This document shows, one piece after another, positions 1 through 64,000 of a stretch of 64,000 nucleotides of DNA; the first letter of the stretch is position 1, and each line of letters begins with the position of its first letter. Source of the stretch: Scheffersomyces stipitis CBS 6054 (lineage: Eukaryota; Ascomycota; Pichiomycetes; Serinales; Debaryomycetaceae); the NCBI RefSeq assembly GCF_000209165.1, contig NC_009068.1:1426001-1490000 (forward strand), given 5' to 3'. The position numbers and the translations under genes were made by a program. The notes beneath the pieces were generated by a model that was not told where the DNA came from, did not search any database, and was given only the letters and a program-made list of their open reading frames with translations.

Positions 1-1335
1 CCTAAACAACTTCTCATGGTCAATGATAGTAGATAATTGTTCAGATACATTATTGACTATACCCTTGGAGTAGAAGTCGTACCATTCGAATTGTCGTCTC
101 TTTTCTATGAGAACAAACCCAAAAAGTAAAGGCAAATCAATATTCAAAGAAAGGTAATCCTCATACTTCTTGATGGTGTTGATAGTTTCAAACGATATTG
201 GATCTGTCGACTCACTAGGCGTCGTTAAGGTCTTGAGATTGCTCTTGATACTCACCATCTTCATCTGTAAATTGGCAATACTGTTGAATATCGATACACT
301 TTGTTTGGTGAGCTTCTCCTTAAATTTACGCAATCCAAGAAAATAGTTGTGAAGCTCTACGGCGTTGTCATAAAGCAATGGGGAATAATTTTCCTTGTGC
401 TCTTTATATACCTCATCCAACTTAATCGAGTCATTGTTGGAGACCTGCTCCAAGTCGTTCGTTATGGACCTGCTAAGGCTGTAAATTTTCGCCATTAACT
501 CCAGCAAGTTTACGTCCTTGAATTCATTTATGGAGCCGTTTCGTAACGATTCTATTTCTTTGTCTACAGTCAACTTCTCTTCGCCTACGCTGTTGATAGT
601 TTCACTCATGCCATTGAACTTGCTGACAACAAGAGGCAAGTTGGAGCTTACGTAATTTGCAGCTTCCAACAACTTGTCGTGGTTCAAGAAGTCTACTAGA
701 AACACCAGAGCATCCTTTATCTTGAAAGGAGGATATTGCTTAAGAATATTGTAGCTGTCTATCCAGGTGCGATGCAAGGTCTTGTAGTTGATAAGCTTGA
801 TGTAGTTCAAGTAGCTGTTAAAGTTCTTTTCTATCTCATTGATGAAGTTAGTTGCGAACTGAAAAATGGTATTGAGCGACTTGAAGATTGCATTGATATT
901 CCGTACAAGCTCCTTAGCAAGCTCTTCAGTATGGTGGCAATCCTGGACGATGGCGCGAGCCCATCCTTGGTTGCTCTTTAGACTACTGGAAATGATGCGA
1001 ATTTGTGTTTCCGTCAGTGCCAACGCCGTTGACGGAGTCGGCTTTACCACTTCGAAGCTTTCAGCAGTATACTGACTAAGTACTTCTGGGTCGTACGAGT
1101 TGCCGAAAAGCCTCTTGTCAAACACGTATACCTCATTCAACTCGTTGATGAGCCCGAAATTGAGCTTGATTCCAAACAGCGTGAGCAAAAAGAGGTTGTC
1201 TATGGAGTCTACGTGGAGCTGCGTTTGCAAGAATCGTTTGAAGTCGCCTAGAGAATGGTACCGTATGGGTTTGGGTATCCTGGAGGAGGTCCCGGTATGG
1301 GCATTGTAAATGATAAGGTATGAAAGATCAGTCAT
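1..1335 (-). CDS. ATG11: Autophagy scaffold Atg11, N-terminal 445 codons (gene runs off the left edge)
   Basis: The frame is open from an ATG at 1335 down to base 1, giving 445 codons with no stop, so this is the 5' part of a longer gene. The translation begins [15 protein letters not shown] and contains blocks typical of Atg11: [35 protein letters not shown] and [20 protein letters not shown]. These line up in order with the yeast protein, including the region before its coiled coils. Atg11 is the scaffold for selective autophagy; it binds cargo receptors and Atg1 and organises the phagophore assembly site on the vacuole. The coiled coils and the C-terminal cargo-binding domain would lie beyond the window. 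The identification comes from motif order, not from an alignment. Confidence 0.85.
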
Positions 1336-2511
1336 TATGCAAGAATGATACTTTGATTATGTAGATAACGGCGTATTTGATATTGTGGGGGTGAATGAAT
1401 AATGAATATTCCTAGTGAATAGTGATTTTGAATACTGAATAATGAATAGTGAGTGTGTTAATGAATAGAACTTTTTGAATAACGAATATGAATATGTGCT
1501 GTTGATAGTAACCTGAAGATGTAAGCATCAACAAAACGACAATTACAACGAAATGGGTATATCCAGATGTTCCTATTCCTTATTGCTTCTGGAGTTGGTA
1601 GTAGAACAGTGGATGGCAAATCTCGCAAACTCAGACCACACTAAAGAAGTTTGGTAGACACGATTTCCACCTATTCTGTATCCACAAAGCGTCCAGAACG
1701 TATTGATCAAGATGGAACACCAATTAATGCTGGCTATGGAGGAATGGAAGGAATAAAAAGAGTAATATACTCGTGACGCTTAAATCTACAGCCATAGTTA
1801 ATATAAGGAGATTTGGGCTGTAGTAGTGCGCATAGTTAACGAAACCGTTAAACGGCTGCGAATAATCGAAAGATATCTAAATCTTTATATTTGTAGATAT
1901 ATACATAAGTAGATACAAGAAGATACGAATATATAAGTGTAATAGAGGAAAGAGAGAGAAGATAAAAAGGCGTTGTGTTTTCTTGAGTTTGTCGTTCTAA
2001 TTGTTCACCTTGGTTAAGTACTATCCACTGGCTAGCCAATGTGGAAAAGCTTAGAGCATGGCCGAGTATATATATATATACATATATGTCACTATTAAAA
2101 GAGCTCAATTGGTACTTCTATATGCCTCTCAAAAGTTTCCACATCCTCTTTATAGTTAGCATGTAGTTCTTATCTGAGGCAGCTCTCTGCTATAGCATTT
2201 TTAGCACTCGCTTGTCTCATGCTTATTACGGAACTTTGCAACCATTTTCTGCCAACACACAAAGCATTCGATTGCAGTTGCTAAAGACCAAATGAACAAT
2301 GACTGCGTCCTAAGAATGTAGTTGCTACCACTCTACCTTTTCTCTCGGTATATTTCTATCTCTATCCAGCATCTTCCATCGCTGGTATAAGTTGTCACGT
2401 GAGAACTTCTCCTGCAGATATTCCAGCCTACAAAATCCACATCTCCATTATTTCTATATTTCACCGACTGCTTTTCTGCAACTCAATAGTACCATTAACT
2501 CAAAAGCGCAA
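1336..2511. promoter_or_regulatory. Divergent ATG11/RXT2 intergenic region
   Basis: About 1.2 kb with no convincing gene. It holds a degenerate GAATA-type repeat near the ATG11 start, two copies of the CATAGTTAA motif (1793-1801 and 1831-1839), and a CACGTG E-box at 2396-2401. The longest frames here are short, AT-rich and unlike known proteins. Confidence 0.5.
1392..1496. repeat. Degenerate GAATA/GAATAATA simple repeat
   Basis: The sequence GAATGAATAATGAATATT and variants recur about a dozen times over roughly 100 bases just upstream of the ATG11 start. It is low complexity and sits in the presumed promoter or 5' leader. Confidence 0.7.
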
Positions 2512-3582
2512 ATGTTAGACCCTACTTCGTTGGAGATCATCTCGCGGTTCAAGCAGGCGGTGTTGACACGGGACAGCAGTTCCCAGAGTCCGAACTTGGC
2601 CACTCTGAACCGAGGAAGCAAACTCATGATGCCCACGGCTACAATGGATACCCTACACAGCAAGGTAGTTGAGTACGATGGTGTCAACCATTTGGTTCTC
2701 ACCAATGACAGCATAGAGAAGAGCAATTTCCGAAACAAGCGCAAGTGGAATGATTTCTACGGAAACGCACGAGATGAGTTAGATGAAGTAGAAGACGAAG
2801 AAGACGACGAAGATGAAGACGATGAAAGTAATAATGATGAAAATGAAGACGATCATCCTCTCAAACGGTTGAAAATCGCGGAGATACTTGCACCACTCAA
2901 CCATCCGCTGGAAATCGTATCACATCCAGCGATTCTGAAGACATACAAGTCGCAAGTGTTGAACAAGTTGGCTACAGAGTTGATAGAGTTGATTGAAGTA
3001 GAACAAGAAAACCTAAATTGCTTAAACAAATTGCTTCAGGTTCTTAATGGAGAGGACTGGTTCTACCTCCTTGAAGAGAATCTCGGTTTACAGGAGTATG
3101 ACCATGGCTTGGATGAGGATAGAAGCAAAAATTCGGAGGGCAGTAGTAAGACAAACGGCTCTAAAGCTGTGGAAAACGGTTTTCCATCTCCAGAAAACGG
3201 AGGCAATGTGGATGCATCTCATCCTGTAGTTACTATCGAAAGCGACTTGAAGCAAGAACCTGTTGTTGTGAAAACGACACGATCAGCACGTTCGCAACTG
3301 AAAGATCTTCAGGCAGAACAGGATGAAGAGGTGGTGGATCCATTCTTTGCACTTCCTGAAGCTTTGAAGAGATATGAGTCACACCAGGTGCAGTTTGAAA
3401 CCGACGACGAGTTGACCGTGCTCAAGGACGAGTTGATCAACTACTTACAAGTTAGTATCCAGAGACAACACGAGTATATCAAGAACTTGTCAGTATTGAG
3501 AAACGGGATAGTGAGAGCTGACCGGTTGAAGAAGGATTTACACAAGTGGGGCAAGGAGATGCATGATAAGAAGAGCAGTTAG
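2512..3582 (+). CDS. RXT2: Rxt2-like subunit of the Rpd3L histone deacetylase complex
   Basis: A 356-residue protein, starting at the first in-frame ATG (2512); the open frame extends 40 codons further upstream but without an ATG. The N-terminal half has the RXT2_N pattern: TLNRGSKLM near residue 30, then KVVEYDGVNHLVLTN, KRKWNDFYG, a strongly acidic Asp/Glu run, and HPLKRLKIAEILAPLNHPLEIVSHPAI. That last block is the family hallmark. The C-terminal third is charged and probably helical. Rxt2 is a subunit of the large Rpd3 deacetylase complex, acting in the nucleus on promoter-targeted repression. The acidic stretch is longer than usual but within what fungal homologues show. Confidence 0.8.
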   Translation: MLDPTSLEIISRFKQAVLTRDSSSQSPNLATLNRGSKLMMPTATMDTLHSKVVEYDGVNHLVLTNDSIEKSNFRNKRKWNDFYGNARDELDEVEDEEDDEDEDDESNNDENEDDHPLKRLKIAEILAPLNHPLEIVSHPAILKTYKSQVLNKLATELIELIEVEQENLNCLNKLLQVLNGEDWFYLLEENLGLQEYDHGLDEDRSKNSEGSSKTNGSKAVENGFPSPENGGNVDASHPVVTIESDLKQEPVVVKTTRSARSQLKDLQAEQDEEVVDPFFALPEALKRYESHQVQFETDDELTVLKDELINYLQVSIQRQHEYIKNLSVLRNGIVRADRLKKDLHKWGKEMHDKKSS

Positions 3583-3814
3583 GATGCTTTCTTGATGCTT
3601 GTATTATATAGATAATGTAAAGTAGTATGAATGATAAACTGTAAAGAATGAGTCTATATACAATTTCTATTCTTTGAATCTCGAAAGAATATATATCCCA
3701 GTTGACAACAAGACTACTGAGTATATGAGAATATCTCATTAAACTCTGCTGCACTACAATGCATACAATTGGAATTCAATGATATTATATTAATACTAGA
3801 CAGAACTAAATGCA

Positions 3815-4594
3815 TTACTCGTCCTCATCAAACTTAGGAGCCAAGTAGAATCTCAAGTACCCTCCAACATCCAACTTATATTCGAACAAGGCGGGGGTCT
3901 TGTCAGCCAACTTGATGGTGATGGTTCCGGACAACGAGGTAGCCTTGATGATATCGTTCAAGTACTTCAAACCGAACGTCAAGTCTACTGGCTGGTCCAA
4001 GTGGACAGTGACACTCTCTTCAGGCTTGTCCATGTCTGTGTAAGGCTTTAACACGACAGATCCAGATCCAGATTCACCCTCAGAGGTGAACTTGACGGAG
4101 TCCTTGGTGACAATGATGTTGAGCGACTCCGACATGTTCTTCAAGTCTCTGACGATCTTGGCAAATTCGGTCGATGGCATATTTATGACGGTGTCGTATT
4201 CCATGTCGTCGATCTTCAAGAACTCCGAGTCGATGTTCATCAACTTCAACGAGTATTCACTGACTCTTTCCTTCTTCTTGTCTTCGAATATGGTCATCAC
4301 GGCATCGGGAGAGTCCTCGGCCAAAAGGGTCAAGTAATCTTCGTTGTTACCACACTTGATGATCTTGGAAAACGAGTCCAAGTCAATTCCCAATGTGATG
4401 TCTCTGTCACATCTGTACTCAGAGAAGGCAGTCTGGCCCACCAACAACGAAACCAAAAGCACTCTAGAGTCGTCCACAGCCTGGACAGTTATGCCATGTT
4501 CTGTGCAGTTGAAGTTACATAACTTGACACAGTCTTTGATGGCGTCCACGATCTTCTTCAAAAGAGTGGACTCGTCGAATTTACCTTCAAGCAT
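3815..4594 (-). CDS. POL30: PCNA, DNA polymerase sliding clamp
   Basis: A 259-residue protein, essentially the standard PCNA length. It opens MLEGKFDESTLLKKIVDAIK, has the central TEHGITVQAVDDSRVLLV block and LGIDLDSFSKIIKCGNNED, and ends in LRFYLAPKFDEDE, the conserved C-terminus. The trimeric ring encircles DNA and tethers polymerases delta and epsilon, FEN1, ligase and repair factors. No intron is present. The promoter upstream (4732-4762) carries two MluI cell-cycle boxes, which fits G1/S expression through MBF. Confidence 0.98.
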   Translation of the reverse strand: MLEGKFDESTLLKKIVDAIKDCVKLCNFNCTEHGITVQAVDDSRVLLVSLLVGQTAFSEYRCDRDITLGIDLDSFSKIIKCGNNEDYLTLLAEDSPDAVMTIFEDKKKERVSEYSLKLMNIDSEFLKIDDMEYDTVINMPSTEFAKIVRDLKNMSESLNIIVTKDSVKFTSEGESGSGSVVLKPYTDMDKPEESVTVHLDQPVDLTFGLKYLNDIIKATSLSGTITIKLADKTPALFEYKLDVGGYLRFYLAPKFDEDE

Positions 4595-4731
4595 TGTATT
4601 GTATATATATTATTGTTAAGTAGAGATGGCTACCGTGGAAAAAGAACAGAAGAGAATTGGACAGTTATATATCTGCCAGAATATTTCAGTATGTACGAAA
4701 TGAAAAATCGCGTACATGCGAATGGACAAAA

Positions 4732-4762
4732 ACGCGTCGTGTTTTGATTTTCCACTACGCGT
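4732..4762 (-). promoter_or_regulatory. Two MluI cell-cycle boxes (ACGCGT) upstream of POL30
   Basis: ACGCGT occurs at 4732-4737 and 4757-4762, about 140-170 bases upstream of the POL30 start, with a related CGCG core at 4709-4712. ACGCGT is the core of the MCB element bound by Swi4/6-Mbp1-type factors that switch on DNA-replication genes at G1/S. Functional use here is inferred from the motif and the gene. Confidence 0.8.
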
Positions 4763-5655
4763 AGACAATTGCTTGCAAATTCAAAATGTATATTGTAGTG
4801 AAAGTGGCCGGTAAAGGTAGTGTCTGGCTGGGGGATGCAACGGCAGATAGTGGATCTTGCAAGAATGTTTAGGTAGTGTAGATTGTGGTACGAATTACAG
4901 ATAGAAAAGTCTAGACAGACTGTATATGATAGGCACAACCGAACCACCTATAAACCATTTAAACCATTTGTAAACCATATTACTACTTGACCATTTATGA
5001 AGTAAGAGAACACGAATGGGGGGCATGGTGTAGGAGTATTGTAGTTTCTATTACGGCATATCCATACGAGTAATCTGCCTCAGTAATTCTTTCTCGTCCT
5101 ACTCAATTCTTCAAATTCACGGCACACGGCTGGGAATTAATTGATACCCTATATTGTAACTCCGTCAACATCTTTTTTGTCTTTATAACACAACAGTCAC
5201 ATTAATGTAGTCTGGATGTACTCTAGATATACTCCGATATCTTTCTTGCTTGTCTTTCAATGCTTATCTTGAAGAATTCTGTTTCTCTATTTCATAATTT
5301 TGCACCCAAAATGAGAAAACAAAGAAATAATTGGGAGCATTTTCTCATGATCAGACATTTCCAGAAAAAAGACAGAATTGACATATTTTCTCAGCTGACA
5401 GGCAATATAACACTTACTACACAATATTGAACTGTTTATATACTATTTTAACTATTCTATTCATTAGTATTATCACTCTATCAAGCTGTCAGACTTAGCT
5501 CCTCAGCATCGAGTTGAACCGCTCCTAGCCAAATAGTGCTGGCCACTGCGCTAGAAAAAAAACCAAAACCGCAATACTAAGAGTGACGATGGTCACGTGA
5601 ATATATAGAATAAGGGAAGACTTGTATTCAATGTATGCCTATTCTATTTTACGTT
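4763..5655. other. POL30/MAK3 intergenic region
   Basis: This lies upstream of POL30 and downstream of MAK3. It is AT-rich with no open frame resembling a protein. A CACGTG E-box occurs near 5593-5600. At 5511-5553 on the minus strand there is a sequence with A-box-like and B-box-like elements that is too short to be a tRNA; see the rejected list. Confidence 0.4.
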
Positions 5656-6225
5656 TCATATGCTGTTGTCAGTGGTCAATCCTGTAGGGGCCACCGGCGG
5701 CAAGAAGGCAATCCTTGTGTGTGACTTTGGAGTTATCGGGAGAATTAAACGGTATGCATCGTGTGTGTTCAAGTAATAACGATATAGTCTCTTTGCTCTG
5801 AGGAATCCCAAGCCCTCGTAGAGCCGCAAGGCTCCTTCGTTTATGACTTCTGTCTCGAGCATGATCTCGTCGGCTCCATCTCTTTCTATCATTGTTTGCA
5901 CTGTGAGTTTGACCAAATTGGACGCTATGCCTTTGCCTCTGAATTCGGGATCTATGACTAGCATGCCTATGTAGCCTCTGATTCGGACGTCTCTGTGGGG
6001 TTCAATTTTGGAGATGATAACACCGATAATCAGAGACGCGTCCTGCGGGTGTTTGACCGTGTAGCAGTACTGGGGCCAAGTATTGAGAAAGTACCAGTAG
6101 ACATAGATAGAGTATGGTTCTGAGAGATGCTGGGAAATGAGATGGGAGATCTGGGTGAACTCGTTTTTGTCCTGCACGTTGAATTGGTGGTAGGGCAAGC
6201 CGTCTATGGTGGTGATGAGGCTCAT
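5656..6225 (-). CDS. MAK3: N-terminal acetyltransferase catalytic subunit of NatC (Mak3/Naa30)
   Basis: A 189-residue GNAT-fold protein. The acetyl-CoA binding loop RGKGIA is at residues 96-101, preceded by RGYIGMLVIDPEF and followed by MLETEVINEGALRLYEGLGF and RLYRYYLN. This series is diagnostic for the Mak3/Naa30 family. The N-terminal part has PYSIYVYWYFLNTWP, which contributes to the peptide-binding groove. NatC acetylates N-terminal Met followed by a hydrophobic residue on nascent chains, working at the ribosome with Mak10 and Mak31. Length and domain boundaries are normal, with a short tail after the GNAT domain. Confidence 0.93.
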   Translation of the reverse strand: MSLITTIDGLPYHQFNVQDKNEFTQISHLISQHLSEPYSIYVYWYFLNTWPQYCYTVKHPQDASLIIGVIISKIEPHRDVRIRGYIGMLVIDPEFRGKGIASNLVKLTVQTMIERDGADEIMLETEVINEGALRLYEGLGFLRAKRLYRYYLNTHDAYRLILPITPKSHTRIAFLPPVAPTGLTTDNSI

Positions 6226-7458
6226 TATATGAGGAGGTAGTAGAAGAGTGGCTACAGAATGTAGAATACTGAAGTTAGATAGAGTAGAGTTGAAAAATTA
6301 CCCTACAGAGTGTAGACACATATTGGCGCGAAACTGTAAAGTGCTGAGGCTAATCTGCACTTGAGACAATCTGTACTTGGACGAGAACTGGAAAGTGAAA
6401 TGCTCTCGGGAAGTGAGCGGATCGAAATTCAGAGGTATTCTGCAGGACATGTGAAACTTCTCCAATTCTGGGTGCTGTGGTTCAAGAGGGGAGATAGGAG
6501 ACGAAGTGAAGAGAGCCAATTGGTCCAGAATACGACACCAGGACAAATTGAAGACTAGCGAACGAGAAATGGCTTGACACCACGAACCTACCGACGCCTT
6601 TTCTGTAAGAGAATTGGACAATACTACGTCACGTGACCCAATCACCTGACGGTCGGCCTTACGGCAGAACCAGACGATTTTCATATGGGGTTAGAGACCG
6701 CCGGGGCTATTCGGGACTACCCCATAAATTGGAGACACGGAAGGAGCGTGGTCAGCTGTGAATGAGGGACAAGGCGAGCTGAAAGGCACTTAGCTTGTTG
6801 AATCTAGAATGAAAAATCTGGTGGAACAGGCACAATTGATTTTTCAATTGGAAGTGAAAAATTTAGGATGATGATGTAACCACACAGATAGCGATGATGC
6901 AATGAAAAAAGAGGTTGGCCAGTAGAGACCAGCTGGATCATAATCATAAAGTCATAAACTAGTGAGTCTGGTGGTGCCAGCCGGAGTGTATAGAGTGCCC
7001 GGTAATTCAAGGAACTTTCAGAGGGTAAGAGTGGGTTCCTGGCTGGAAAATAGAGATAATTAGAGTATGAAATAGAGTGAAAAATAGAATAGTGAAAAAT
7101 AGTGACGAATGGTGGCAGACGCAAAATAGCGGCAGATTGGCGAGGTGACAAAATCGAGAAAACGAGCCGGAACAATTGCTTCGACACCCCCTGCCATCAC
7201 TCCGACGCCGAGACAGCTTATCTTAATTGCCCTCATCTCTCTTCTCTGTAGTGCCCGGATGTCTGTTGCCCTTACGGAGTTGTTAACTATGGGCGCACCA
7301 TATGGTGATTGTCGCGGAGGGCACTTCATGCAGGACACTAGCATCGGATGCCGAGTCTGACAATATATAAGGAGCGAGAATCCTAGGTTTTTCAGTAGGA
7401 ACTAAAGCCACTTTTCCCATCTTTCCGCTATTGTATTTGCAATTGCTCCACTACTACT
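6226..7458. promoter_or_regulatory. MAK3/FBA1 divergent intergenic region with the FBA1 promoter
   Basis: A 1.2 kb region between divergent genes; a long promoter suits a highly expressed glycolytic gene. It holds a TCACGTGA E-box at 6629-6636 (the type bound by Tye7/Cbf1 bHLH factors), a reverse-strand CATAGTTAA motif at 7283-7291, and a TATA box TATATAA at 7364-7370, about 90 bases before the FBA1 ATG. Several open frames of 60-130 codons occur on both strands, but none resembles a known family. Confidence 0.65.
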
Positions 7459-8538
7459 ATGTCTGCTCCAGCTGTGTTAAAGAAGTCCGGTGTCATCTAC
7501 GGTGACGACGTCAAGGAACTTTTCCTCTACGCCCAGGCCAAGGGCTTTGCTATCCCAGCCATCAACGTCACTTCGTCGTCGACAGTTGTCGCTGCCTTGG
7601 AGGCTGCCAGAGACAACAAGTCTCCAATTATCTTGCAAACTTCCCAAGGTGGTGCTGCCTACTTTGCCGGTAAGGGTGTTGCCAACAAGAACCAGGAAGC
7701 CTCGATTGCCGGTTCGATCGCTGCTGCCCACTACATTACCTCCATTGCCCCAACCTACGGTATCCCCGTTGTGTTGCACACTGACCATTGTGCCAAGAAG
7801 CTCTTGCAATGGTTCGACGGCATGTTGGAAGAAGACGAAAAGACTTTCGCTGCCACCGGTAAGCCTTTGTTCTCCTCCCACATGTTGGACTTGTCAGAAG
7901 AATCTGACGACGAAAACATCGCTACCTGTGTCAAGTACTTCAAAAGAATGGCCAAGTTGGGCCAATGGTTGGAAATGGAAATCGGTATCACCGGTGGTGA
8001 AGAAGACGGTGTCAACAACGAAAACGTCTCCAAGGACGCTTTGTACACCTCTCCAGAAACCGTCTTCAAGGTCCACGAAGCCTTGGCTCCTATCTCGCCA
8101 AACTTCTCCATCGCTGCTGCCTTCGGTAACGTGCATGGTGTCTACAAGCCAGGTAACGTCCAATTGAAGCCAGAAATCTTGGGTGACCACCAAGCTTACG
8201 CTAAGAAGCAAACCGGCTCTTCCTCTGCTCATCCATTGTTCTTGGTTTTCCACGGTGGTTCCGGTTCTACCCAGCAAGAATTTGACACCGCCATCAAGAA
8301 CGGTGTCGTTAAGGTCAACTTGGACACTGACTGTCAGTACGCCTACTTGACCGGTATCAGAGACTATGTTTTGAACAAGAAGGACTACATCTTGTCGCAA
8401 GTCGGTAACCCAGACGGTGAAGACAAGCCAAACAAGAAGTACTTCGACCCAAGAGTTTGGGTTAGAGAAGGTGAAAAGACCATGTCGGCCAGAATTGCCG
8501 AAGCCTTGGCAATCTTCCACACCAAGGACCAATTGTAG
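7459..8538 (+). CDS. FBA1: Fructose-1,6-bisphosphate aldolase, class II (zinc)
   Basis: A 359-residue protein, the exact family length. It cleaves fructose-1,6-bisphosphate to dihydroxyacetone phosphate and glyceraldehyde-3-phosphate in cytosolic glycolysis, and runs in reverse in gluconeogenesis. HTDHCAKK at 107-114 supplies the zinc ligand His110; the other ligand histidines lie in FGNVHGVYKPGN (His226) and LVFHGGSGS (His265). The C-terminal region VKVNLDTDCQYAYLTGIRDY is also typical. Codon use is strongly biased (TTG for Leu, GGT for Gly), as expected for one of the most abundant proteins. The ATG sits about 90 bases after a TATA box. Confidence 0.99.
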   Translation: MSAPAVLKKSGVIYGDDVKELFLYAQAKGFAIPAINVTSSSTVVAALEAARDNKSPIILQTSQGGAAYFAGKGVANKNQEASIAGSIAAAHYITSIAPTYGIPVVLHTDHCAKKLLQWFDGMLEEDEKTFAATGKPLFSSHMLDLSEESDDENIATCVKYFKRMAKLGQWLEMEIGITGGEEDGVNNENVSKDALYTSPETVFKVHEALAPISPNFSIAAAFGNVHGVYKPGNVQLKPEILGDHQAYAKKQTGSSSAHPLFLVFHGGSGSTQQEFDTAIKNGVVKVNLDTDCQYAYLTGIRDYVLNKKDYILSQVGNPDGEDKPNKKYFDPRVWVREGEKTMSARIAEALAIFHTKDQL

Positions 8539-9040
8539 GTTTATAATTCTTTATGTATTTATTGAATGAGTTCTAGGATATAATGATGTAGGTGCAGGTA
8601 TTACTATGAATAGCCATGATTATGAAGTTCATCAATATAGTCAAAAACTATGTGTAGATCTTGAGCTTATGGCCATGGTTTACTAGCATAGAACTATGAT
8701 TATGACTTTTCTGGTATGCATTAATGTACAGAAGTATTAAGTGTATATACATGAATAGTATGTCTGAGACTGGTATAATAACTGGTCGTAGATCCCGAGA
8801 TTGCAGCACGATGTCCTCCTACGCTTGAGGAACTTGAAACTCTTCAAATCATGGAATTCCAAAATCTCAGCGTTTCAACATTCTTTCACATTTCACATTT
8901 CAGTTTTGCAATTTAAGATTTTCCATTTGATACTTCAAATTTTCAACATTCGCTGTTTCTCAAGTCTACATTCTAGCATCTTCTTGTCTCCTGGTCCCCT
9001 ATTAGTCTCCCTCTGTTCTCGTCTCTTTATCGTTTCTCGT
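8539..9040. other. FBA1/TIM12 convergent 3' region
   Basis: About 500 bases between two 3' ends. AT-rich, with no gene, repeat or structured RNA that I can support. Confidence 0.4.
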
Positions 9041-9367
9041 TTAGTACTTTCTCTCGTTCATCATCGATCTCACTTTGTCGTACTCGGGCATATTCGTATA
9101 AGGATTGATGTTCTTCTCCTGGAAGTTGGACCCCACTAGATAGTTAGCCTTGACGTACTTAGCCACACATCGGTCGATACAGCAGTTTTCACCAGTATTA
9201 AGCTCACCTTCTCCATACTCATGGGGCAAGCACTTTTTTTCACAGGTCTTGATGATGTTGTTGAAGGTTTTGGCTGTCGCTGTGAACTGAATCTCTGCCA
9301 TTTTTACCTTTTCGGGGTCAACCGACGCATAAGAGTACTGGGAGGAGTTTCCCATAAAGAGTGACAT
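9041..9367 (-). CDS. TIM12: Small Tim protein Tim12 of the TIM22 complex
   Basis: A 108-residue protein with the twin CX3C signature of small Tims: CEKKC at 42-46 and CIDRC at 63-67. The sequence between and around them (TFNNII, CLPHEYGEGELNTGENCC, CVAKYVKANYLVG) is closer to Tim12 than to Tim10, notably the LPHE after the first motif, the doubled Cys before the second, and the long C-terminal tail. Tim12 is the peripheral subunit that docks the Tim9-Tim10 chaperone onto the TIM22 carrier translocase at the mitochondrial inner membrane. The two cysteine pairs form disulphides after import through Mia40. Confidence 0.88.
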   Translation of the reverse strand: MSLFMGNSSQYSYASVDPEKVKMAEIQFTATAKTFNNIIKTCEKKCLPHEYGEGELNTGENCCIDRCVAKYVKANYLVGSNFQEKNINPYTNMPEYDKVRSMMNERKY

Positions 9368-9746
9368 GGCGAGATATGTGTTTTTTGAAGATCTGTGTGG
9401 GCCTAAGAAGAAATGAAAATCGCTGATTTAGATGCCTTTCATAGTTAACCTTCTTTCAATTTTCACTTCTCATGTTGCCTGCATACCACAGCAGAAAAAA
9501 GATCCAGCGCGCAATTTAGGCTGAATTTCCCACATAGAGACTGAAAAATGGAGATGCCTTCAGTGAATTTCCAGATGGTAACCGTTCTTCTTGATAGCTT
9601 GTAATTGCTACTTGAATGGTTTAAATTAACTACATTGAACACATTCAGTTACCACATGAGTCCCAGAAGACTCTCCATATCGTTATTGAATCTATACTAA
9701 ACTCAGATATCTTTTTTTCAATTTTCCAGTTTCAGATTCCACACCA
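9368..9746. promoter_or_regulatory. TIM12/PBY1 divergent promoter
   Basis: A 380-base divergent promoter. It holds one CATAGTTAA motif at 9440-9448, close to the TIM12 start, and a T-rich stretch before the PBY1 ATG. Nothing else is evident. Confidence 0.4.
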
Positions 9747-11936
9747 ATGCACGTTCTCTTAACCAACGACGATGGTCCTTTGGACGACAACTCATGTCCA
9801 TACATGAAGTACTTTGTAGACGAGATCCTCACCACGACTGACTGGGACCTCTCGATTGTTGTACCGAACGAACAGCGGTCATGGATCGGAAAGGCTCATT
9901 TCGCTGGAAAGACTCTAACAACTACATACATCTACACCAGGCTTCTGACCAGTGCTCCCAACGCCAATATCAATAGCTTTGAAGGTCCCTTCAAAACTTC
10001 TCAACCACAGTTTCCACAGCCGGAATGGCAGGAATGGGTTTTGGTCAACTCGACTCCGGCAGCCTGTGCCGATATCGGAATCCATCATGTCTACAGCAAG
10101 AAGAAGGGCCCCATAGATCTTGTTCTCAGTGGTCCCAACTTCGGCAAGAACTCGAGTAACTTGTATATTTTGGCCAGTGGAACTGTTGGTGCAGCCATGG
10201 AGGCTGTGACCCACGGAGTTAAGGCTATTGCCTTGAGCTATGCCTTCAACAACCTCGACCACGACTTCCATATCTTGAAAGAAGCAGCTAAGATCTCGGT
10301 CAAGTTGATCAAGAAGTTATACGTTCAATTGCAGACCATGGAAAATGTGGATATCTTTTCTGTTAACGTTCCATTGATCGAATCGCTAAAGTTGGGATCA
10401 ACTAAAATCCACTATGCTCCCATCTTGAACAACTACTGGAACTCCATCTACGCTCCACTGGACGAGCTAAACGAACATGGACAACAACAGTATATGTGGA
10501 ATCCAGACTTCAAGAAAGTGTACAAGGACGGTTTGGCTGATCTTACTCATACTGATAGCAGAGTTCTTTTGGAGGAAGGAATTAGCGTCACACCACTTAA
10601 GGCTTCCTTCAACATCGTGGAGCCATTTTCTGGTGAAATTACGTTGGACGATGATGAAAGCGTAGGAAACTTAGGCAGAAAACTCGTTGCAACTGAAATC
10701 GACCTGAAGGCTAGTAAAGGAAACAATATAGTAAGTGGAGCTGAACAGGCGAGGCATCGCTTCTTGATTACTATCCCCCAAGAAGCGTATGTATACAAGC
10801 CATTGGTGGACGCTTTTGAGCAGTTGCCTGATTTCAGTATTACGACCGATATCTCACTTTTGAAGAATATTCCTCAAGACGTGAAGGTATTCCACTACGG
10901 TGAATACGAAGATATTGACATTGACCTCATAGGCGAAAAACCGCTGCAGTACTACATACCCTCATACATCTATAGAAAGGCATTGATACGTAAGCATTTC
11001 CTTGCCAATACCATCCAGCACTATGTGGCCAAACATCCGGAGTCCGTTCTCATTCAGAATGTCCCACAAAGCTACCAGTTGGAAGTAGATTATGCCGAGT
11101 TTCTCGATGATGCCTTGGACGACGCATATGAGTTGCGAGACGAAATTGAAGCCGGTGGAAGGACCTGGATTTTGAAGCCCAGCATGAGTGACAAGGGCCA
11201 GGGCATAAGATTGTTTAAAACCATAGACCGGTTGCAAGAAATTTTTAACTCATTTGAAGAAGGCGATAGCGAAGATGAAGACGAAGTTAATGAAACTGAA
11301 AACGGGGTCATCATCTCACAATTGCGTCATTTCATCGTCCAGGAATACAAGTCCCGCCCCTTACTTTTGCAAAATTATGACAACAAGAAGTTCCATTTGA
11401 GAACCTACGTCGTTTGCAAAGGTAATCTACAAGTGTTTGTGTACAAGAACATATTAACTCTTTTCGCCGCAACAGAATACCACGACCCCAACGATGACAA
11501 TGACGAAGAACAGGTATCTATGGATGGACATCTCACCAATACGTGTTTACAAGAGACTGGCAATCCCTTAGTGGTTCCATTCTGGAAGCTAGAGGACACG
11601 AAGTTCAGTGAAGAGCAGAAGAAGAAAGTCTTTGACCAAGTCCTTGAAACCACAAAAGAATTGTATACGGCTGCCACGAGTGTTGACAAAATGAACTTCC
11701 AGCCTATGGATAATGCCATAGAAATATTTGGCATAGACTTCTTGGTCAACGAAGACTACACTGTGACCCTTCTTGAGGTCAACTCATACCCTGATTTCAA
11801 GCAGACCGGAGATGACTTGAAGGGCCTTATTTACGAATTGTTTGACAGAGTAGTAAAGGAAGTCGTGAGCCCTCTAGTTACTGGAACACAGTCAGAAACC
11901 ACGGAAAGTACATTGGTTTCAGTTTTGTCCCAATAG
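9747..11936 (+). CDS. PBY1: Pby1-like protein: SurE domain fused to a tubulin-tyrosine-ligase-like ATP-grasp domain
   Basis: A 729-residue two-domain protein. The N-terminal third begins MHVLLTNDDGPLDDNS, the SurE nucleotidase/phosphatase signature with the metal-binding NDDG motif, and continues with LVLSGPNFGKN and GTVGAAMEA. The C-terminal half is TTL-like: GGRTWILKPSMSDKGQGIRLF near residue 472, then FHLRTYVV, and FGIDFLVNEDYTVTLLEVNSYPDF near the end, which carries metal-binding residues. This architecture is that of yeast Pby1, a P-body-associated protein that interacts with the decapping machinery. The substrate of the ligase domain is not known to me. The length is close to the yeast protein. 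Confidence 0.9.
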   Translation: MHVLLTNDDGPLDDNSCPYMKYFVDEILTTTDWDLSIVVPNEQRSWIGKAHFAGKTLTTTYIYTRLLTSAPNANINSFEGPFKTSQPQFPQPEWQEWVLVNSTPAACADIGIHHVYSKKKGPIDLVLSGPNFGKNSSNLYILASGTVGAAMEAVTHGVKAIALSYAFNNLDHDFHILKEAAKISVKLIKKLYVQLQTMENVDIFSVNVPLIESLKLGSTKIHYAPILNNYWNSIYAPLDELNEHGQQQYMWNPDFKKVYKDGLADLTHTDSRVLLEEGISVTPLKASFNIVEPFSGEITLDDDESVGNLGRKLVATEIDLKASKGNNIVSGAEQARHRFLITIPQEAYVYKPLVDAFEQLPDFSITTDISLLKNIPQDVKVFHYGEYEDIDIDLIGEKPLQYYIPSYIYRKALIRKHFLANTIQHYVAKHPESVLIQNVPQSYQLEVDYAEFLDDALDDAYELRDEIEAGGRTWILKPSMSDKGQGIRLFKTIDRLQEIFNSFEEGDSEDEDEVNETENGVIISQLRHFIVQEYKSRPLLLQNYDNKKFHLRTYVVCKGNLQVFVYKNILTLFAATEYHDPNDDNDEEQVSMDGHLTNTCLQETGNPLVVPFWKLEDTKFSEEQKKKVFDQVLETTKELYTAATSVDKMNFQPMDNAIEIFGIDFLVNEDYTVTLLEVNSYPDFKQTGDDLKGLIYELFDRVVKEVVSPLVTGTQSETTESTLVSVLSQ

Positions 11937-12822
11937 TTTATAATAGTTATCAATGGAATAAAGCATGCAAAAGTGAATGTAGACAAATATAGAGGGGTAG
12001 CAATCGAACAACATTTTCAACACCAAATACCTCAGAATTTTCCACGAGAATGTTCAATCAATATTTGGTATTCATGATATACTGAAATGAGGACAATGAA
12101 TTCTCGAATATAAACTGTTTTCTACTACAGGGTCTTTGGCATGACTAGGCGAATAACGGCATCAGAATGAGAATGTGAATTCCGAATACATCATCACATG
12201 CAGAGCACTGTTTGTTGGGTCTACGTAGCTACGGTAATGCTTGCAAAAAGCAGATCCAGGGTTCCGTTAGCTCGTAAACAGGTAAGCCCCGATTAAGCCA
12301 GGTGCGACGACCTCGTGAAGTCTTCAGTAGAGCCCCTGAATATCCAAGAAATCTGAGCTACAGCATCAGAACAGCTTTTGTCAAAGTTGTACCCATTTTA
12401 GGCAATTCAATATAGACGACATAACCAGTTTTCAGGGCAACATTCTCTTCATTGTTGCGAAACGTCTGCGAACGCATTAATTTCCGTAAATGAATTTTGC
12501 GCATTGATATTATGCACTTTGCAACCTTTTATTTTGCATACTATCTAAAAATATCTCAAGCGCTTCGAAGTCCGTGATTCCATTTGGTTGAGAAATACCA
12601 ATGTTGGTATAGATGGAGAATGTAGAAGAACAGTATTCTGGCGGAACGTAGGGTCAGACTCTTTCTTTGGCATTTGGTGTTTGTTTATTATTTTGAAATT
12701 TGTTGTACCACTTCAACCACAACTGTCAGCAAAAAAATGCAATATAAATAGACTGCAAAATCTGCTTTCAAACAACTCCAATTGCACATTATCTGTACTC
12801 AACATCTACAACCAACCTGAGA
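11937..12822. promoter_or_regulatory. Intergenic region upstream of the secreted repeat protein
   Basis: About 890 bases. A TATA-like TATAAATA lies at 12743-12750, roughly 75 bases before the next ATG. The remaining sequence is AT-rich with no recognised element. An 81-codon frame at 12588-12833 looks spurious because it overlaps the TATA box and the next start. Confidence 0.45.
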
Positions 12823-13575
12823 ATGAAATTTGAACACACTATCGCTGCTGCTGCTTTGGTTTCCACGGCTTCTGCTACCTTCAACCTTGGAGGAGTTCTT
12901 GTCCATGGCCACGGTCACAAGGACTTGTTTAAGTGCAAAACTTATTTCAAGAAATGGTGTCCTCAGACCACCAGAGTCACTAGTAAACACTGTGACAAGT
13001 GGGGCTGTCACACCAAGACTCACGACACTGGTTACACTATTTGTCCAACCACGTCGGATGGTGTCGTTACTACCACTACGGTGTACTGTCCTTTGACTAC
13101 TACTGTCACTGTTGTTGAGTCAACTGATGACCAAGGTTCGGTTACTACGTCCACTTGTTGGTGGTGGGAAGGTGGACACACTACCGATGTTGAGACCACC
13201 AAAAATACTCCACCACCTACCACTCAACCTGGTCCTGGAACCACGGAAGAGGTCCCACCTCCAGCAGAAACCACCGACTGCACTACTGAAGACGTTCCTC
13301 CTCCTGCTGAAACCACTGAAGATGTTCCTCCTCCTGCTGAAACCACTGAGGATGTTCCTCCTCCTGCTGAAACCACTGAAGAAGTACCACCTCCAGCAGA
13401 AACTACCGACTGCACTACTGAAGACGTTCCTCCTCCTGCTGCAACCACTGATTGTGAAACCAAGCCAACCAAGCCAACCAAGCCATCCAAGCCATCAACT
13501 ACCAAGTGTAAGACCACTCCACACTACCCACCAACTCTCCTTCCTTGCACTACCAAGAAGTGGTGGGGATGGTAA
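12823..13575 (+). CDS. Putative secreted cell-wall protein with Pro-rich tandem repeats
   Basis: A 250-residue protein, not recognised as a named gene. Residues 1-18 (MKFEHTIAAAALVSTASA) are a clear signal peptide with an Ala-x-Ala cleavage site. Residues 19-120 are Cys- and Thr-rich and include TTTVYCPLTTTVTV, a pattern common in fungal wall mannoproteins. Residues about 140-210 are tandem repeats of TTEDVPPPAE with two DCT interruptions, followed by a lysine/proline run (KPTKPTKPSKPS). The protein ends in TKKWWGW with no hydrophobic tail, so a GPI anchor is not predicted; it may be secreted or covalently linked through other chemistry. Dense Thr/Ser suggests O-mannosylation. Placement in the wall is inference. 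Confidence 0.75.
   Translation: MKFEHTIAAAALVSTASATFNLGGVLVHGHGHKDLFKCKTYFKKWCPQTTRVTSKHCDKWGCHTKTHDTGYTICPTTSDGVVTTTTVYCPLTTTVTVVESTDDQGSVTTSTCWWWEGGHTTDVETTKNTPPPTTQPGPGTTEEVPPPAETTDCTTEDVPPPAETTEDVPPPAETTEDVPPPAETTEEVPPPAETTDCTTEDVPPPAATTDCETKPTKPTKPSKPSTTKCKTTPHYPPTLLPCTTKKWWGW
13240..13455 (+). repeat. In-frame 30-bp tandem repeats encoding (T)TEDVPPPAET
   Basis: Six or seven copies of a unit encoding EVPPPAETT or DVPPPAETT. The central copies are nearly identical 30-mers (GAAGATGTTCCTCCTCCTGC and following bases). A higher-order pattern is visible: a block with the extra DCT occurs near the start and again near the end, suggesting segmental duplication. Confidence 0.9.
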
Positions 13576-14603
13576 GCGGCCCTTAATATTTTATAGTACC
13601 ACTCTATGATATTTATGTTACCAGAAATACACGTGAGTATTATCTTTTTTATGTAATTAGTCGTAGATGTTGCAGCCATTTTTATTCGCCCGGAATAGGA
13701 AATAGTTTTGCGCAAAGTTCCTCCGGAAGTAGCATACTGTCACGAGATGAAGAGAATAACGTCACCCTCGGGACAGAAACAGAAATTGTCCTGCAACTGA
13801 CCCAAATTGATCCGGGGCAAAAACTTTCATATATAATCTACATACTCAATATTGAGTATTACTTATTCTGTCATTAATACCACCAATAGACTAGCCATTT
13901 CTAAAGACTCTTTACCCCTAAAATCGACTCCAGTCCGACATAGAGAACACAGTTTTTCCGTAAAGGATATAATTGGCTGAATTCTAAAATACCGCCTGCA
14001 CACAGATCAACGATCCCAGTCGGACAATTACAAGATCGTGTAATTACCGAAATCCACCTGGGGCAAATCGCGACATTGTTGCCATAGTCAATTCAGTGGG
14101 GTCGAGATGATGGCAAGGGGAAGAAATGACCACAAATAATTAGAAAAAAAGTAAACCTATGACAAAAATACAATCTTCTGTATGGAAATATGATAGTACA
14201 ACTTTTTTCTAACAGATAGATACCAAATAATACCCATAGTGTACTTCTAGTCCTTCTACTGTAAAATGTCGCGTGTCGCGTTTTCACAATTTTTTCAAAT
14301 CGTTCAACCATCATACTTTTTCAAATTTGACCAAGTTATACCTACCAGTTCCAGTTCCTAACCATATCCAGAACTATCAGTCGACGTGATTCCTTAACTT
14401 TATCCTCTCGTATATAGACCTCGTACCTGCATCCGATCCGTGTGTATTGCCTCGTCGTATAAATAGCAGCCAGACTCTGTATCGAGAAGCCAGTGAAAAA
14501 TTCGTCCATTACCAGCAGAACGTCTCTGAAAGCTGTTTCTCCCTGAAAAACCAATCCAGGAAACACTTTCACCACTCATATCTACCACATCCACAGTCAA
14601 GCC
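13576..14603. promoter_or_regulatory. DEF1 promoter region
   Basis: About 1 kb. A TATA-like TATAAATA lies at 14458-14465, about 140 bases before the DEF1 ATG. A perfect inverted repeat GGACA-N11-TGTCC occurs at 13771-13791. I see no gene in this stretch. Confidence 0.5.
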
Positions 14604-16703
14604 ATGTCTTCACAGCAGCGAAAAACGTATAAGAACCATCTGAAGCGATTCAACAATGGCGCATCAAATTCAGCAGAGTTGGCTTCGTTGGCCGAGATGT
14701 TTGCCGACTGGGACGCCGATGAGTTGGCTGGCCTTCTAGCCGAAAACAACAATGACGTCGAGGTAGTGATTGATCTTATCATTAACGGCAAGGTCGCCAA
14801 ATGGGAACCTATCAAGAAGGAAAAGAAAGTTTTCAAGAAGGATGTCTCCAGTTCCAGCGACGAACCCGCATCTTCCCACACCGCTACCAGCATAGCATCC
14901 ACTAACTCAGGCAACGCTAACGACCACCACAAGTACAAGTTCAAGGACGGCAAGAAGTTCCCTAAGGATAGTCAAAAGGGCAAGAAACCTTTTTCACATA
15001 AAAAGTCCGAAAGCTCGGCAATTTCTGCTTCCACATCCACAACATCTACTTCTGGAAATGCTCATTCTACCAATGTTGCTCCTTCCAGTTCTGTAGCTTC
15101 TTCCAGCGCTATTGCTGGGTCCAACTCTGGTTCTACATCCAACGCTCCCTCGAACTCGTGGGCTGCGGCTTTATCATCAGACAAGCCCAAACCAAAGCAT
15201 GTGGCTAAGGAACAGATACAACATCCAGAACCAGAAACGCAAGATCAAGAGCCCGTAGTTGTAGAAGAAACCGAAGAAGAACAACCCGAAGAACCTGTTG
15301 CTGAAGTAGAAGAAGAACCGGTAGTAGCTGAGTCAAAGCCTGTGTTGAAGACGGCTTCTATTCCAGAACCAAAGCAGGGATCTTGGGTGTCTGCCATTGC
15401 TCCAAAGCCAAAGGTCAAGCCTGCCAAGGCTGTCAGTGCTCCTATTCCTGCCAAGGAGGAACCAGTAGTTGCTATAGAAACTCCAGTAGAACAAGTTCCT
15501 GCTACCGCTCCAGTGGAAGCTCTTGCAGAAGAAGTAGCCGTAGAACAATCATATGTTGAGCCTGTTTCAGTTGCCATTGAAGCTGAACCAGCTGTGTCAA
15601 TCCAAGATTCTCAACCCCAGGTTATTTTGCCTGCTGCCAGTCAACAGATCAACTCCGTAGGTGTTTCTTTCGGCTCGTTATCATTGGGTGACGACGAACA
15701 AGAACAAGAACAGCCTAAAGAAGAAGTAGCCCAAACACAGGAACCTATCCAACAGCAACAACAGCAACAACAACAGCAACAACAGCGTTATGGTTTATAC
15801 AATCAAAACCAACAAAACCAAAACCCAAACCAAGCTCGCTACAACAACCAAAACCCAAACTCGTATGCTCAACAAACCAAACAGTCGCAATCTTCTTACG
15901 ACTACTACAACCAATACCAACAACAACAATATCCACAACAAGCTGCTCAAACTTTGCCCGGTGCTCAGTTTGCTGGATACCCTGGTGTTGACTACTCTGC
16001 ATACAACAACCAGGCAGCCTATGGAGTCTCATCTCCAGCTGCTTCTAATGCTACTACTGCTGCTTCGGCCTATGGCCAATACTCAGCTGGTCAACCTGCT
16101 TCGCAACCCGCTCCAGGCGCTGCCCAGGACTCTACTCAATCGCCAGTAGTTAACCCTAACACTTTGCAACAGGTACAGCAGCAGATCCCAACTCCCTTCG
16201 GCTACCCTTACTACTACAACTATTACAACACACCTTTCTACGGTTCCGGTGCCGGTTTGGGACAGGGCAATTTTGGTGCTACTGGCGCTGCTATTCCAGC
16301 CTCTTCTGGTAGCAACCAACAGCAACAAGCTCAGCAATCGACTCAGCAGCAAGCTGGTCAACAGGTAAGTGGAACTGCAAGTGGCAGCAGTGCTACCAAT
16401 TCTGCCAACACCTCGTCTGTCGGCGGTAACGGCTTCAACTCTGCTCCATCGCAGTACTACGCCCAGCCCAACCAGTACAACAACAGGTACCCAGGCTACA
16501 GCTACCCTCCACAGCAGCAACAGCAGGGACAGAGCCAGCAGAATGGCTCTTCGGGTAGTGAAGTTGCCAACGGCCAACAACCACAACAAGGCCAGCCTTC
16601 TAACCCATTGCCCCAACAGCCTATCATTCCACAATACGGTGGGTACCAACAATATCCCCAATACGGATATCAAGACAACGCCCAGTACCGTGGCTGGTAC
16701 TAG
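14604..16703 (+). CDS. DEF1: Def1, RNA polymerase II degradation factor
   Basis: A 699-residue protein. The N-terminal 75 residues form a CUE-like ubiquitin-binding domain (ELASLAEMFADWDADELAGLLAENN, DVEVVIDLIINGKVAKWEPIKK), followed by a Lys-rich linker, an acidic Glu/Pro/Val-rich middle, and a long Gln/Asn/Tyr-rich C-terminal half with poly-Gln runs. This order matches yeast Def1, which recruits the Elongin-Cullin ligase to stalled RNA polymerase II for Rpb1 ubiquitylation. In S. cerevisiae the Gln-rich half holds the protein in the cytoplasm until it is clipped by the proteasome; the same arrangement here suggests the same control. The CUE part is the informative region; the rest is low complexity. 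Confidence 0.9.
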   Translation: MSSQQRKTYKNHLKRFNNGASNSAELASLAEMFADWDADELAGLLAENNNDVEVVIDLIINGKVAKWEPIKKEKKVFKKDVSSSSDEPASSHTATSIASTNSGNANDHHKYKFKDGKKFPKDSQKGKKPFSHKKSESSAISASTSTTSTSGNAHSTNVAPSSSVASSSAIAGSNSGSTSNAPSNSWAAALSSDKPKPKHVAKEQIQHPEPETQDQEPVVVEETEEEQPEEPVAEVEEEPVVAESKPVLKTASIPEPKQGSWVSAIAPKPKVKPAKAVSAPIPAKEEPVVAIETPVEQVPATAPVEALAEEVAVEQSYVEPVSVAIEAEPAVSIQDSQPQVILPAASQQINSVGVSFGSLSLGDDEQEQEQPKEEVAQTQEPIQQQQQQQQQQQQRYGLYNQNQQNQNPNQARYNNQNPNSYAQQTKQSQSSYDYYNQYQQQQYPQQAAQTLPGAQFAGYPGVDYSAYNNQAAYGVSSPAASNATTAASAYGQYSAGQPASQPAPGAAQDSTQSPVVNPNTLQQVQQQIPTPFGYPYYYNYYNTPFYGSGAGLGQGNFGATGAAIPASSGSNQQQQAQQSTQQQAGQQVSGTASGSSATNSANTSSVGGNGFNSAPSQYYAQPNQYNNRYPGYSYPPQQQQQGQSQQNGSSGSEVANGQQPQQGQPSNPLPQQPIIPQYGGYQQYPQYGYQDNAQYRGWY

Positions 16704-18634
16704 GTGATTGACGTTTGGGGTCGTATTGTTCAGTAGTTATTTGTGTACCAAAATATATTATAGGATTCAGAGGACGTGTAGAAATGTAGAGAAGACAAAT
16801 AGAGATATGGAGAGTGGATTGTGTAAGAGTGGATTGTGTAAGAGTGGGTTCTGTGAGAATGGATTTTTGTGATAGTAGATTTCTGTTAGAGTGGCCGAAT
16901 GAAAATCGCATCGAGAATATCTTATTGGAAGAGGATAGAGTGGCACACTGAGAGAGTAGATGGACTATGTCAAAGAGAGGAGTATACTGAGAATAGATTC
17001 AGCTAGATTGACATTGGAGAGAATGATCTTAGAGAGAGAGAACAATATGAGTAATTTGTAGCTTGAGGCGAGAGAAAATACAGTTGTGGTTTATAGCCAG
17101 ACAGATAGGGTGGATAAGGAGAAAGTCTAACACAATAATATTATCCCATCTACTGACACATATAACCAGAAGTAATGTCTATCTGCTTACATTGCCATAG
17201 AATGAGGTATCCTACTTTCAGTTGACTACCAACTGGCAAAATCGAGAGACAAATCTCATCCGTAAGTTCATAAGAGTACAGAGTCGCTGAATCTTGCGGT
17301 TGCAAATGTGTTCAACGTCTAAAGTGCATAGCGGTTGCAGAAACTGCCTAATCGAGCAATAAAATTAGGTTATCAGATATAAGGAGAAGCCTTCAGATAC
17401 GACAAGTTTGTTCAAAAAAGCCAGCCAGATTTCCCGAAAGATTAAGATATCACTCCTACACTGAGTACAACTCCCCAGCCAACATGGAGAGCCAGGCTGG
17501 CCGAAAGAAGCCTACAAGATCAGAGCCAGGGGCATCCAATAAAACAGCAGATATCTATATGTCACGTGACATGAATCACGTTCCAGGAAACCAGCTATTT
17601 CTCCCAGAGCAGATTCAGCCATTCTGGCGAAGTCGGGACAGGGAGACGGTAGAGAGAAGCGGTGAAAGGGAGCCAGATGGATATCAATGGGTGTGCTGAA
17701 ATTCTGTGAACAGCCAGAGAGAAAAGCCAGAGGTTTATGGCCAGATGGGCGTGTTGCGTTAAGCGAGGTTTTGTTAGTGAAGCCGGTACAGTTATGGTGC
17801 TATGGGAGGTGGCCCCTGCAAGCAGAAGCGGAGCTGGAATGAGGAGGTGTCACGTTCACAGTGCGAACGCCTTAAAGGAGTGCGGCGCGTAAATGTGGGA
17901 CCGGCGCTGGAGGAGAGGAATGAGACGACATTAGGTGGAAATATGTATGTGAACAAAACAGTACGTGAAATATGTATGAAAAGTTGGGTGCGTATGAAAA
18001 TATTTCCAGCGAAGCAGTCGGTTCCATAAAGACCAGCCTCCCCTAGAAGACCTTGAGCCAGCAGTAGATTTGTACGGGTCCAGGGAGGATTTTGGATGTG
18101 CCCTCTTAACTATGGAGTCTACATAGTTGACGTTGTTCCTGTAGATTGAGCTTGGCTCCAGATTTTCTACTGGCTCATGTTTTCTAAGGCAGGCCAATAT
18201 TTCTGGAATCACCTGCATGCAGAAAATACGTGTATATGTGAGACTGCTGATAATAAGCCAGAGAAGCTCAGATACGGGAGCAGAGATGGACATCTGGCAG
18301 CGAGACAACAGAGACCAAACCAGACGGCCCCAAACGTCCAAAACCCACCAAACTCGCCAAACCCGCCAATCCCAGTCCGTACAGCATCTCGGAATTGGCC
18401 CGTGCCGAATTGGTCCACGACACACACCACAATCCGCTGTCACCTGTACCACTTCTCCTGCTCTCCTATATCGCTCCACCATATTTCCACAATGTCGCGG
18501 CCTGCACACAGCAGTCGCACTCGTTTTTCCTCCGGCTCTCTATATATAATGTGACATCCACATAGTTTGCCTACTACTAGCTGCCACTCATTTTTCTACT
18601 ACTACCCATAGTTAAGCACTATTACCAAACTAAA
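16704..18634. promoter_or_regulatory. Long DEF1/NHP6 intergenic region
   Basis: About 1.9 kb without a recognisable gene. It holds a 15-bp tandem repeat at 16812-16856, a perfect palindromic E-box TGTCACGTGACA at 17560-17571, CATAGTTAA motifs at 18106-18114 (reverse) and 18607-18615, and a TATA box TATATATAA at 18541-18549 that fits an NHP6 transcript starting shortly after it. A 192-codon reverse frame at 17931-18509 does not resemble a protein. Confidence 0.5.
16812..16856. repeat. 15-bp tandem repeat downstream of DEF1
   Basis: Two exact copies of GAGTGGATTGTGTAA (16812-16826 and 16827-16841), then a diverged third (GAGTGGGTTCTGTGA), with weaker copies following. It lies about 110 bases after the DEF1 stop. 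Confidence 0.85.
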
Positions 18635-19433
18635 GTATGTATCCTAGTTAGCCCTGACTCTGTGTCCCTACAAAAAGTGTCGCAGCTCCAACTCCGGCCA
18701 CACACATTTGCCCTCGCCACGCCGCCGCCGTCTCTCCCAGGGAGCCGTCCGTGCCATGCCATGGTGTACACCGTGGCTAGCCAGTCGTCGACCAACACCG
18801 ACTTTCTCCCAGCTTTTACGGCTCCTCCATCTCTCGTCGTTGGTACAGTGGATTGTGAGCGTGAGAAGGCTGCGAAATCCGCAATTGGCGCCCCAACAAA
18901 GCACACCTTCTGCCCCAACACCCCCAATTGCCGTCGCAACTGTCTCTGCTGTCGTTGGCCCTCTGACCAATGGCACTGCTCAGATTCCGCCGGCCGAATT
19001 CCACCCACATCCCAAATTTTTGCTGGCCCTGGTTTCGTAGGGGGAATGCGCTGCTAGTGGAAAACGGCGCGCGCACGACCTCGACCGTCGACAATCTGCA
19101 AATGCAAATGCGACATCCACATTATTTTGCATGATCACCAGGCATGGAACGAAAATTATCTGTCGATATGTCTGTCTGCATTCACCGCGCATCACGTGCA
19201 CACCTCGCAGCGACAAAAACAGCGACAAGGGACGACATGCAGGAGCGACGCGCTCGGTGCTGTTTACCCTTGGTTTGTTTACGTTGTGTGTATGGCTCTG
19301 TGATTGTTGTGATTTTGCTTGTGGTGCTGCTGCTTCTCCTCCTGGTGCAAATATATATATTTACGGCTGGAGGTGTTTTTTTATGGGACATGGATTTTTT
19401 CTTCTTTTTCTTATCATACTAACCAATATCCAG
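18635..19433 (+). other. Probable 5'UTR intron of NHP6
   Basis: A branch point TACTAAC at 19417-19423 is followed by CAG at 19431-19433, one base before the NHP6 ATG; the 8-11 base spacing matches the other introns in this window. The best donor upstream is GTATGT at 18635-18640, about 85 bases after a TATA box, giving an intron of about 800 bases. A weaker GTATGG near 19288 would give a much shorter one. The 3' end is well supported; the 5' end is uncertain. Confidence 0.65.
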
Positions 19434-19434
19434 A

Positions 19435-19713
19435 ATGGCACCAACCGAAAAGAGAAAAGCTACCAGAAAAAAGAAGGACCCAGATGCTCCTAAGAGATCT
19501 TTGTCTGCCTACATGTTCTTCGCCAACGAGAACAGAGACATTGTCAGAGCCGAGAACCCAGGTATCTCCTTCGGACAAGTCGGTAAGCTTTTGGGTGAAA
19601 AGTGGAAGGCTCTTACTGGTGAAGAAAAGGGACCTTACGAAAACAAGGCCGAAGCTGACAAGAAGAGATACGAGAAGGAAAAGGCTGAGTACGCTAAGAG
19701 AAACGGTAACTAA
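19435..19713 (+). CDS. NHP6: Nhp6 HMG-box chromatin protein
   Basis: A 92-residue protein with a basic N-terminal tail ([18 protein letters not shown]) and a single HMG box from about residue 20 to 87 ([45 protein letters not shown]). It is almost co-linear with S. cerevisiae Nhp6A/B. Nhp6 bends DNA without sequence specificity, works with Spt16-Pob3 (FACT) on nucleosomes, and supports Pol II and U6 (Pol III) transcription. The ATG lies one base after a predicted 3' splice site, so the whole coding region is in the second exon. I cannot tell from this window whether the genome has a second paralogue. Confidence 0.97.
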
Positions 19714-20182
19714 GAGTGACTACCTTGTGTCGTCACTCTTGCAATCGAGGCAACACCTACGACTACAATAATCTGATGAGAATTTAACTATTCCCTTGTA
19801 TATTACATATGCTTTTTGTTTTGTTTGTTCGTGGTCTGTTTCTAGTTACTACCAGTTCATTTCTGTATCCAGTGCTGCTGCTGTTTCTGTTTTATTAGCG
19901 TATTGTACAATTCTTGTGAAGAGCATCTTCTATGTATAATTTAAATATAAAATGTTTTTTTTCAAAGTCTTGTTCTTGAACATGGTAGAGTAGTTGTCAT
20001 GAATGCTGATTCAGACATCAGACATTGAAGTCGTGGCTGCAGAATAAGAATGTTATGATGTCTTCTATTGTAGCATTACTGTCTTTCGATATAGCTTTTA
20101 CAACGATTTGGCAGAGTTTTTGTGAAGAGTACTTCATTCAAGGGTAGCTGTTATCGTATATTGCTGACTATGTCCTTACATT
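19714..20182. other. NHP6 3' region
   Basis: About 470 bases between convergent 3' ends; T-rich. I see nothing further. Confidence 0.4.
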
Positions 20183-20572
20183 TCAATCATCTCCAATGAA
20201 TGGTATCCACGAGAAGTTGAAGTCACCGGCCCGGATCGCAGCGACCAAGTAGAAACATGAAAGTAGCCACGCAAATGTCACCACTACCATAAATAGCATC
20301 CAAACAGGATAAGAGCTCGATCTTCCTACCTTGCGGAAAACCAGAAGAGCCCTTGAGGATCTGCCTAATCCGCTCAAGGCTAGAAGATGTCGCCATGCTG
20401 TTTCAAAGTGGTTCTCACAGTATACCAAGAGCACTACGTAGGTTAAGTACATAACTATCAAGAATAACTGAGTGAGGGTGGAAACAGTCGTGATAGTCCT
20501 TCTTGCCGACAAGTTTGCAGGCACTTCCCTTTGCGATTCCAAATCTTTCTCTATCATTTTGTCGTTGGTCAT
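20183..20572 (-). CDS. Small two-span membrane protein, function unknown
   Basis: A 129-residue protein, not recognised. It has a charged N-terminus (MTNDKMIEKDLESQREV), a hydrophobic segment at about 33-52 (LTQLFLIVMYLTYVVLLVYC), a basic middle with several Arg/Ser, and a second hydrophobic segment at about 89-113 (PVWMLFMVVVTFAWLLSCFY), ending in IPFIGDD. The two well-formed membrane spans and the flanking charges argue that this is a real gene, not a chance frame. No motif assigns a function or a membrane. Confidence 0.55.
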   Translation of the reverse strand: MTNDKMIEKDLESQREVPANLSARRTITTVSTLTQLFLIVMYLTYVVLLVYCENHFETAWRHLLALSGLGRSSRALLVFRKVGRSSSYPVWMLFMVVVTFAWLLSCFYLVAAIRAGDFNFSWIPFIGDD

Positions 20573-21579
20573 ATTGTCTATTACTAGGAAACAATGAAGT
20601 AAAGAAAGATGATTATTTAAGTTCTCTATTTAAGTTCTCTATTTATGGTATGGCTCTTTATTTGTAATTGTCACGCCAGCTTATACACCAGCCGGTTTTT
20701 AGCCTTGGCGTACAATCATCTGATACAATCTTGGAGCGGTTGCAAATTGTGAATTGTTCTCTGGTAATATTTTCTAGATAGCTGATGCACGATGAAGCAC
20801 TCTGCAATCAATGGAGTTTAGCATTATTGACACCATTTGCGACAATGCAGAAGTCAGAAGGAGAGAACTGCGACATGACATTTCAGAATTCTACAGGGAC
20901 ATATCTTATAGTGGGAAACGGCCCCTTAGGGAAGACCATTTCGCAATAGAGTCCTTTTGGAATAGCCCCATTTCACTAGCGGATTACTTGATCTTTTTGA
21001 CTCAGAAAAGTCTCCGTGATATCACTGTCACTTCGGGTCAATCGTTTCTGAGACAATTGGTATACAGACAATTGGTATACGGACAATTTGTACTGAGTAT
21101 CGCTAGTCTGGATCGCGCGGACAGGAGCGTTGCGGTCGTGGCTGCGTGGAGCTTCCGCAAGAATCCCGCAAGAATCCCCCAAAATTAGCGAGAGATTCTC
21201 AGCAACACAGAGGAAACTCATGGAAACCCACGATACCCAGACATAGAGTTAGCACCTAGAAGTACCTTTCACATATTCACCAATATATGTCAACACTCTG
21301 TGAACACCATGCCACGATCAGAGCTTACAATTGTCTCTATTATCGTGGTAACCTCTAGTAGTACACTTGCTATGTTGCCCCACGCTCTCGCTATTTCTCA
21401 CTAATTTCTCGTTAATTTCTCATTAATTAATCCCACTATTTGTCGCTACTCTCGCGTCATCGCTCCCCCACACCCACCACCCACTAACGCATAACCTCGC
21501 TAGTTCCAATTTTTCAGTTCAACTTCAACTTCAGTCTCTTCTCTAATCTTCCACTTCATTCTTTCTATCCAAACTTTCC
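20573..21579. promoter_or_regulatory. Upstream region of HRT2
   Basis: About 1 kb between divergent genes. It includes a 125-codon frame at 20811-21188 that I doubt, a 15-bp tandem repeat (AGACAATTGGTATAC, about 2.7 copies near 21052-21092), and a run of CTCACTA/CTCGCTA-like repeats at about 21380-21475. Confidence 0.45.
20811..21188 (+). CDS. Doubtful 125-codon ORF
   Basis: Opens with an ATG and runs 125 codons, but resembles no family. Its middle is a translated 15-bp tandem repeat (RQLVYRQLVYGQF), and its C-terminus is Arg/Ala-rich. It occupies the promoter side of HRT2. I list it only because it is ATG-initiated and longer than most chance frames nearby. Confidence 0.2.
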   Translation: MEFSIIDTICDNAEVRRRELRHDISEFYRDISYSGKRPLREDHFAIESFWNSPISLADYLIFLTQKSLRDITVTSGQSFLRQLVYRQLVYGQFVLSIASLDRADRSVAVVAAWSFRKNPARIPQN

Positions 21580-22947
21580 ATGTCGCTCCCTGAACCATAC
21601 TACAACGACGATCCCAAGTCGTTTGCCTACCCTACGGTGCACAAGAGATGGCCCACCATCATCGAAGGTGCTATCAGAGACACTGAAGTCGCTGCTTCGG
21701 ACTCGCACAAGCAATCTGGCGAAGCAATTCTTGCCAGCTTAAACACGTTGCTTTCTGACTTCAAAAACGACGCTGTGGTTGCTCCTTTTACAGAGGAGCA
21801 GATTGCTCTCAACGACGACTTGGTCCACTATAACAATTCCCTTGAGTCATTGAACAAGAAGAAGAAGGTCACTTGGCAAACGGGCCCATGGCTTTATTTG
21901 GAATGCTACCTCTACCAGGCAATCAACAACTTCTTCATTTCGTCCAAAGACACTTTCTGGAACACATTTGATGTATTTGAACAATTGAAGAACAACACCT
22001 TCAAGCAGTCGGAATTGGGCGTCTTAGAACTCTGTCGGCGCTACCAGATATTGAACCACCAGATTGTTCAGAGTGATTCCATTGACAGTGACACCTTGTT
22101 GGAGTTGTTTAGAGAGTTTATCGATATCTCATTGTGGGGAAATGCGACAGATTTGAGTTTATTGGCCGGGAACGTCACGCTCGAAGACATCAAGTCGGTC
22201 CAAGGCGCTGAAGTAAGAAAGAAGAACGAAGAGAATATCTTGGTGAACGACACAGAAACAGCCTGGAACCAATTGACTTCGTCCGGCACTTCTTCAAGAA
22301 TTGACATCGTCTTGGACAATTCCGGTTTTGAGTTGTTTGCCGATTTGGTGTTTGCCTTGTTTGTTCTCGATTCCAAGATCGTGAAGGAGATCCATTTGCA
22401 CTGTAAAGAAATCGCATGGTTTGTCAGTGACACAATGCCCAAGGATTTCGACAATTTGCTTTCGCAATTGAAGGATTCTCAATTCTACCCTAACATCCAT
22501 GCCAATGCCCAGGATAAAGAAGCGTTGTTGTTTTTGAGCCAACAGCTTGAAAAATACGTAGCCAATAAGCAAATCATAATTGATTCTCACCGTTTCTGGA
22601 CCTTAGACTACAACTTCTGGTACATTCCACAGTTCCAGGACTTGTACGAGAAGTTGTCGAAATCAGATCTCATCATCTTTAAGGGAGACTTGAACTATCG
22701 AAAGTTGACCGGTGACTTGCAATGGGATAAAACGACTCCGTTTGAGACAGCGATTCAGGATTTGAGTCTGGCTTCGTTGCCTATTCTCAGTTTGAGAACT
22801 TGCAAGGCTGATGTCGTTGTAGGATTGCCTTCTGGAGTCAACGAGACTTTAATTGAGAAGTACTTGGCTCAGGGTAATGAGATTGGTGAATTCTGGAGTT
22901 CTTCTGGAAAATGGGCTGTTATTTCGTTTAACGATGGTAAGAAGTGA
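21580..22947 (+). CDS. HRT2: DUF89/ARMT1-family metal-dependent phosphatase (Hrt2/YMR027W-like)
   Basis: A 455-residue protein matching the DUF89 family along its whole length. It opens with a YPTVHKRWPTIIEGAI block, continues with SLWGNATDLSLLAGNVTLEDIK near residue 188 and IDIVLDNSGFELFADLVFALF near 243 (the Asp-Asn-x-Gly metal site), and ends with FKGDLNYRKLTGDLQW and LRTCKADVVVGLP, the other conserved catalytic segments. Members are Mn/Ni/Co-dependent phosphatases acting on damaged or side-product sugar phosphates such as fructose-1-phosphate; human ARMT1 has also been described as a protein carboxyl methyltransferase. Of these, the phosphatase role is the safer inference. The protein is soluble and probably cytosolic. 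Confidence 0.92.
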   Translation: MSLPEPYYNDDPKSFAYPTVHKRWPTIIEGAIRDTEVAASDSHKQSGEAILASLNTLLSDFKNDAVVAPFTEEQIALNDDLVHYNNSLESLNKKKKVTWQTGPWLYLECYLYQAINNFFISSKDTFWNTFDVFEQLKNNTFKQSELGVLELCRRYQILNHQIVQSDSIDSDTLLELFREFIDISLWGNATDLSLLAGNVTLEDIKSVQGAEVRKKNEENILVNDTETAWNQLTSSGTSSRIDIVLDNSGFELFADLVFALFVLDSKIVKEIHLHCKEIAWFVSDTMPKDFDNLLSQLKDSQFYPNIHANAQDKEALLFLSQQLEKYVANKQIIIDSHRFWTLDYNFWYIPQFQDLYEKLSKSDLIIFKGDLNYRKLTGDLQWDKTTPFETAIQDLSLASLPILSLRTCKADVVVGLPSGVNETLIEKYLAQGNEIGEFWSSSGKWAVISFNDGKK

Positions 22948-23342
22948 TGATAGAGATATAGTGATAGACAAGCATATATAAAACACTATGACATAGATAT
23001 TTACGTTTGAACATATACTGAGAGAAAAGAATATCAGACTGCAACAATATTAGACTATAGAATATTAGAGTAGAATTAGAAAAAGATGTCATATTTGAAA
23101 TACAGTAGATTTATTATATCGTAAAATAAGCATACTTTGTCTCTAGACCGTGAAATTGTCATACATAACGATAAAATATACAGACGACGGACGTAGATAT
23201 GCAATTGTTCAATTATATGCAATTGTTCAATTTTCCTTGTACAAATTGTACGCTTACTCTACTTTGCTTACTTCCTACTACTCCTTCTTCATAGCAACTT
23301 TCATTAAACATAAATATTCTATTACACATAACCAGAGCCGTC
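22948..23342. other. HRT2/TOA2 convergent 3' region
   Basis: About 395 bases, AT-rich, with a short direct repeat (GCAATTGTTCAATT, twice near 23200-23230). No gene. Confidence 0.4.
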
Positions 23343-23729
23343 TCAGATGTCACCGGCTCTTTTGGAGTTACAAGCGACGATCTTAAACTTGTCTACCGTG
23401 ATCTCGCTATCCACTGCCGAGTTAGAACTGGACCCTTCACCATTGGCCGAAACATCGCTCATCTTGATCAACACATTCTTGATGATAAATGTCCACACAT
23501 CGTCACAGAAGTTATATGTCGACAATACGCCTTTGAAAGTAAGCCGAGACTTGGCGATGTTATTCTCCAACTTCAAATTCTCGGAAATGATCCTGTCAAA
23601 ATTGGCAAGAATTCTCATGGCCAACTGTGGCTGGATTTTTTCATCCAGAATCAACGTATCCAAAGCATCGGTCAAGGTAGCACCTACGGTAGACCTCCGG
23701 TAAAGCTCGTAATAGGCTGGTGCGCTCAT
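23343..23729 (-). CDS. TOA2: TFIIA small subunit
   Basis: A 128-residue protein. It opens MSAPAYYELYRRSTVGATLTDALDTLI, the invariant TFIIA-gamma helical start, continues with LAMRILANFDRII, and has STYNFCDDVWTFIIKNV and DKFKIVACNSK in the beta-barrel half. The C-terminus carries a Ser/Asn insertion before the last strand, as in other yeasts. Toa2 pairs with Toa1 to stabilise TBP on the TATA box. The length is normal. Confidence 0.97.
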   Translation of the reverse strand: MSAPAYYELYRRSTVGATLTDALDTLILDEKIQPQLAMRILANFDRIISENLKLENNIAKSRLTFKGVLSTYNFCDDVWTFIIKNVLIKMSDVSANGEGSSSNSAVDSEITVDKFKIVACNSKRAGDI

Positions 23730-24274
23730 CGCTGACTTACAGAAAGTGTTGAATAGATCTGGGAGTTGAGAATATCATTTATGATAATGTGAAATTTGAA
23801 AATTTGATCACGTGACAATTTTAACAAAGACTTGGTCGTGATTTTGCAACCGTTGAAAAGTCGAGCTACAAGTCTTCGAAATTGGCTATAATTGATCTTG
23901 AGGAACTTGGAAGATATAGAGATAGATGTAAAAAGTTTCATAATGTGGAATCTTATTTGTGGATGGATACACTCTTGTTATCCCATAGTCGACTCACATA
24001 GTTAACGTAGAATAGATGTTCTAATAACGACCACCAATGTCAGCATCAACACATATTAACGAGTTCAAATGAGTCCACCTTCTCAAGTAGGGCAGCGAAC
24101 TTAATTATTCTCTCTTCACTTTCTCTTCTTCACATCGTTCGTCTAGCCCTCTCCAAACATTTAATACTTGAAAAACTTTCCTGCATGGACGAGCAGATAT
24201 CTTCAGCTACATACCGAAATCACAATTCTTATTCTCTTCTACACTGCTATATTGCCACCATTTCATTACTCGAC
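23730..24274. promoter_or_regulatory. TOA2/TAP42 divergent promoter
   Basis: About 545 bases. It holds a TCACGTGA E-box near 23808-23815 and a CATAGTTAA motif at 23997-24005, preceded by a related CCCATAGTCGAC. No other features are seen. Confidence 0.45.
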
Positions 24275-25396
24275 ATGTCAGACAATCAGACGGTAGCAGA
24301 GAAGTTCAAGGATGCTGTTAGACAGTATAGAATTCACAGAGAATCACCTGACCGCAAGGACCTGATCAAGTTCCAGAGCAAGTTGCAATCTATCATCCAT
24401 CAGTTTCGAGTCATTCTTGCCATCACCAACCAATTGGCGTTATTCAGCGACAACGAGACTATTGAAGAAGTCAACACGAAGCACTTGCCGTTTCTTCTGG
24501 TGAATTACTATCTCGGAACGCTTTATCTCGATGCAATAAGTGATCCCAAAGCTGCCCAGGCTGGTAATGTAGATCCCATAGAGTTCAGGACAGGCAATCT
24601 TGAAACAGCGAAAACGAGCTTGATTTCGTTTTTGGTGCAGGCGCAACAGTACGGTGCTCTCAGCAAGCTGCAATCTGACCAGATAAATGGGTTTAAGGAC
24701 ACTTTCAACCCAACTTTGGCTGAGTTGGTACCTTCAAACCCTGCAGAAAGAAGGCAGATCAAGATAGACAACCACAGATTGGAGAAGCAGCTCAATGAAA
24801 AGTTGCTGATTTTGAATGAATTTTATGATGCTGATGATGATGATGATGACAATGGAATAGAGTTTGGTCGCTTTGACGACGATACTGTACGAGCCATATA
24901 CACTGATCAAGTCACCTTATTTGTCTTGAACTCGTTCTCCCTTCTAGAGTCTATCATTATGGAGCTCAAAGTACTTCAGAATAGACCAACAAGTTCAGCC
25001 CAATCTGTAGAACAAGACCAGCGCGAGAAACCAAACAAGGATAACGACTACGGCTTCACTACGAGATTGGAGTCGTTGCCCAACCAGAAGAAGGGCATCT
25101 CTGACTTGATATCCAAACAGGGCAAGATTCTTCAGCCTTTCACTATAACCTCATCCAGACAACAAATGAGAGATAAGGTGTTTGGAACAGGCCAGGTGCT
25201 TCCTTCCATGACTGTAGAGGAATACTTGGACTACGAATTGGCAAATGGCAAGATGATGAAAGAAGAAGTCAAAGACAAAAACAAAGAGGATGACGATACT
25301 GAAGACAGCGACGAAGAGTTGGAAAAGAGAAGGTGGGACGACTGGAAAGACGACAATCCGAAGGGAAGTGGAAACATGAAGGCAAATATAGGATAG
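24275..25396 (+). CDS. TAP42: Tap42/alpha4-like PP2A regulator
   Basis: A 373-residue protein from the ATG at 24275 (MSDNQTVAEKFKDAVRQYRI). An in-frame ATG 30 codons upstream (24185) is possible, but the extension is unlike the family, so I chose the inner start. The N-terminal half is the TAP42-like helical domain: FQSKLQSIIHQFRVI, FLLVNYYLGTLYLDAI, NPAERRQIKIDNHRLEKQL. The C-terminal part has VEEYLDYELANGKMM and an acidic tail ending in RRWDDWKDDNPKGSGN, a family hallmark. Tap42 binds PP2A-type catalytic subunits (Sit4, Pph21/22) downstream of TORC1 and influences growth signalling. Confidence 0.93.
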   Translation: MSDNQTVAEKFKDAVRQYRIHRESPDRKDLIKFQSKLQSIIHQFRVILAITNQLALFSDNETIEEVNTKHLPFLLVNYYLGTLYLDAISDPKAAQAGNVDPIEFRTGNLETAKTSLISFLVQAQQYGALSKLQSDQINGFKDTFNPTLAELVPSNPAERRQIKIDNHRLEKQLNEKLLILNEFYDADDDDDDNGIEFGRFDDDTVRAIYTDQVTLFVLNSFSLLESIIMELKVLQNRPTSSAQSVEQDQREKPNKDNDYGFTTRLESLPNQKKGISDLISKQGKILQPFTITSSRQQMRDKVFGTGQVLPSMTVEEYLDYELANGKMMKEEVKDKNKEDDDTEDSDEELEKRRWDDWKDDNPKGSGNMKANIG

Positions 25397-25543
25397 TTTC
25401 GAATGTTGCATTATATATATATATATATTCATATCCCGTATTGTATTAACCGCGAAGTATAATCTCTACTACAAGTAAAGTAATGATGTAGCTGTATACT
25501 CTGTACTATTAATTTCTTTGTACAACATACTCTATTTTATATA

Positions 25544-28500
25544 CTATATTTCATTCCTCAAGTCATCCTCCAACTCTCTGAACCATTCAAAGTATTCAAT
25601 CTTGAGCTCCTCGAGTTTGACGATGGACAACGATTCAGCATCTTTCTGCTTCACAATCCACTGGTCCTCCTCGTTATCAAAACCCTTCAAACAGTTCAAT
25701 ATAATCATATACAATTCCAAGATCTTGAGCTTGTACTGCTTGACATCTTCGATAGTTGGAGTAGCAGAGTATGCAATCAAATTCTTCCTTTCATCCTTGA
25801 ATCTGGTGATGAACATGTACAAAGACTCGACAGCACCTCTTCTGTCAGCCATATCTTTGGATGTTAACGAGTTTGAGGCTCCAAACAACCTCCATGAATA
25901 GAGGTATTCGTACAATTTGAGCGAGCTCGATAAGGCTAGCTCATGATTGGCAATGTTCAACAAGATATTATCGATCAAAAGGAAGTACTTCTTGTACAAC
26001 GCGTTTGGATGCGGAGGGAATATAATATAAATCGACTGGTTGGCTATCAACTTATTGATGAAACGGTTGAACAAATCTGTGTACTCATAAAGAGATGAAT
26101 TTGGTGACAAGTTGGACAAAGCATCGTAGATGGCATCGTAATTTGAAGTATTCAATGCAAAATCAAAGACGTTCAAATAATATGAATCAACTCTAGACAA
26201 AACTACTTCGTCCGGAGATTCTATTTCTTTCAAGATCTCAATAGCTCTCAACTCAAAACTAAGGGCAGTCTTGATGAAATTCGTTTCTACTGGAGACACA
26301 GACTTTGAAGTAGTGGTTAATGTAGGAGTAATGAACTTTTGCAGATGTGAATGACGACGCGCTCTAGCAGCCTGCTCTTTAGACAACTCAGCAAGTGCAT
26401 GAAAGTAATCTGCTTTCTTCAAGACAGGATTCTTATCCTCCAGGAATACAATGTCTAGGAAAATCTTAATTGTTTCATTGTTGGCCAAAGACTTATAGAT
26501 CTTTTCCTTGAGTTCATTTTCTCTTGCAATGTCGAATAACTCGTATGTCTCAAAGGTCTCAAAGAACTCATTGGCATCACTGTTTATCAAATAAACCAAG
26601 CCAATAATAAATCTGTCAATGTTTCTGGATCTGTTTAACATCTTGAAGAAAGTGCTCTTAATGAACTTGCCTTCGTCGCGATTCAACAAGTCAAGCGTCA
26701 CATCTACAATAAAGTTCTTGTAGCTAGAAAGGACAGTGCCAATAAAGTAATCACAGGCTTCATTCATTCTAGAGCCGCGAATCAAATAATTGAGCTGTGG
26801 ATTGTTGTCGACTATTCCACTCCAAAATAAGGAGTTCTCGAGAATGTTTAGGTTTTCATTTTCAATTCTAGAAGTTTTATTCTGTTTCTTGAAACTGGTA
26901 TCAAAAATACATCTGACAATATCGTAAATGTTCAACTTGTTGATGATCTTATTAAGCAACAACAAGATTCTATCATTGGAATCACACACCAAAAACAATA
27001 CAAACAAGTTCAACACGATCGACTCGTGCAGAGCAATGATGTTCTTGAATGTCAACACAGTATTTAACTTCTCAGCAGGAGGAATATCCAAAGAGTCAGT
27101 CAACTTGTCAGCACCAAGATCATCTATGCTCACATAATCCACCGAGCCAATAAGAGTATCAAGCAAACCAAAGGCATCTTCAATATTGCCCAATTCGTTG
27201 ACTATGTTTTGAGCCTCTTCGTCAGACAATTTGTTCCCAATAAAATCTTCATACCACTCGTTTGAATCTTGCAACGTTAAAGAGGTAGTAGATCTGATCC
27301 TGGCTAGGATTCTATGATATGTTTTTGTAGATAACACATTGTTGAGTTTGTTTAATATATTGAACAATTTGCCTTCAGGAGTATCAAGCTTCTTGTATGG
27401 AAACGATTCGAAGTAATGAGATGGTCTGAAGATTCCCAAACCATTGGCTTGTATTGTGAGAAGAGTCGCCTGATTAGTCAACGATATAGCCAAATCCTCT
27501 TCGCCTAGTTTCTTGAATTCAGCACAAAGAGTCTCTAATTTGTACCAGTTCTGTTTGGTTTCGTATGGGTCGTTATTGGATGCGAGCTTGATGGTTTCTT
27601 CAGTGGAGTCTCTGATGAACGACTTTTTGTCTACTGAATCCAATCCCTTGTACAGTCTGAAAACATCTAAGGAAGTCTGCAAAATCAAATCGTTGTATCT
27701 GCCTGAATTGAGAATCTTATTACGATAGTACTCGCTGTCGTGATAGGGTCCAAGCTCTTCGAAAGTCTTCCCTTCTTGTGAATGCGACCACTTTTTAGAT
27801 TCAATAGCACCAGTCTGGAAATTGATCGCCAAGGTAACCAAGACTGAAGAGGTGTTGGACTTCCAGAGAATATGGAATTTGATGCTATCATCGGAAAGTT
27901 GCGTCTGGTAGTCCTGAATGAACCAGAGTGTGTTCTGGAAGGATGGTTGGGCCGAAGAACTCAAGAGCAAGATATTGGGCAATTCTGGTTGGAACGTCAA
28001 ATGATCCAAAAGTTCTAACTCCACAATCGTATCAGACTTGCGTATCTTCCAAGTCTTGAACACGTATCTACTTTTACTGTTGTCTGCGGAATTGGTGCTA
28101 TAGTACAAGGACAAATAGGATTGTCCAGTTTTGCTGGAGATAACCTGGAAGTATTTAGCCGGCACAGATGTCAACCATGAGCTGGAATCGTTTATCTCGG
28201 TGAGTTCAATGGGCGTGCTTGTCGGAACAAGGTTGTCGGTGCTCCAGAGCTTCAATACCTTACGCACAGTTAAGGAAGCAATGGTATTAGAGTCGATTTG
28301 TATGACATCTACGATTGTATTGGAAGAAATTCCTTCTAAAACTACCTCTTGTCGTGGGTCTTTTTTGAAGATTCCGCTTAAGAAAGTGAACGGAAGAATC
28401 GAAGAAGCCTCTGAGAACGTTCCTACTTCTACATCTTCAAGAATAGCAGATCTCTTGAAAATAAGAAATCCTCCGTCTTTCAATGAGACGATTACCTTCA

Positions 28501-29056
28501 ACGGATCAACTGTCTTGACCAAATACGGATCCGAACGCATTTCGAACGAGTATGGAACAGAGATATGTCCCCATTGGTCAAAGTTGCCTAACGAAAACTT
28601 GGAAGAGTTATTAGCCACTATAAAGTCAGATAATGCAAATCTCAAGGTAACGAACAAGAAGTTCTCGTCTACCAAATCGACAATTATGTAGCCGTCTTCA
28701 TTACCAGATTGATCCGACTGATAAGTAATACTGACACTCTTACTGGAAACGATCTTGTGGGGCAAGGTGACCTGGATATTCTGTAATGGAAGTTCTAGCT
28801 TCTTTACTGAAGAGTTGATGGGAGACAACGTAATTGTTTTCAAATCGGCCAAAAGATCCCAAGACACAAAGTCAATGTAAGATTGTGAAGCACTCAAGTC
28901 GATAATGGCTCCAGTTTCAGCCAAAAGGGCGTGGAAGCGCTCATTGGTATTCTGTTCTTGGTTCTGGCTTGGATACTTGAGAGGTAATGTGATCTTTTGA
29001 ACAGGCAAGTGGGATTTGAACCCCGCAATATTGGAAAGCGAGTACGACACGTCCAT
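25544..29056 (-). CDS. NUP120: Nucleoporin Nup120 of the Nup84 (Y) complex
   Basis: A 1,170-residue protein from the first ATG (29056); the open frame continues upstream without an ATG. The N-terminal about 400 residues fit the Nup120 beta-propeller (KTVDPLKVIVSLKDGGFLIFKRS, ASLTVRKVLKLWSTDN), followed by a long alpha-helical solenoid with FKNIIALHESIVLNLFVLFLV. The C-terminus (EEDQWIVKQKDAESLSIVKLEELKIEY) matches the end of yeast Nup120. The protein forms one short arm of the Y-shaped outer-ring scaffold of the nuclear pore and supports mRNA export and pore distribution. Overall similarity in this family is low, so the call rests on motif order, length and the conserved tail. Confidence 0.85.
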   Translation of the reverse strand: MDVSYSLSNIAGFKSHLPVQKITLPLKYPSQNQEQNTNERFHALLAETGAIIDLSASQSYIDFVSWDLLADLKTITLSPINSSVKKLELPLQNIQVTLPHKIVSSKSVSITYQSDQSGNEDGYIIVDLVDENFLFVTLRFALSDFIVANNSSKFSLGNFDQWGHISVPYSFEMRSDPYLVKTVDPLKVIVSLKDGGFLIFKRSAILEDVEVGTFSEASSILPFTFLSGIFKKDPRQEVVLEGISSNTIVDVIQIDSNTIASLTVRKVLKLWSTDNLVPTSTPIELTEINDSSSWLTSVPAKYFQVISSKTGQSYLSLYYSTNSADNSKSRYVFKTWKIRKSDTIVELELLDHLTFQPELPNILLLSSSAQPSFQNTLWFIQDYQTQLSDDSIKFHILWKSNTSSVLVTLAINFQTGAIESKKWSHSQEGKTFEELGPYHDSEYYRNKILNSGRYNDLILQTSLDVFRLYKGLDSVDKKSFIRDSTEETIKLASNNDPYETKQNWYKLETLCAEFKKLGEEDLAISLTNQATLLTIQANGLGIFRPSHYFESFPYKKLDTPEGKLFNILNKLNNVLSTKTYHRILARIRSTTSLTLQDSNEWYEDFIGNKLSDEEAQNIVNELGNIEDAFGLLDTLIGSVDYVSIDDLGADKLTDSLDIPPAEKLNTVLTFKNIIALHESIVLNLFVLFLVCDSNDRILLLLNKIINKLNIYDIVRCIFDTSFKKQNKTSRIENENLNILENSLFWSGIVDNNPQLNYLIRGSRMNEACDYFIGTVLSSYKNFIVDVTLDLLNRDEGKFIKSTFFKMLNRSRNIDRFIIGLVYLINSDANEFFETFETYELFDIARENELKEKIYKSLANNETIKIFLDIVFLEDKNPVLKKADYFHALAELSKEQAARARRHSHLQKFITPTLTTTSKSVSPVETNFIKTALSFELRAIEILKEIESPDEVVLSRVDSYYLNVFDFALNTSNYDAIYDALSNLSPNSSLYEYTDLFNRFINKLIANQSIYIIFPPHPNALYKKYFLLIDNILLNIANHELALSSSLKLYEYLYSWRLFGASNSLTSKDMADRRGAVESLYMFITRFKDERKNLIAYSATPTIEDVKQYKLKILELYMIILNCLKGFDNEEDQWIVKQKDAESLSIVKLEELKIEYFEWFRELEDDLRNEI

Positions 29057-29703
29057 TGCCGAGCTGAGTGTTTCCAAACTGCTGATATGGCACTTCTGCT
29101 TGAAATATAGCCTTGTAATGTATTATTATTGTTGTTTTGTTATAGTTAAGTAGGCATATGTTGAAAATTGTGTTTTTCGCAGATGTCTGGATCACGTGCA
29201 CAGACGGAGAGGTAGATTCTATGAAGATATGGAGAAGAGGATATTGATGAAAAGGGGCTGATGGATGTAGATGATGGGAACGGAGTCATAGAACATGATT
29301 CATGCTTCTATTCTGTTACTGAAGAACTTTTCAAGATTTGAAATGAAATAAATATTGAGTAGTCTGTGAAGTTTTGGATAATTCTGAAAGAGTTGCGAAA
29401 TGTCGATAATTAGCTGTTGAGGCAAGAAGAAAGGGAAAAGTTATAACACCACATTCTCAGATAGTTAATATCCTTCAATATTGTACACTTTACCAGGACA
29501 AGTTATAAGCCAGAAGACCAAGGGAAATATCACTTTCTTCTTCATTGCTCTGCTCCCTCCTTTAGTAAATCTATAAAGCTAGTGCTATCGCCATCCTGCA
29601 CACCATTTCTATATTTCAAATATATTCAGAACTCATTAATCTTCGCTTCCAACTAATTCATTCTACTAATTTACTCCACGCCAATACTATATAACACCAC
29701 TGG
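29057..29703. promoter_or_regulatory. NUP120/MPE1 divergent promoter
   Basis: About 650 bases. It holds a CACGTG E-box at 29193-29198. I see no gene and no structured element. Confidence 0.4.
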
Positions 29704-31128
29704 ATGTCGTCAGTCGTCTACTATAAGTTTTTTCACCAGAAGAACCGGTCAGTGATCCACTTTGACGGTACAGCTATATCCGTCTTCGATCTCAAGCGAG
29801 AGATTATCCAGCAGAACCAGCTAGGACTGGGTCTTGACTTCAATTTACGTTTATATCATTCAGAACTGCCCGACACAGAGTATGAGTTAGACCAGGATGT
29901 CATACCGAGGTCGTCCTACGTCTTGGCGAAAAGGTCTCCTGCTATATTTAGGAACAGATTTAGTACCAATGCTTCCAGATATGTTACAGGAAAGCCACGG
30001 ATCAACAGAAAAGCCATCAACACCGCTGGAATAACGACTGGTGTCACAGGACCAACTCTCGGCCAAAGACCAGTGGACGAAAACATTTCGGAAGAAGATC
30101 GAATCAAGTTGATGTTTGAGAACCAGGAGAATGCCTGGGCCCAGACTCAGGACGAGTTGGCCACTCACAAAATGATACACTACAAGCCTGGAGCCGCTGG
30201 AGCTAAGGAAGACTTACCGCCACCAGGTTATATTTGCTATAGATGTGGGAAGAAAGACCACTGGATCAAGAACTGTCCTACGAACAACGACCCCAATTTC
30301 GAGGGAAAGAAGGTCTTGCGTACGACCGGTATTCCAAAGTCGTATTTGAAGACAATTTCTAAGGAGGAGTTTGACAAGAAAATGGAGACCGATGCTTTTG
30401 AAACTAACGAAAATGGAGACATTATTGATAGCGAAGGCAATGCCATTTTAGTGACAGAAGACGGAGACTATGCCATAGCCATGGCTGACAGCAAGACCTG
30501 GCTCACATACCAGGAAAAGCAACAGAATGCTGCCTTGAAGGCACAGCAGGACTTTGAAAAGAAGATAGTGGCTTGCATAGAAAACGATAATCGAGCAGAG
30601 TTCTTGGATCCTCTAGCTTCCACTAAGAAGTTGCTCAAGTCGCCCATAGTGATGACACCATGTTGCACCGAAAAGTCCAAATTGAACAAAATGACCAATT
30701 TCAGCTATAACAAAAGCGCATTGGAGCAGGTATTAATTGAGAATGACTTCCATTGCCCCAACTGTAACACCGAAGATATCTTCATCGATTCCTTGATTCC
30801 CAATGAAGAGTTAGAGTCGCAGTTGAAACAGTACATCGAAGAGAAACACACAGAACTAGGCATAGAGATTCCAGGCTCAGAAAGCACATTAAAGAGATCA
30901 GCGGACGATGCAGATGAAATAGGCCCAGATGCTAAAAGACAACGTCCAGAAATGGCCACCCCATTTGGTCAAATGATGCCTGGAATGCCCATGCCACCTC
31001 CAGGAGTCATGCCACCTCCAGGAGTCATGCCTGCTCCTTTTGCTATCCCTCCAGGTATGCCCATCCCTCCTCCCGGTATGCCAATGTTCATGCCTTTCAG
31101 CAATGTCAATAACCAGAAGAAGAATTAG
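29704..31128 (+). CDS. MPE1: Mpe1, cleavage and polyadenylation factor subunit
   Basis: A 474-residue protein with the RBBP6-like order of domains. Residues 1-80 are a DWNN ubiquitin-like domain (VYYKFFHQKNRSVIHFDG, VFDLKREII). A CCHC zinc knuckle, CYRCGKKDHWIKNCP, lies near 178. A divergent RING/U-box follows (CCTEKS and CPNCNTEDIF, about residues 320-360). The C-terminus is Met/Pro-rich (MPGMPMPPPGVMPPPG). Mpe1 is part of the nuclear cleavage and polyadenylation factor; it contacts the poly(A) signal RNA and Ysh1. The C-terminal MPP repeat is longer than in S. cerevisiae. Confidence 0.95.
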   Translation: MSSVVYYKFFHQKNRSVIHFDGTAISVFDLKREIIQQNQLGLGLDFNLRLYHSELPDTEYELDQDVIPRSSYVLAKRSPAIFRNRFSTNASRYVTGKPRINRKAINTAGITTGVTGPTLGQRPVDENISEEDRIKLMFENQENAWAQTQDELATHKMIHYKPGAAGAKEDLPPPGYICYRCGKKDHWIKNCPTNNDPNFEGKKVLRTTGIPKSYLKTISKEEFDKKMETDAFETNENGDIIDSEGNAILVTEDGDYAIAMADSKTWLTYQEKQQNAALKAQQDFEKKIVACIENDNRAEFLDPLASTKKLLKSPIVMTPCCTEKSKLNKMTNFSYNKSALEQVLIENDFHCPNCNTEDIFIDSLIPNEELESQLKQYIEEKHTELGIEIPGSESTLKRSADDADEIGPDAKRQRPEMATPFGQMMPGMPMPPPGVMPPPGVMPAPFAIPPGMPIPPPGMPMFMPFSNVNNQKKN

Positions 31129-31629
31129 AGCGATAGCAAGACTCCAACGATAATAATAGAATTTACAATAAATAGATATATATGTTCATTACATATATGA
31201 CATTTACTTTACAGATATTCTAACAACATATTCACAACTTTCTAATTACAATCACAGGAACACATGTACTACTACAGCAACATGTACACACTTATAAGAA
31301 CATAATTAGAGCAAAAAGAGAATCCAAACGTAAAACATGAATCCTATCTTAGGTGCAAAAACCCTACTGTATAAACCTGCCATATATAAGGATAGACGCA
31401 GTTACCCGGATGTTCCACGATATTTCACTGAAAAAAATTTTCCTTGAATTTTCAACTTCACAGTACACTTATTCTACCAACTAAGGTTCAGGTTCCGAGA
31501 TTGGTTGTGACAATCTTCATGAAGAATCGTCAAGTACAGTTTTCAGATTCACCTTAAGTCATTTTTTTGGTGTTATTCATTTTTAGGTGAAAATGTATGT
31601 TCTCTTAACGAGTTAATAGCAAATAGTGT

Positions 31630-31728
31630 CAAAAACATCAGCGGATGATCAAACATATCAATTCAAACTAGAGTATGTGACTTTTCAGAATGATCACAAC
31701 ATATTATAAATCTGAACTTTTGTTTTTG
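31630..31728 (+). ncRNA. SNR78: Box C/D snoRNA snR78 (25S Um2421 guide)
   Basis: The antisense element TTCAAACTAGAGT is complementary to 25S rRNA around U2421. The A five bases before the D'-like box GTGA pairs with U2421. The C box is degenerate (GATGA core, 31644-31648), and the D box CTGA is at 31712-31715. A perfect 7-bp terminal stem CAAAAAC/GTTTTTG (31630-31636 with 31722-31728) closes it. It lies inside intron 31595-31749. The internal GTATGT at 31673 belongs to the guide region and is not the donor. Confidence 0.88.
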
Positions 31729-31879
31729 GCGTTACTAATCAATCTGCAGATTGTTTCCGTTTGACAGCGATTCTAACATGTGAAATAGAGATTTGAAGAT
31801 TCTTCATTCGAAGATTGCTACAAGAATGTCGGTATCATTACTTAATTCGTATGTGTTATTCCAAAATTAAAATTAGACA

Positions 31880-31974
31880 GCATTTACTATGATGACTTAA
31901 CAAAAACAAAAGCTGGAATTACTGGCTGAATCTCTATGATTGATACGTTTTTGCAACTCTACTGATCCAAATGC
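31880..31974 (+). ncRNA. SNR77: Box C/D snoRNA snR77 (18S Um578 guide)
   Basis: C box ATGATGA at 31889-31895, D' CTGA at 31926-31929, C' ATGATTG at 31936-31942, and D CTGA at 31962-31965. The guide AGCTGGAATTAC upstream of D' pairs with 18S GUAAUUCCAGCU; the fifth base before D' faces U578. A 6-bp terminal stem GCATTT/AAATGC closes the RNA. It lies in the predicted intron starting at 31849. Confidence 0.92.
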
Positions 31975-32060
31975 CTTGTCGATTTAAAATTGATTATATT
32001 CTATATTGTTCTGTTACTAACTATTAAAGGTATGTGAAAGTTTACAGTTAAATGCTCCAA

Positions 32061-32160
32061 CTTCGTCCTTTTATGAAGAATTATTGCACTGGGCACTGAA
32101 TAATTTATGAGTGACAACGCATTTCGGTGGGCCTCAGAAACCCACCTTAACTGATCAACG
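32061..32160 (+). ncRNA. SNR76: Box C/D snoRNA snR76 (25S Cm2197 guide)
   Basis: C box ATGAAGA (32073-32079), D' CTGA (32096-32099), and D CTGA (32151-32154). The guide GCACTGGGCA pairs with 25S UGCCCAGUGC; the G five bases before D' faces C2197. Between C' and D there is a strong hairpin GGTGGG/CCCACC (about 32127-32146), unusual inside a C/D snoRNA. The terminal stem is weak (TCGT/ACGA). It lies in intron 32030-32214. Confidence 0.87.
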
Positions 32161-32291
32161 ACACAATTGGAGAATTGCTATAGTGTTATTGTACAGCAGT
32201 ACTAACTTCAATAGTCCCTTGTGAATTAAAGACTTCTTTTGATCTTTTGAACTTTTATTAGTATGTATCTACCTATCAGTTCTGAACAAAG

Positions 32292-32387
32292 CTAGATGAT
32301 GATTCTTTTAGATGACGAGTCAGAATTTCGGGATACCCGTTGATGACAAAACTTTTTTAATACCATTCATGCTTTTCTGATTTCTAG
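32292..32387 (+). ncRNA. SNR75: Box C/D snoRNA snR75 (25S Gm2288 guide)
   Basis: C box ATGATGA (32296-32302), D'-like CAGA (32321-32324), C' TTGATGA (32340-32346), and D CTGA (32377-32380). The guide TAGATGACGAG pairs with 25S CUCGUCAUCUA; the C five bases before D' faces G2288. The C'-D' spacer contains a small hairpin CGGGATACCCG. The terminal stem is CTAGA/TCTAG. It lies in intron 32261-32445. Confidence 0.92.
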
Positions 32388-32506
32388 TTCTATACAGAAC
32401 TGATGATTTTGACGATGTTGATCGCAATACTAACAGCCATCTTAGAGTTTCTGTTTTTCTTTCTCTCCCGAAGGTTTTAGCAGTTCTTCGATTGTTACGA
32501 TATTCG

Positions 32507-32605
32507 GAAGTTCAATAATATGATGAGGTTGAAAAAAAATGACAAGCATATGTCTGAATCTTTTATGAAGAGAAACTTTTTCATGTCTGATATTAATTGT
32601 ACTTC
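32507..32605 (+). ncRNA. SNR74: Box C/D snoRNA snR74 (18S Am28 guide)
   Basis: C box ATGATGA (32520-32526), D' CTGA (32554-32557), C' ATGAAGA (32565-32571), and D CTGA (32587-32590). The guide GACAAGCATATG is a 12-base perfect complement of 18S CAUAUGCUUGUC; the T five bases before D' faces A28. The terminal stem is GAAGT/ACTTC with an inner CAAT/ATTG. No GTATGT donor or TACTAAC branch point brackets it. A hairpin ACTTCAAT/ATTGAAGT just downstream (32601-32624) competes for the same terminal-stem bases. Confidence 0.93.
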
Positions 32606-32711
32606 AATAAGTATCAATTGAAGTTCTCGTAAAAACCGTTTTTTGATGGTGTGCCCATTGGAAAATTCAAGGGCTACTGCTAGATTACCACGATCACATA
32701 ATCAACTTTGG

Positions 32712-32836
32712 GTGCAAAAGTAAATGATGATTCTACCACATTTTCACGACGGTCTACTGTGTTTTGGGACTGTTAATCCCTAAACCTTGATGACAAATTT
32801 GGCCTTGACCGGCCGTGGTTCCTGAAACTTTTGTAC
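32712..32836 (+). ncRNA. SNR73: Box C/D snoRNA snR73 (25S Cm2959 guide)
   Basis: C box ATGATGA (32724-32730), D'-like CTGT, C' TTGATGA near 32788, and D CTGA (32822-32825). The guide TCACGACGGTCTA pairs with 25S UAGACCGUCGUGA; the G five bases before D' faces C2959. A 10-bp terminal stem (32712-32721 with 32827-32836, one wobble) closes it. As with snR74, clear flanking splice sites are missing. Confidence 0.92.
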
Positions 32837-32984
32837 GAGTTGAATATGGGTCGTGATATTCCAGACCTGGCTAGAGAACTGTCTTGTTACTATAAATATG
32901 TGTAAGATTACTTGCATAAGTACTTGTAGTGGCATTGACTAGGTCTCTTCCTGCTCTGTAAGTATGATTTCAGTTGCATATGAG

Positions 32985-33079
32985 TACATAATAGGTGATG
33001 AACTAACGTTATTGAGTTACGGCTATGAAACCTCAATAAAAATAATTCGATTTGCATGTCAGTCTGATAGCATTATGTA
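32985..33079 (+). ncRNA. SNR72: Box C/D snoRNA snR72 (25S Am876 guide)
   Basis: C box GTGATGA (32995-33001) and D CTGA (33064-33067). The guide CGATTTGCATGTCAG upstream of D pairs with 25S CUGACGUGCAAAUCG through one G-U wobble; the T five bases before D faces A876. A perfect 8-bp terminal stem TACATAAT/ATTATGTA (32985-32992 with 33072-33079) closes it. It lies in intron 32958-33128, whose donor is GTAAGT and whose branch point is TACTAAC at 33114-33120. Confidence 0.9.
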
Positions 33080-33200
33080 TTGTAGACAAGAATCTACGCT
33101 GTACAACACGAAATACTAACATCAGCAGGTGGAAATAGCAATAACTAGAGGTCTGCCCTATGGAGATCTTCCTATATACGGAAATATACACGGAATGCAA

Positions 33201-33757
33201 GTGTCAGGAAAAAATAGTCTAGAGCAGCTACGTAGAAAATAACAATATATCCGTAACATGGAAATGTTCTTAATGAAAATATACGAAATGGCGTATTTTG
33301 AAAAATCTGAAAAGTCTGAAAAATCTGAAAAATCCCATAGTTAACAGTCCAGCGTACAATCAAGTGCAGATTTCATACAGAGATTATGAACATGGAGAAA
33401 ATTCGCAAACTTCGAGAAAGTTCGGATAAGCCCAGTTCAAGTAGAAGACAACTACCCGAGCAGCTCTGCAGCATATTACTCTACCCCAGTCGTTTCTTGC
33501 TTAGCACAATGATCATTGCGGTCTTTGAGAAAATGCTCAAAAAAAACGGCAGTACTACCCGAGACTTATATGCATGAGCAGTTGCTGTTGGAGCTATTCG
33601 TTATTGTGGTTGATATAATGAAGCCGTGCCAAATATCGCAGACTTCTATTATCTACGGACAGGACGTAGATCGCCTGGGACATTTTTGCTGCCACTATCA
33701 CGCTTATAGGTTTTTATATCTGGTGTAGTTTCGTTTTTTTCGTTTTTCTCTTCATCC
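33201..33757. promoter_or_regulatory. Upstream region of BUL1
   Basis: About 560 bases. It contains four tandem 9-bp units (TGAAAAATC and variants, 33299-33334) running straight into a CATAGTTAAC motif at 33336-33345, about 420 bases before the BUL1 ATG. Two short ATG-initiated frames (63 and 70 codons) resemble nothing. Confidence 0.5.
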
Positions 33758-36748
33758 ATGAATTTCCTCAAGAAGAGTAGCCACTCCGATGGCACCTCTC
33801 CTAGCGAGTCGTCGTTGTCCTCTTCTTCGTCCGGACACCACGGGTCTCATCGCAGCCAGCCCCTCCCCCACTTTCCAAGACCATCTTCTTCAGCAGCACT
33901 TGCAAGTATGAGCCCCAACCCTAGCCCAAATGGAAAGAATGCTACAGAAGCCAACCCAAACGACCTTCCTCCGCCATACAATGTTCTGGTGAATTCGTCC
34001 TCTGATCTGTTCTTTTCTAGGTCGAAATCTAATAAAACCGCACCTCCCATAACTAAAGTCAGTTCCAGCAGTCTCCTCAGAGATTCCTCATCCAGCTCTT
34101 CCAGTACAAGGTCCAAACGAAATGTTCCCTATCGTCCAGCCCCAGAACAGCAGAGGCATATAGACCTCATGACCGGAAACTCTTCTGATTCACCCATAGC
34201 ACCATTATCTTCGGTTAGTTCTAATACCCAGACTGAATACTTTGATGTGCTTCCTTCGTTCCAGATGTTCCAGTCCATTTTGAAAAGAGACGATGCACAG
34301 TTCAGTGAGGATCTACAGACATTACCTCCAGTATATGGAGATACCACTAACAGTTCTCCCACTCCACCAGGTGGGCTATCACCAACTACATCTGCTACCC
34401 AGGGTAACAGTATAGATACTATCATCAACGATGTAAGTTCAAGATTAGAAGAGTACCAATTAGAACGAGAACACGAGGAAAGAGGCGATTACTTGTTTGA
34501 GGACGATGATAGTGAACACACTCATACATCGTCAGATGCGGAAAGTGACCATGCTGACGAGCATACGCACAACGAAAATGTAGCAGTGACTATGGACCGA
34601 TATGGTCATTCTCCGCTCGACAATATCGACAGATTACCCAAACTTACCAACTCGCCTATTGATATAGCTATCTATGTAACGAAATCGGTTCCTCAGCCTC
34701 ACCACAAGAACGAGCTCGAAACCAGATTGAAAGAGTATACCAGTGGAGACATGGTCAATGGGTATATCATCATTACCAACAATTCCAACAAACCGGTTGA
34801 TTTTGGCTTGTTCACAGTTTCGCTTGAAGGAACCATCAAGGCCACAGAAAGAAACACACATGCAGAAGCCAACGAAGCTCATAAGTACAACAAGATTTTG
34901 ATGAAGAAGTTCTTGAAGATGTACGACTTCAATGCTTCCTATGGATACACCGATGTGCCCAACAGTGCGGGAATTGAGTATGAAGCGTTTTCAATCGATG
35001 CACTGGATGGGTGTGTGATTGGGCTTCCCAACGAAAGAGTTTTGAAGCCTCTGACGAAGTATAAGAAGTTTTTCACCTTTAGATTCCCTAATAGATTATT
35101 AGACAACAGTTGCATTCATAGCATTTTACCGCATATTCTTCCTCCACCGTCAATGGGGGTCGACTCTACCTGCTTCTACAATCGTGGACAGTCTATTCAG
35201 ATGAACAAGGCTCTTGGTTATGGTTTCTTGAATATCAGAGGCACACCACTTTTGACAAAGGACTACAGTTTTGAAGACGTCAGTGTGAGTTACACAATAG
35301 AAGCTAAGTTCATTGACAGAATTGATGGCAAGGAACAACACAATGAGCTCTCAGAGCGTGAAATCAACGACCCTAACTCAGAGGCTGATTATGCCATCTC
35401 TAAAAGCTCTCAGTATTTTCTCAGGTTCATCCCTGACTTGAAGGAGCAGTTCCAATACTATAATACTTCCTTCCACTACACCCCTGAAAGCTACGAAAAT
35501 TCTGGTATTGACGGAAAGCTCTTTCTTGACTACTTGCATTTGTCGACTTGGAGATTTGTCAATTTGCAGAACTACCAACTTGAAAAGGAAATTAATGATC
35601 GTTTGGCTAGACAGGATTTAACCCAAGAAGAGATCAAGAACAAGAACTTGATGAGCATCAACAGTGAAACCACCAGCAGTCACATGGAGATGTTGTTGAC
35701 CAGACTGCAATCTATTGAAGAGCAAATTTCTCTGAAGGAGGTTGACCACAGCGAGGAGGCATTCTACGAAAGACAGCGAATGATAGGTACAAAGATTCCG
35801 GTGGATGTGTATGGCAAGAAAAAGAAGATGATTCTTTCATCCTTAATCAAAATCGGAGAACTGAAAATCTATGTCAAGGTTCCAGACAAAGTAATTCCAT
35901 ACACGGCGCCCAAGTTGTTACAAAAGTACAATAGTGGCACAAATGAAGAAGGGACGAGAAGTAATACTCTTAGTCCAGTCACTTCTTCGCCAGGATTAGC
36001 ACCGGTGACTTCAGCATTGACTCCTATTGGCAGCAGATCCGACGATTTGAGACCAATTTCTTCAACTTCAAGCAACCATATTGTAGACCTATACAATAGA
36101 GACGACAATGAGCTCATCCAATCACTAGATGTATGTATTGAGTTTGACTCTCTTGACAATTCTACCAAGCCTCCTCATATCAGCCATATAGATACCAACG
36201 TGGTGTTTTGGTCTTACTACACAGAGTACCCCTTGCCAATTGAACTAGGGTACGACTTCTTCTATTCAAACCCTGAGGAAGCCGAGAGAAACATCAACGA
36301 CTCAGTGACTATTACCAGAAATAATCTTCAAGGATTGAAGGATCGTGTAAATAACTACATCAATTTCTTAAAGACAAATCTGGTCTATGTGTCCAAGAAT
36401 TCGTACCTTTACTTGAAGGCAATCAAGCACTTAGGTGTCAAGAAAGATACCATTAAGGACTATTACAAAGCCGTCACTGAAAAGACTCACCCGACTTTGT
36501 TGAACAGTGAAGCTGGATGGAAAGTGAGCCAATTAGGAAACCAAAAGTTCCGCTGGACAAAGAATTTGAAGATTCCTTTGACTGCGATCAACAAAAACAA
36601 CGTGAACTTGTTACCAAGCTACCAGAGTTGCTTAGTAGGCAGACTCTACTGTTTACAAGTTGTTGTTAAGTTTAAGGGCAGCGGTTCAGAAGCAAACGAA
36701 TTTGCCGATAATATGGTGTCAGTAGACATTCCTATTTTAGTTGGTTAA
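33758..36748 (+). CDS. BUL1: Bul1/Bul2-type arrestin-like adaptor of the Rsp5 ubiquitin ligase
   Basis: A 996-residue protein, close to the yeast Bul1 length. The N-terminal 230 residues are Ser-rich and disordered, with two PPxY motifs that bind Rsp5 WW domains: PPPY at 71-74 and PPVY at 190-193. The Bul1 N and C domains follow: an arrestin-like core (MVNGYIIITNNSNKPVDFGLF, LKPLTKYKKFFTFRFPNRLLD, FLNIRGTPLLTKDYSFEDVSVSY) and a C-terminal block (WSYYTEYPLPIELGYDFFY, WTKNLKIPLTAINK). Bul proteins direct Rsp5 to permeases such as Gap1 for ubiquitin-dependent endocytosis and sorting under nitrogen control. Whether the genome has one or two BUL genes cannot be told from here. Confidence 0.93.
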   Translation: MNFLKKSSHSDGTSPSESSLSSSSSGHHGSHRSQPLPHFPRPSSSAALASMSPNPSPNGKNATEANPNDLPPPYNVLVNSSSDLFFSRSKSNKTAPPITKVSSSSLLRDSSSSSSSTRSKRNVPYRPAPEQQRHIDLMTGNSSDSPIAPLSSVSSNTQTEYFDVLPSFQMFQSILKRDDAQFSEDLQTLPPVYGDTTNSSPTPPGGLSPTTSATQGNSIDTIINDVSSRLEEYQLEREHEERGDYLFEDDDSEHTHTSSDAESDHADEHTHNENVAVTMDRYGHSPLDNIDRLPKLTNSPIDIAIYVTKSVPQPHHKNELETRLKEYTSGDMVNGYIIITNNSNKPVDFGLFTVSLEGTIKATERNTHAEANEAHKYNKILMKKFLKMYDFNASYGYTDVPNSAGIEYEAFSIDALDGCVIGLPNERVLKPLTKYKKFFTFRFPNRLLDNSCIHSILPHILPPPSMGVDSTCFYNRGQSIQMNKALGYGFLNIRGTPLLTKDYSFEDVSVSYTIEAKFIDRIDGKEQHNELSEREINDPNSEADYAISKSSQYFLRFIPDLKEQFQYYNTSFHYTPESYENSGIDGKLFLDYLHLSTWRFVNLQNYQLEKEINDRLARQDLTQEEIKNKNLMSINSETTSSHMEMLLTRLQSIEEQISLKEVDHSEEAFYERQRMIGTKIPVDVYGKKKKMILSSLIKIGELKIYVKVPDKVIPYTAPKLLQKYNSGTNEEGTRSNTLSPVTSSPGLAPVTSALTPIGSRSDDLRPISSTSSNHIVDLYNRDDNELIQSLDVCIEFDSLDNSTKPPHISHIDTNVVFWSYYTEYPLPIELGYDFFYSNPEEAERNINDSVTITRNNLQGLKDRVNNYINFLKTNLVYVSKNSYLYLKAIKHLGVKKDTIKDYYKAVTEKTHPTLLNSEAGWKVSQLGNQKFRWTKNLKIPLTAINKNNVNLLPSYQSCLVGRLYCLQVVVKFKGSGSEANEFADNMVSVDIPILVG

Positions 36749-37720
36749 ACCAGAAGGTTCTTCTATTTGCAGATAGCCTACTGGGGAGGCAAGAGTACAT
36801 AATATAGAACTAGTCATATTCAGATAACCTACTCGTATCCAATAATAGATCAATACATTTACTTAACTTCTATAGAAATGGCTGCGAAAATGGAATCAAT
36901 GAAGAAAAATTGCTGTACCACCAAAACTCCTTTTGAGACTCCCCAGTAGAATGAATAGCTTGTACAAGTAATGAAAATAGCTATGGCTGATAATACACTA
37001 CGACTTCACTTTAGCACATTACATCTACAAGGACGTAGGCGAGAGGCATAGTAGTTAACATTCTAGACAATTCTACTGCATTGTGTTCCTATTATCTCCA
37101 AGATTACATATGCCAATAAAACTAGAAGACGTGCTATTGGATCACGGGGTTACAATTTATTAATTAGAAAATACTGTATTTTTAGGTGTATGTCTAAGTA
37201 CTTGAATTGATACCCGGTATAACACCGTAAAAGTTACTAGCTCACTCCATCACAATAGAAGAGCTGCACGACCTCCATGGTGTCACCACACTTAGCAGTC
37301 TAACCGTAGACATCAAATAGCTTCAGAAGAGAGAGATAGCTGTGTTCTGGTCCATCACACGTCTCCATAGCTTTTGCACCACAACCGCCTGGCTAAGTCA
37401 CACTGAAAAATTTTCGATCTATAGTGAAGATGAGTCACTCCCAATTGGGTAATCAATTTGTGAAAAAATTTGCTAGCCGCGATTCGCAATCAGCCATTGG
37501 ACGCTGACTATGCACAATTTTTTTTCACTACTATTTAGCAAACCGTTTTCCAGTTTTTCCTCCTTTTTTTGTTTTCTCTGTATCCATTATATAGAACTTA
37601 GGACTCGGCCAACTACTAGCTTATTACTTCTTACGAGAGTACTACTTGTGATTGACATCTGGTTATTCGATCGCTATAGCCTTGCCTGTTCCTCTATCCT
37701 ATACTATACAAGAAACTACA
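36749..37720. promoter_or_regulatory. CPA1 promoter with a Gcn4 site
   Basis: About 970 bases. A perfect Gcn4-type TGAGTCA lies at 37431-37437, about 290 bases before the CPA1 ATG, and a TATATA at 37588-37593, about 130 bases before it. A GCTGCGAAA motif is at 36881-36889. Between the TATA box and the CPA1 ATG there is no upstream ATG, so no arginine attenuator peptide reading frame is present in the expected leader. Confidence 0.65.
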
Positions 37721-39007
37721 ATGATCAGTGCCTTCAAACAACTTAATAAGATCCAATCGGCCAGACGTTTGTTGGCTACTTCTGCTAAGGGATTCACCAA
37801 CAAGACTTCCAAGTTAGACAGAGCCACCTTGACTATCAAAGATGGTCCAGTTTTCTCTGGTTATTCCTTTGGTGCAGACAAGAACGTTTCTGGTGAAGCT
37901 GTTTTCACTACTTCCTTGGTTGGTTACCCTGAGTCCATGACTGATCCCTCCTACAAGGGTCAAATATTGTGTTTCACTCAGCCCTTGATCGGCAACTACG
38001 GTGTTCCTTCTTCTACCAAGAAAGACCAATTCAACTTGTTGAAGTACATGGAATCAGCTTCTGTGCAATGTATTGGTATTGTCGTTGCTGACGTCGCTTT
38101 AGAATACTCCCACTGGACAGCTGTGGAATCTTTACAGCAATGGTGTCAAAGATCTGGTGTTGCTGCCATATCTGGTGTCGACACCAGACAATTGGTTTCC
38201 TACCTTAGAGAAAGAGGTTCTTCTTTGGGTAAAATCACCATCGGTGAAGAGTACGATGCTGACGAAGATGCTGCTTTCGAAGATCCAGGTTCGGTCAACT
38301 TGGTCCACAAGGTCACAACCAAAGCTCCATTCCATATCGCCTGTCCCCCAGAATACTCGAAAAACGTCCACATCGCCGTGTTGGACTGTGGTGCAAAGGA
38401 AAACATTTTGCGTTGTTTGGTTGAAAGAGGTGCCTCCTTGACCGTTTTCCCATACAATTACCCTATCCACAAGATCGCCAACAAGTTCGACGGTATCTTC
38501 ATCTCCAACGGCCCTGGCGATCCAACCCACTGTTCCAGCACCGTGGAACATTTGAAGCAGACCATCGACGAGCACCGTGACTTGCCAATCTTCGGTATCT
38601 GTTTGGGACACCAGTTGTTGGCTTTGGCCGGTGGTGCTAAGACCATCAAGTTGAAGTACGGTAACAGAGCTCACAACATTCCAGCCTTAGACTTGGCTAC
38701 TGGTAAGTGCCATATTACTTCTCAAAACCACGGTTACGCTGTGGATGCTTCTACATTGAACTCCGAATGGGAACCTTACTTCACCAACTTGAACGACTTG
38801 AGTAACGAAGGCATGAGACACAAAACCCAACCCATCTTCTCCACCCAATTCCACCCAGAAGCCAAGGGCGGACCTTTGGACACTGCATTCTTGTTCGACA
38901 AATTCTTCAAAAACATCGAGACCTACAGAGCCACTAACGGGTTGAACTTGTCCACAATCGACAACAGCTTGTTGGTGGATATCTTACCTACCGAAAGAGT
39001 TGTCTGA
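37721..39007 (+). CDS. CPA1: Carbamoyl-phosphate synthase, arginine-specific small subunit, with a mitochondrial presequence
   Basis: A 428-residue protein from the ATG at 37721; the frame is open further upstream but without ATG. Residues 1-30 ([20 protein letters not shown]...) are rich in Arg/Lys/Ser with no acid, a classic mitochondrial targeting sequence. The carbamoyl-phosphate synthase small-chain domain follows, then a class I glutamine amidotransferase with GICLGHQ (nucleophile Cys294) and FHPE (His378, Glu380). The enzyme strips ammonia from glutamine and passes it to the large subunit (Cpa2) for arginine synthesis. S. cerevisiae Cpa1 is cytosolic, while Neurospora arg-2 is mitochondrial; this sequence argues for the latter arrangement. 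Confidence 0.95.
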
Positions 39008-39737
39008 GTACAACAGACGTAATTTGTATGGGTGCAAAAAAGAAACAAAATCATGGACTTTGATGGGCTGCGACCACCAAAACAGACCCGGGGTTTGAAC
39101 TGGGAGCTCACCAAACACCATTACCATCACAAACACCATATATTGCTACAGAGTAGAGGATTTACGCTACGGCGTTGTCGTATAGACTGTCCTGTGGGAG
39201 CGTAGCTCATTGTATAGATTTATTCCCTCGGAGATTTATTAATGTTAAACAAAATTAAATTGTTGCAGTGTAGAGTTGGAACTGAAAAATAGCACTGTAA
39301 GATTCCTGAATTGTACCATATAGGTACAGAAACATTTTAAGCGATGTGTTGACGTGTCGTCGTACCGCTCGTATAGGGAACGGCTCGTCCATTCCTGTCA
39401 TCACCTAACCTGCCGTGTCTACCTGGCCATAGTTACGTCGGGCTCGTATGGTTCGTTTAGCTGCGTCAAATATCACACCATATTTTTTTGTTCAGAACCA
39501 AAAGGGCAATTCGCGGCCACCAGAAATGTGCCAGGGATTGTCATCTGATACTGTGGCCAGTTTTGGTGCTATACGACAGGAATGATTCCGTTGATTTCAT
39601 AGATCTCTAGAGACAAGAGAATTATATAAACTCACATATTTTGCTTAACTTATATATTAAGTTTTTGGATTTGTTCTTCACCTTCGGTGGATCACTTTTT
39701 TTTCTGTTGTCTGTTCACCTTTTCTGTATTTGCACCC
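39008..39737. promoter_or_regulatory. CPA1/ERG25 intergenic region
   Basis: About 730 bases. A GGGTGCAAA motif occurs at 39029-39037 and its reverse complement just before the ERG25 ATG. An imperfect CATAGTTAC is at 39429-39437. I see no gene. Confidence 0.4.
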
Positions 39738-40733
39738 ATGTTTGAACTGGCCTCTTCTCTTCAGCACATCATCACAAATCTGCTGGCAACGCCATTTGGG
39801 GGTATTCACCCTTCCTCATATGGTCAGGTGCTCAGTACTATCCAAAGCATGTCGGGTTCCGACCCGTTCTTGTCCAACTTAAACTTCATCGAGAAGTTAT
39901 GGGCTTCCTGGTACATATACATGGACAACGATATCTTGGCCACCGGGCTCTTGTTTTTCTTGACCCACGAAATCATGTACTTCGGTAGATGTTTGCCATG
40001 GTTCATTATCGACCAGATTCCATTTTTCAACAGATGGAAAATTCAGGCAAACAAGATCGTTTCCAACAAGGAACAGTGGGAGTGTCTCAAGGCTGTGCTC
40101 AAATCCCATTTATTGGTTGAAGCTATCCCAATTTGGTTATTCCACCCTATTTGTTCTTCATTGAAGATATCGATCGAGGTCCCATTCCCAAGCATTTGGA
40201 TCATGGCTGCTCAGGTGGCTTTGTTCTTTTTCTTGGAGGACACATGGCATTACACTTTCCACAGAATGTTTCACTGGGGTTGGTTCTACAAGAACATTCA
40301 CAAGGTCCACCACAAGTATGCTGCCCCATTTGGCTTGGCTGCTGAATACGCTCATCCAGCTGAAGTCATGGCTCTTGGGGTAGGTACAGTTGGATTTCCT
40401 ATTTTGTATGCCTACATTGCAAAGACTAATGCAAATCTCAATTTGCCATCGTTGCATTTATTCACGGTCACTGTTTGGGTATGTATGAGATTGTTGCAAG
40501 CTGTCGATTCACATTCTGGATATGATTTCCCATGGTCTTTGCACAATTTCTTGCCCTTCTGGGCTGGTGCTGAACATCACGATGACCACCACCATTACTT
40601 CATTGGTAACTACGCCAGTTCATTCAGATGGTATGATTACTTCTTCGATAGCGAAAGTGGCCCTGTTGCCAGAAGGGGCAGAGAAAACAAGATGAAGAAT
40701 CATGCTGAAAAGACTCTCAAGAAGAACTTATAG
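39738..40733 (+). CDS. ERG25: C-4 methylsterol monooxygenase
   Basis: A 331-residue membrane di-iron oxygenase, starting at the first ATG (39738); the upstream extension of the frame has none. Histidine boxes: HYTFH at 171-175, HKVHH at 188-192, and HHDDHHH at 280-286. Hydrophobic segments lie at about 68-80, 125-140, 152-166 and 212-228. The protein ends in KKNL, a dilysine ER-retrieval signal. Erg25 oxidises the C-4 methyl groups of 4,4-dimethylzymosterol in ergosterol synthesis, acting with Erg26, Erg27 and the Erg28 scaffold in the ER. The N-terminus is about 20 residues longer than in S. cerevisiae. Confidence 0.94.
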
Positions 40734-41453
40734 CGAAACACATTGTCTTTCGACAAGTAATATGATAGAGAGAGTATAGCGTTATAACAAATAGATACCT
40801 AGGCATTACAATGTACAATAATTGAAGGCACCAGTATGTATGCATAAAGGTACTGCTGAGTTGGTACCATCTACTGATCTATGGATGTGTATTTCAAAGC
40901 GATACAATTATACAATGATTCTGTAAGGCACTATCTACCAAATGGTTTATCTTGCACTCTTAGATTGAACTATATTACTAGCAGAGCACAGCAACCGAAT
41001 AGAATTCGAGGTAAAATGCACATAACTTTATCAAGCTAGTTTCCAATGCTATATATTAACAATTCAGTATATCAATAGTCTAGAATGGCATTGGCTTTAG
41101 ATCATACTACACTGCTTCAGTCTTCCCCTACTACAAACACCTAAACAATTTGCACCCAGTGACATTAGGGTTACAGCCCTAGAAATTTCAAATGCACGTG
41201 ATCAGCACAACTATTTAGATACACTACGTCTTCATAGAAAATTTTCTAGGGCCACCAACCAGAGTCTTACGCACAAAAGTAGAACGTGAGGAAAACCTGG
41301 TTACAATCCTGCACATACACCAACCGCTTGCTGGAAAATTCACGATGGAGACAGCAGATTCTGGTTAGTGTGAGGAAGCAAAAATTTGTCTACTTAATTT
41401 ATTCATAGAATATAGAAAGGTTTGGTATACTTTTGGATATCAACAGTTAACAA
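40734..41453 (+). promoter_or_regulatory. RPL20 promoter and 5' exon, with Tbf1- and Cbf1-type sites
   Basis: A TTAGGG (41165-41170) followed by CCCTA (41178-41182) and a CACGTGAT (41195-41202) form a compact cluster about 250 bases before the predicted donor site. In Candida albicans, Tbf1 (TTAGGG-type) and Cbf1 (CACGTG) replace Rap1 as the main ribosomal-protein gene regulators. The cluster therefore suits RPL20 and supports CTG-clade placement. The rest is AT-rich 3' region of ERG25. Confidence 0.7.
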
Positions 41454-41914
41454 GTATGTGACAGATACAACGAGGAATAGATGAAGGCAATGCAGGCAGA
41501 ATTTGAGCCAGTTCAGACAGCGCCAGTTCTGAAGTCCAGCTAGTGGTGGATTTATCGATAGCTGAAAAATTTTATGAAAGAGAAAAAGACTTGAAAAATT
41601 AATAGAACAGAGAGGGGCCAGATGGGATTATCAACTTCGGCAACAGAGACAAAAGAATAGGTTCCAGGTAAAACCAAGAGAGCAGGGTTAGCCTCTAGAC
41701 ATAATATTCATCATTTTCAAGTATCCAAGAAAATCTTTCTGTATAATCACAAGTAAACCAGAACGGAATATCATTGAAAAGCGAATAAAAAGTCAACAGA
41801 AATTGAACATTCAAAGCCCAACAAATTCTATCCATATTCACTCAGATGAGACCATTGCATTGCCATTCTAATCATCGCCATTTAAAGCGAATTTTATACT
41901 AACAATTTACGTAG
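41454..41914 (+). other. 5'UTR intron of RPL20
   Basis: Donor GTATGT at 41454-41459, branch point TACTAAC at 41897-41903, and acceptor TAG at 41912-41914, one base before the RPL20 ATG. The predicted length is 461 bases. RPL20 genes in S. cerevisiae also carry an intron at the very beginning of the gene, so position is conserved. I did not find a convincing snoRNA inside. Confidence 0.9.
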
Positions 41915-41915
41915 A

Positions 41916-42434
41916 ATGTCTAGATTAAACGAATATCAAGTCATCGGTCGTCGTCTTCCAACTGATTCTGTTCCAGAACCAAAGTTGTACCGTATGAGAA
42001 TCTTTGCTCCTAACGCTGTTGTTGCCAAGTCTCGTTACTGGTACTTCTTGCAAAAGTTGCACAAGGTCAAGAAGGCCTCCGGTGAAATTGTTTCCGTTAA
42101 CATCATCGCTGAAGCCAAGCCAACCAAGGTCAAGACCTTCGGTATCTGGATCAGATACGACTCCAGATCTGGTATCCACAACATGTACAAAGAATACAGA
42201 GATGTTACCAGAGTCGGTGCCGTTGAAACCATGTACCAAGACTTGGCTGCTAGACACAGAGCTAGATTTAGATCTATCCACATCTTGAAGGTCGTTGAAT
42301 TGGAAAAGACTGACGACGTCAAGAGACAATACGTCAAGCAATACTTGTCCAAGGACTTGAAGTTCCCATTGCCACACAGAGTCCAAAAGACCACCAAGTT
42401 ATACCAAGCTCAAGCTCCAACTACTTTCTACTAA
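41916..42434 (+). CDS. RPL20: Large-subunit ribosomal protein eL20 (Rpl20)
   Basis: A 172-residue protein, the exact yeast length, matching Rpl20 from [27 protein letters not shown] to the C-terminal [14 protein letters not shown] and TTFY end. It sits on the 60S subunit near the 5S rRNA/sarcin-ricin region. Codon use is extremely biased, as in FBA1. The whole coding sequence lies in one exon; the intron ends one base before the ATG. Confidence 0.98.
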
Positions 42435-43191
42435 GCAATTTGTTTATAACGGTCATCTAATGTTATTCATTTAATTATAAAATTTCTATATTTGCTGGTT
42501 GTAATTTTAACGGTTGTGATTATTGAGGTTTCTTAACTGAAATTTGGTAATACTCTACACTCCTATATATATTTAAACAATATATGTGAATTTATATACT
42601 GATCCTGATTGTATTTAGTTAAGAGGGACTATTGGAAGACGTGATAATTGCATCAGTCCAAGTATGATTCATAAAGTCCATTTTTATTGAAAATCTGAAT
42701 TAGAACTACCGTATGGAGCAATGACTTCTTTTCCCCATATCTTTGAAACAAAGACTTCTTCGAGTGTATAGGATCAAGAATATACCAGTACTTACCTAGA
42801 TATCCAGGCAGAAGACAGTCACTATAAGCTACTAACAACGACTACAGGATATCCAGCACTATTGTACGATCTGCTAGAGTGCAGATGTTCCAACGGTTTG
42901 TGAAGCAGGTCCAAGAGGAACAAAGCACACGCAAACTAGATTACGCTAACTAAATTAAGCACAGACATTCAGATTCAATGTGACAATCCATCATGATATA
43001 TACTTCTTTTGTCTCTTTTTCGAAAACCACCAATATATCTTGTGTCTGTGGTTCCCATATTGTCCGTTTTGGCAATTGGGTGCGAATCTGAATCATAGTC
43101 TGAGTCAAGGAAATTTTCAGCTATCTCGATATTTATCAGAATCTCACTCTCTTTTCTCGAACAAAGTCATACTTACACAACTATATCCAAC
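42435..43191. other. RPL20/SDR intergenic region with possible cryptic splice signals
   Basis: About 760 bases. A donor-like GTATGA (42662-42667) and a perfect TACTAAC (42830-42836) with CAG at 42845-42847 bracket a 186-base stretch without coding capacity. A TTGGGTGCGAATCTGAA element at 43076-43092 recurs upstream of the second dehydrogenase. A hairpin ATCTGC/GCAGAT lies near 42870-42886. Confidence 0.35.
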
Positions 43192-44007
43192 ATGTCTTAC
43201 GGAAGCAAGGCTGCTGAGAGACTTGCCAACAAAGTCATTCTCATCACAGGAGCCTCTGCCGCGGCAGGAATTGGCGCTGCCACAGCTAGAGAATTCGCCG
43301 AAGCTGCTCATGGAAATATCAAATTGATCTTGACTGCGAGAAGAAAGGACAAATTGGACGCCTTGGCAAAAGAATTGACCGACAAGTACGACAACATCAA
43401 GGTCCACACTGTTGCACTCGATGTGACGAAGTTGGAATCAATTGGTCAGTTCGTCAAGGATCTTCCTCAGGAATTTGCTGACATCGATGTCTTGGTCAAT
43501 AACGCTGGTTTGGCCTTGGGAAGAGACCCAATCGGTGAAATTTTGCCCGAAGATATCCAGGGCATGTTCCAGACCAATGTTCTCGGTTTAATCACCTTGA
43601 CCCAAGCAGTCTTGCCCATCTTCAAGGCTAAGAACTCAGGAGATATCGTCAACTTGGGCTCAATCGCTGGTAGAGATCCTTACCCTGGTGGAGGAATCTA
43701 CTGTCCAACTAAGGCTGCAGTCAAGTCATTTTCTCATGTGTTGAGAAAAGAACTCATCAACACCAGAATCAGAGTTTTGGAAGTGGACCCCGGTAATGTC
43801 GAAACCGAGTTCAGTATCACTAGATTCAAAAATGACGTCGATAAGGCGAAAGCTGTGTATGCTAACACCGAACCTTTAGTGGCTGAGGACATCGCCGAAG
43901 TCATTGTATTCGGTATCACCAGAAAGCAAAACACCGTTATAGCCGAAACTTTGATCTTCTCGACCAACCAGGCCTCCGCTTCCCATTTGTACAAGGGTCA
44001 GGTCTGA
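43192..44007 (+). CDS. Short-chain dehydrogenase, YMR226C-like, copy 1 (altered glycine motif)
   Basis: A 271-residue classical SDR close to S. cerevisiae Ymr226c (NADP-dependent serine / 3-hydroxy-acid dehydrogenase). NNAG is at 103-106, and the catalytic Ser157, Tyr170 and Lys174 are present ([20 protein letters not shown]). The Rossmann glycine motif reads [10 protein letters not shown] (19-28), with two extra alanines compared with the usual TGASxGIG of copy 2. The C-terminal [17 protein letters not shown] is shared with copy 2. It lies directly upstream of the second copy on the same strand, a tandem duplication. Substrate is unproven; family members oxidise L-allo-threonine and related 3-hydroxy acids. 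Confidence 0.88.
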
Positions 44008-44539
44008 ACCGACTAGATATCATTGGTTCAGCCTATAGAATCTGTAAGCCAATAGACCTGTTTTGTCATTATTGGGTGCTAATCTGAAGCCACAGATGTG
44101 CACTCTACCGCGAAATTGCGCTTTAAATTAACTTTGTAGCGAAAATATGTCACTCTAACAGAAATGAAAAGCTTTTGCAATTTGCTTTTTTTTACCGTAT
44201 TTGAATCTTCCTCTTCTCGGGAACAGAAGTAGTCATTCTGGTGAATTCCAGTATACACATAGCCCAGGTAGCACCAGCATTTTCAGCATTTGTCAACCTC
44301 TATGAGCTTTCATATCGGACATTACTCTTCGTAATCAATCACCTCATAGTTAACACCAATTCGCAACTCCCCCACTATTTGAAAATGGTAGCGCGGATGA
44401 ATATTGATAACCGGATTTTTCAAGACGTTTCAGAGGTATATATATAGCAGGCTATCCTTTTGTTTCTCTTCTTTAAAAGAGTATTGTCTTTAGTTGTTCA
44501 TTAAGGGACGCAATTAGTACAGAATTTCTTTGCACCGTC
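44008..44539. promoter_or_regulatory. Promoter between the tandem dehydrogenases
   Basis: About 530 bases. It contains TTGGGTGCTAATCTGAA at 44072-44088 (compare the copy upstream of the first gene), a CATAGTTAA motif at 44345-44353, and a TATA box TATATATATA at 44437-44446, about 95 bases before the ATG. Confidence 0.6.
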
Positions 44540-45349
44540 ATGTCGTTTGGAAAAAAAGCTGCTGAAAGACTTGCCAACAAAATCATTCTTATCACCGGGG
44601 CTTCGTCTGGTATTGGTGAAGCTACAGCTAGAGAGTTTGCATCTGCTGCCAATGGGAATATCAGATTGATTTTGACAGCCAGAAGAAAAGAAAAGTTGGC
44701 TCAATTGTCAGACTCATTGACCAAGGAATTTCCAACTATCAAAATCCATTCTGCCAAATTGGATGTGACCGAACATGATGGCATCAAGCCTTTCATTTCT
44801 GGTTTACCCAAGGATTTCGCCGACATCGATGTGTTGATCAACAATGCTGGAAAAGCTCTTGGAAAAGCATCTGTTGGTGAAATCAGTGACAGTGATATCC
44901 AAGGCATGATGCAAACGAATGTCTTGGGACTCATCAACATGACTCAGGCTGTGATTCCCATTTTTAAGGCTAAAAATTCTGGAGATATCGTCAACATCGG
45001 TTCGATTGCTGGAAGAGACCCTTACCCTGGTGGATCGATCTACTGTGCCTCCAAGGCTGCTGTTAAGTTCTTCTCGCATTCTTTGAGAAAGGAACTCATT
45101 AACACCAGAATCAGAGTTTTGGAAGTTGATCCAGGTGCTGTGTTGACCGAGTTCTCTTTGGTTCGTTTCCACGGTGATCAGGGAGCTGCTGATGCTGTTT
45201 ATGAAGGTACCCAACCTTTGGATGCCTCTGATATCGCAGAAGTTATCGTGTTTGGTATCACCAGAAAGCAGAACACCGTCATAGCCGAAACCTTGGTATT
45301 CCCAAGTCACCAGGCTTCTGCCTCTCATGTTTACAAGGCTCCTAAGTAG
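44540..45349 (+). CDS. Short-chain dehydrogenase, YMR226C-like, copy 2
   Basis: A 269-residue SDR with the standard motif TGASSGIG at 19-26, NNAG at 101-104, and catalytic Ser155, Tyr168 and Lys172 ([20 protein letters not shown]). It matches copy 1 along its whole length, with the same start ([14 protein letters not shown]) and the same C-terminal block. It is closer than copy 1 to the canonical family in both the glycine motif and the active site (YCASK versus YCPTK). It has its own TATA box, so the two are separately transcribed. By homology it is an NADP-dependent oxidoreductase of serine/3-hydroxy acids; the true substrate is unknown. Confidence 0.9.
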
Positions 45350-45562
45350 ACAATTTCATATTAGTATTTTTGATATATTTATATCTAAAGAATGGACCGT
45401 ATCTAGCTTATACGAAAGAGTAGACCTGACTAATCAGTACAGAATATGGAACTTATATCATATATCAATTACTTTTGCATATACCATAATTCTTGTTTAT
45501 ATCTTTACCTATTAAATCTATGATTATTCTAGACTATCCTAAATATGCTACTCCATTATTAA

Positions 45563-46693
45563 CTAGAAACTCAATTGTTCTAAGGTTCTGGTCAACACAG
45601 CTGCGCCGTCCACAGCCGTGTTGTTGTCTATGCTCACTTTGGCTCTATTCATCTCCAAACCAGCAAGAAGCATACATGCCTTGCAGATTCTGTTGGAGGA
45701 CAAGTAACCACACTTCTCACATCTGTTTCCGTCTTCAAACTGCTTCTTTCTTCCCAACGACACAGAGCCGTCAGCGTTGACTTCGTTCTCCGTATGCGTT
45801 TTCTTCTTGTTTGTCTTGTACAGTGTCGTGATCTTCTTTTTCTTTGGAGCTAGTACCAAATGTTCTCCACTGTATATGATGTCCATAATACAAGAAGGTC
45901 TTATGGACTCCAACGACTTCAACAACTCACGTGCTGTGCCTCTAAATGCTTCAGGAGCGTAAGTACATTCGGTAGAAAAGTAGTCAAGCTTCTTGTAATG
46001 AGCATATAGCACAATCTCCTTCTGGTACGTGTATTTGAAAGGCTTGGACCTCTTGATAGGAGACCCAGCAGACTGAGTGATAATGGCACAGGATTTTTCC
46101 AATCTGGCAGTGTCACCACGCAAAAGATTCATCAACACGGTCTCAGCCATATCATCTGCGTTATGGCCAGTTACTACATGGTTGATTCCGAGCTTGGCCG
46201 CTCCTCTGTCTAAAGCTTGTCGCCTCAAAACTCCACAGTAAGTGCACGAAGATCTTATTCCAGCGCACAGCACAATTTCATCCATAGTCCAATTATATAA
46301 GTCCCTGTAAGATATTATTTCCAAAGGCATCTCGTACTGGACCTGATTTCTCTTGACCGTAGCTAACGAATCGTCTCTGTAGCCCTTGATGCCTTCGTCT
46401 ATAGAGAGAAGTACCAAGATCAAGCCATAATCATATCTTTCATTCAAAGTCTTCAACACTGATGCTAGCACCGTAGAATCCTTTCCTCCAGAGGCTCCGA
46501 TAGCCACCTTATCACCAGGCAGAAAGAGTTTAGCGTCCACTATGGTGTTGTGAATTTCAGTCTCAAAAACCTTATAGAAACAGTCTTTACAGAGCTTTTG
46601 AAGATTCTTGGGTCTTTTCATCACAGCCTTTCTGGCATGACAAAGCTCACAAAGAGCAGAAACCTTCACTTTTTTGGCTGAAATTTCAGTCAT
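45563..46693 (-). CDS. NCS6: Ncs6/Ctu1, cytoplasmic tRNA 2-thiolation enzyme
   Basis: A 376-residue protein. The N-terminal zinc-binding part ([10 protein letters not shown] and CKDC) is followed by the PP-loop ATPase motif [12 protein letters not shown] near 68-79, [10 protein letters not shown] near 150, and the conserved [21 protein letters not shown]. The C-terminal zinc ribbon is [16 protein letters not shown]. Ncs6 works with Ncs2 and the sulphur carrier Urm1 to make the 2-thio group of mcm5s2U34 in Lys, Glu and Gln tRNAs. The length is slightly greater than the yeast enzyme because of the C-terminal extension. Confidence 0.96.
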
Positions 46694-47395
46694 ATGATTT
46701 CGTGTGGTTTAGGTGATATCTATATGTATACAAAAGTATGAAACTTTTCTGCTTCTTACAGAGAATGTGGAACCATAAGCTGTTGAGATATAACTTCTCT
46801 CTGTGACTGATAAAAATTGTAGATACGGACGGCATACCGCGATGCGGCTCAGAATTTTTTTCTGCAAATATCTTCACTTTTCGCAGCCCATCTCTTCCAT
46901 CAATTCGCAACATTAAGAGTTTCATGTCTGAAACTGTTTCGAATTTAGTTTTAAGCTGTTTCACATATAATGAAACACCAATATAGTAATGATTTAGAAA
47001 CCATATCTGGTTTCAGAATATTCGAAATGATGAAACGTTTCTGTTTTTAATTGACAAAATCCAAACAATTTTTCAGACCGGAGCATAAAGATATGAAACA
47101 TACTCTCTCAACTCTACAGCTACTATAGCTCAATAGACTGTACGGCTTCAAAACTAATGCTGACCAAGGACTCTAGCTCCAAGTATATACATCAACATGT
47201 ACTTCTATCTCCTACTATTGTAAATCACGTAGAACGTTATATTAAAAAGAACTAATATATATATCGAGTCAGGGACTCAGGAACAAATCAGCCTTGATAA
47301 GTTCAGGAAGACAGAGTCTATCTGGTCTAGATGCAAATAGAGATCCATGCTAAAGAGATTATTGTACAAAACGTGACTGGAACAGCCAGCTCAGC
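46694..47395. other. NCS6/NIP1 intergenic region
   Basis: About 700 bases, AT-rich. A reverse GCTGCGAAA motif is at 46879-46887. A GTTTCAxA-like stretch recurs several times between 46920 and 47050. I see no gene. Confidence 0.4.
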
Positions 47396-49915
47396 TTAGG
47401 CAGTAGTTTGGAATTCATCGTTGTTAGTGTTAACGTTGGCGTATCTGAATCTGCTGTTGTCCTCTTGGAGCAAATCCTTCTGCTGTTGCTGCTGTTGCTG
47501 TTGCTGTTGTTGCTGTTGTTGCTGTTGTTGAGGCTGCTTCTTACCGTAACCGTTGGACGAAGTCTTTTCATTCTTTTCGGTCAACAAACCAACCTTTTCG
47601 TTCATAACAATAGCTAACTCTTGCAATCTGGATCTTTGTGGCTCGGTACTGGCGAATTGGATAAATGCCTTGGATTCGTCTAATGTTCCGCCAATCTCAT
47701 TTGTCTCTATCATCTTTTGAACAATGGACTCAACTTTGTCAGCTTCAAGCTCGAAGATCTGCGACAACTTGCCTAAAGATAACTTAGAGAAAATCGACTT
47801 GTAGGAGAAAATGTATGTTCTTAAACCTTCGACTTGTAACTGGTTCTTCATCATGGCCAACAAGTCATCGTTATCAGGGAACAACTTCCAGATCTTGATA
47901 GACGACAACAACTGGTAAGCCTTAGCCCAATCACCCTTCAGTAAAGCTATGGAGGCATGCACTATGTGATCTTTGATACTCTCTGGAGGACCAGTGAAGA
48001 ACTGTCTGTCGTGGAATTCTAACTTACTCTTGAATGACTTGGTGGTTGCCTTACGTCTGGAGTCCTTGGAGTTTGTAGCTGCAGCCAAGGCTGGAATTTC
48101 AATCAATAACGAGCAGGTCAGGTAAACACACTCAAGCAATTCCAAATTTATGTGTTGGTGGAAAGGCAACAACTTAGCCTTTTCCACGGTTGTAGCTTGG
48201 TTGGGATATTTAGAGTTGAACCCTTGGCCCAACAATTCCTTTGATCTTTGCGAGTTGACGATTTCGTTCAATACCTTGTGAGATTCTTCGACAGCTCCGT
48301 TTCTGAATGCACTCAAACCCAACTGAACAATGGCTCTGTTGTACTGGACTTGCAAGCTGGAGTCAGCATGGTGGATTTTGTTGAAGATTTGCGAGTCCAA
48401 GAACAACTCCTTGGCTCTGTTGTAGTTGTTGTTGACGGCGTAGTAGTAGACCGAGAACAACAAAGCGTGTTTGGCGTAGACTGGATTCTTGTGCTTGGTT
48501 AAGAACGACGACAATCCTTCAATCAACTCAGCAGGAGTGGAGTCCTTGGATACAATGACAGACTCGTGAGAAATACCCTTCCAGGCTTCAGCCTCGTTAG
48601 CTTTGATCAACTGGTCAGGCTTGTAGTAGATATGTTCCAATCTACGGAGAACGACTCTCGACAACTGCTCAACCGACTGCTGGACTTCAGCTGGCGTTAT
48701 AGACTCAATATAAGACTGGCCCCTCACGATCAACTGGTAGATGGTGGTTTCATCCTTTAATCTTTGCACGTACTCAATCGAGTGAGGATCGGTGTTCTGC
48801 AAGGATCTGGTGAATTCATCGTCCAATCTGTCGATCAACGAAGTTATGGAGCCAAAGATAGCCTTGACACCAGATTCATTGGCTACAGGTTCGATGTCGA
48901 TATCATCAGTAGTAGAACCAAGCTCAGACAACTGGTAGGTGTCCTTGTTGGATTCCAAAAGTCCGATCAAAGAGGTGAGGTCTGCCTCGTTGTTCTTCCA
49001 TTGTTCAATAGGCATGAAGTTCTGGTTGGCCGAAGCGTCGAAACGGATCGACAACAACATCTGATAGATGGAAATCAACTCGAAAACAGAGCCCTTTGCC
49101 AAATTGTCGTTCAACAAGTCTTCCAAGGTTTTGATCTGTTCGTACTTGTCGATGTTCTTCTTACCACGAGTCTCAGCGATCTGTTTCAAGATGGTGAACA
49201 CAGGACTCAAGACTCTGCCCGTAGTATCTTCTACTGGAACATCAGATCTGGAAGGAGCAGCGATGTCTACGGATTCTTCCCTTTCAAACAATTCTGGGTT
49301 CTCTCTGTAGAGGTCATATTGGGCCTGGTACTCTTTGATTTGCTTTCTGACTCTCTGTTTAGCCATGTTAAATGCTCTGGCTTCGGCTGCGTTTAAAGAC
49401 TTTTCGGTTTTCTCGTTTTCACTAGTAGCAGTGATGTAGTCTTCCAAATCGGCCAAACATCTGATGTAGGCATTAGGCGTAGACACGCTTTGCTGACCAG
49501 CTCTAACCAAGAGACGTCCCAACTTGTCAAATTCCGATACAACGGTGGTCCAAGTGTCGGATCTTCTGGCTACGTTAATGGCTTCAATGGATTCGTTCAT
49601 GTCGTCAAGCAACTTGTCCTTGGCAGACTTCACTACTCTTCTGCCTTCATCCTCAGAGTCAGAGTCAGAGTCTCCGCCAGCACCACCTTTCATGAAGTCC
49701 TTCTTCAAGAAATATGCTGGACCACTTGGACGGCCATCGGAGTCAGAGTCACTTGAGTCAGAATCAGACTGGTCATCGAAATCTAAGCTGTCATCGTCTG
49801 ACGTTTCCTGTTCTCCTTCAGAGGAGGAAGAAAGCAATTCTTCATCAGAACTCAACAAGTCCTCTTCCTCAGACGACGAGTCCGAGTTGTAGCCGGCAAC
49901 AAAGAAACGAGACAT
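47396..49915 (-). CDS. NIP1: eIF3c (Nip1)
   Basis: An 839-residue protein from the ATG at 49915; the frame extends 10 codons upstream without ATG. The N-terminus MSRFFVAGYNSDSSSEEEDL is typical of Nip1: an Arg-aromatic start, then Ser/Asp/Glu repeats that bind eIF1 and eIF5. The central helical repeat region and C-terminal PCI domain follow (LEFHDRQFFTGPPESIKDHIVHAS, LRTYIFSYKSIFSKLSLGKLSQIF). eIF3c is a core eIF3 subunit of the 43S pre-initiation complex. The C-terminus carries a poly-Gln run of about 17 residues absent from S. cerevisiae Nip1 as far as I recall. Confidence 0.95.
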   Translation of the reverse strand: MSRFFVAGYNSDSSSEEEDLLSSDEELLSSSSEGEQETSDDDSLDFDDQSDSDSSDSDSDGRPSGPAYFLKKDFMKGGAGGDSDSDSEDEGRRVVKSAKDKLLDDMNESIEAINVARRSDTWTTVVSEFDKLGRLLVRAGQQSVSTPNAYIRCLADLEDYITATSENEKTEKSLNAAEARAFNMAKQRVRKQIKEYQAQYDLYRENPELFEREESVDIAAPSRSDVPVEDTTGRVLSPVFTILKQIAETRGKKNIDKYEQIKTLEDLLNDNLAKGSVFELISIYQMLLSIRFDASANQNFMPIEQWKNNEADLTSLIGLLESNKDTYQLSELGSTTDDIDIEPVANESGVKAIFGSITSLIDRLDDEFTRSLQNTDPHSIEYVQRLKDETTIYQLIVRGQSYIESITPAEVQQSVEQLSRVVLRRLEHIYYKPDQLIKANEAEAWKGISHESVIVSKDSTPAELIEGLSSFLTKHKNPVYAKHALLFSVYYYAVNNNYNRAKELFLDSQIFNKIHHADSSLQVQYNRAIVQLGLSAFRNGAVEESHKVLNEIVNSQRSKELLGQGFNSKYPNQATTVEKAKLLPFHQHINLELLECVYLTCSLLIEIPALAAATNSKDSRRKATTKSFKSKLEFHDRQFFTGPPESIKDHIVHASIALLKGDWAKAYQLLSSIKIWKLFPDNDDLLAMMKNQLQVEGLRTYIFSYKSIFSKLSLGKLSQIFELEADKVESIVQKMIETNEIGGTLDESKAFIQFASTEPQRSRLQELAIVMNEKVGLLTEKNEKTSSNGYGKKQPQQQQQQQQQQQQQQQQQKDLLQEDNSRFRYANVNTNNDEFQTTA
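47480..47530 (-). repeat. CAG/CAA run encoding about 17 Gln near the NIP1 C-terminus
   Basis: A mixed CAG/CAA tract (CTG/TTG on the plus strand) flanked by Pro and Lys codons. Such tracts are length-variable between strains. Confidence 0.9.
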
Positions 49916-50460
49916 CTTGTATATATCACTGTTGTGCTGTTTCACGTTGTGTAGATGTCGTGGCTACTGTAAAGTTATACCTGTAATTGTAATTTTTCAC
50001 TGGCTTCCTTTGTAGTGTGAATCAAATTTTCCAACGAACGATGGCACAAACGCAGGAAAAATTTTGGTTCTCCTAAGACTGAAGTTTACGCGCTGTGACA
50101 TTAAGTACGCAGATTGGTATGGGAAGATTACATTTCTCATTACATTGATTGAAGACTTCAAGAGATTTATGTCATTACATATCCCTTAAGCACATTACAC
50201 TGGCAATCAATAACATTCTAATCTCTTTGAACACAACGTTTCCATATTTGCTCTACAGTTGCTGTTTTCTGCTCATAAATTAGGCTGCGAAAAATAGGTC
50301 GCACGATCTGAAGATCCAATATAACTGAGGTAGAGCTAAACAACTTTTGTACATTCAATTGTCACTCCTTGAATCACTTAGTTCTACATTCTTATGCCAT
50401 GAAATTCTAAACGTCTAACTATGTTCTTCCTGTATTGCGTCTTCATTTGTATGTGTCCTC
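49916..50460. promoter_or_regulatory. NIP1 upstream / HRT3 downstream region
   Basis: About 545 bases, AT-rich, with a GCTGCGAAA motif at 50284-50292. No gene. Confidence 0.4.
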
Positions 50461-51783
50461 CTAATTATCTAATCTATAACTTCTCACTCTCAGGAACTTG
50501 AAGGGCTTCTCGTTCCTGATAGAAAACTCCGAAATCTCTCCTTCTCGGTCGTCATCCTCTGACATCTTCTTCCTGATCGCATGGTACTTGATCCATGTCA
50601 ACTTGTTGTGTTTGAATATCCCCCCAACAGACTTGATCAGATAGTAGTAATGGAACCGATAGTATGGAACAGAGCCATTTTCTACTTCGACATGGACATC
50701 GCCGTCTATGTTGAGAGTCCATCGGCCATGGTAGATCCTTTGACTCTCCTTCACTGGCGCATGTGCATTCTGCTTATTGCTAGGATCGACTGCCGTGGGA
50801 TATACATTGCCCAGAGTGTTGTACTTCAGAAGATGGGGGATGACTTTAGTAGGTTCTATAGAAGTCAACACCTTGACACAGGTTCCATCAGGATAAAACC
50901 TTAAATATCTGTAGTAGGTGATTGTTCTTACAGGGTTTGACCAGCTGCTGGAAAACTCGGCCTTACCACCTTCACTGTAGTAGTTGACGACGCTGATATA
51001 GCAGCCCAAGAACTTTATGAAAGGTCGATGGTTCAACATGTACTTCCAAGAGTCATTGTACTGGGGCAAGATCTTGAGCTGATCCTTAGGTACCGGCAAC
51101 AGATCGTAGTTGATGTGACCCAGAAGAGGCATATTATCAATGAAAAACTTGTTTTCCTCATAGACTTGATTGGGATACACCAAGTTAGCGAGCTTTCGCC
51201 ATACTTCAGAGGTTCCAAACCCCAAGTATGAATGCTTTCTACAAGTAATCGAAAACTGAAACCAGGATTCAGGTGACGTTATCAACAAAATTTCAAGTAT
51301 CCGTATCCACACATCGTTCGGTAAATGAATCAACGGCGATACCGGCTTAAGATCAGCATAGGTATCACCCATAGCAAGGTTGGCAAACTTGATGGTTAGC
51401 ATTTCCTCATGATGGTCTGGATTGTTCGGATCTGGAGCATGAGCTTCATTGTGCCTGAAGCTGGCGATAAGCTTATCAACGTCAATTCGTCTTACTACAT
51501 CTTCATCGACTTTCTTCAACGTGTTTTTCCCTCCTTCCAGCTTAAGCTTATGTGCTGTATGAGCCACAGTACTAGCTCTATATAGAGCATCGACTTGCTC
51601 ATTGATTTTAAATGCCTTTCTATATAATTCCACCGCATCTGACATCAGCCCATGTGACTCCTTCTCAATTGCTTTTTCAAAAAGCAGTATGGCCTCGGCA
51701 TCTTTGTCTGAGAGAGTTGTACTTGAACTGGAACTATGGTGGTCCGGTGAAGCCACTCCAAGTACAGAAGTGCCTCCGCTCAT
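50461..51783 (-). CDS. HRT3: F-box protein Hrt3 (FBXO9/Pof7-like)
   Basis: A 440-residue protein. Residues about 25-90 form a TPR-like/MIT-like helical segment (AILLFEKAIEKESHGLMSDAVELYRKAFKINEQ). An F-box follows near 147-190 (PLIHLPNDVWIRILEILLI, WFQFSITCRKHSYLG). The C-terminal half is the FBXO9-type domain: YLRFYPDGTCVKVLTSIEPTKVIPHL, GRWTLNIDGDVHVEVE and a final FLRVRSYRLDN. As an F-box protein it would bind Skp1 and act as an SCF substrate receptor; targets in yeast are poorly defined. The Ser-rich N-terminal extension (about 25 residues) is disordered. Confidence 0.88.
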   Translation of the reverse strand: MSGGTSVLGVASPDHHSSSSSTTLSDKDAEAILLFEKAIEKESHGLMSDAVELYRKAFKINEQVDALYRASTVAHTAHKLKLEGGKNTLKKVDEDVVRRIDVDKLIASFRHNEAHAPDPNNPDHHEEMLTIKFANLAMGDTYADLKPVSPLIHLPNDVWIRILEILLITSPESWFQFSITCRKHSYLGFGTSEVWRKLANLVYPNQVYEENKFFIDNMPLLGHINYDLLPVPKDQLKILPQYNDSWKYMLNHRPFIKFLGCYISVVNYYSEGGKAEFSSSWSNPVRTITYYRYLRFYPDGTCVKVLTSIEPTKVIPHLLKYNTLGNVYPTAVDPSNKQNAHAPVKESQRIYHGRWTLNIDGDVHVEVENGSVPYYRFHYYYLIKSVGGIFKHNKLTWIKYHAIRKKMSEDDDREGEISEFSIRNEKPFKFLRVRSYRLDN

Positions 51784-52057
51784 CCGGTGCTAGCAATAAA
51801 GAGCGTGGTGAAATCAAAGATCGGAGATGTTCTATATGAATCTCTATAGAACCAAAGAGAACAAGAGACTCGTCCCAAGTTTGAATCGAGTTTAAATCAT
51901 CTGAGATTTAATCTCATAGTCTCAGGATTATTAATGGGAAGATGAGATAGTATGGAGTGTACGGCATACAACCACACCATAGTTAAGCCACAGACTTCCA
52001 CTGGAGAACCTGCCACGAACGCCAGCATTTAGAGTTCTACTCCTTACGGCTTCCAGC

Positions 52058-53281
52058 TCATGCTAGAAGGTCATCGAGAAAGTCGATGTCATCTTGCGGA
52101 GGCAATGGAACATTTACGCTTTTTGGTTGTGTCTCGGTAGGAATCTTTGACTTAGAATTGGCCCTGATGTTAGCACCAATTGCTCCAGCCAAGAGATCTT
52201 CAAAACTATTTGATTTGACGATATCTGTCAGCTGTGTAGATCGTGAATTCTTGGATGTATTTTCATGCTTTCTTGCTGTGTCGCCATACAAAAGATAGTC
52301 GATATCGGCATCTAGGTCTGAATCGTCATCATCACTACTGTGAGTTTCAGCCGCAGCACTATTGACGATTCTTGAGTTCAACGACGCCATTTGTTCTGAA
52401 TCGTGTTCATTGATGTTGTTGATCACTATTACTTTATTCTTTTTAGTAGTTGTGGGCTTTTTTGAACTGCCAAGCCTGGATCTGAGCTCATTGTGCAACT
52501 TAGCCAGTTCTGCCTTGATGGCTCTCTCTTTTTCCTGTTCCTGTTCCTCTTCTGTCATGTATCTGATATGTGAAGACTTTTCTTTCTTTCTGGAGATATC
52601 AGCCAACGAGTCCTGGCCAACTCGGAAACCATCCAAATCTGAAGCAGGTATATCTTTAATGCTTCTATGTTCTAGCTTAGAGTAGTAGAGACTATTGTAA
52701 TCGTCGGTTTTCTTTGTGATTTCGTCGTAACTAGACAAACCGTATTCTTCCAAGAAGTTGTCTGTCACTTTATTCTTGAGCATCTTTCTGTTCTTCTTGG
52801 TTTTGTTGAGATCCAAGCCTGCCATGAATTCGTTCAAATTGAACTTTGTCTGGACTTCTGGAGCCATCTCACGTTCTTCGTTTTCTTTAGATCCAAGATA
52901 TATGCCATCTAGTTCTACATCTTCTTCATCTGATATTTCTTTATTGAACTGATCTTCTTCTCCGGCTTCATCTTCATCTAGTTGTCTATCGATATCTGCC
53001 AAGATCTGTTTCCTAATCTTCAATTTTTGTTCCGGAGTCAACTCAGTCTCTCCTATCTGTGGATAGAAGTGGTTAATTAAAGCTTCTTCCGTTTCTGTGT
53101 CCCATTCATCGTCTGAATCTTCAAGAACTACACCTGTGAAGTTAGAATCAGTAGATTTCTTTGATGTCCATTTGGCTCTAGGTTCCGATGAAGACTCCAG
53201 CTTAGGTTTAATTGAAATGCCATGTTTCTTCATGTACTTGTATTTGGCTCTTTTGTCCCATTTAGAGTTTTTGAGCACCAT
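52058..53281 (-). CDS. Acidic/coiled nuclear-type protein, function unknown
   Basis: A 407-residue protein I do not recognise. The N-terminus MVLKNSKWDKRAKYKYMKKHGI is strongly basic, then comes EDSDDEWDTETEEALINHFYPQIGE, a charged helical middle (KEERAMAP-like acidic and basic runs, EEEQEQEKERAIKAELAKLHNEL), a Lys-rich segment (KKPTTTKKNKVIV), and an acidic DDDDSDLDADIDYLL followed by a final FLDDLLA. The pattern of alternating acidic and basic blocks is common among nucleolar or chromatin proteins, and the conserved-looking N-terminal block suggests a real family. There are no catalytic motifs. The ATG is immediately before the basic block, so the start is secure. Confidence 0.75.
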   Translation of the reverse strand: MVLKNSKWDKRAKYKYMKKHGISIKPKLESSSEPRAKWTSKKSTDSNFTGVVLEDSDDEWDTETEEALINHFYPQIGETELTPEQKLKIRKQILADIDRQLDEDEAGEEDQFNKEISDEEDVELDGIYLGSKENEEREMAPEVQTKFNLNEFMAGLDLNKTKKNRKMLKNKVTDNFLEEYGLSSYDEITKKTDDYNSLYYSKLEHRSIKDIPASDLDGFRVGQDSLADISRKKEKSSHIRYMTEEEQEQEKERAIKAELAKLHNELRSRLGSSKKPTTTKKNKVIVINNINEHDSEQMASLNSRIVNSAAAETHSSDDDDSDLDADIDYLLYGDTARKHENTSKNSRSTQLTDIVKSNSFEDLLAGAIGANIRANSKSKIPTETQPKSVNVPLPPQDDIDFLDDLLA

Positions 53282-53740
53282 TGTGAACAGTTTATAAGAA
53301 TAATATACAAAGTGTATGTGTCAGGTAATAGGTGTATACTGAAGTGAAGATCCGATCTCTATCTGGATGGCTGAAATATTTCTGTACCTCGCTAAATCTC
53401 TCACAATATGTTAGCTAATATCTCTCGCTTCTGAGAGTAACTTGCAGAGGTTTCACAGTTTTTTCGCGTTTCTCTCACTATTTCCCACTATTCTTCGCTA
53501 AAACTCCTCCCTAGTCGGTAGCGATTTCTCACTATTTTCTAACTAACCTCACTAATCTCACTATATTGCGTTTCTTCACACTCGCAGTTTCCTCGGCTCG
53601 CACAGAAAAAATTCGTTCTACCGCGACCAAGATCTGAAACTAAGAATGAAATATTCATAAGTAAATTATTCAATCAAATATCTCCCTTTTTGAATTATAG
53701 TGCTGTCTTTGTTTGCTTTCTCTTTTTTTATCCATACACC
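53282..53740. promoter_or_regulatory. Divergent promoter upstream of NMT1
   Basis: About 460 bases. Pyrimidine-rich repeats of CTCACTAT/TCGCTAA type occur at about 53390-53580, resembling a similar stretch upstream of HRT2. A long T-run precedes the NMT1 ATG. Confidence 0.45.
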
Positions 53741-55117
53741 ATGTCTAGTGAAGATAAGGTGATTCCTTCGGGATCCAATACCTCCGAGAACGTCTCTTCA
53801 AAGACTATCGAACAGTTGATGAAACTCTTATCTATGGGAGAGGAACTCACTCCTACCCAGCAGAAACAAATGAAAGACTACAAGTTCTGGAAAACACAAC
53901 CAGTGCCAAGTTTGGACGAAAAGATAGATGCCGAAGGTGAAATCGACGCCACCAAAACTCCTGACCAGATTCCAGACTCACCTTTGCCTCTTTTGGGAAG
54001 CTTCGAATGGAGCACTATTGATATTGAAGACAAGGACCAGTTGGAAGAAGTGTACCAATTATTGTACGAACACTACGTGGAAGATAATGACGCAACTTTC
54101 AGATTCAAGTACTCCCACGAATTCTTTGGATGGTCTCTCAAGGCACCTGGCTGGAGAAAAGATTGGCATGTAGGTGTACGTGTCAAGGATTCGAAGAAAC
54201 TCGTAGGTTTCATTTCTGCAGTTCCCATCACGTTGAAGCTCAACAAGTCCAACAAGACAATCCCCAGTGTCGAGATAAACTTCCTCTGTATCCACAAGAA
54301 ACTCAGATCGAAACGTTTAGCACCGGTGTTGATTAAGGAAATCACCAGAAGGGTCAACAAGCAGAACATCTGGCAAGCCTTGTACACCGCTGGGGTCGTA
54401 TTGCCATCACCAGTGTCAGTCTGTAGATATACCCACCGTCCCATCAACTGGACCAAGCTCCATGATGTGGGATTCTCTCATTTGCCTTCTAACCAGACCA
54501 AGGCTTCTATGGTAGCCAATTACTCTTTGCCTAACACTACGAAGACGAAAGGCTTGCGTCCTATGAAATACGCTGATTTAGACCAAGTTTACGATTTGAA
54601 CGGTAAGTTCCACCAGAAATTCGAGTTGATTCAAACCTTCAGTAAACCCGAGTTGGCCCATTGGCTTTTGGGCTCAGCTCTGGCAACGGACACCGTTTCT
54701 AATGTTATCAAGACTTACGTAGTTGAAAATGAAGATGGCAAGATTACCGACTTCTTCTCATACTATTTATTGCCCTTCACTGTATTAAACAATCCTATTC
54801 ACAATGAGTTAGGTATTGCTTACCTCTTCTACTACGCTTCTGAATCTGACGGAGAGGAGAACTACAAACAGAGATTGAACGGGTTGATTACGGATGCTTT
54901 GATAACGTCCAAACAGTTTGACGTAGATGTCTTCAATTGCTTGACTTCGCAAGACAACTCTTACTTCATCAAAGATGCCAAATTCGGCAGTGGAGACGGA
55001 TTTTTGAATTACTATTTGTTCAACTACAAGACATGGCCAATTCACGGTGGTATCGACCCCCAAACCAAAGAAGTAGTTGACGATCAGACCAGTGGTGTCG
55101 GTGTGGTTTTACTTTAG
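53741..55117 (+). CDS. NMT1: Glycylpeptide N-tetradecanoyltransferase
   Basis: A 458-residue protein from the ATG at 53741; the frame extends 17 codons upstream with no ATG. It shows the family hallmarks in order: [86 protein letters not shown] (myristoyl-CoA binding), [23 protein letters not shown], and a C-terminal [12 protein letters not shown] ending in Leu. The terminal carboxylate acts as the catalytic base in this enzyme, and the end VVLL is as expected. It transfers myristate to N-terminal Gly of proteins such as Arf and Vps15. The gene is essential in yeasts. Confidence 0.97.
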
Positions 55118-55442
55118 GCTGTGTGTAGATAATATGATAATAATTGAGAATGTAATAAAGTAAAACAACAATCTTATAAGATCCAACATCAACATGCACA
55201 TTAATATATATGTACATATGATGCGTACTTACGAAAAGCTACTGCCGTAACTAATATCTGATTAGCTTTCTGAAAGATATGTCGGCATACGTTGAAGGTT
55301 TTCACGTGATCATCCACGAAATTTTCAGTCTGTATGCAGCACCTGAAAAAAGATTTAGAACTCATCTCCATTCTAGTGAAATATTTCGAGACTGAAGACA
55401 TAGCACATCCCTAAACGGAAGACACTCAGTAGCATATAGAAT
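55118..55442 (+). promoter_or_regulatory. PWP1 promoter with RRPE- and PAC-like elements
   Basis: A palindromic GAAAATTTTC at 55319-55328 (RRPE-like) and CTCATCTC at 55361-55368 (reverse complement of the PAC core GATGAG) lie within 130 bases of the PWP1 ATG. RRPE plus PAC is the classical ribosome-biogenesis promoter pair. A CACGTGATC E-box is at 55304-55312. Confidence 0.6.
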
Positions 55443-57143
55443 ATGATATCGTCCAGCGCTTGGGTTCCTAGAGGCTTTGCCTCCGAATTCCCCGAAAAGT
55501 ACGAATTGGACGACGAGGAAATGGAAAGAATTACGGCCATGGCCAAATTGGAATTGGCTGATGCAAAAGAAGATTTGCACGAAGCCCAGGTTGAGGCTGG
55601 CGAAACTGACAAGTTGGGGGACCAGATCGATTTGGATGACGACTTGAAGGAATATGACTTGGAGAACTACGACAACGATGGAGCAGACAGCGAAGGAGAA
55701 GAAGTGACGATGTTCCCTGGGTTATCTAGCGAAGCCAAGTTCCACAAGGAAGACGGAGAAGGTTCTGATCCCTACTTGACTTTACCCACTGAAACTGATC
55801 TTCAGGAAGAAAAGAAAGAGTCACAGATCTATCCAACTGATAATTTGGTATTAGCCACAAGAACTGATGACGATGTTTCGTATTTGGACGTATACGTCTA
55901 CGATGACGGTGCCGGGGCTCCAGATGGAGCCGAGGAAGAAGAAGAGGACAAACTCGATGCTGATGTAGCCAAGGGGATGGTCAGAGACTCCAATTTGTAT
56001 GTGCACCATGATATCATGTTGCCAGCATTTCCCTTGTGTGTGGAATGGATTAACTTCAAACCTGGCTCTGAAGATGGATCTAATGTAGGTAACTTCGCTG
56101 CTGTAGGTACGTTCGATCCACAGATCGAGATATGGAATTTGGACTACATAGACAAGGCATTTCCTGACTTGATATTGGGAGAGCCAGATGCCAACTCATT
56201 TGCCGGAGCCGGCAAGAAGAACAAGAAGAAGAAGAAGAAGTCCCAGCATGTTACCACCCACCACACCGATGCGGTGTTATCGTTGTCACATAATAGAATA
56301 CATAGATCGGTCTTGGCTTCGACTTCTGCCGACCACACCGTCAAGTTGTGGGATTTGAACAACGGCACTGCCGTCAGATCGTTGAACACTATCCACAACA
56401 ACAAAACTGTAGCATCTTCTCAATGGCATTCGCAGGAAGCTTCGATCTTATTGACTGGTGGTTATGACAGCACTGTAGGCATTACTGATGTGAGAATTTC
56501 TGATGCCTCTAGTATGACCAAAAGCTACAATGTAGCACCTGGTGAAGAGGTCGAAAACGTCCACTGGGGCCATTCTTCAGTACCAGAGATTTTCTACGCT
56601 GGTACAGACAGTGGTAATGTCTATTGTTTCGATGTCAGACAGATGGAAAAACCATTGTGGACTTTGCATGCTCACGACTCTGGTATCTCTTCCTTGGATG
56701 TTAACGCGCACATCCCAGGAATGTTGATTACCAGTGCCATGTCCGAAAAGACAGTCAAGCTCTGGAAGGCTCCTGTTGAATCTGGCAAGGGTCCATCCAT
56801 GGTCTTGTCTCGTGACTTCGGTGTAGGTAATGTATTGACAACTTCTTATGCTGGAGACATTGAAGTGGCTGGAAACTTGACAGTTGGTGGAGTCAGTGGA
56901 GCCTTGAAGATGTGGGACTCGTTTTCCAACAGCTCTGTTCGTAACTCTTTCCGTGATGAATTGAGACAACTCCAACGTCTGGCAAGAGACGAAGCCAAAC
57001 AGGTTGGTCGTGCTTCGAGAATTGCAAGAAAATACCAGGGCTCTACCGGAGAATCTGTCATGACTGTTGAAGCCGGTGGTTTGGAAGATGACTCAGACTC
57101 TGATGGCGAAGATGCCAACGACGACATGGAAGATGAAGATTAA
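55443..57143 (+). CDS. PWP1: Pwp1, WD-repeat ribosome biogenesis factor
   Basis: A 566-residue protein, similar to yeast Pwp1 in length. It opens MISSSAWVPRGFASEFPEKYELDDEEMERI, the family start, then an acidic segment. It carries about six WD40 units, recognisable by HRSVLASTSADHTVKLWDLNNG, LTGGYDSTVGITDVR and MLITSAMSEKTVKLWK. The tail is acidic (DDSDSDGEDANDDMEDED). Between two blades there is a Lys-rich insert (KKNKKKKKKSQ) that looks like a nuclear localisation signal. Pwp1 is nucleolar and acts in early 60S assembly and rRNA processing, which agrees with the RRPE/PAC promoter. Confidence 0.94.
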   Translation: MISSSAWVPRGFASEFPEKYELDDEEMERITAMAKLELADAKEDLHEAQVEAGETDKLGDQIDLDDDLKEYDLENYDNDGADSEGEEVTMFPGLSSEAKFHKEDGEGSDPYLTLPTETDLQEEKKESQIYPTDNLVLATRTDDDVSYLDVYVYDDGAGAPDGAEEEEEDKLDADVAKGMVRDSNLYVHHDIMLPAFPLCVEWINFKPGSEDGSNVGNFAAVGTFDPQIEIWNLDYIDKAFPDLILGEPDANSFAGAGKKNKKKKKKSQHVTTHHTDAVLSLSHNRIHRSVLASTSADHTVKLWDLNNGTAVRSLNTIHNNKTVASSQWHSQEASILLTGGYDSTVGITDVRISDASSMTKSYNVAPGEEVENVHWGHSSVPEIFYAGTDSGNVYCFDVRQMEKPLWTLHAHDSGISSLDVNAHIPGMLITSAMSEKTVKLWKAPVESGKGPSMVLSRDFGVGNVLTTSYAGDIEVAGNLTVGGVSGALKMWDSFSNSSVRNSFRDELRQLQRLARDEAKQVGRASRIARKYQGSTGESVMTVEAGGLEDDSDSDGEDANDDMEDED

Positions 57144-57323
57144 AATCTTCTTCAATTACCTCACCATTATCATACGATCATATGTGTATATTAGTAATAG
57201 CAGCTTATATAGAATGCATTATCACTTAACTAGATAACTGATTTTTCACAATAGATTCTTGGGCTATATATAGCTACTTCAGTTCATTTAATCTCACAAT
57301 TTGTGACCATTGATAACTAGGCT

Positions 57324-58004
57324 TTATAAGCTTTTTTCAAAGGTTTCAATCAAGAAGTCGATCTCGGCACCACTGGAAATACCATCATTGATAATTCCGT
57401 CAACTGAGACAGTAGGAGTCACATGAGCTCCAACACCTCTTAAGTATCTCGTGAAATACTTCACGTCGTTGGTAGCTCCATTTCCACCATTGCGGGAATT
57501 TTCAATTCCCGATGTAGGTACGATTTGCAACTCTTTCAAGATCTCATCCTTGCCAATTGACAATTCCAAGTCCTTAGAAACTACATCGTAAATCTGTTCG
57601 TAGATCTCGTTTCTGTTCAATGTTACATTGTTCGAATCGTAGAACGCCTCCTTATTCTTGAAAAGAACATTAGATAAGTCCCAGAAGAGTTTATTAGTAT
57701 CTCCATATTTTTCACTGCTGTCCCGCAAGAGCTTTGCGACAGCCAATGAAAACTCGTGGAGCAACACCGAGTTGGAGTGCCATGGCTGAATCACATTGAC
57801 AAACACAAACTGGAATTGGTTGGGATGTTTATCTTGCAATTTGGGAATCACACTGTCGTTCAACTTGAAAAACAACTTAGCACTGAACGGACAATTGTAG
57901 TCCAAGTACAAGTTGACGATGTGCGGAGCCACGGGGTTCTTGGTGGCAGCAAGGGTCCTGGCCAGATGGTAGTAGTGAGTTAAGGAGTACTTTGGATTGA
58001 TCAT
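57324..58004 (-). CDS. DsbA-like thioredoxin-fold protein, function unknown
   Basis: A 226-residue protein with a thioredoxin-like fold: a beta strand APHIVNLYLDYNCPFSAKLFF near 26-46, a helical insertion, and a C-terminal cis-Pro region GAHVTPTVSVDGIINDG. The usual CxxC is reduced to a single cysteine, CPFS at 37-40, so a classical dithiol oxidoreductase mechanism is unlikely; it could be a glutathione-transferase-like or structural member. No signal peptide or membrane span is present. I do not know a named yeast orthologue. Confidence 0.75.
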   Translation of the reverse strand: MINPKYSLTHYYHLARTLAATKNPVAPHIVNLYLDYNCPFSAKLFFKLNDSVIPKLQDKHPNQFQFVFVNVIQPWHSNSVLLHEFSLAVAKLLRDSSEKYGDTNKLFWDLSNVLFKNKEAFYDSNNVTLNRNEIYEQIYDVVSKDLELSIGKDEILKELQIVPTSGIENSRNGGNGATNDVKYFTRYLRGVGAHVTPTVSVDGIINDGISSGAEIDFLIETFEKSL

Positions 58005-58575
58005 TGGAAAAAATAATGATAAGTTTCGGCCGTAAGATGTAATTCAGTTATAATTCAGTTATAATCAGTTATAATTGAGCTTCTGAGTAATACTCCGATG
58101 AAATTCAGTTATGACAAATCAGTAATTGAAGATAGCTACAAAACAGATAATTCAGTTCAATTGGAATAATTTACACGTAAATTGACTTTATTGTATATCT
58201 GACCTATGTTTCTTGAAATCAAGACCTCAGATCCTACAATAAGGAGTGAGATCCTTTTCTTTCCAGTTTTACTCCGCTCCGCATTAAATGTATATTTGTG
58301 GCTTCTGGGGTAATTTTTAACCCCAGTCTCGTGATTGAGAAAATGGTTGCGAATATATGGCTGCGAAAAATGCAGTGCTAATATAGTCAAATATTGTTCT
58401 CATTATTTAGTCAATTTAGTAGTATACGAATCGATAGTGCGAGGCTTGTATTATATATGAATACAAGCCTTATATATATCATGAAGTACCCGTCCATCAT
58501 CTATTAGCAACTATATAACGCTGTGGATTACTTAGACTAGGTATTACGGTAATATAATGCAAAATTTCCTATGCA
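58005..58575. other. Intergenic region with a short tandem repeat
   Basis: About 570 bases. An 11-bp repeat TAATTCAGTTA occurs twice at 58040-58061, followed by a 10-base variant. A GCTGCGAAA motif is at 58360-58368. No gene. Confidence 0.5.
58040..58071. repeat. 11-bp tandem repeat TAATTCAGTTA
   Basis: Two exact copies and one with a deletion, just upstream of the thioredoxin-fold gene start (58004). Confidence 0.8.
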
Positions 58576-61500
58576 TCACACATCATCTTCCGTATCAGAC
58601 AGCAATATCCGGAGGGAATTACTAGAAATTTGGATTTTTCCGTTCGTAGTGAATTCAGTTCTCCTTTGATCATACTCCTGTCTTCTCGAATGCAAGATTT
58701 CAGGTGTGTTTTTGACCATTTCAAGAGGCCGATGCTCGTACTGTTCTTGTGACTCGTTTATTTCATCTCCACTGCATTCACCTTCGGTGTCCATATCATA
58801 AGTGTTCCTGTTGTCTTGATCTTCATCAGGATCTACCAAGTGATTCTTCACAAGGTGTATAGCAGTCGAAACTTCTGGAAGCCTGGCCATTTTGTTGGTA
58901 TGCTCAGATATGAAATAAAATTCTGCCCGTTCGTTAGTAGAACGTGTTAGTCTTCTCAATGGCTGTTCATCCCAAGCAAGTGTCTTCTCTACGCCTGATC
59001 TTGTATCCGACTCAGGAGAACTCTTTCTGTATATTGGCACCTTCTTGGCAGATGGCAAAGTACTGGATGGGACAGCACGAAATTCCTTACCCAGTTTTGT
59101 CTTTGATGGAGTTGTAATTGATGCGGAGAGGCGTTTATCGCGAGTTTGAGTTTGATCATTCCGCTCTAGATGTTTAATCGGACTTGACAATAACCCACCA
59201 AACGAACCCCTCCTCAATTTTACTGTTGGCTCCATCGAAGTGCTGGTCTGCTGAAAGTCCGAAAGGTCAACAATTAAACTACTTTCTTGTCTTTGGTTAA
59301 CAGAGGTTGAATTTAACATCAGGCTATGCTTCGATACAGTCATATCCAAAGACAGCCTGCCGTCAATATTCGAACTTTCATTGAGTGGCTGAACCGTATC
59401 TTCATTTTCATTCGATTCTGCTAGTTTCATCCTTGGAATTTCACTAGTTAAGTCGATAATTTCATTAGGCGCTTCACTTGTTAAACCTATAATACCAACA
59501 TTATCAGAATTTACAGAGGTCATACTCGTGTGTTCCAAAGTTCCAAGAGTTTGACATCGAACTCCTTCAGTAGCGTTTAATGATTGCCCAGGTTCTAGTT
59601 CTCCTGTTTTTGGAGTAGTATTCAGCGATTTTGCCATGGAAGGTTCCTTCTCCAAGCCTGATTTGCTGCCACCATCATACAGTACTTGAGAAGACTTCAA
59701 ATACCGACTAGACGGTTGCGTAACGGAATCCATCATCTGGGGTTTATGTACAACAACTTTTGCAGATGTTGGACTAGAATCTAGTCCAAACTCTTGCTCC
59801 TTCCTGACATTTTTACTTTCTCGTCGCTGTGTAAACATCTTTCCACTAGCCTTGGAGGCATTCGTAAGTCTAGCTATCTCAACAGATCTACCAGTTTCAC
59901 CTGTAATTGCATTTTCAAACCTATAACCTGATTTGGAAATAGTATGGGACTTGGTCAATTCAGATGGAAGTGGAGGTTCTACTGGAATGAGATTTTCAGG
60001 AGATACAGCAGAAGCTTCAATTTCAAGTTCAATGGAATCAAGATTCCTTTTTGGAGATGGTGGTGGTGTCATCCTACCTCCAACAGAAGACTGACTACTT
60101 GCTGGTGGTACTATAGATGTATTGTAAATTCTTTGGGTAGTTTCCATGGGAGCAGAAATTTCATGGTTTTTTGTTACATGTCTCGGTACTGAAGCCTCCT
60201 CCCCTCTTTTTTCAACAGGATTGGCCGTTACTGTAAATGATCTGGTTGTACTCGTTGATTTAAGTTTAGATGAGGATTTCATAGTAGACACAGAAAAAGA
60301 ACCTTGAATAGAAGATGGATTTTGAGGGAATAAAGGAGAAATCTTGTTCATACTAGCAACGGTATCTTGACTACTCATTGGGGGTTCAGACATGCTCACA
60401 TTTGAGATACTTTCTGAGTTATGTTGAACATACGGTAAATTCCGTTGATTCAGTAGATTTTGTTTGATTGCTTGAAGTCGTTGGACCAGCGAGAGTGAAA
60501 GAGCCGAATGAAAAGCAACTGCATCCTCCAGGCTAACTAGCCCGTCTAAATTGAAGGGGCCAGATTGAATTGGGAGCGACTTAAAAAAGTTACTATACTC
60601 TTGAGCCAGTTGGGACTTACTAACTCCAACTTGTGATAACCCCTGTCTTGGACTTTCACTACATGAATCATAACTGCTAGATGATTTCTGACGCTTTTCT
60701 GGTGTTAACGAAAACAGTGGTTGTATCTTTCTCTTATTTGGCTTGCCTTTGTTGGATGCCACTTTATCGCAACCTATATCCGGCTTACGTGTTTGTTCAA
60801 TCTTCGCCCTTAGCAAAGCTTGAAGCGTAACATTGCATGACTTCGGAGTATTAGGCGATGTCATTTTCTTCTCCCCTTTAGCTTTGCTCTTCGGTTTGCT
60901 GAATCCTGAGGTTGTAGATGTCGAAGTTCTGTCGTCATTTGGTTCTCGTATTTCATTTACATTTTTATCCAATGATTCCAACAAGTTGCTTTGAACATTT
61001 GGAAACGAACTTTCAATCACATTGTTGCCATTTACTGAAATAGGCTTAGTAGTAGATCCATCCGCAATGCTCTTCTTGTTGGGATATGGTGGTTCAAATA
61101 ATGAAGATAATTTCGAATTTTTGGAACCATTCGTCATTGGAACATCTTCTGTTGACCCTTTATGCTTCTGAGTTGTCACAGCAACTCTACTGGGAGACTG
61201 GACCACTTTATCATCTTCAATTCTTTTCTTTGGAGGTTTTTGATACTTATCTGATGCATCAACTTCGATACTGCGTTTTATAGGAGTTTCCAAAATATTA
61301 TATGTTGGTTCTATTGTAATAGCGGATGCGTCATTTATAAAAGGGGCTTTGCTATTTGAATCGTTGTTCAGATTGGTGATGTCTCTGAATTGAGGAATTG
61401 CATTGGATTCAGGTACATTACATTGAACTTCATTGACCCAGGGTGATTTTGAAGCTTGAGAAGTGCCAGAAGCACCAAACTGCAACGACACTGCTTGAGG

Positions 61501-62811
61501 TCGAGAGAAACCAGAATCTCCGTTCAGCTGAAGGTACTCTTTTGATGTCAATCTATCTTCATTTAAACTCGGAACCGGGGAATTTGCCTGCAAATGTTTG
61601 ATATAGTTTGCTGTGCTAGAAACCTTGCTTGAAGAACCTTGTGAACCAGGCTTTCCTTGAACATTCACTGCATAAGCCCTCTGTAAATTCAATTCGCTTT
61701 GTAGATCGTCGGATTTCTTTTGGACTTGTTCAGATGATACTCCTGCAGAACTTGTACTGTTTTCTGGGGAGCCACTCTTACCCAATTTACTTTTAATCCG
61801 TAATTTTGAAAATGGAGAACTACTAGAATGTAAAGTTGAACCCTTACTTTTTATAGTTGGGCTCTGTTTCTCTCCAAATGGAATTCTAGATCGGGAAGTC
61901 TTCTTACTTATTCTAATAGGACTTTTCTCGTGCGTAATAACCTTAGCTGATTCTGGAGTTTTCTCATTTTTAAGTATTTCAGCTTCATGCTCAGATGAAG
62001 AGGAAAATGCATCTCTATGGAGTACATCAGATGAATGTGCAATATTGCTACGCTCGGACTCTATTTTGCGTTGAAGCAACACAGAAAGCAGCACTGGCGA
62101 CAGCCTATCTGTTTCAGTATCGGAAGTTAGATCTAGATACAGAATCGACTCACTACAATGTACTTTGAGCTTGTTCAATTTGGCGTACTTGTTTCCATGC
62201 TTGGAAATAGAACTGGTCTGCTTCATTTGAGATACCAACTCTGCAGGTGTTGATGATGTAGATCTCTTTGCCATTTTGCTTGTAGGAATGAAAGGCTCGG
62301 AATCGCTTTGTTCAGTCAAAGAGGTATCAGAGATTACCTTATCTCTACTTTTTTCACGTTTGAAAGATGTCATTTGGTTGAGATAGGAAACCTGTGCATT
62401 TGATTGAATCTTCTGATCCTGTTCAGTTTTTACATCATCATACTTTATCTGTTGTTCGTCATAATATTGGTTGCTTTTGAAATCATATAGCAGACTTAAA
62501 AATTGAAATGAATCCTCATAATTAGAACGAAAACGGTCTTGTGATTCATACTTCGTCAGATTCTGTTGGTGATGTTGATATATTCGTTGTGGTGGGGATG
62601 GTGGTGACCGTTGACTCTGACCTGTACTTGCAACACTAGGCTCCAAAACCCTTAGTTTAGGTCTCTGGATCGATTCTTCTGTCCGACTTGGTTCCTTCTT
62701 ATCGGGGTTATCGTTTCCCAAAAGAACTCTGCGAATACCACGTAACGCCAGAAACACATCCAGTATAAGTGACGGCCTCTTATCAAGTCCGTTGGCTCTT
62801 TCGTGGCTCAT
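58576..62811 (-). CDS. Large disordered protein with multiple SUMO-interacting motifs, function unknown
   Basis: A 1,411-residue protein with almost no predicted globular content: Ser, Thr, Asn, Gln, Lys and Pro dominate. The N-terminus (SLILDVFLALRGIRRVLLG) looks like a short helix. Five hydrophobic patches beside acidic or Ser/Thr residues fit the SUMO-interacting motif: ILYLDLTSDTETD at about 222, GIIGLTSE and EIIDLTSE at about 1104-1125, SLIVDLSDF at about 1180, and LRILLSDTEDDV at the very C-terminus. Several SP/TP and RS motifs suggest kinase regulation. No enzymatic domain is seen. I cannot match it to a named yeast gene. Reading CTG as Ser would change some residues but not the overall character. 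Confidence 0.75.
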   Translation of the reverse strand: MSHERANGLDKRPSLILDVFLALRGIRRVLLGNDNPDKKEPSRTEESIQRPKLRVLEPSVASTGQSQRSPPSPPQRIYQHHQQNLTKYESQDRFRSNYEDSFQFLSLLYDFKSNQYYDEQQIKYDDVKTEQDQKIQSNAQVSYLNQMTSFKREKSRDKVISDTSLTEQSDSEPFIPTSKMAKRSTSSTPAELVSQMKQTSSISKHGNKYAKLNKLKVHCSESILYLDLTSDTETDRLSPVLLSVLLQRKIESERSNIAHSSDVLHRDAFSSSSEHEAEILKNEKTPESAKVITHEKSPIRISKKTSRSRIPFGEKQSPTIKSKGSTLHSSSSPFSKLRIKSKLGKSGSPENSTSSAGVSSEQVQKKSDDLQSELNLQRAYAVNVQGKPGSQGSSSKVSSTANYIKHLQANSPVPSLNEDRLTSKEYLQLNGDSGFSRPQAVSLQFGASGTSQASKSPWVNEVQCNVPESNAIPQFRDITNLNNDSNSKAPFINDASAITIEPTYNILETPIKRSIEVDASDKYQKPPKKRIEDDKVVQSPSRVAVTTQKHKGSTEDVPMTNGSKNSKLSSLFEPPYPNKKSIADGSTTKPISVNGNNVIESSFPNVQSNLLESLDKNVNEIREPNDDRTSTSTTSGFSKPKSKAKGEKKMTSPNTPKSCNVTLQALLRAKIEQTRKPDIGCDKVASNKGKPNKRKIQPLFSLTPEKRQKSSSSYDSCSESPRQGLSQVGVSKSQLAQEYSNFFKSLPIQSGPFNLDGLVSLEDAVAFHSALSLSLVQRLQAIKQNLLNQRNLPYVQHNSESISNVSMSEPPMSSQDTVASMNKISPLFPQNPSSIQGSFSVSTMKSSSKLKSTSTTRSFTVTANPVEKRGEEASVPRHVTKNHEISAPMETTQRIYNTSIVPPASSQSSVGGRMTPPPSPKRNLDSIELEIEASAVSPENLIPVEPPLPSELTKSHTISKSGYRFENAITGETGRSVEIARLTNASKASGKMFTQRRESKNVRKEQEFGLDSSPTSAKVVVHKPQMMDSVTQPSSRYLKSSQVLYDGGSKSGLEKEPSMAKSLNTTPKTGELEPGQSLNATEGVRCQTLGTLEHTSMTSVNSDNVGIIGLTSEAPNEIIDLTSEIPRMKLAESNENEDTVQPLNESSNIDGRLSLDMTVSKHSLMLNSTSVNQRQESSLIVDLSDFQQTSTSMEPTVKLRRGSFGGLLSSPIKHLERNDQTQTRDKRLSASITTPSKTKLGKEFRAVPSSTLPSAKKVPIYRKSSPESDTRSGVEKTLAWDEQPLRRLTRSTNERAEFYFISEHTNKMARLPEVSTAIHLVKNHLVDPDEDQDNRNTYDMDTEGECSGDEINESQEQYEHRPLEMVKNTPEILHSRRQEYDQRRTEFTTNGKIQISSNSLRILLSDTEDDV

Positions 62812-63818
62812 AGCGATAATCTATGTGGATAAGCTGTGGTCCATTATAATATATTTAACCTAGAATATCTTTTTGAGAAAAACTAGAGATGAGTCTGAAG
62901 AGAACACGTAGCGAATATTTCAGATGTGACAGATCGTCGAGGAGGTGGGAATTTTATCTTACAAGCAGTGACTCTGAATTTACAAACAGATTTACCTATG
63001 GAGTATCCCAGATAGCGGTGGACAAGAATATGTTACAAAACAGTATTAGCTAATTCTATTTTGAATTTTTCCCGAATCGTATATGAAGTGCGTTTTTCTC
63101 GCCTAAAGATAGTCCTGTCAAAGGAGCATAAGCTATTTTGTCTACCAGAAATAAACCAGACGCGATTCGAAACTGATTTGTATTTATAGTAAAAAGAATG
63201 ATAATAAAGATGATAATAGATATGTCTAGGTTGTGCTGACAAGGTCAGCTGTGAATATGAAAATAGATATGGTGACTCAACGTCTGTACCGTGATTGAGA
63301 GACAGAATTTAGAATACTCTGAAGCCGTACAGTTTGATACTCTTTCAATGATGTTCAAAGATGATATTCAAATTAATTGTTGTATTTACATTACTGCCAT
63401 ATAACGAAGGCATGAAGTGGTACAATATGATGATGTGTTCTATTAAATATGACTATACACTCTACTATATAGTGTTATTAAGTGATAGTATACAATTACA
63501 GATGTTGGTATTCTATAATTGTTTAAGGGTATGCTAAGTATGATTATGATTATGAATATGATTATGATTGTGAATGACAGCACACATCTTATGCTCACAC
63601 ACGTTATTAATACATTACGATAGTACAATTCGTAGATTACTAGCTAGCATTACTTTCATGAGGGTACAATCGCACATCTTCTATACCTATCCGGGCTACT
63701 GCGATGGCAATACCAAAGAGAATATCAATTTCACTTTCTGTCAGAAGCTAAAACAGATCTATAATACATAGGGGGTCCATGGAAATGCGTGATAAGTCGT
63801 GAGCAATGAGAGTTGTGT
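62812..63818. other. Intergenic region with TATGAT simple repeat
   Basis: About 1 kb, AT-rich. A TATGAT/TATGAA simple repeat lies at about 63538-63577. No convincing gene; the short frames resemble no family. Confidence 0.45.
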
Positions 63819-64000
63819 CTAGGCAAGAATTACCAACTTACACTTGTCGAACAAAATGCGGTGGAACTTGTCGTCGTCGTCGACCTCAAACTCCTTTAGC
63901 TTCTGAATGTGGACATCGTCAAACTCATCGTCTACAATGTTGTTTTCGTTGACAAAGTCGTCGTAGTCGTTCTTCAAGAACAACTGTATATCCTGTGCCA
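63819..64000 (-). CDS. C-terminal end of an unidentified gene (runs off the right edge)
   Basis: Reading from the right edge, the open frame gives about 59 residues (AQDIQLFLKNDYDDFVNENN at the start, acidic VDDDDKFHRILFDKCKLVILA at the end) to a stop at 63819-63821. A GTAAGT near the end (about 63830) could be a splice donor, in which case the real C-terminus lies further left; no TACTAAC acceptor is visible, so I prefer the simple reading. The composition (many Asp, Phe, Val) suggests a folded, acidic C-terminus. I cannot identify the family from so little. Confidence 0.5.
   Translation of the reverse strand, partial: AQDIQLFLKNDYDDFVNENNIVDDEFDDVHIQKLKEFEVDDDDKFHRILFDKCKLVILA

Follow-up and report, generated by a model that had tools for sequence, protein, structure and literature searches.

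The DNA between an MPE1-like and a BUL1-like gene of Scheffersomyces stipitis holds seven box C/D snoRNAs in a conserved order; five of them lie between splice signals, and the guides of two are in register with the 18S rRNA of the same genome. We conclude with high confidence that the locus corresponds to fungal snoRNA cluster I in the form known from the Candida clade, in which a spliced non-coding host transcript would carry five snoRNAs in introns and two in an exon. Weighed against this reading were the scores of snR78 and snR72, which fall below the Rfam thresholds, the degenerate box C of snR78 and an AAG acceptor. The interpretation given in the original prediction is right but not new; the arrangement is an ordinary one that has been published before for yeasts related to this one. 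A conserved snoRNA operon has here kept its intronic form, and snR72 has not left it. The locus can help in annotation and in tracing how the introns were lost in Saccharomyces; it opens no new question.

Seven box C/D snoRNAs in the cluster I order

The window, meaning the whole 64 kb of DNA analysed, was searched with cmscan against Rfam at gathering thresholds. Five matches were returned, all on the + strand and spanning 31885-32827, in the order snR77, snR76, snR75, SNORD27 and snR73. The snR77 match (31885..31967; RF01181, 93.7 bits) is the only one to its model in the genome at E ≤ 0.001. It is followed by snR76 (32070..32158; RF01209, 80.7 bits), snR75 (32294..32382; RF01185, 76.5 bits), SNORD27 (32514..32594; RF00086, 52.1 bits with a cut-off of 52) and snR73 (32720..32827; RF01207, 57.3 bits with a cut-off of 37). 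The SNORD27 match was taken as snR74, presumably the yeast counterpart of SNORD27, as its guide shows complementarity to 18S rRNA around A28.

A more permissive scan of 31130-33757 (E ≤ 1) gave 11 matches. It added snR78 and snoZ122 at the two ends of the cluster, both below cut-off, while the four further matches fell on snR74 (one), snR76 (one) and snR77 (two). The snR78-like snoRNA (31638..31715, + strand; RF01176, 29.9 bits against a cut-off of 48) has a degenerate box C, GGATGA as compared with TGATGA, and a box D, CTGA, at 31712. At the other end, the snR72-like snoRNA (32990..33074, + strand; RF00343, 29.6 bits against a cut-off of 38) was found with the snoZ122 model, which we take to be the snR72 equivalent; its box C, GTGATGA, starts at 32995 and its box D, CTGA, at 33064. 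When the whole genome (15.44 Mb, 8 contigs) was searched at E ≤ 10, the locus ranked first of five matches to the snR78 model, with 33.4 bits over 31638-31722, and first of two matches to the snoZ122 model, each time under the cut-off. The scores alone are weak, since at the same E-value the snR78 model also finds matches in nine of 14 control genomes and the snoZ122 model in seven, all under cut-off. The identity of snR78 and snR72 is nevertheless convincing because they occupy both ends of the expected order and are accompanied by splice signals. The search with Rfam C/D models, which had been proposed as a check on the original prediction, recovered all seven members, two of them below cut-off but in place, and confirms the order snR78-77-76-75-74-73-72 on the + strand.

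The cluster lies between an upstream ORF with DWNN and zinc-knuckle domains (MPE1-like), ending at 31128, and a downstream ORF with Bul1 domains (BUL1-like), starting at 33758. The host had been described as non-coding, and this was borne out: the longest ATG-initiated ORF in 31129-33757 encodes 63 aa, and after splicing in silico the longest on the + strand has 33 aa. A protein-coding host was rejected on these lengths. A TATA-like element, TATATAA, is read at 31383..31389 (+ strand) and may be part of the promoter of the host transcript. A 9-base unit, TGAAAAATC, is present in four copies at 33299-33334, just 3′ of the cluster.

Splice signals flank five of the seven snoRNAs

Five predicted introns were delineated on the + strand, with lengths of 155-185 nt. 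Intron 1 (31595..31749, 155 nt) would begin at a GTATGT donor and end at a CAG at 31749, with a branch point TACTAAT at 31733, and holds snR78. Intron 2 (31849..32029), around snR77, has a GTATGT donor and a TACTAAC branch point at 32015; its length would be 181 nt with the acceptor AAG at 32029 or 199 nt with a CAG at 32047. Intron 3 (32030..32214, 185 nt; GTATGT, TACTAAC at 32200, TAG) and intron 4 (32261..32445, 185 nt; GTATGT, TACTAAC at 32428, TAG at 32445) hold snR76 and snR75, respectively. Intron 5 (32958..33128, 171 nt), around snR72, would use a GTAAGT donor, a TACTAAC branch point at 33114 and a CAG at 33128 or, alternatively, at 33125.

A snoRNA was scored as flanked when it had a donor no more than 100 nt upstream of it and, no more than 120 nt downstream, a branch point followed by an AG. 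By this measure snR78, snR77, snR76, snR75 and snR72 have complete sets, while neither snR74 nor snR73 is flanked by splice signals; these two share a predicted exon of 512 nt (32446-32957) and look exonic. The original prediction, which had placed most members between GTATGT or GTAAGT donors and TACTAAC branch points, therefore stands for five of the seven but not for snR74 and snR73, and one of the branch points reads TACTAAT. The splice signals thus point to the Candida form of the cluster, in which five members would be intronic and the others exonic.

The possibility that the motifs occur by chance was rejected. Taken singly, their numbers in the window are ordinary (10 TACTAAC as compared with 6.73 expected, and 30 GTATGT as compared with 29.12 expected), but their arrangement exceeds that in every shuffled sequence. 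The eight spacers, of which the two outermost were trimmed to 260 nt, were put through 5000 dinucleotide shuffles: no snoRNA acquired a complete flanking set in 4913 cases, one did in 85 and two, the maximum, did in 2; this comparison is somewhat flattering, as motifs and distances were fixed after the sites had been seen, but the margin is wide.

Guide sequences of snR74 and snR77 fit the 18S rRNA

Guides were compared with a 1550-nt part of the genome's own 18S rRNA, beside a run of 5000 N. In snR74, the D′ box CTGA at 32554 places A28 of 18S rRNA at the fifth nucleotide within a 12-bp duplex. In snR77, the D′ box CTGA at 31926 places U576, the U after CGG, at the fifth nucleotide of a 14-bp duplex with one G-U pair; we take this residue to be the equivalent of S. 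cerevisiae U578. The spacing expected of a box C/D guide, with the target fifth from D′, was hence found for two of the seven snoRNAs, and the claim that they guide 18S Um578 (snR77) and Am28 (snR74) was upheld in register. For the remaining members we assume the 25S targets Um2421 (snR78), Cm2197 (snR76), Gm2288 (snR75), Cm2959 (snR73) and Am876 (snR72). The guide segments of snR78, snR76, snR75 and snR73 match the Rfam consensus lines; the snR72 segment has one base that is different from the snoZ122 line.

Antisense matches of 12 bases to 18S rRNA mean little by themselves, since the window has 16 of them on its + strand and 6 on its − strand, with about 12 expected by a hand estimate. One such match, at 22966, has no box D that we could see nearby, and another, at 42220, lies inside an ORF that we take to encode RPL20. 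On the stretch C3:1703000-1712900, the 18S rRNA gene is cut short by a run of 5000 N. No 25S rRNA was found in the assembly with two sequence patterns or in an Rfam scan of two stretches that adjoin the 18S, and a search for 5.8S rRNA gave no match.

Relation to known snoRNA clusters

The series snR78-77-76-75-74-73-72 has been described as cluster I, present in nearly all fungi analysed (PMC3596301). According to the text of that report, its members lie in introns in Euascomycetes and, for the most part, in other Hemiascomycetes, it is not spliced in S. cerevisiae or its close relatives, and the intron of snR72 has been lost from it in most fungal species; 'stipitis' is not mentioned in the main text. 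In N. crassa, too, C/D snoRNAs have been described in the introns of conserved clusters, together with alternative splicing (PMC2780460). As compared with fungal cluster I as presented in PMC3596301, the locus has the same seven members in the same order in a non-coding, mostly intronic host and differs in nothing of kind; snR72, whose intron is lost in most fungi, is retained here.

The closest likeness is to the Candida group. In the account of C. albicans, C. parapsilosis, C. orthopsilosis and L. elongisporus in PMC5033589, five cluster I snoRNAs are intronic, and splicing was seen by RNA-seq in C. parapsilosis. Five intronic members would be common to these species and the present locus, a likeness in number. 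snR72 is in place here, whereas it has moved away in C. parapsilosis (PMC5033589), and the introns of snR77 and snR76 abut here, with an AAG acceptor or an overlapping CAG.

The S. cerevisiae polycistron shares members and order with the locus but has no introns, and is processed by Rnt1 cleavage followed by exonucleases (PMC5033589). The contrast with this intronless cluster drawn in the original prediction is correct, yet it had already been published, and the intronless form is regarded as the derived state (PMC3596301, PMC5033589).

Proposed processing and alternatives

We propose that one non-coding transcript would run rightward from approximately 31.4 kb to approximately 33.3 kb. Five introns would be spliced out, and debranching of the lariats followed by exonuclease trimming would yield snR78, snR77, snR76, snR75 and snR72. 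Splicing alone would not release snR74 and snR73, around which there are no splice signals; both require cleavage of some other kind and would be freed from the long exon by an endonuclease and trimming. Each snoRNA would then guide 2′-O-methylation of rRNA. Two details of the locus, the abutting introns and a GTATGT inside snR78, are both of known kinds.

Introns 2 and 3 abut, so that TACTAAC and the AAG ending at 32029 are directly followed by GTATGT at 32030, with an exon of zero length. Use of the CAG at 32047 instead would make intron 2 overlap the donor that follows it, and the AAG is the only acceptor of intron 2 before that donor, which counts against separate splicing as we propose it; the cluster I acceptors given in PMC5033589 are TAG or CAG. 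Clusters II and III of the clade are reported to include zero-length, one-base and negative exons, and exon loss is reported in all three clusters (PMC5033589, PMC3596301). One variant of the main reading is that the two introns are removed as a single unit, 31849-32214. The absence of an exon between them and the poor upstream acceptor fit such joint removal, the spliced product would be identical in length and exons to that of separate removal, and C. parapsilosis is reported to skip intervening exons as a minor splicing pattern (PMC5033589). Against joint removal, the GTATGT at 32030 is a consensus donor and the TACTAAC at 32015 a consensus branch point, and related yeasts have been proposed to splice abutting snoRNA introns recursively or stepwise (PMC5033589, PMC3596301), with alternative acceptor use also allowed as an explanation in PMC3596301. 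We regard joint removal as a real but minority possibility, and separate removal of the two introns is retained as the preferred reading.

The second detail is a possible donor, GTATGT, at 31673..31678 (+ strand), which lies over the end of the snR78 guide and its D′ box (GTGA). Three of the four Candida-group species are reported to have a GTATGT within snR78, namely C. parapsilosis, where a splice event accompanies it, C. orthopsilosis and L. elongisporus, whereas C. albicans has GTCTGT there and no consensus donor (PMC5033589). The motif here is inferred to be at the same position as in the Candida-group species. This might suggest a conserved switch in which the inner donor at 31673 competes with the outer donor at 31595 for the shared acceptor at 31749. 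Because use of the inner donor destroys snR78, the choice of donor would then determine how much methylation one rRNA site receives. Most of the six bases are, however, tied to the guide end and D′ box, and because these elements fix most of GTNTGT, a chance match at hardly more than a single base would be enough. This constraint and the GTCTGT of C. albicans both count against a switch, which we consider quite unlikely.

Least probable of all, and in our view very improbable, is that RNase III (Rnt1-like) cuts between the snoRNAs do most of the processing in place of splicing, with the splice signals as relics: this would account for the order shared with the S. cerevisiae polycistron and for the bare flanks of snR74 and snR73, but not for the donor, branch point and AG that are all present around five of the seven snoRNAs, and C. 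parapsilosis splices its cluster I (PMC5033589). Minimum-energy folds of the eight spacer stretches, each folded alone and thus a weak test, gave no convincing canonical Rnt1 hairpin; the sole AGNN tetraloop in them caps a 4-bp stem at 33124.

Other features of the window

Elsewhere in the window, at 41454-41914, a GTATGT is followed by TACTAAC and a TAG just 5′ of the ATG of an ORF that we take to encode ribosomal protein L20 (RPL20). This suggests a long 5′ UTR intron, in which no RNA family was found at the Rfam gathering threshold. With regard to a possible reading of CTG as serine, CTG codons were inspected in three proteins: the first has none, the second gave no match, and the third has one, in a poorly conserved stretch. 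The N-myristoyltransferase of the window has its best PDB match in 1iyk (E 1.2e-196), which we take to be the C. albicans enzyme.
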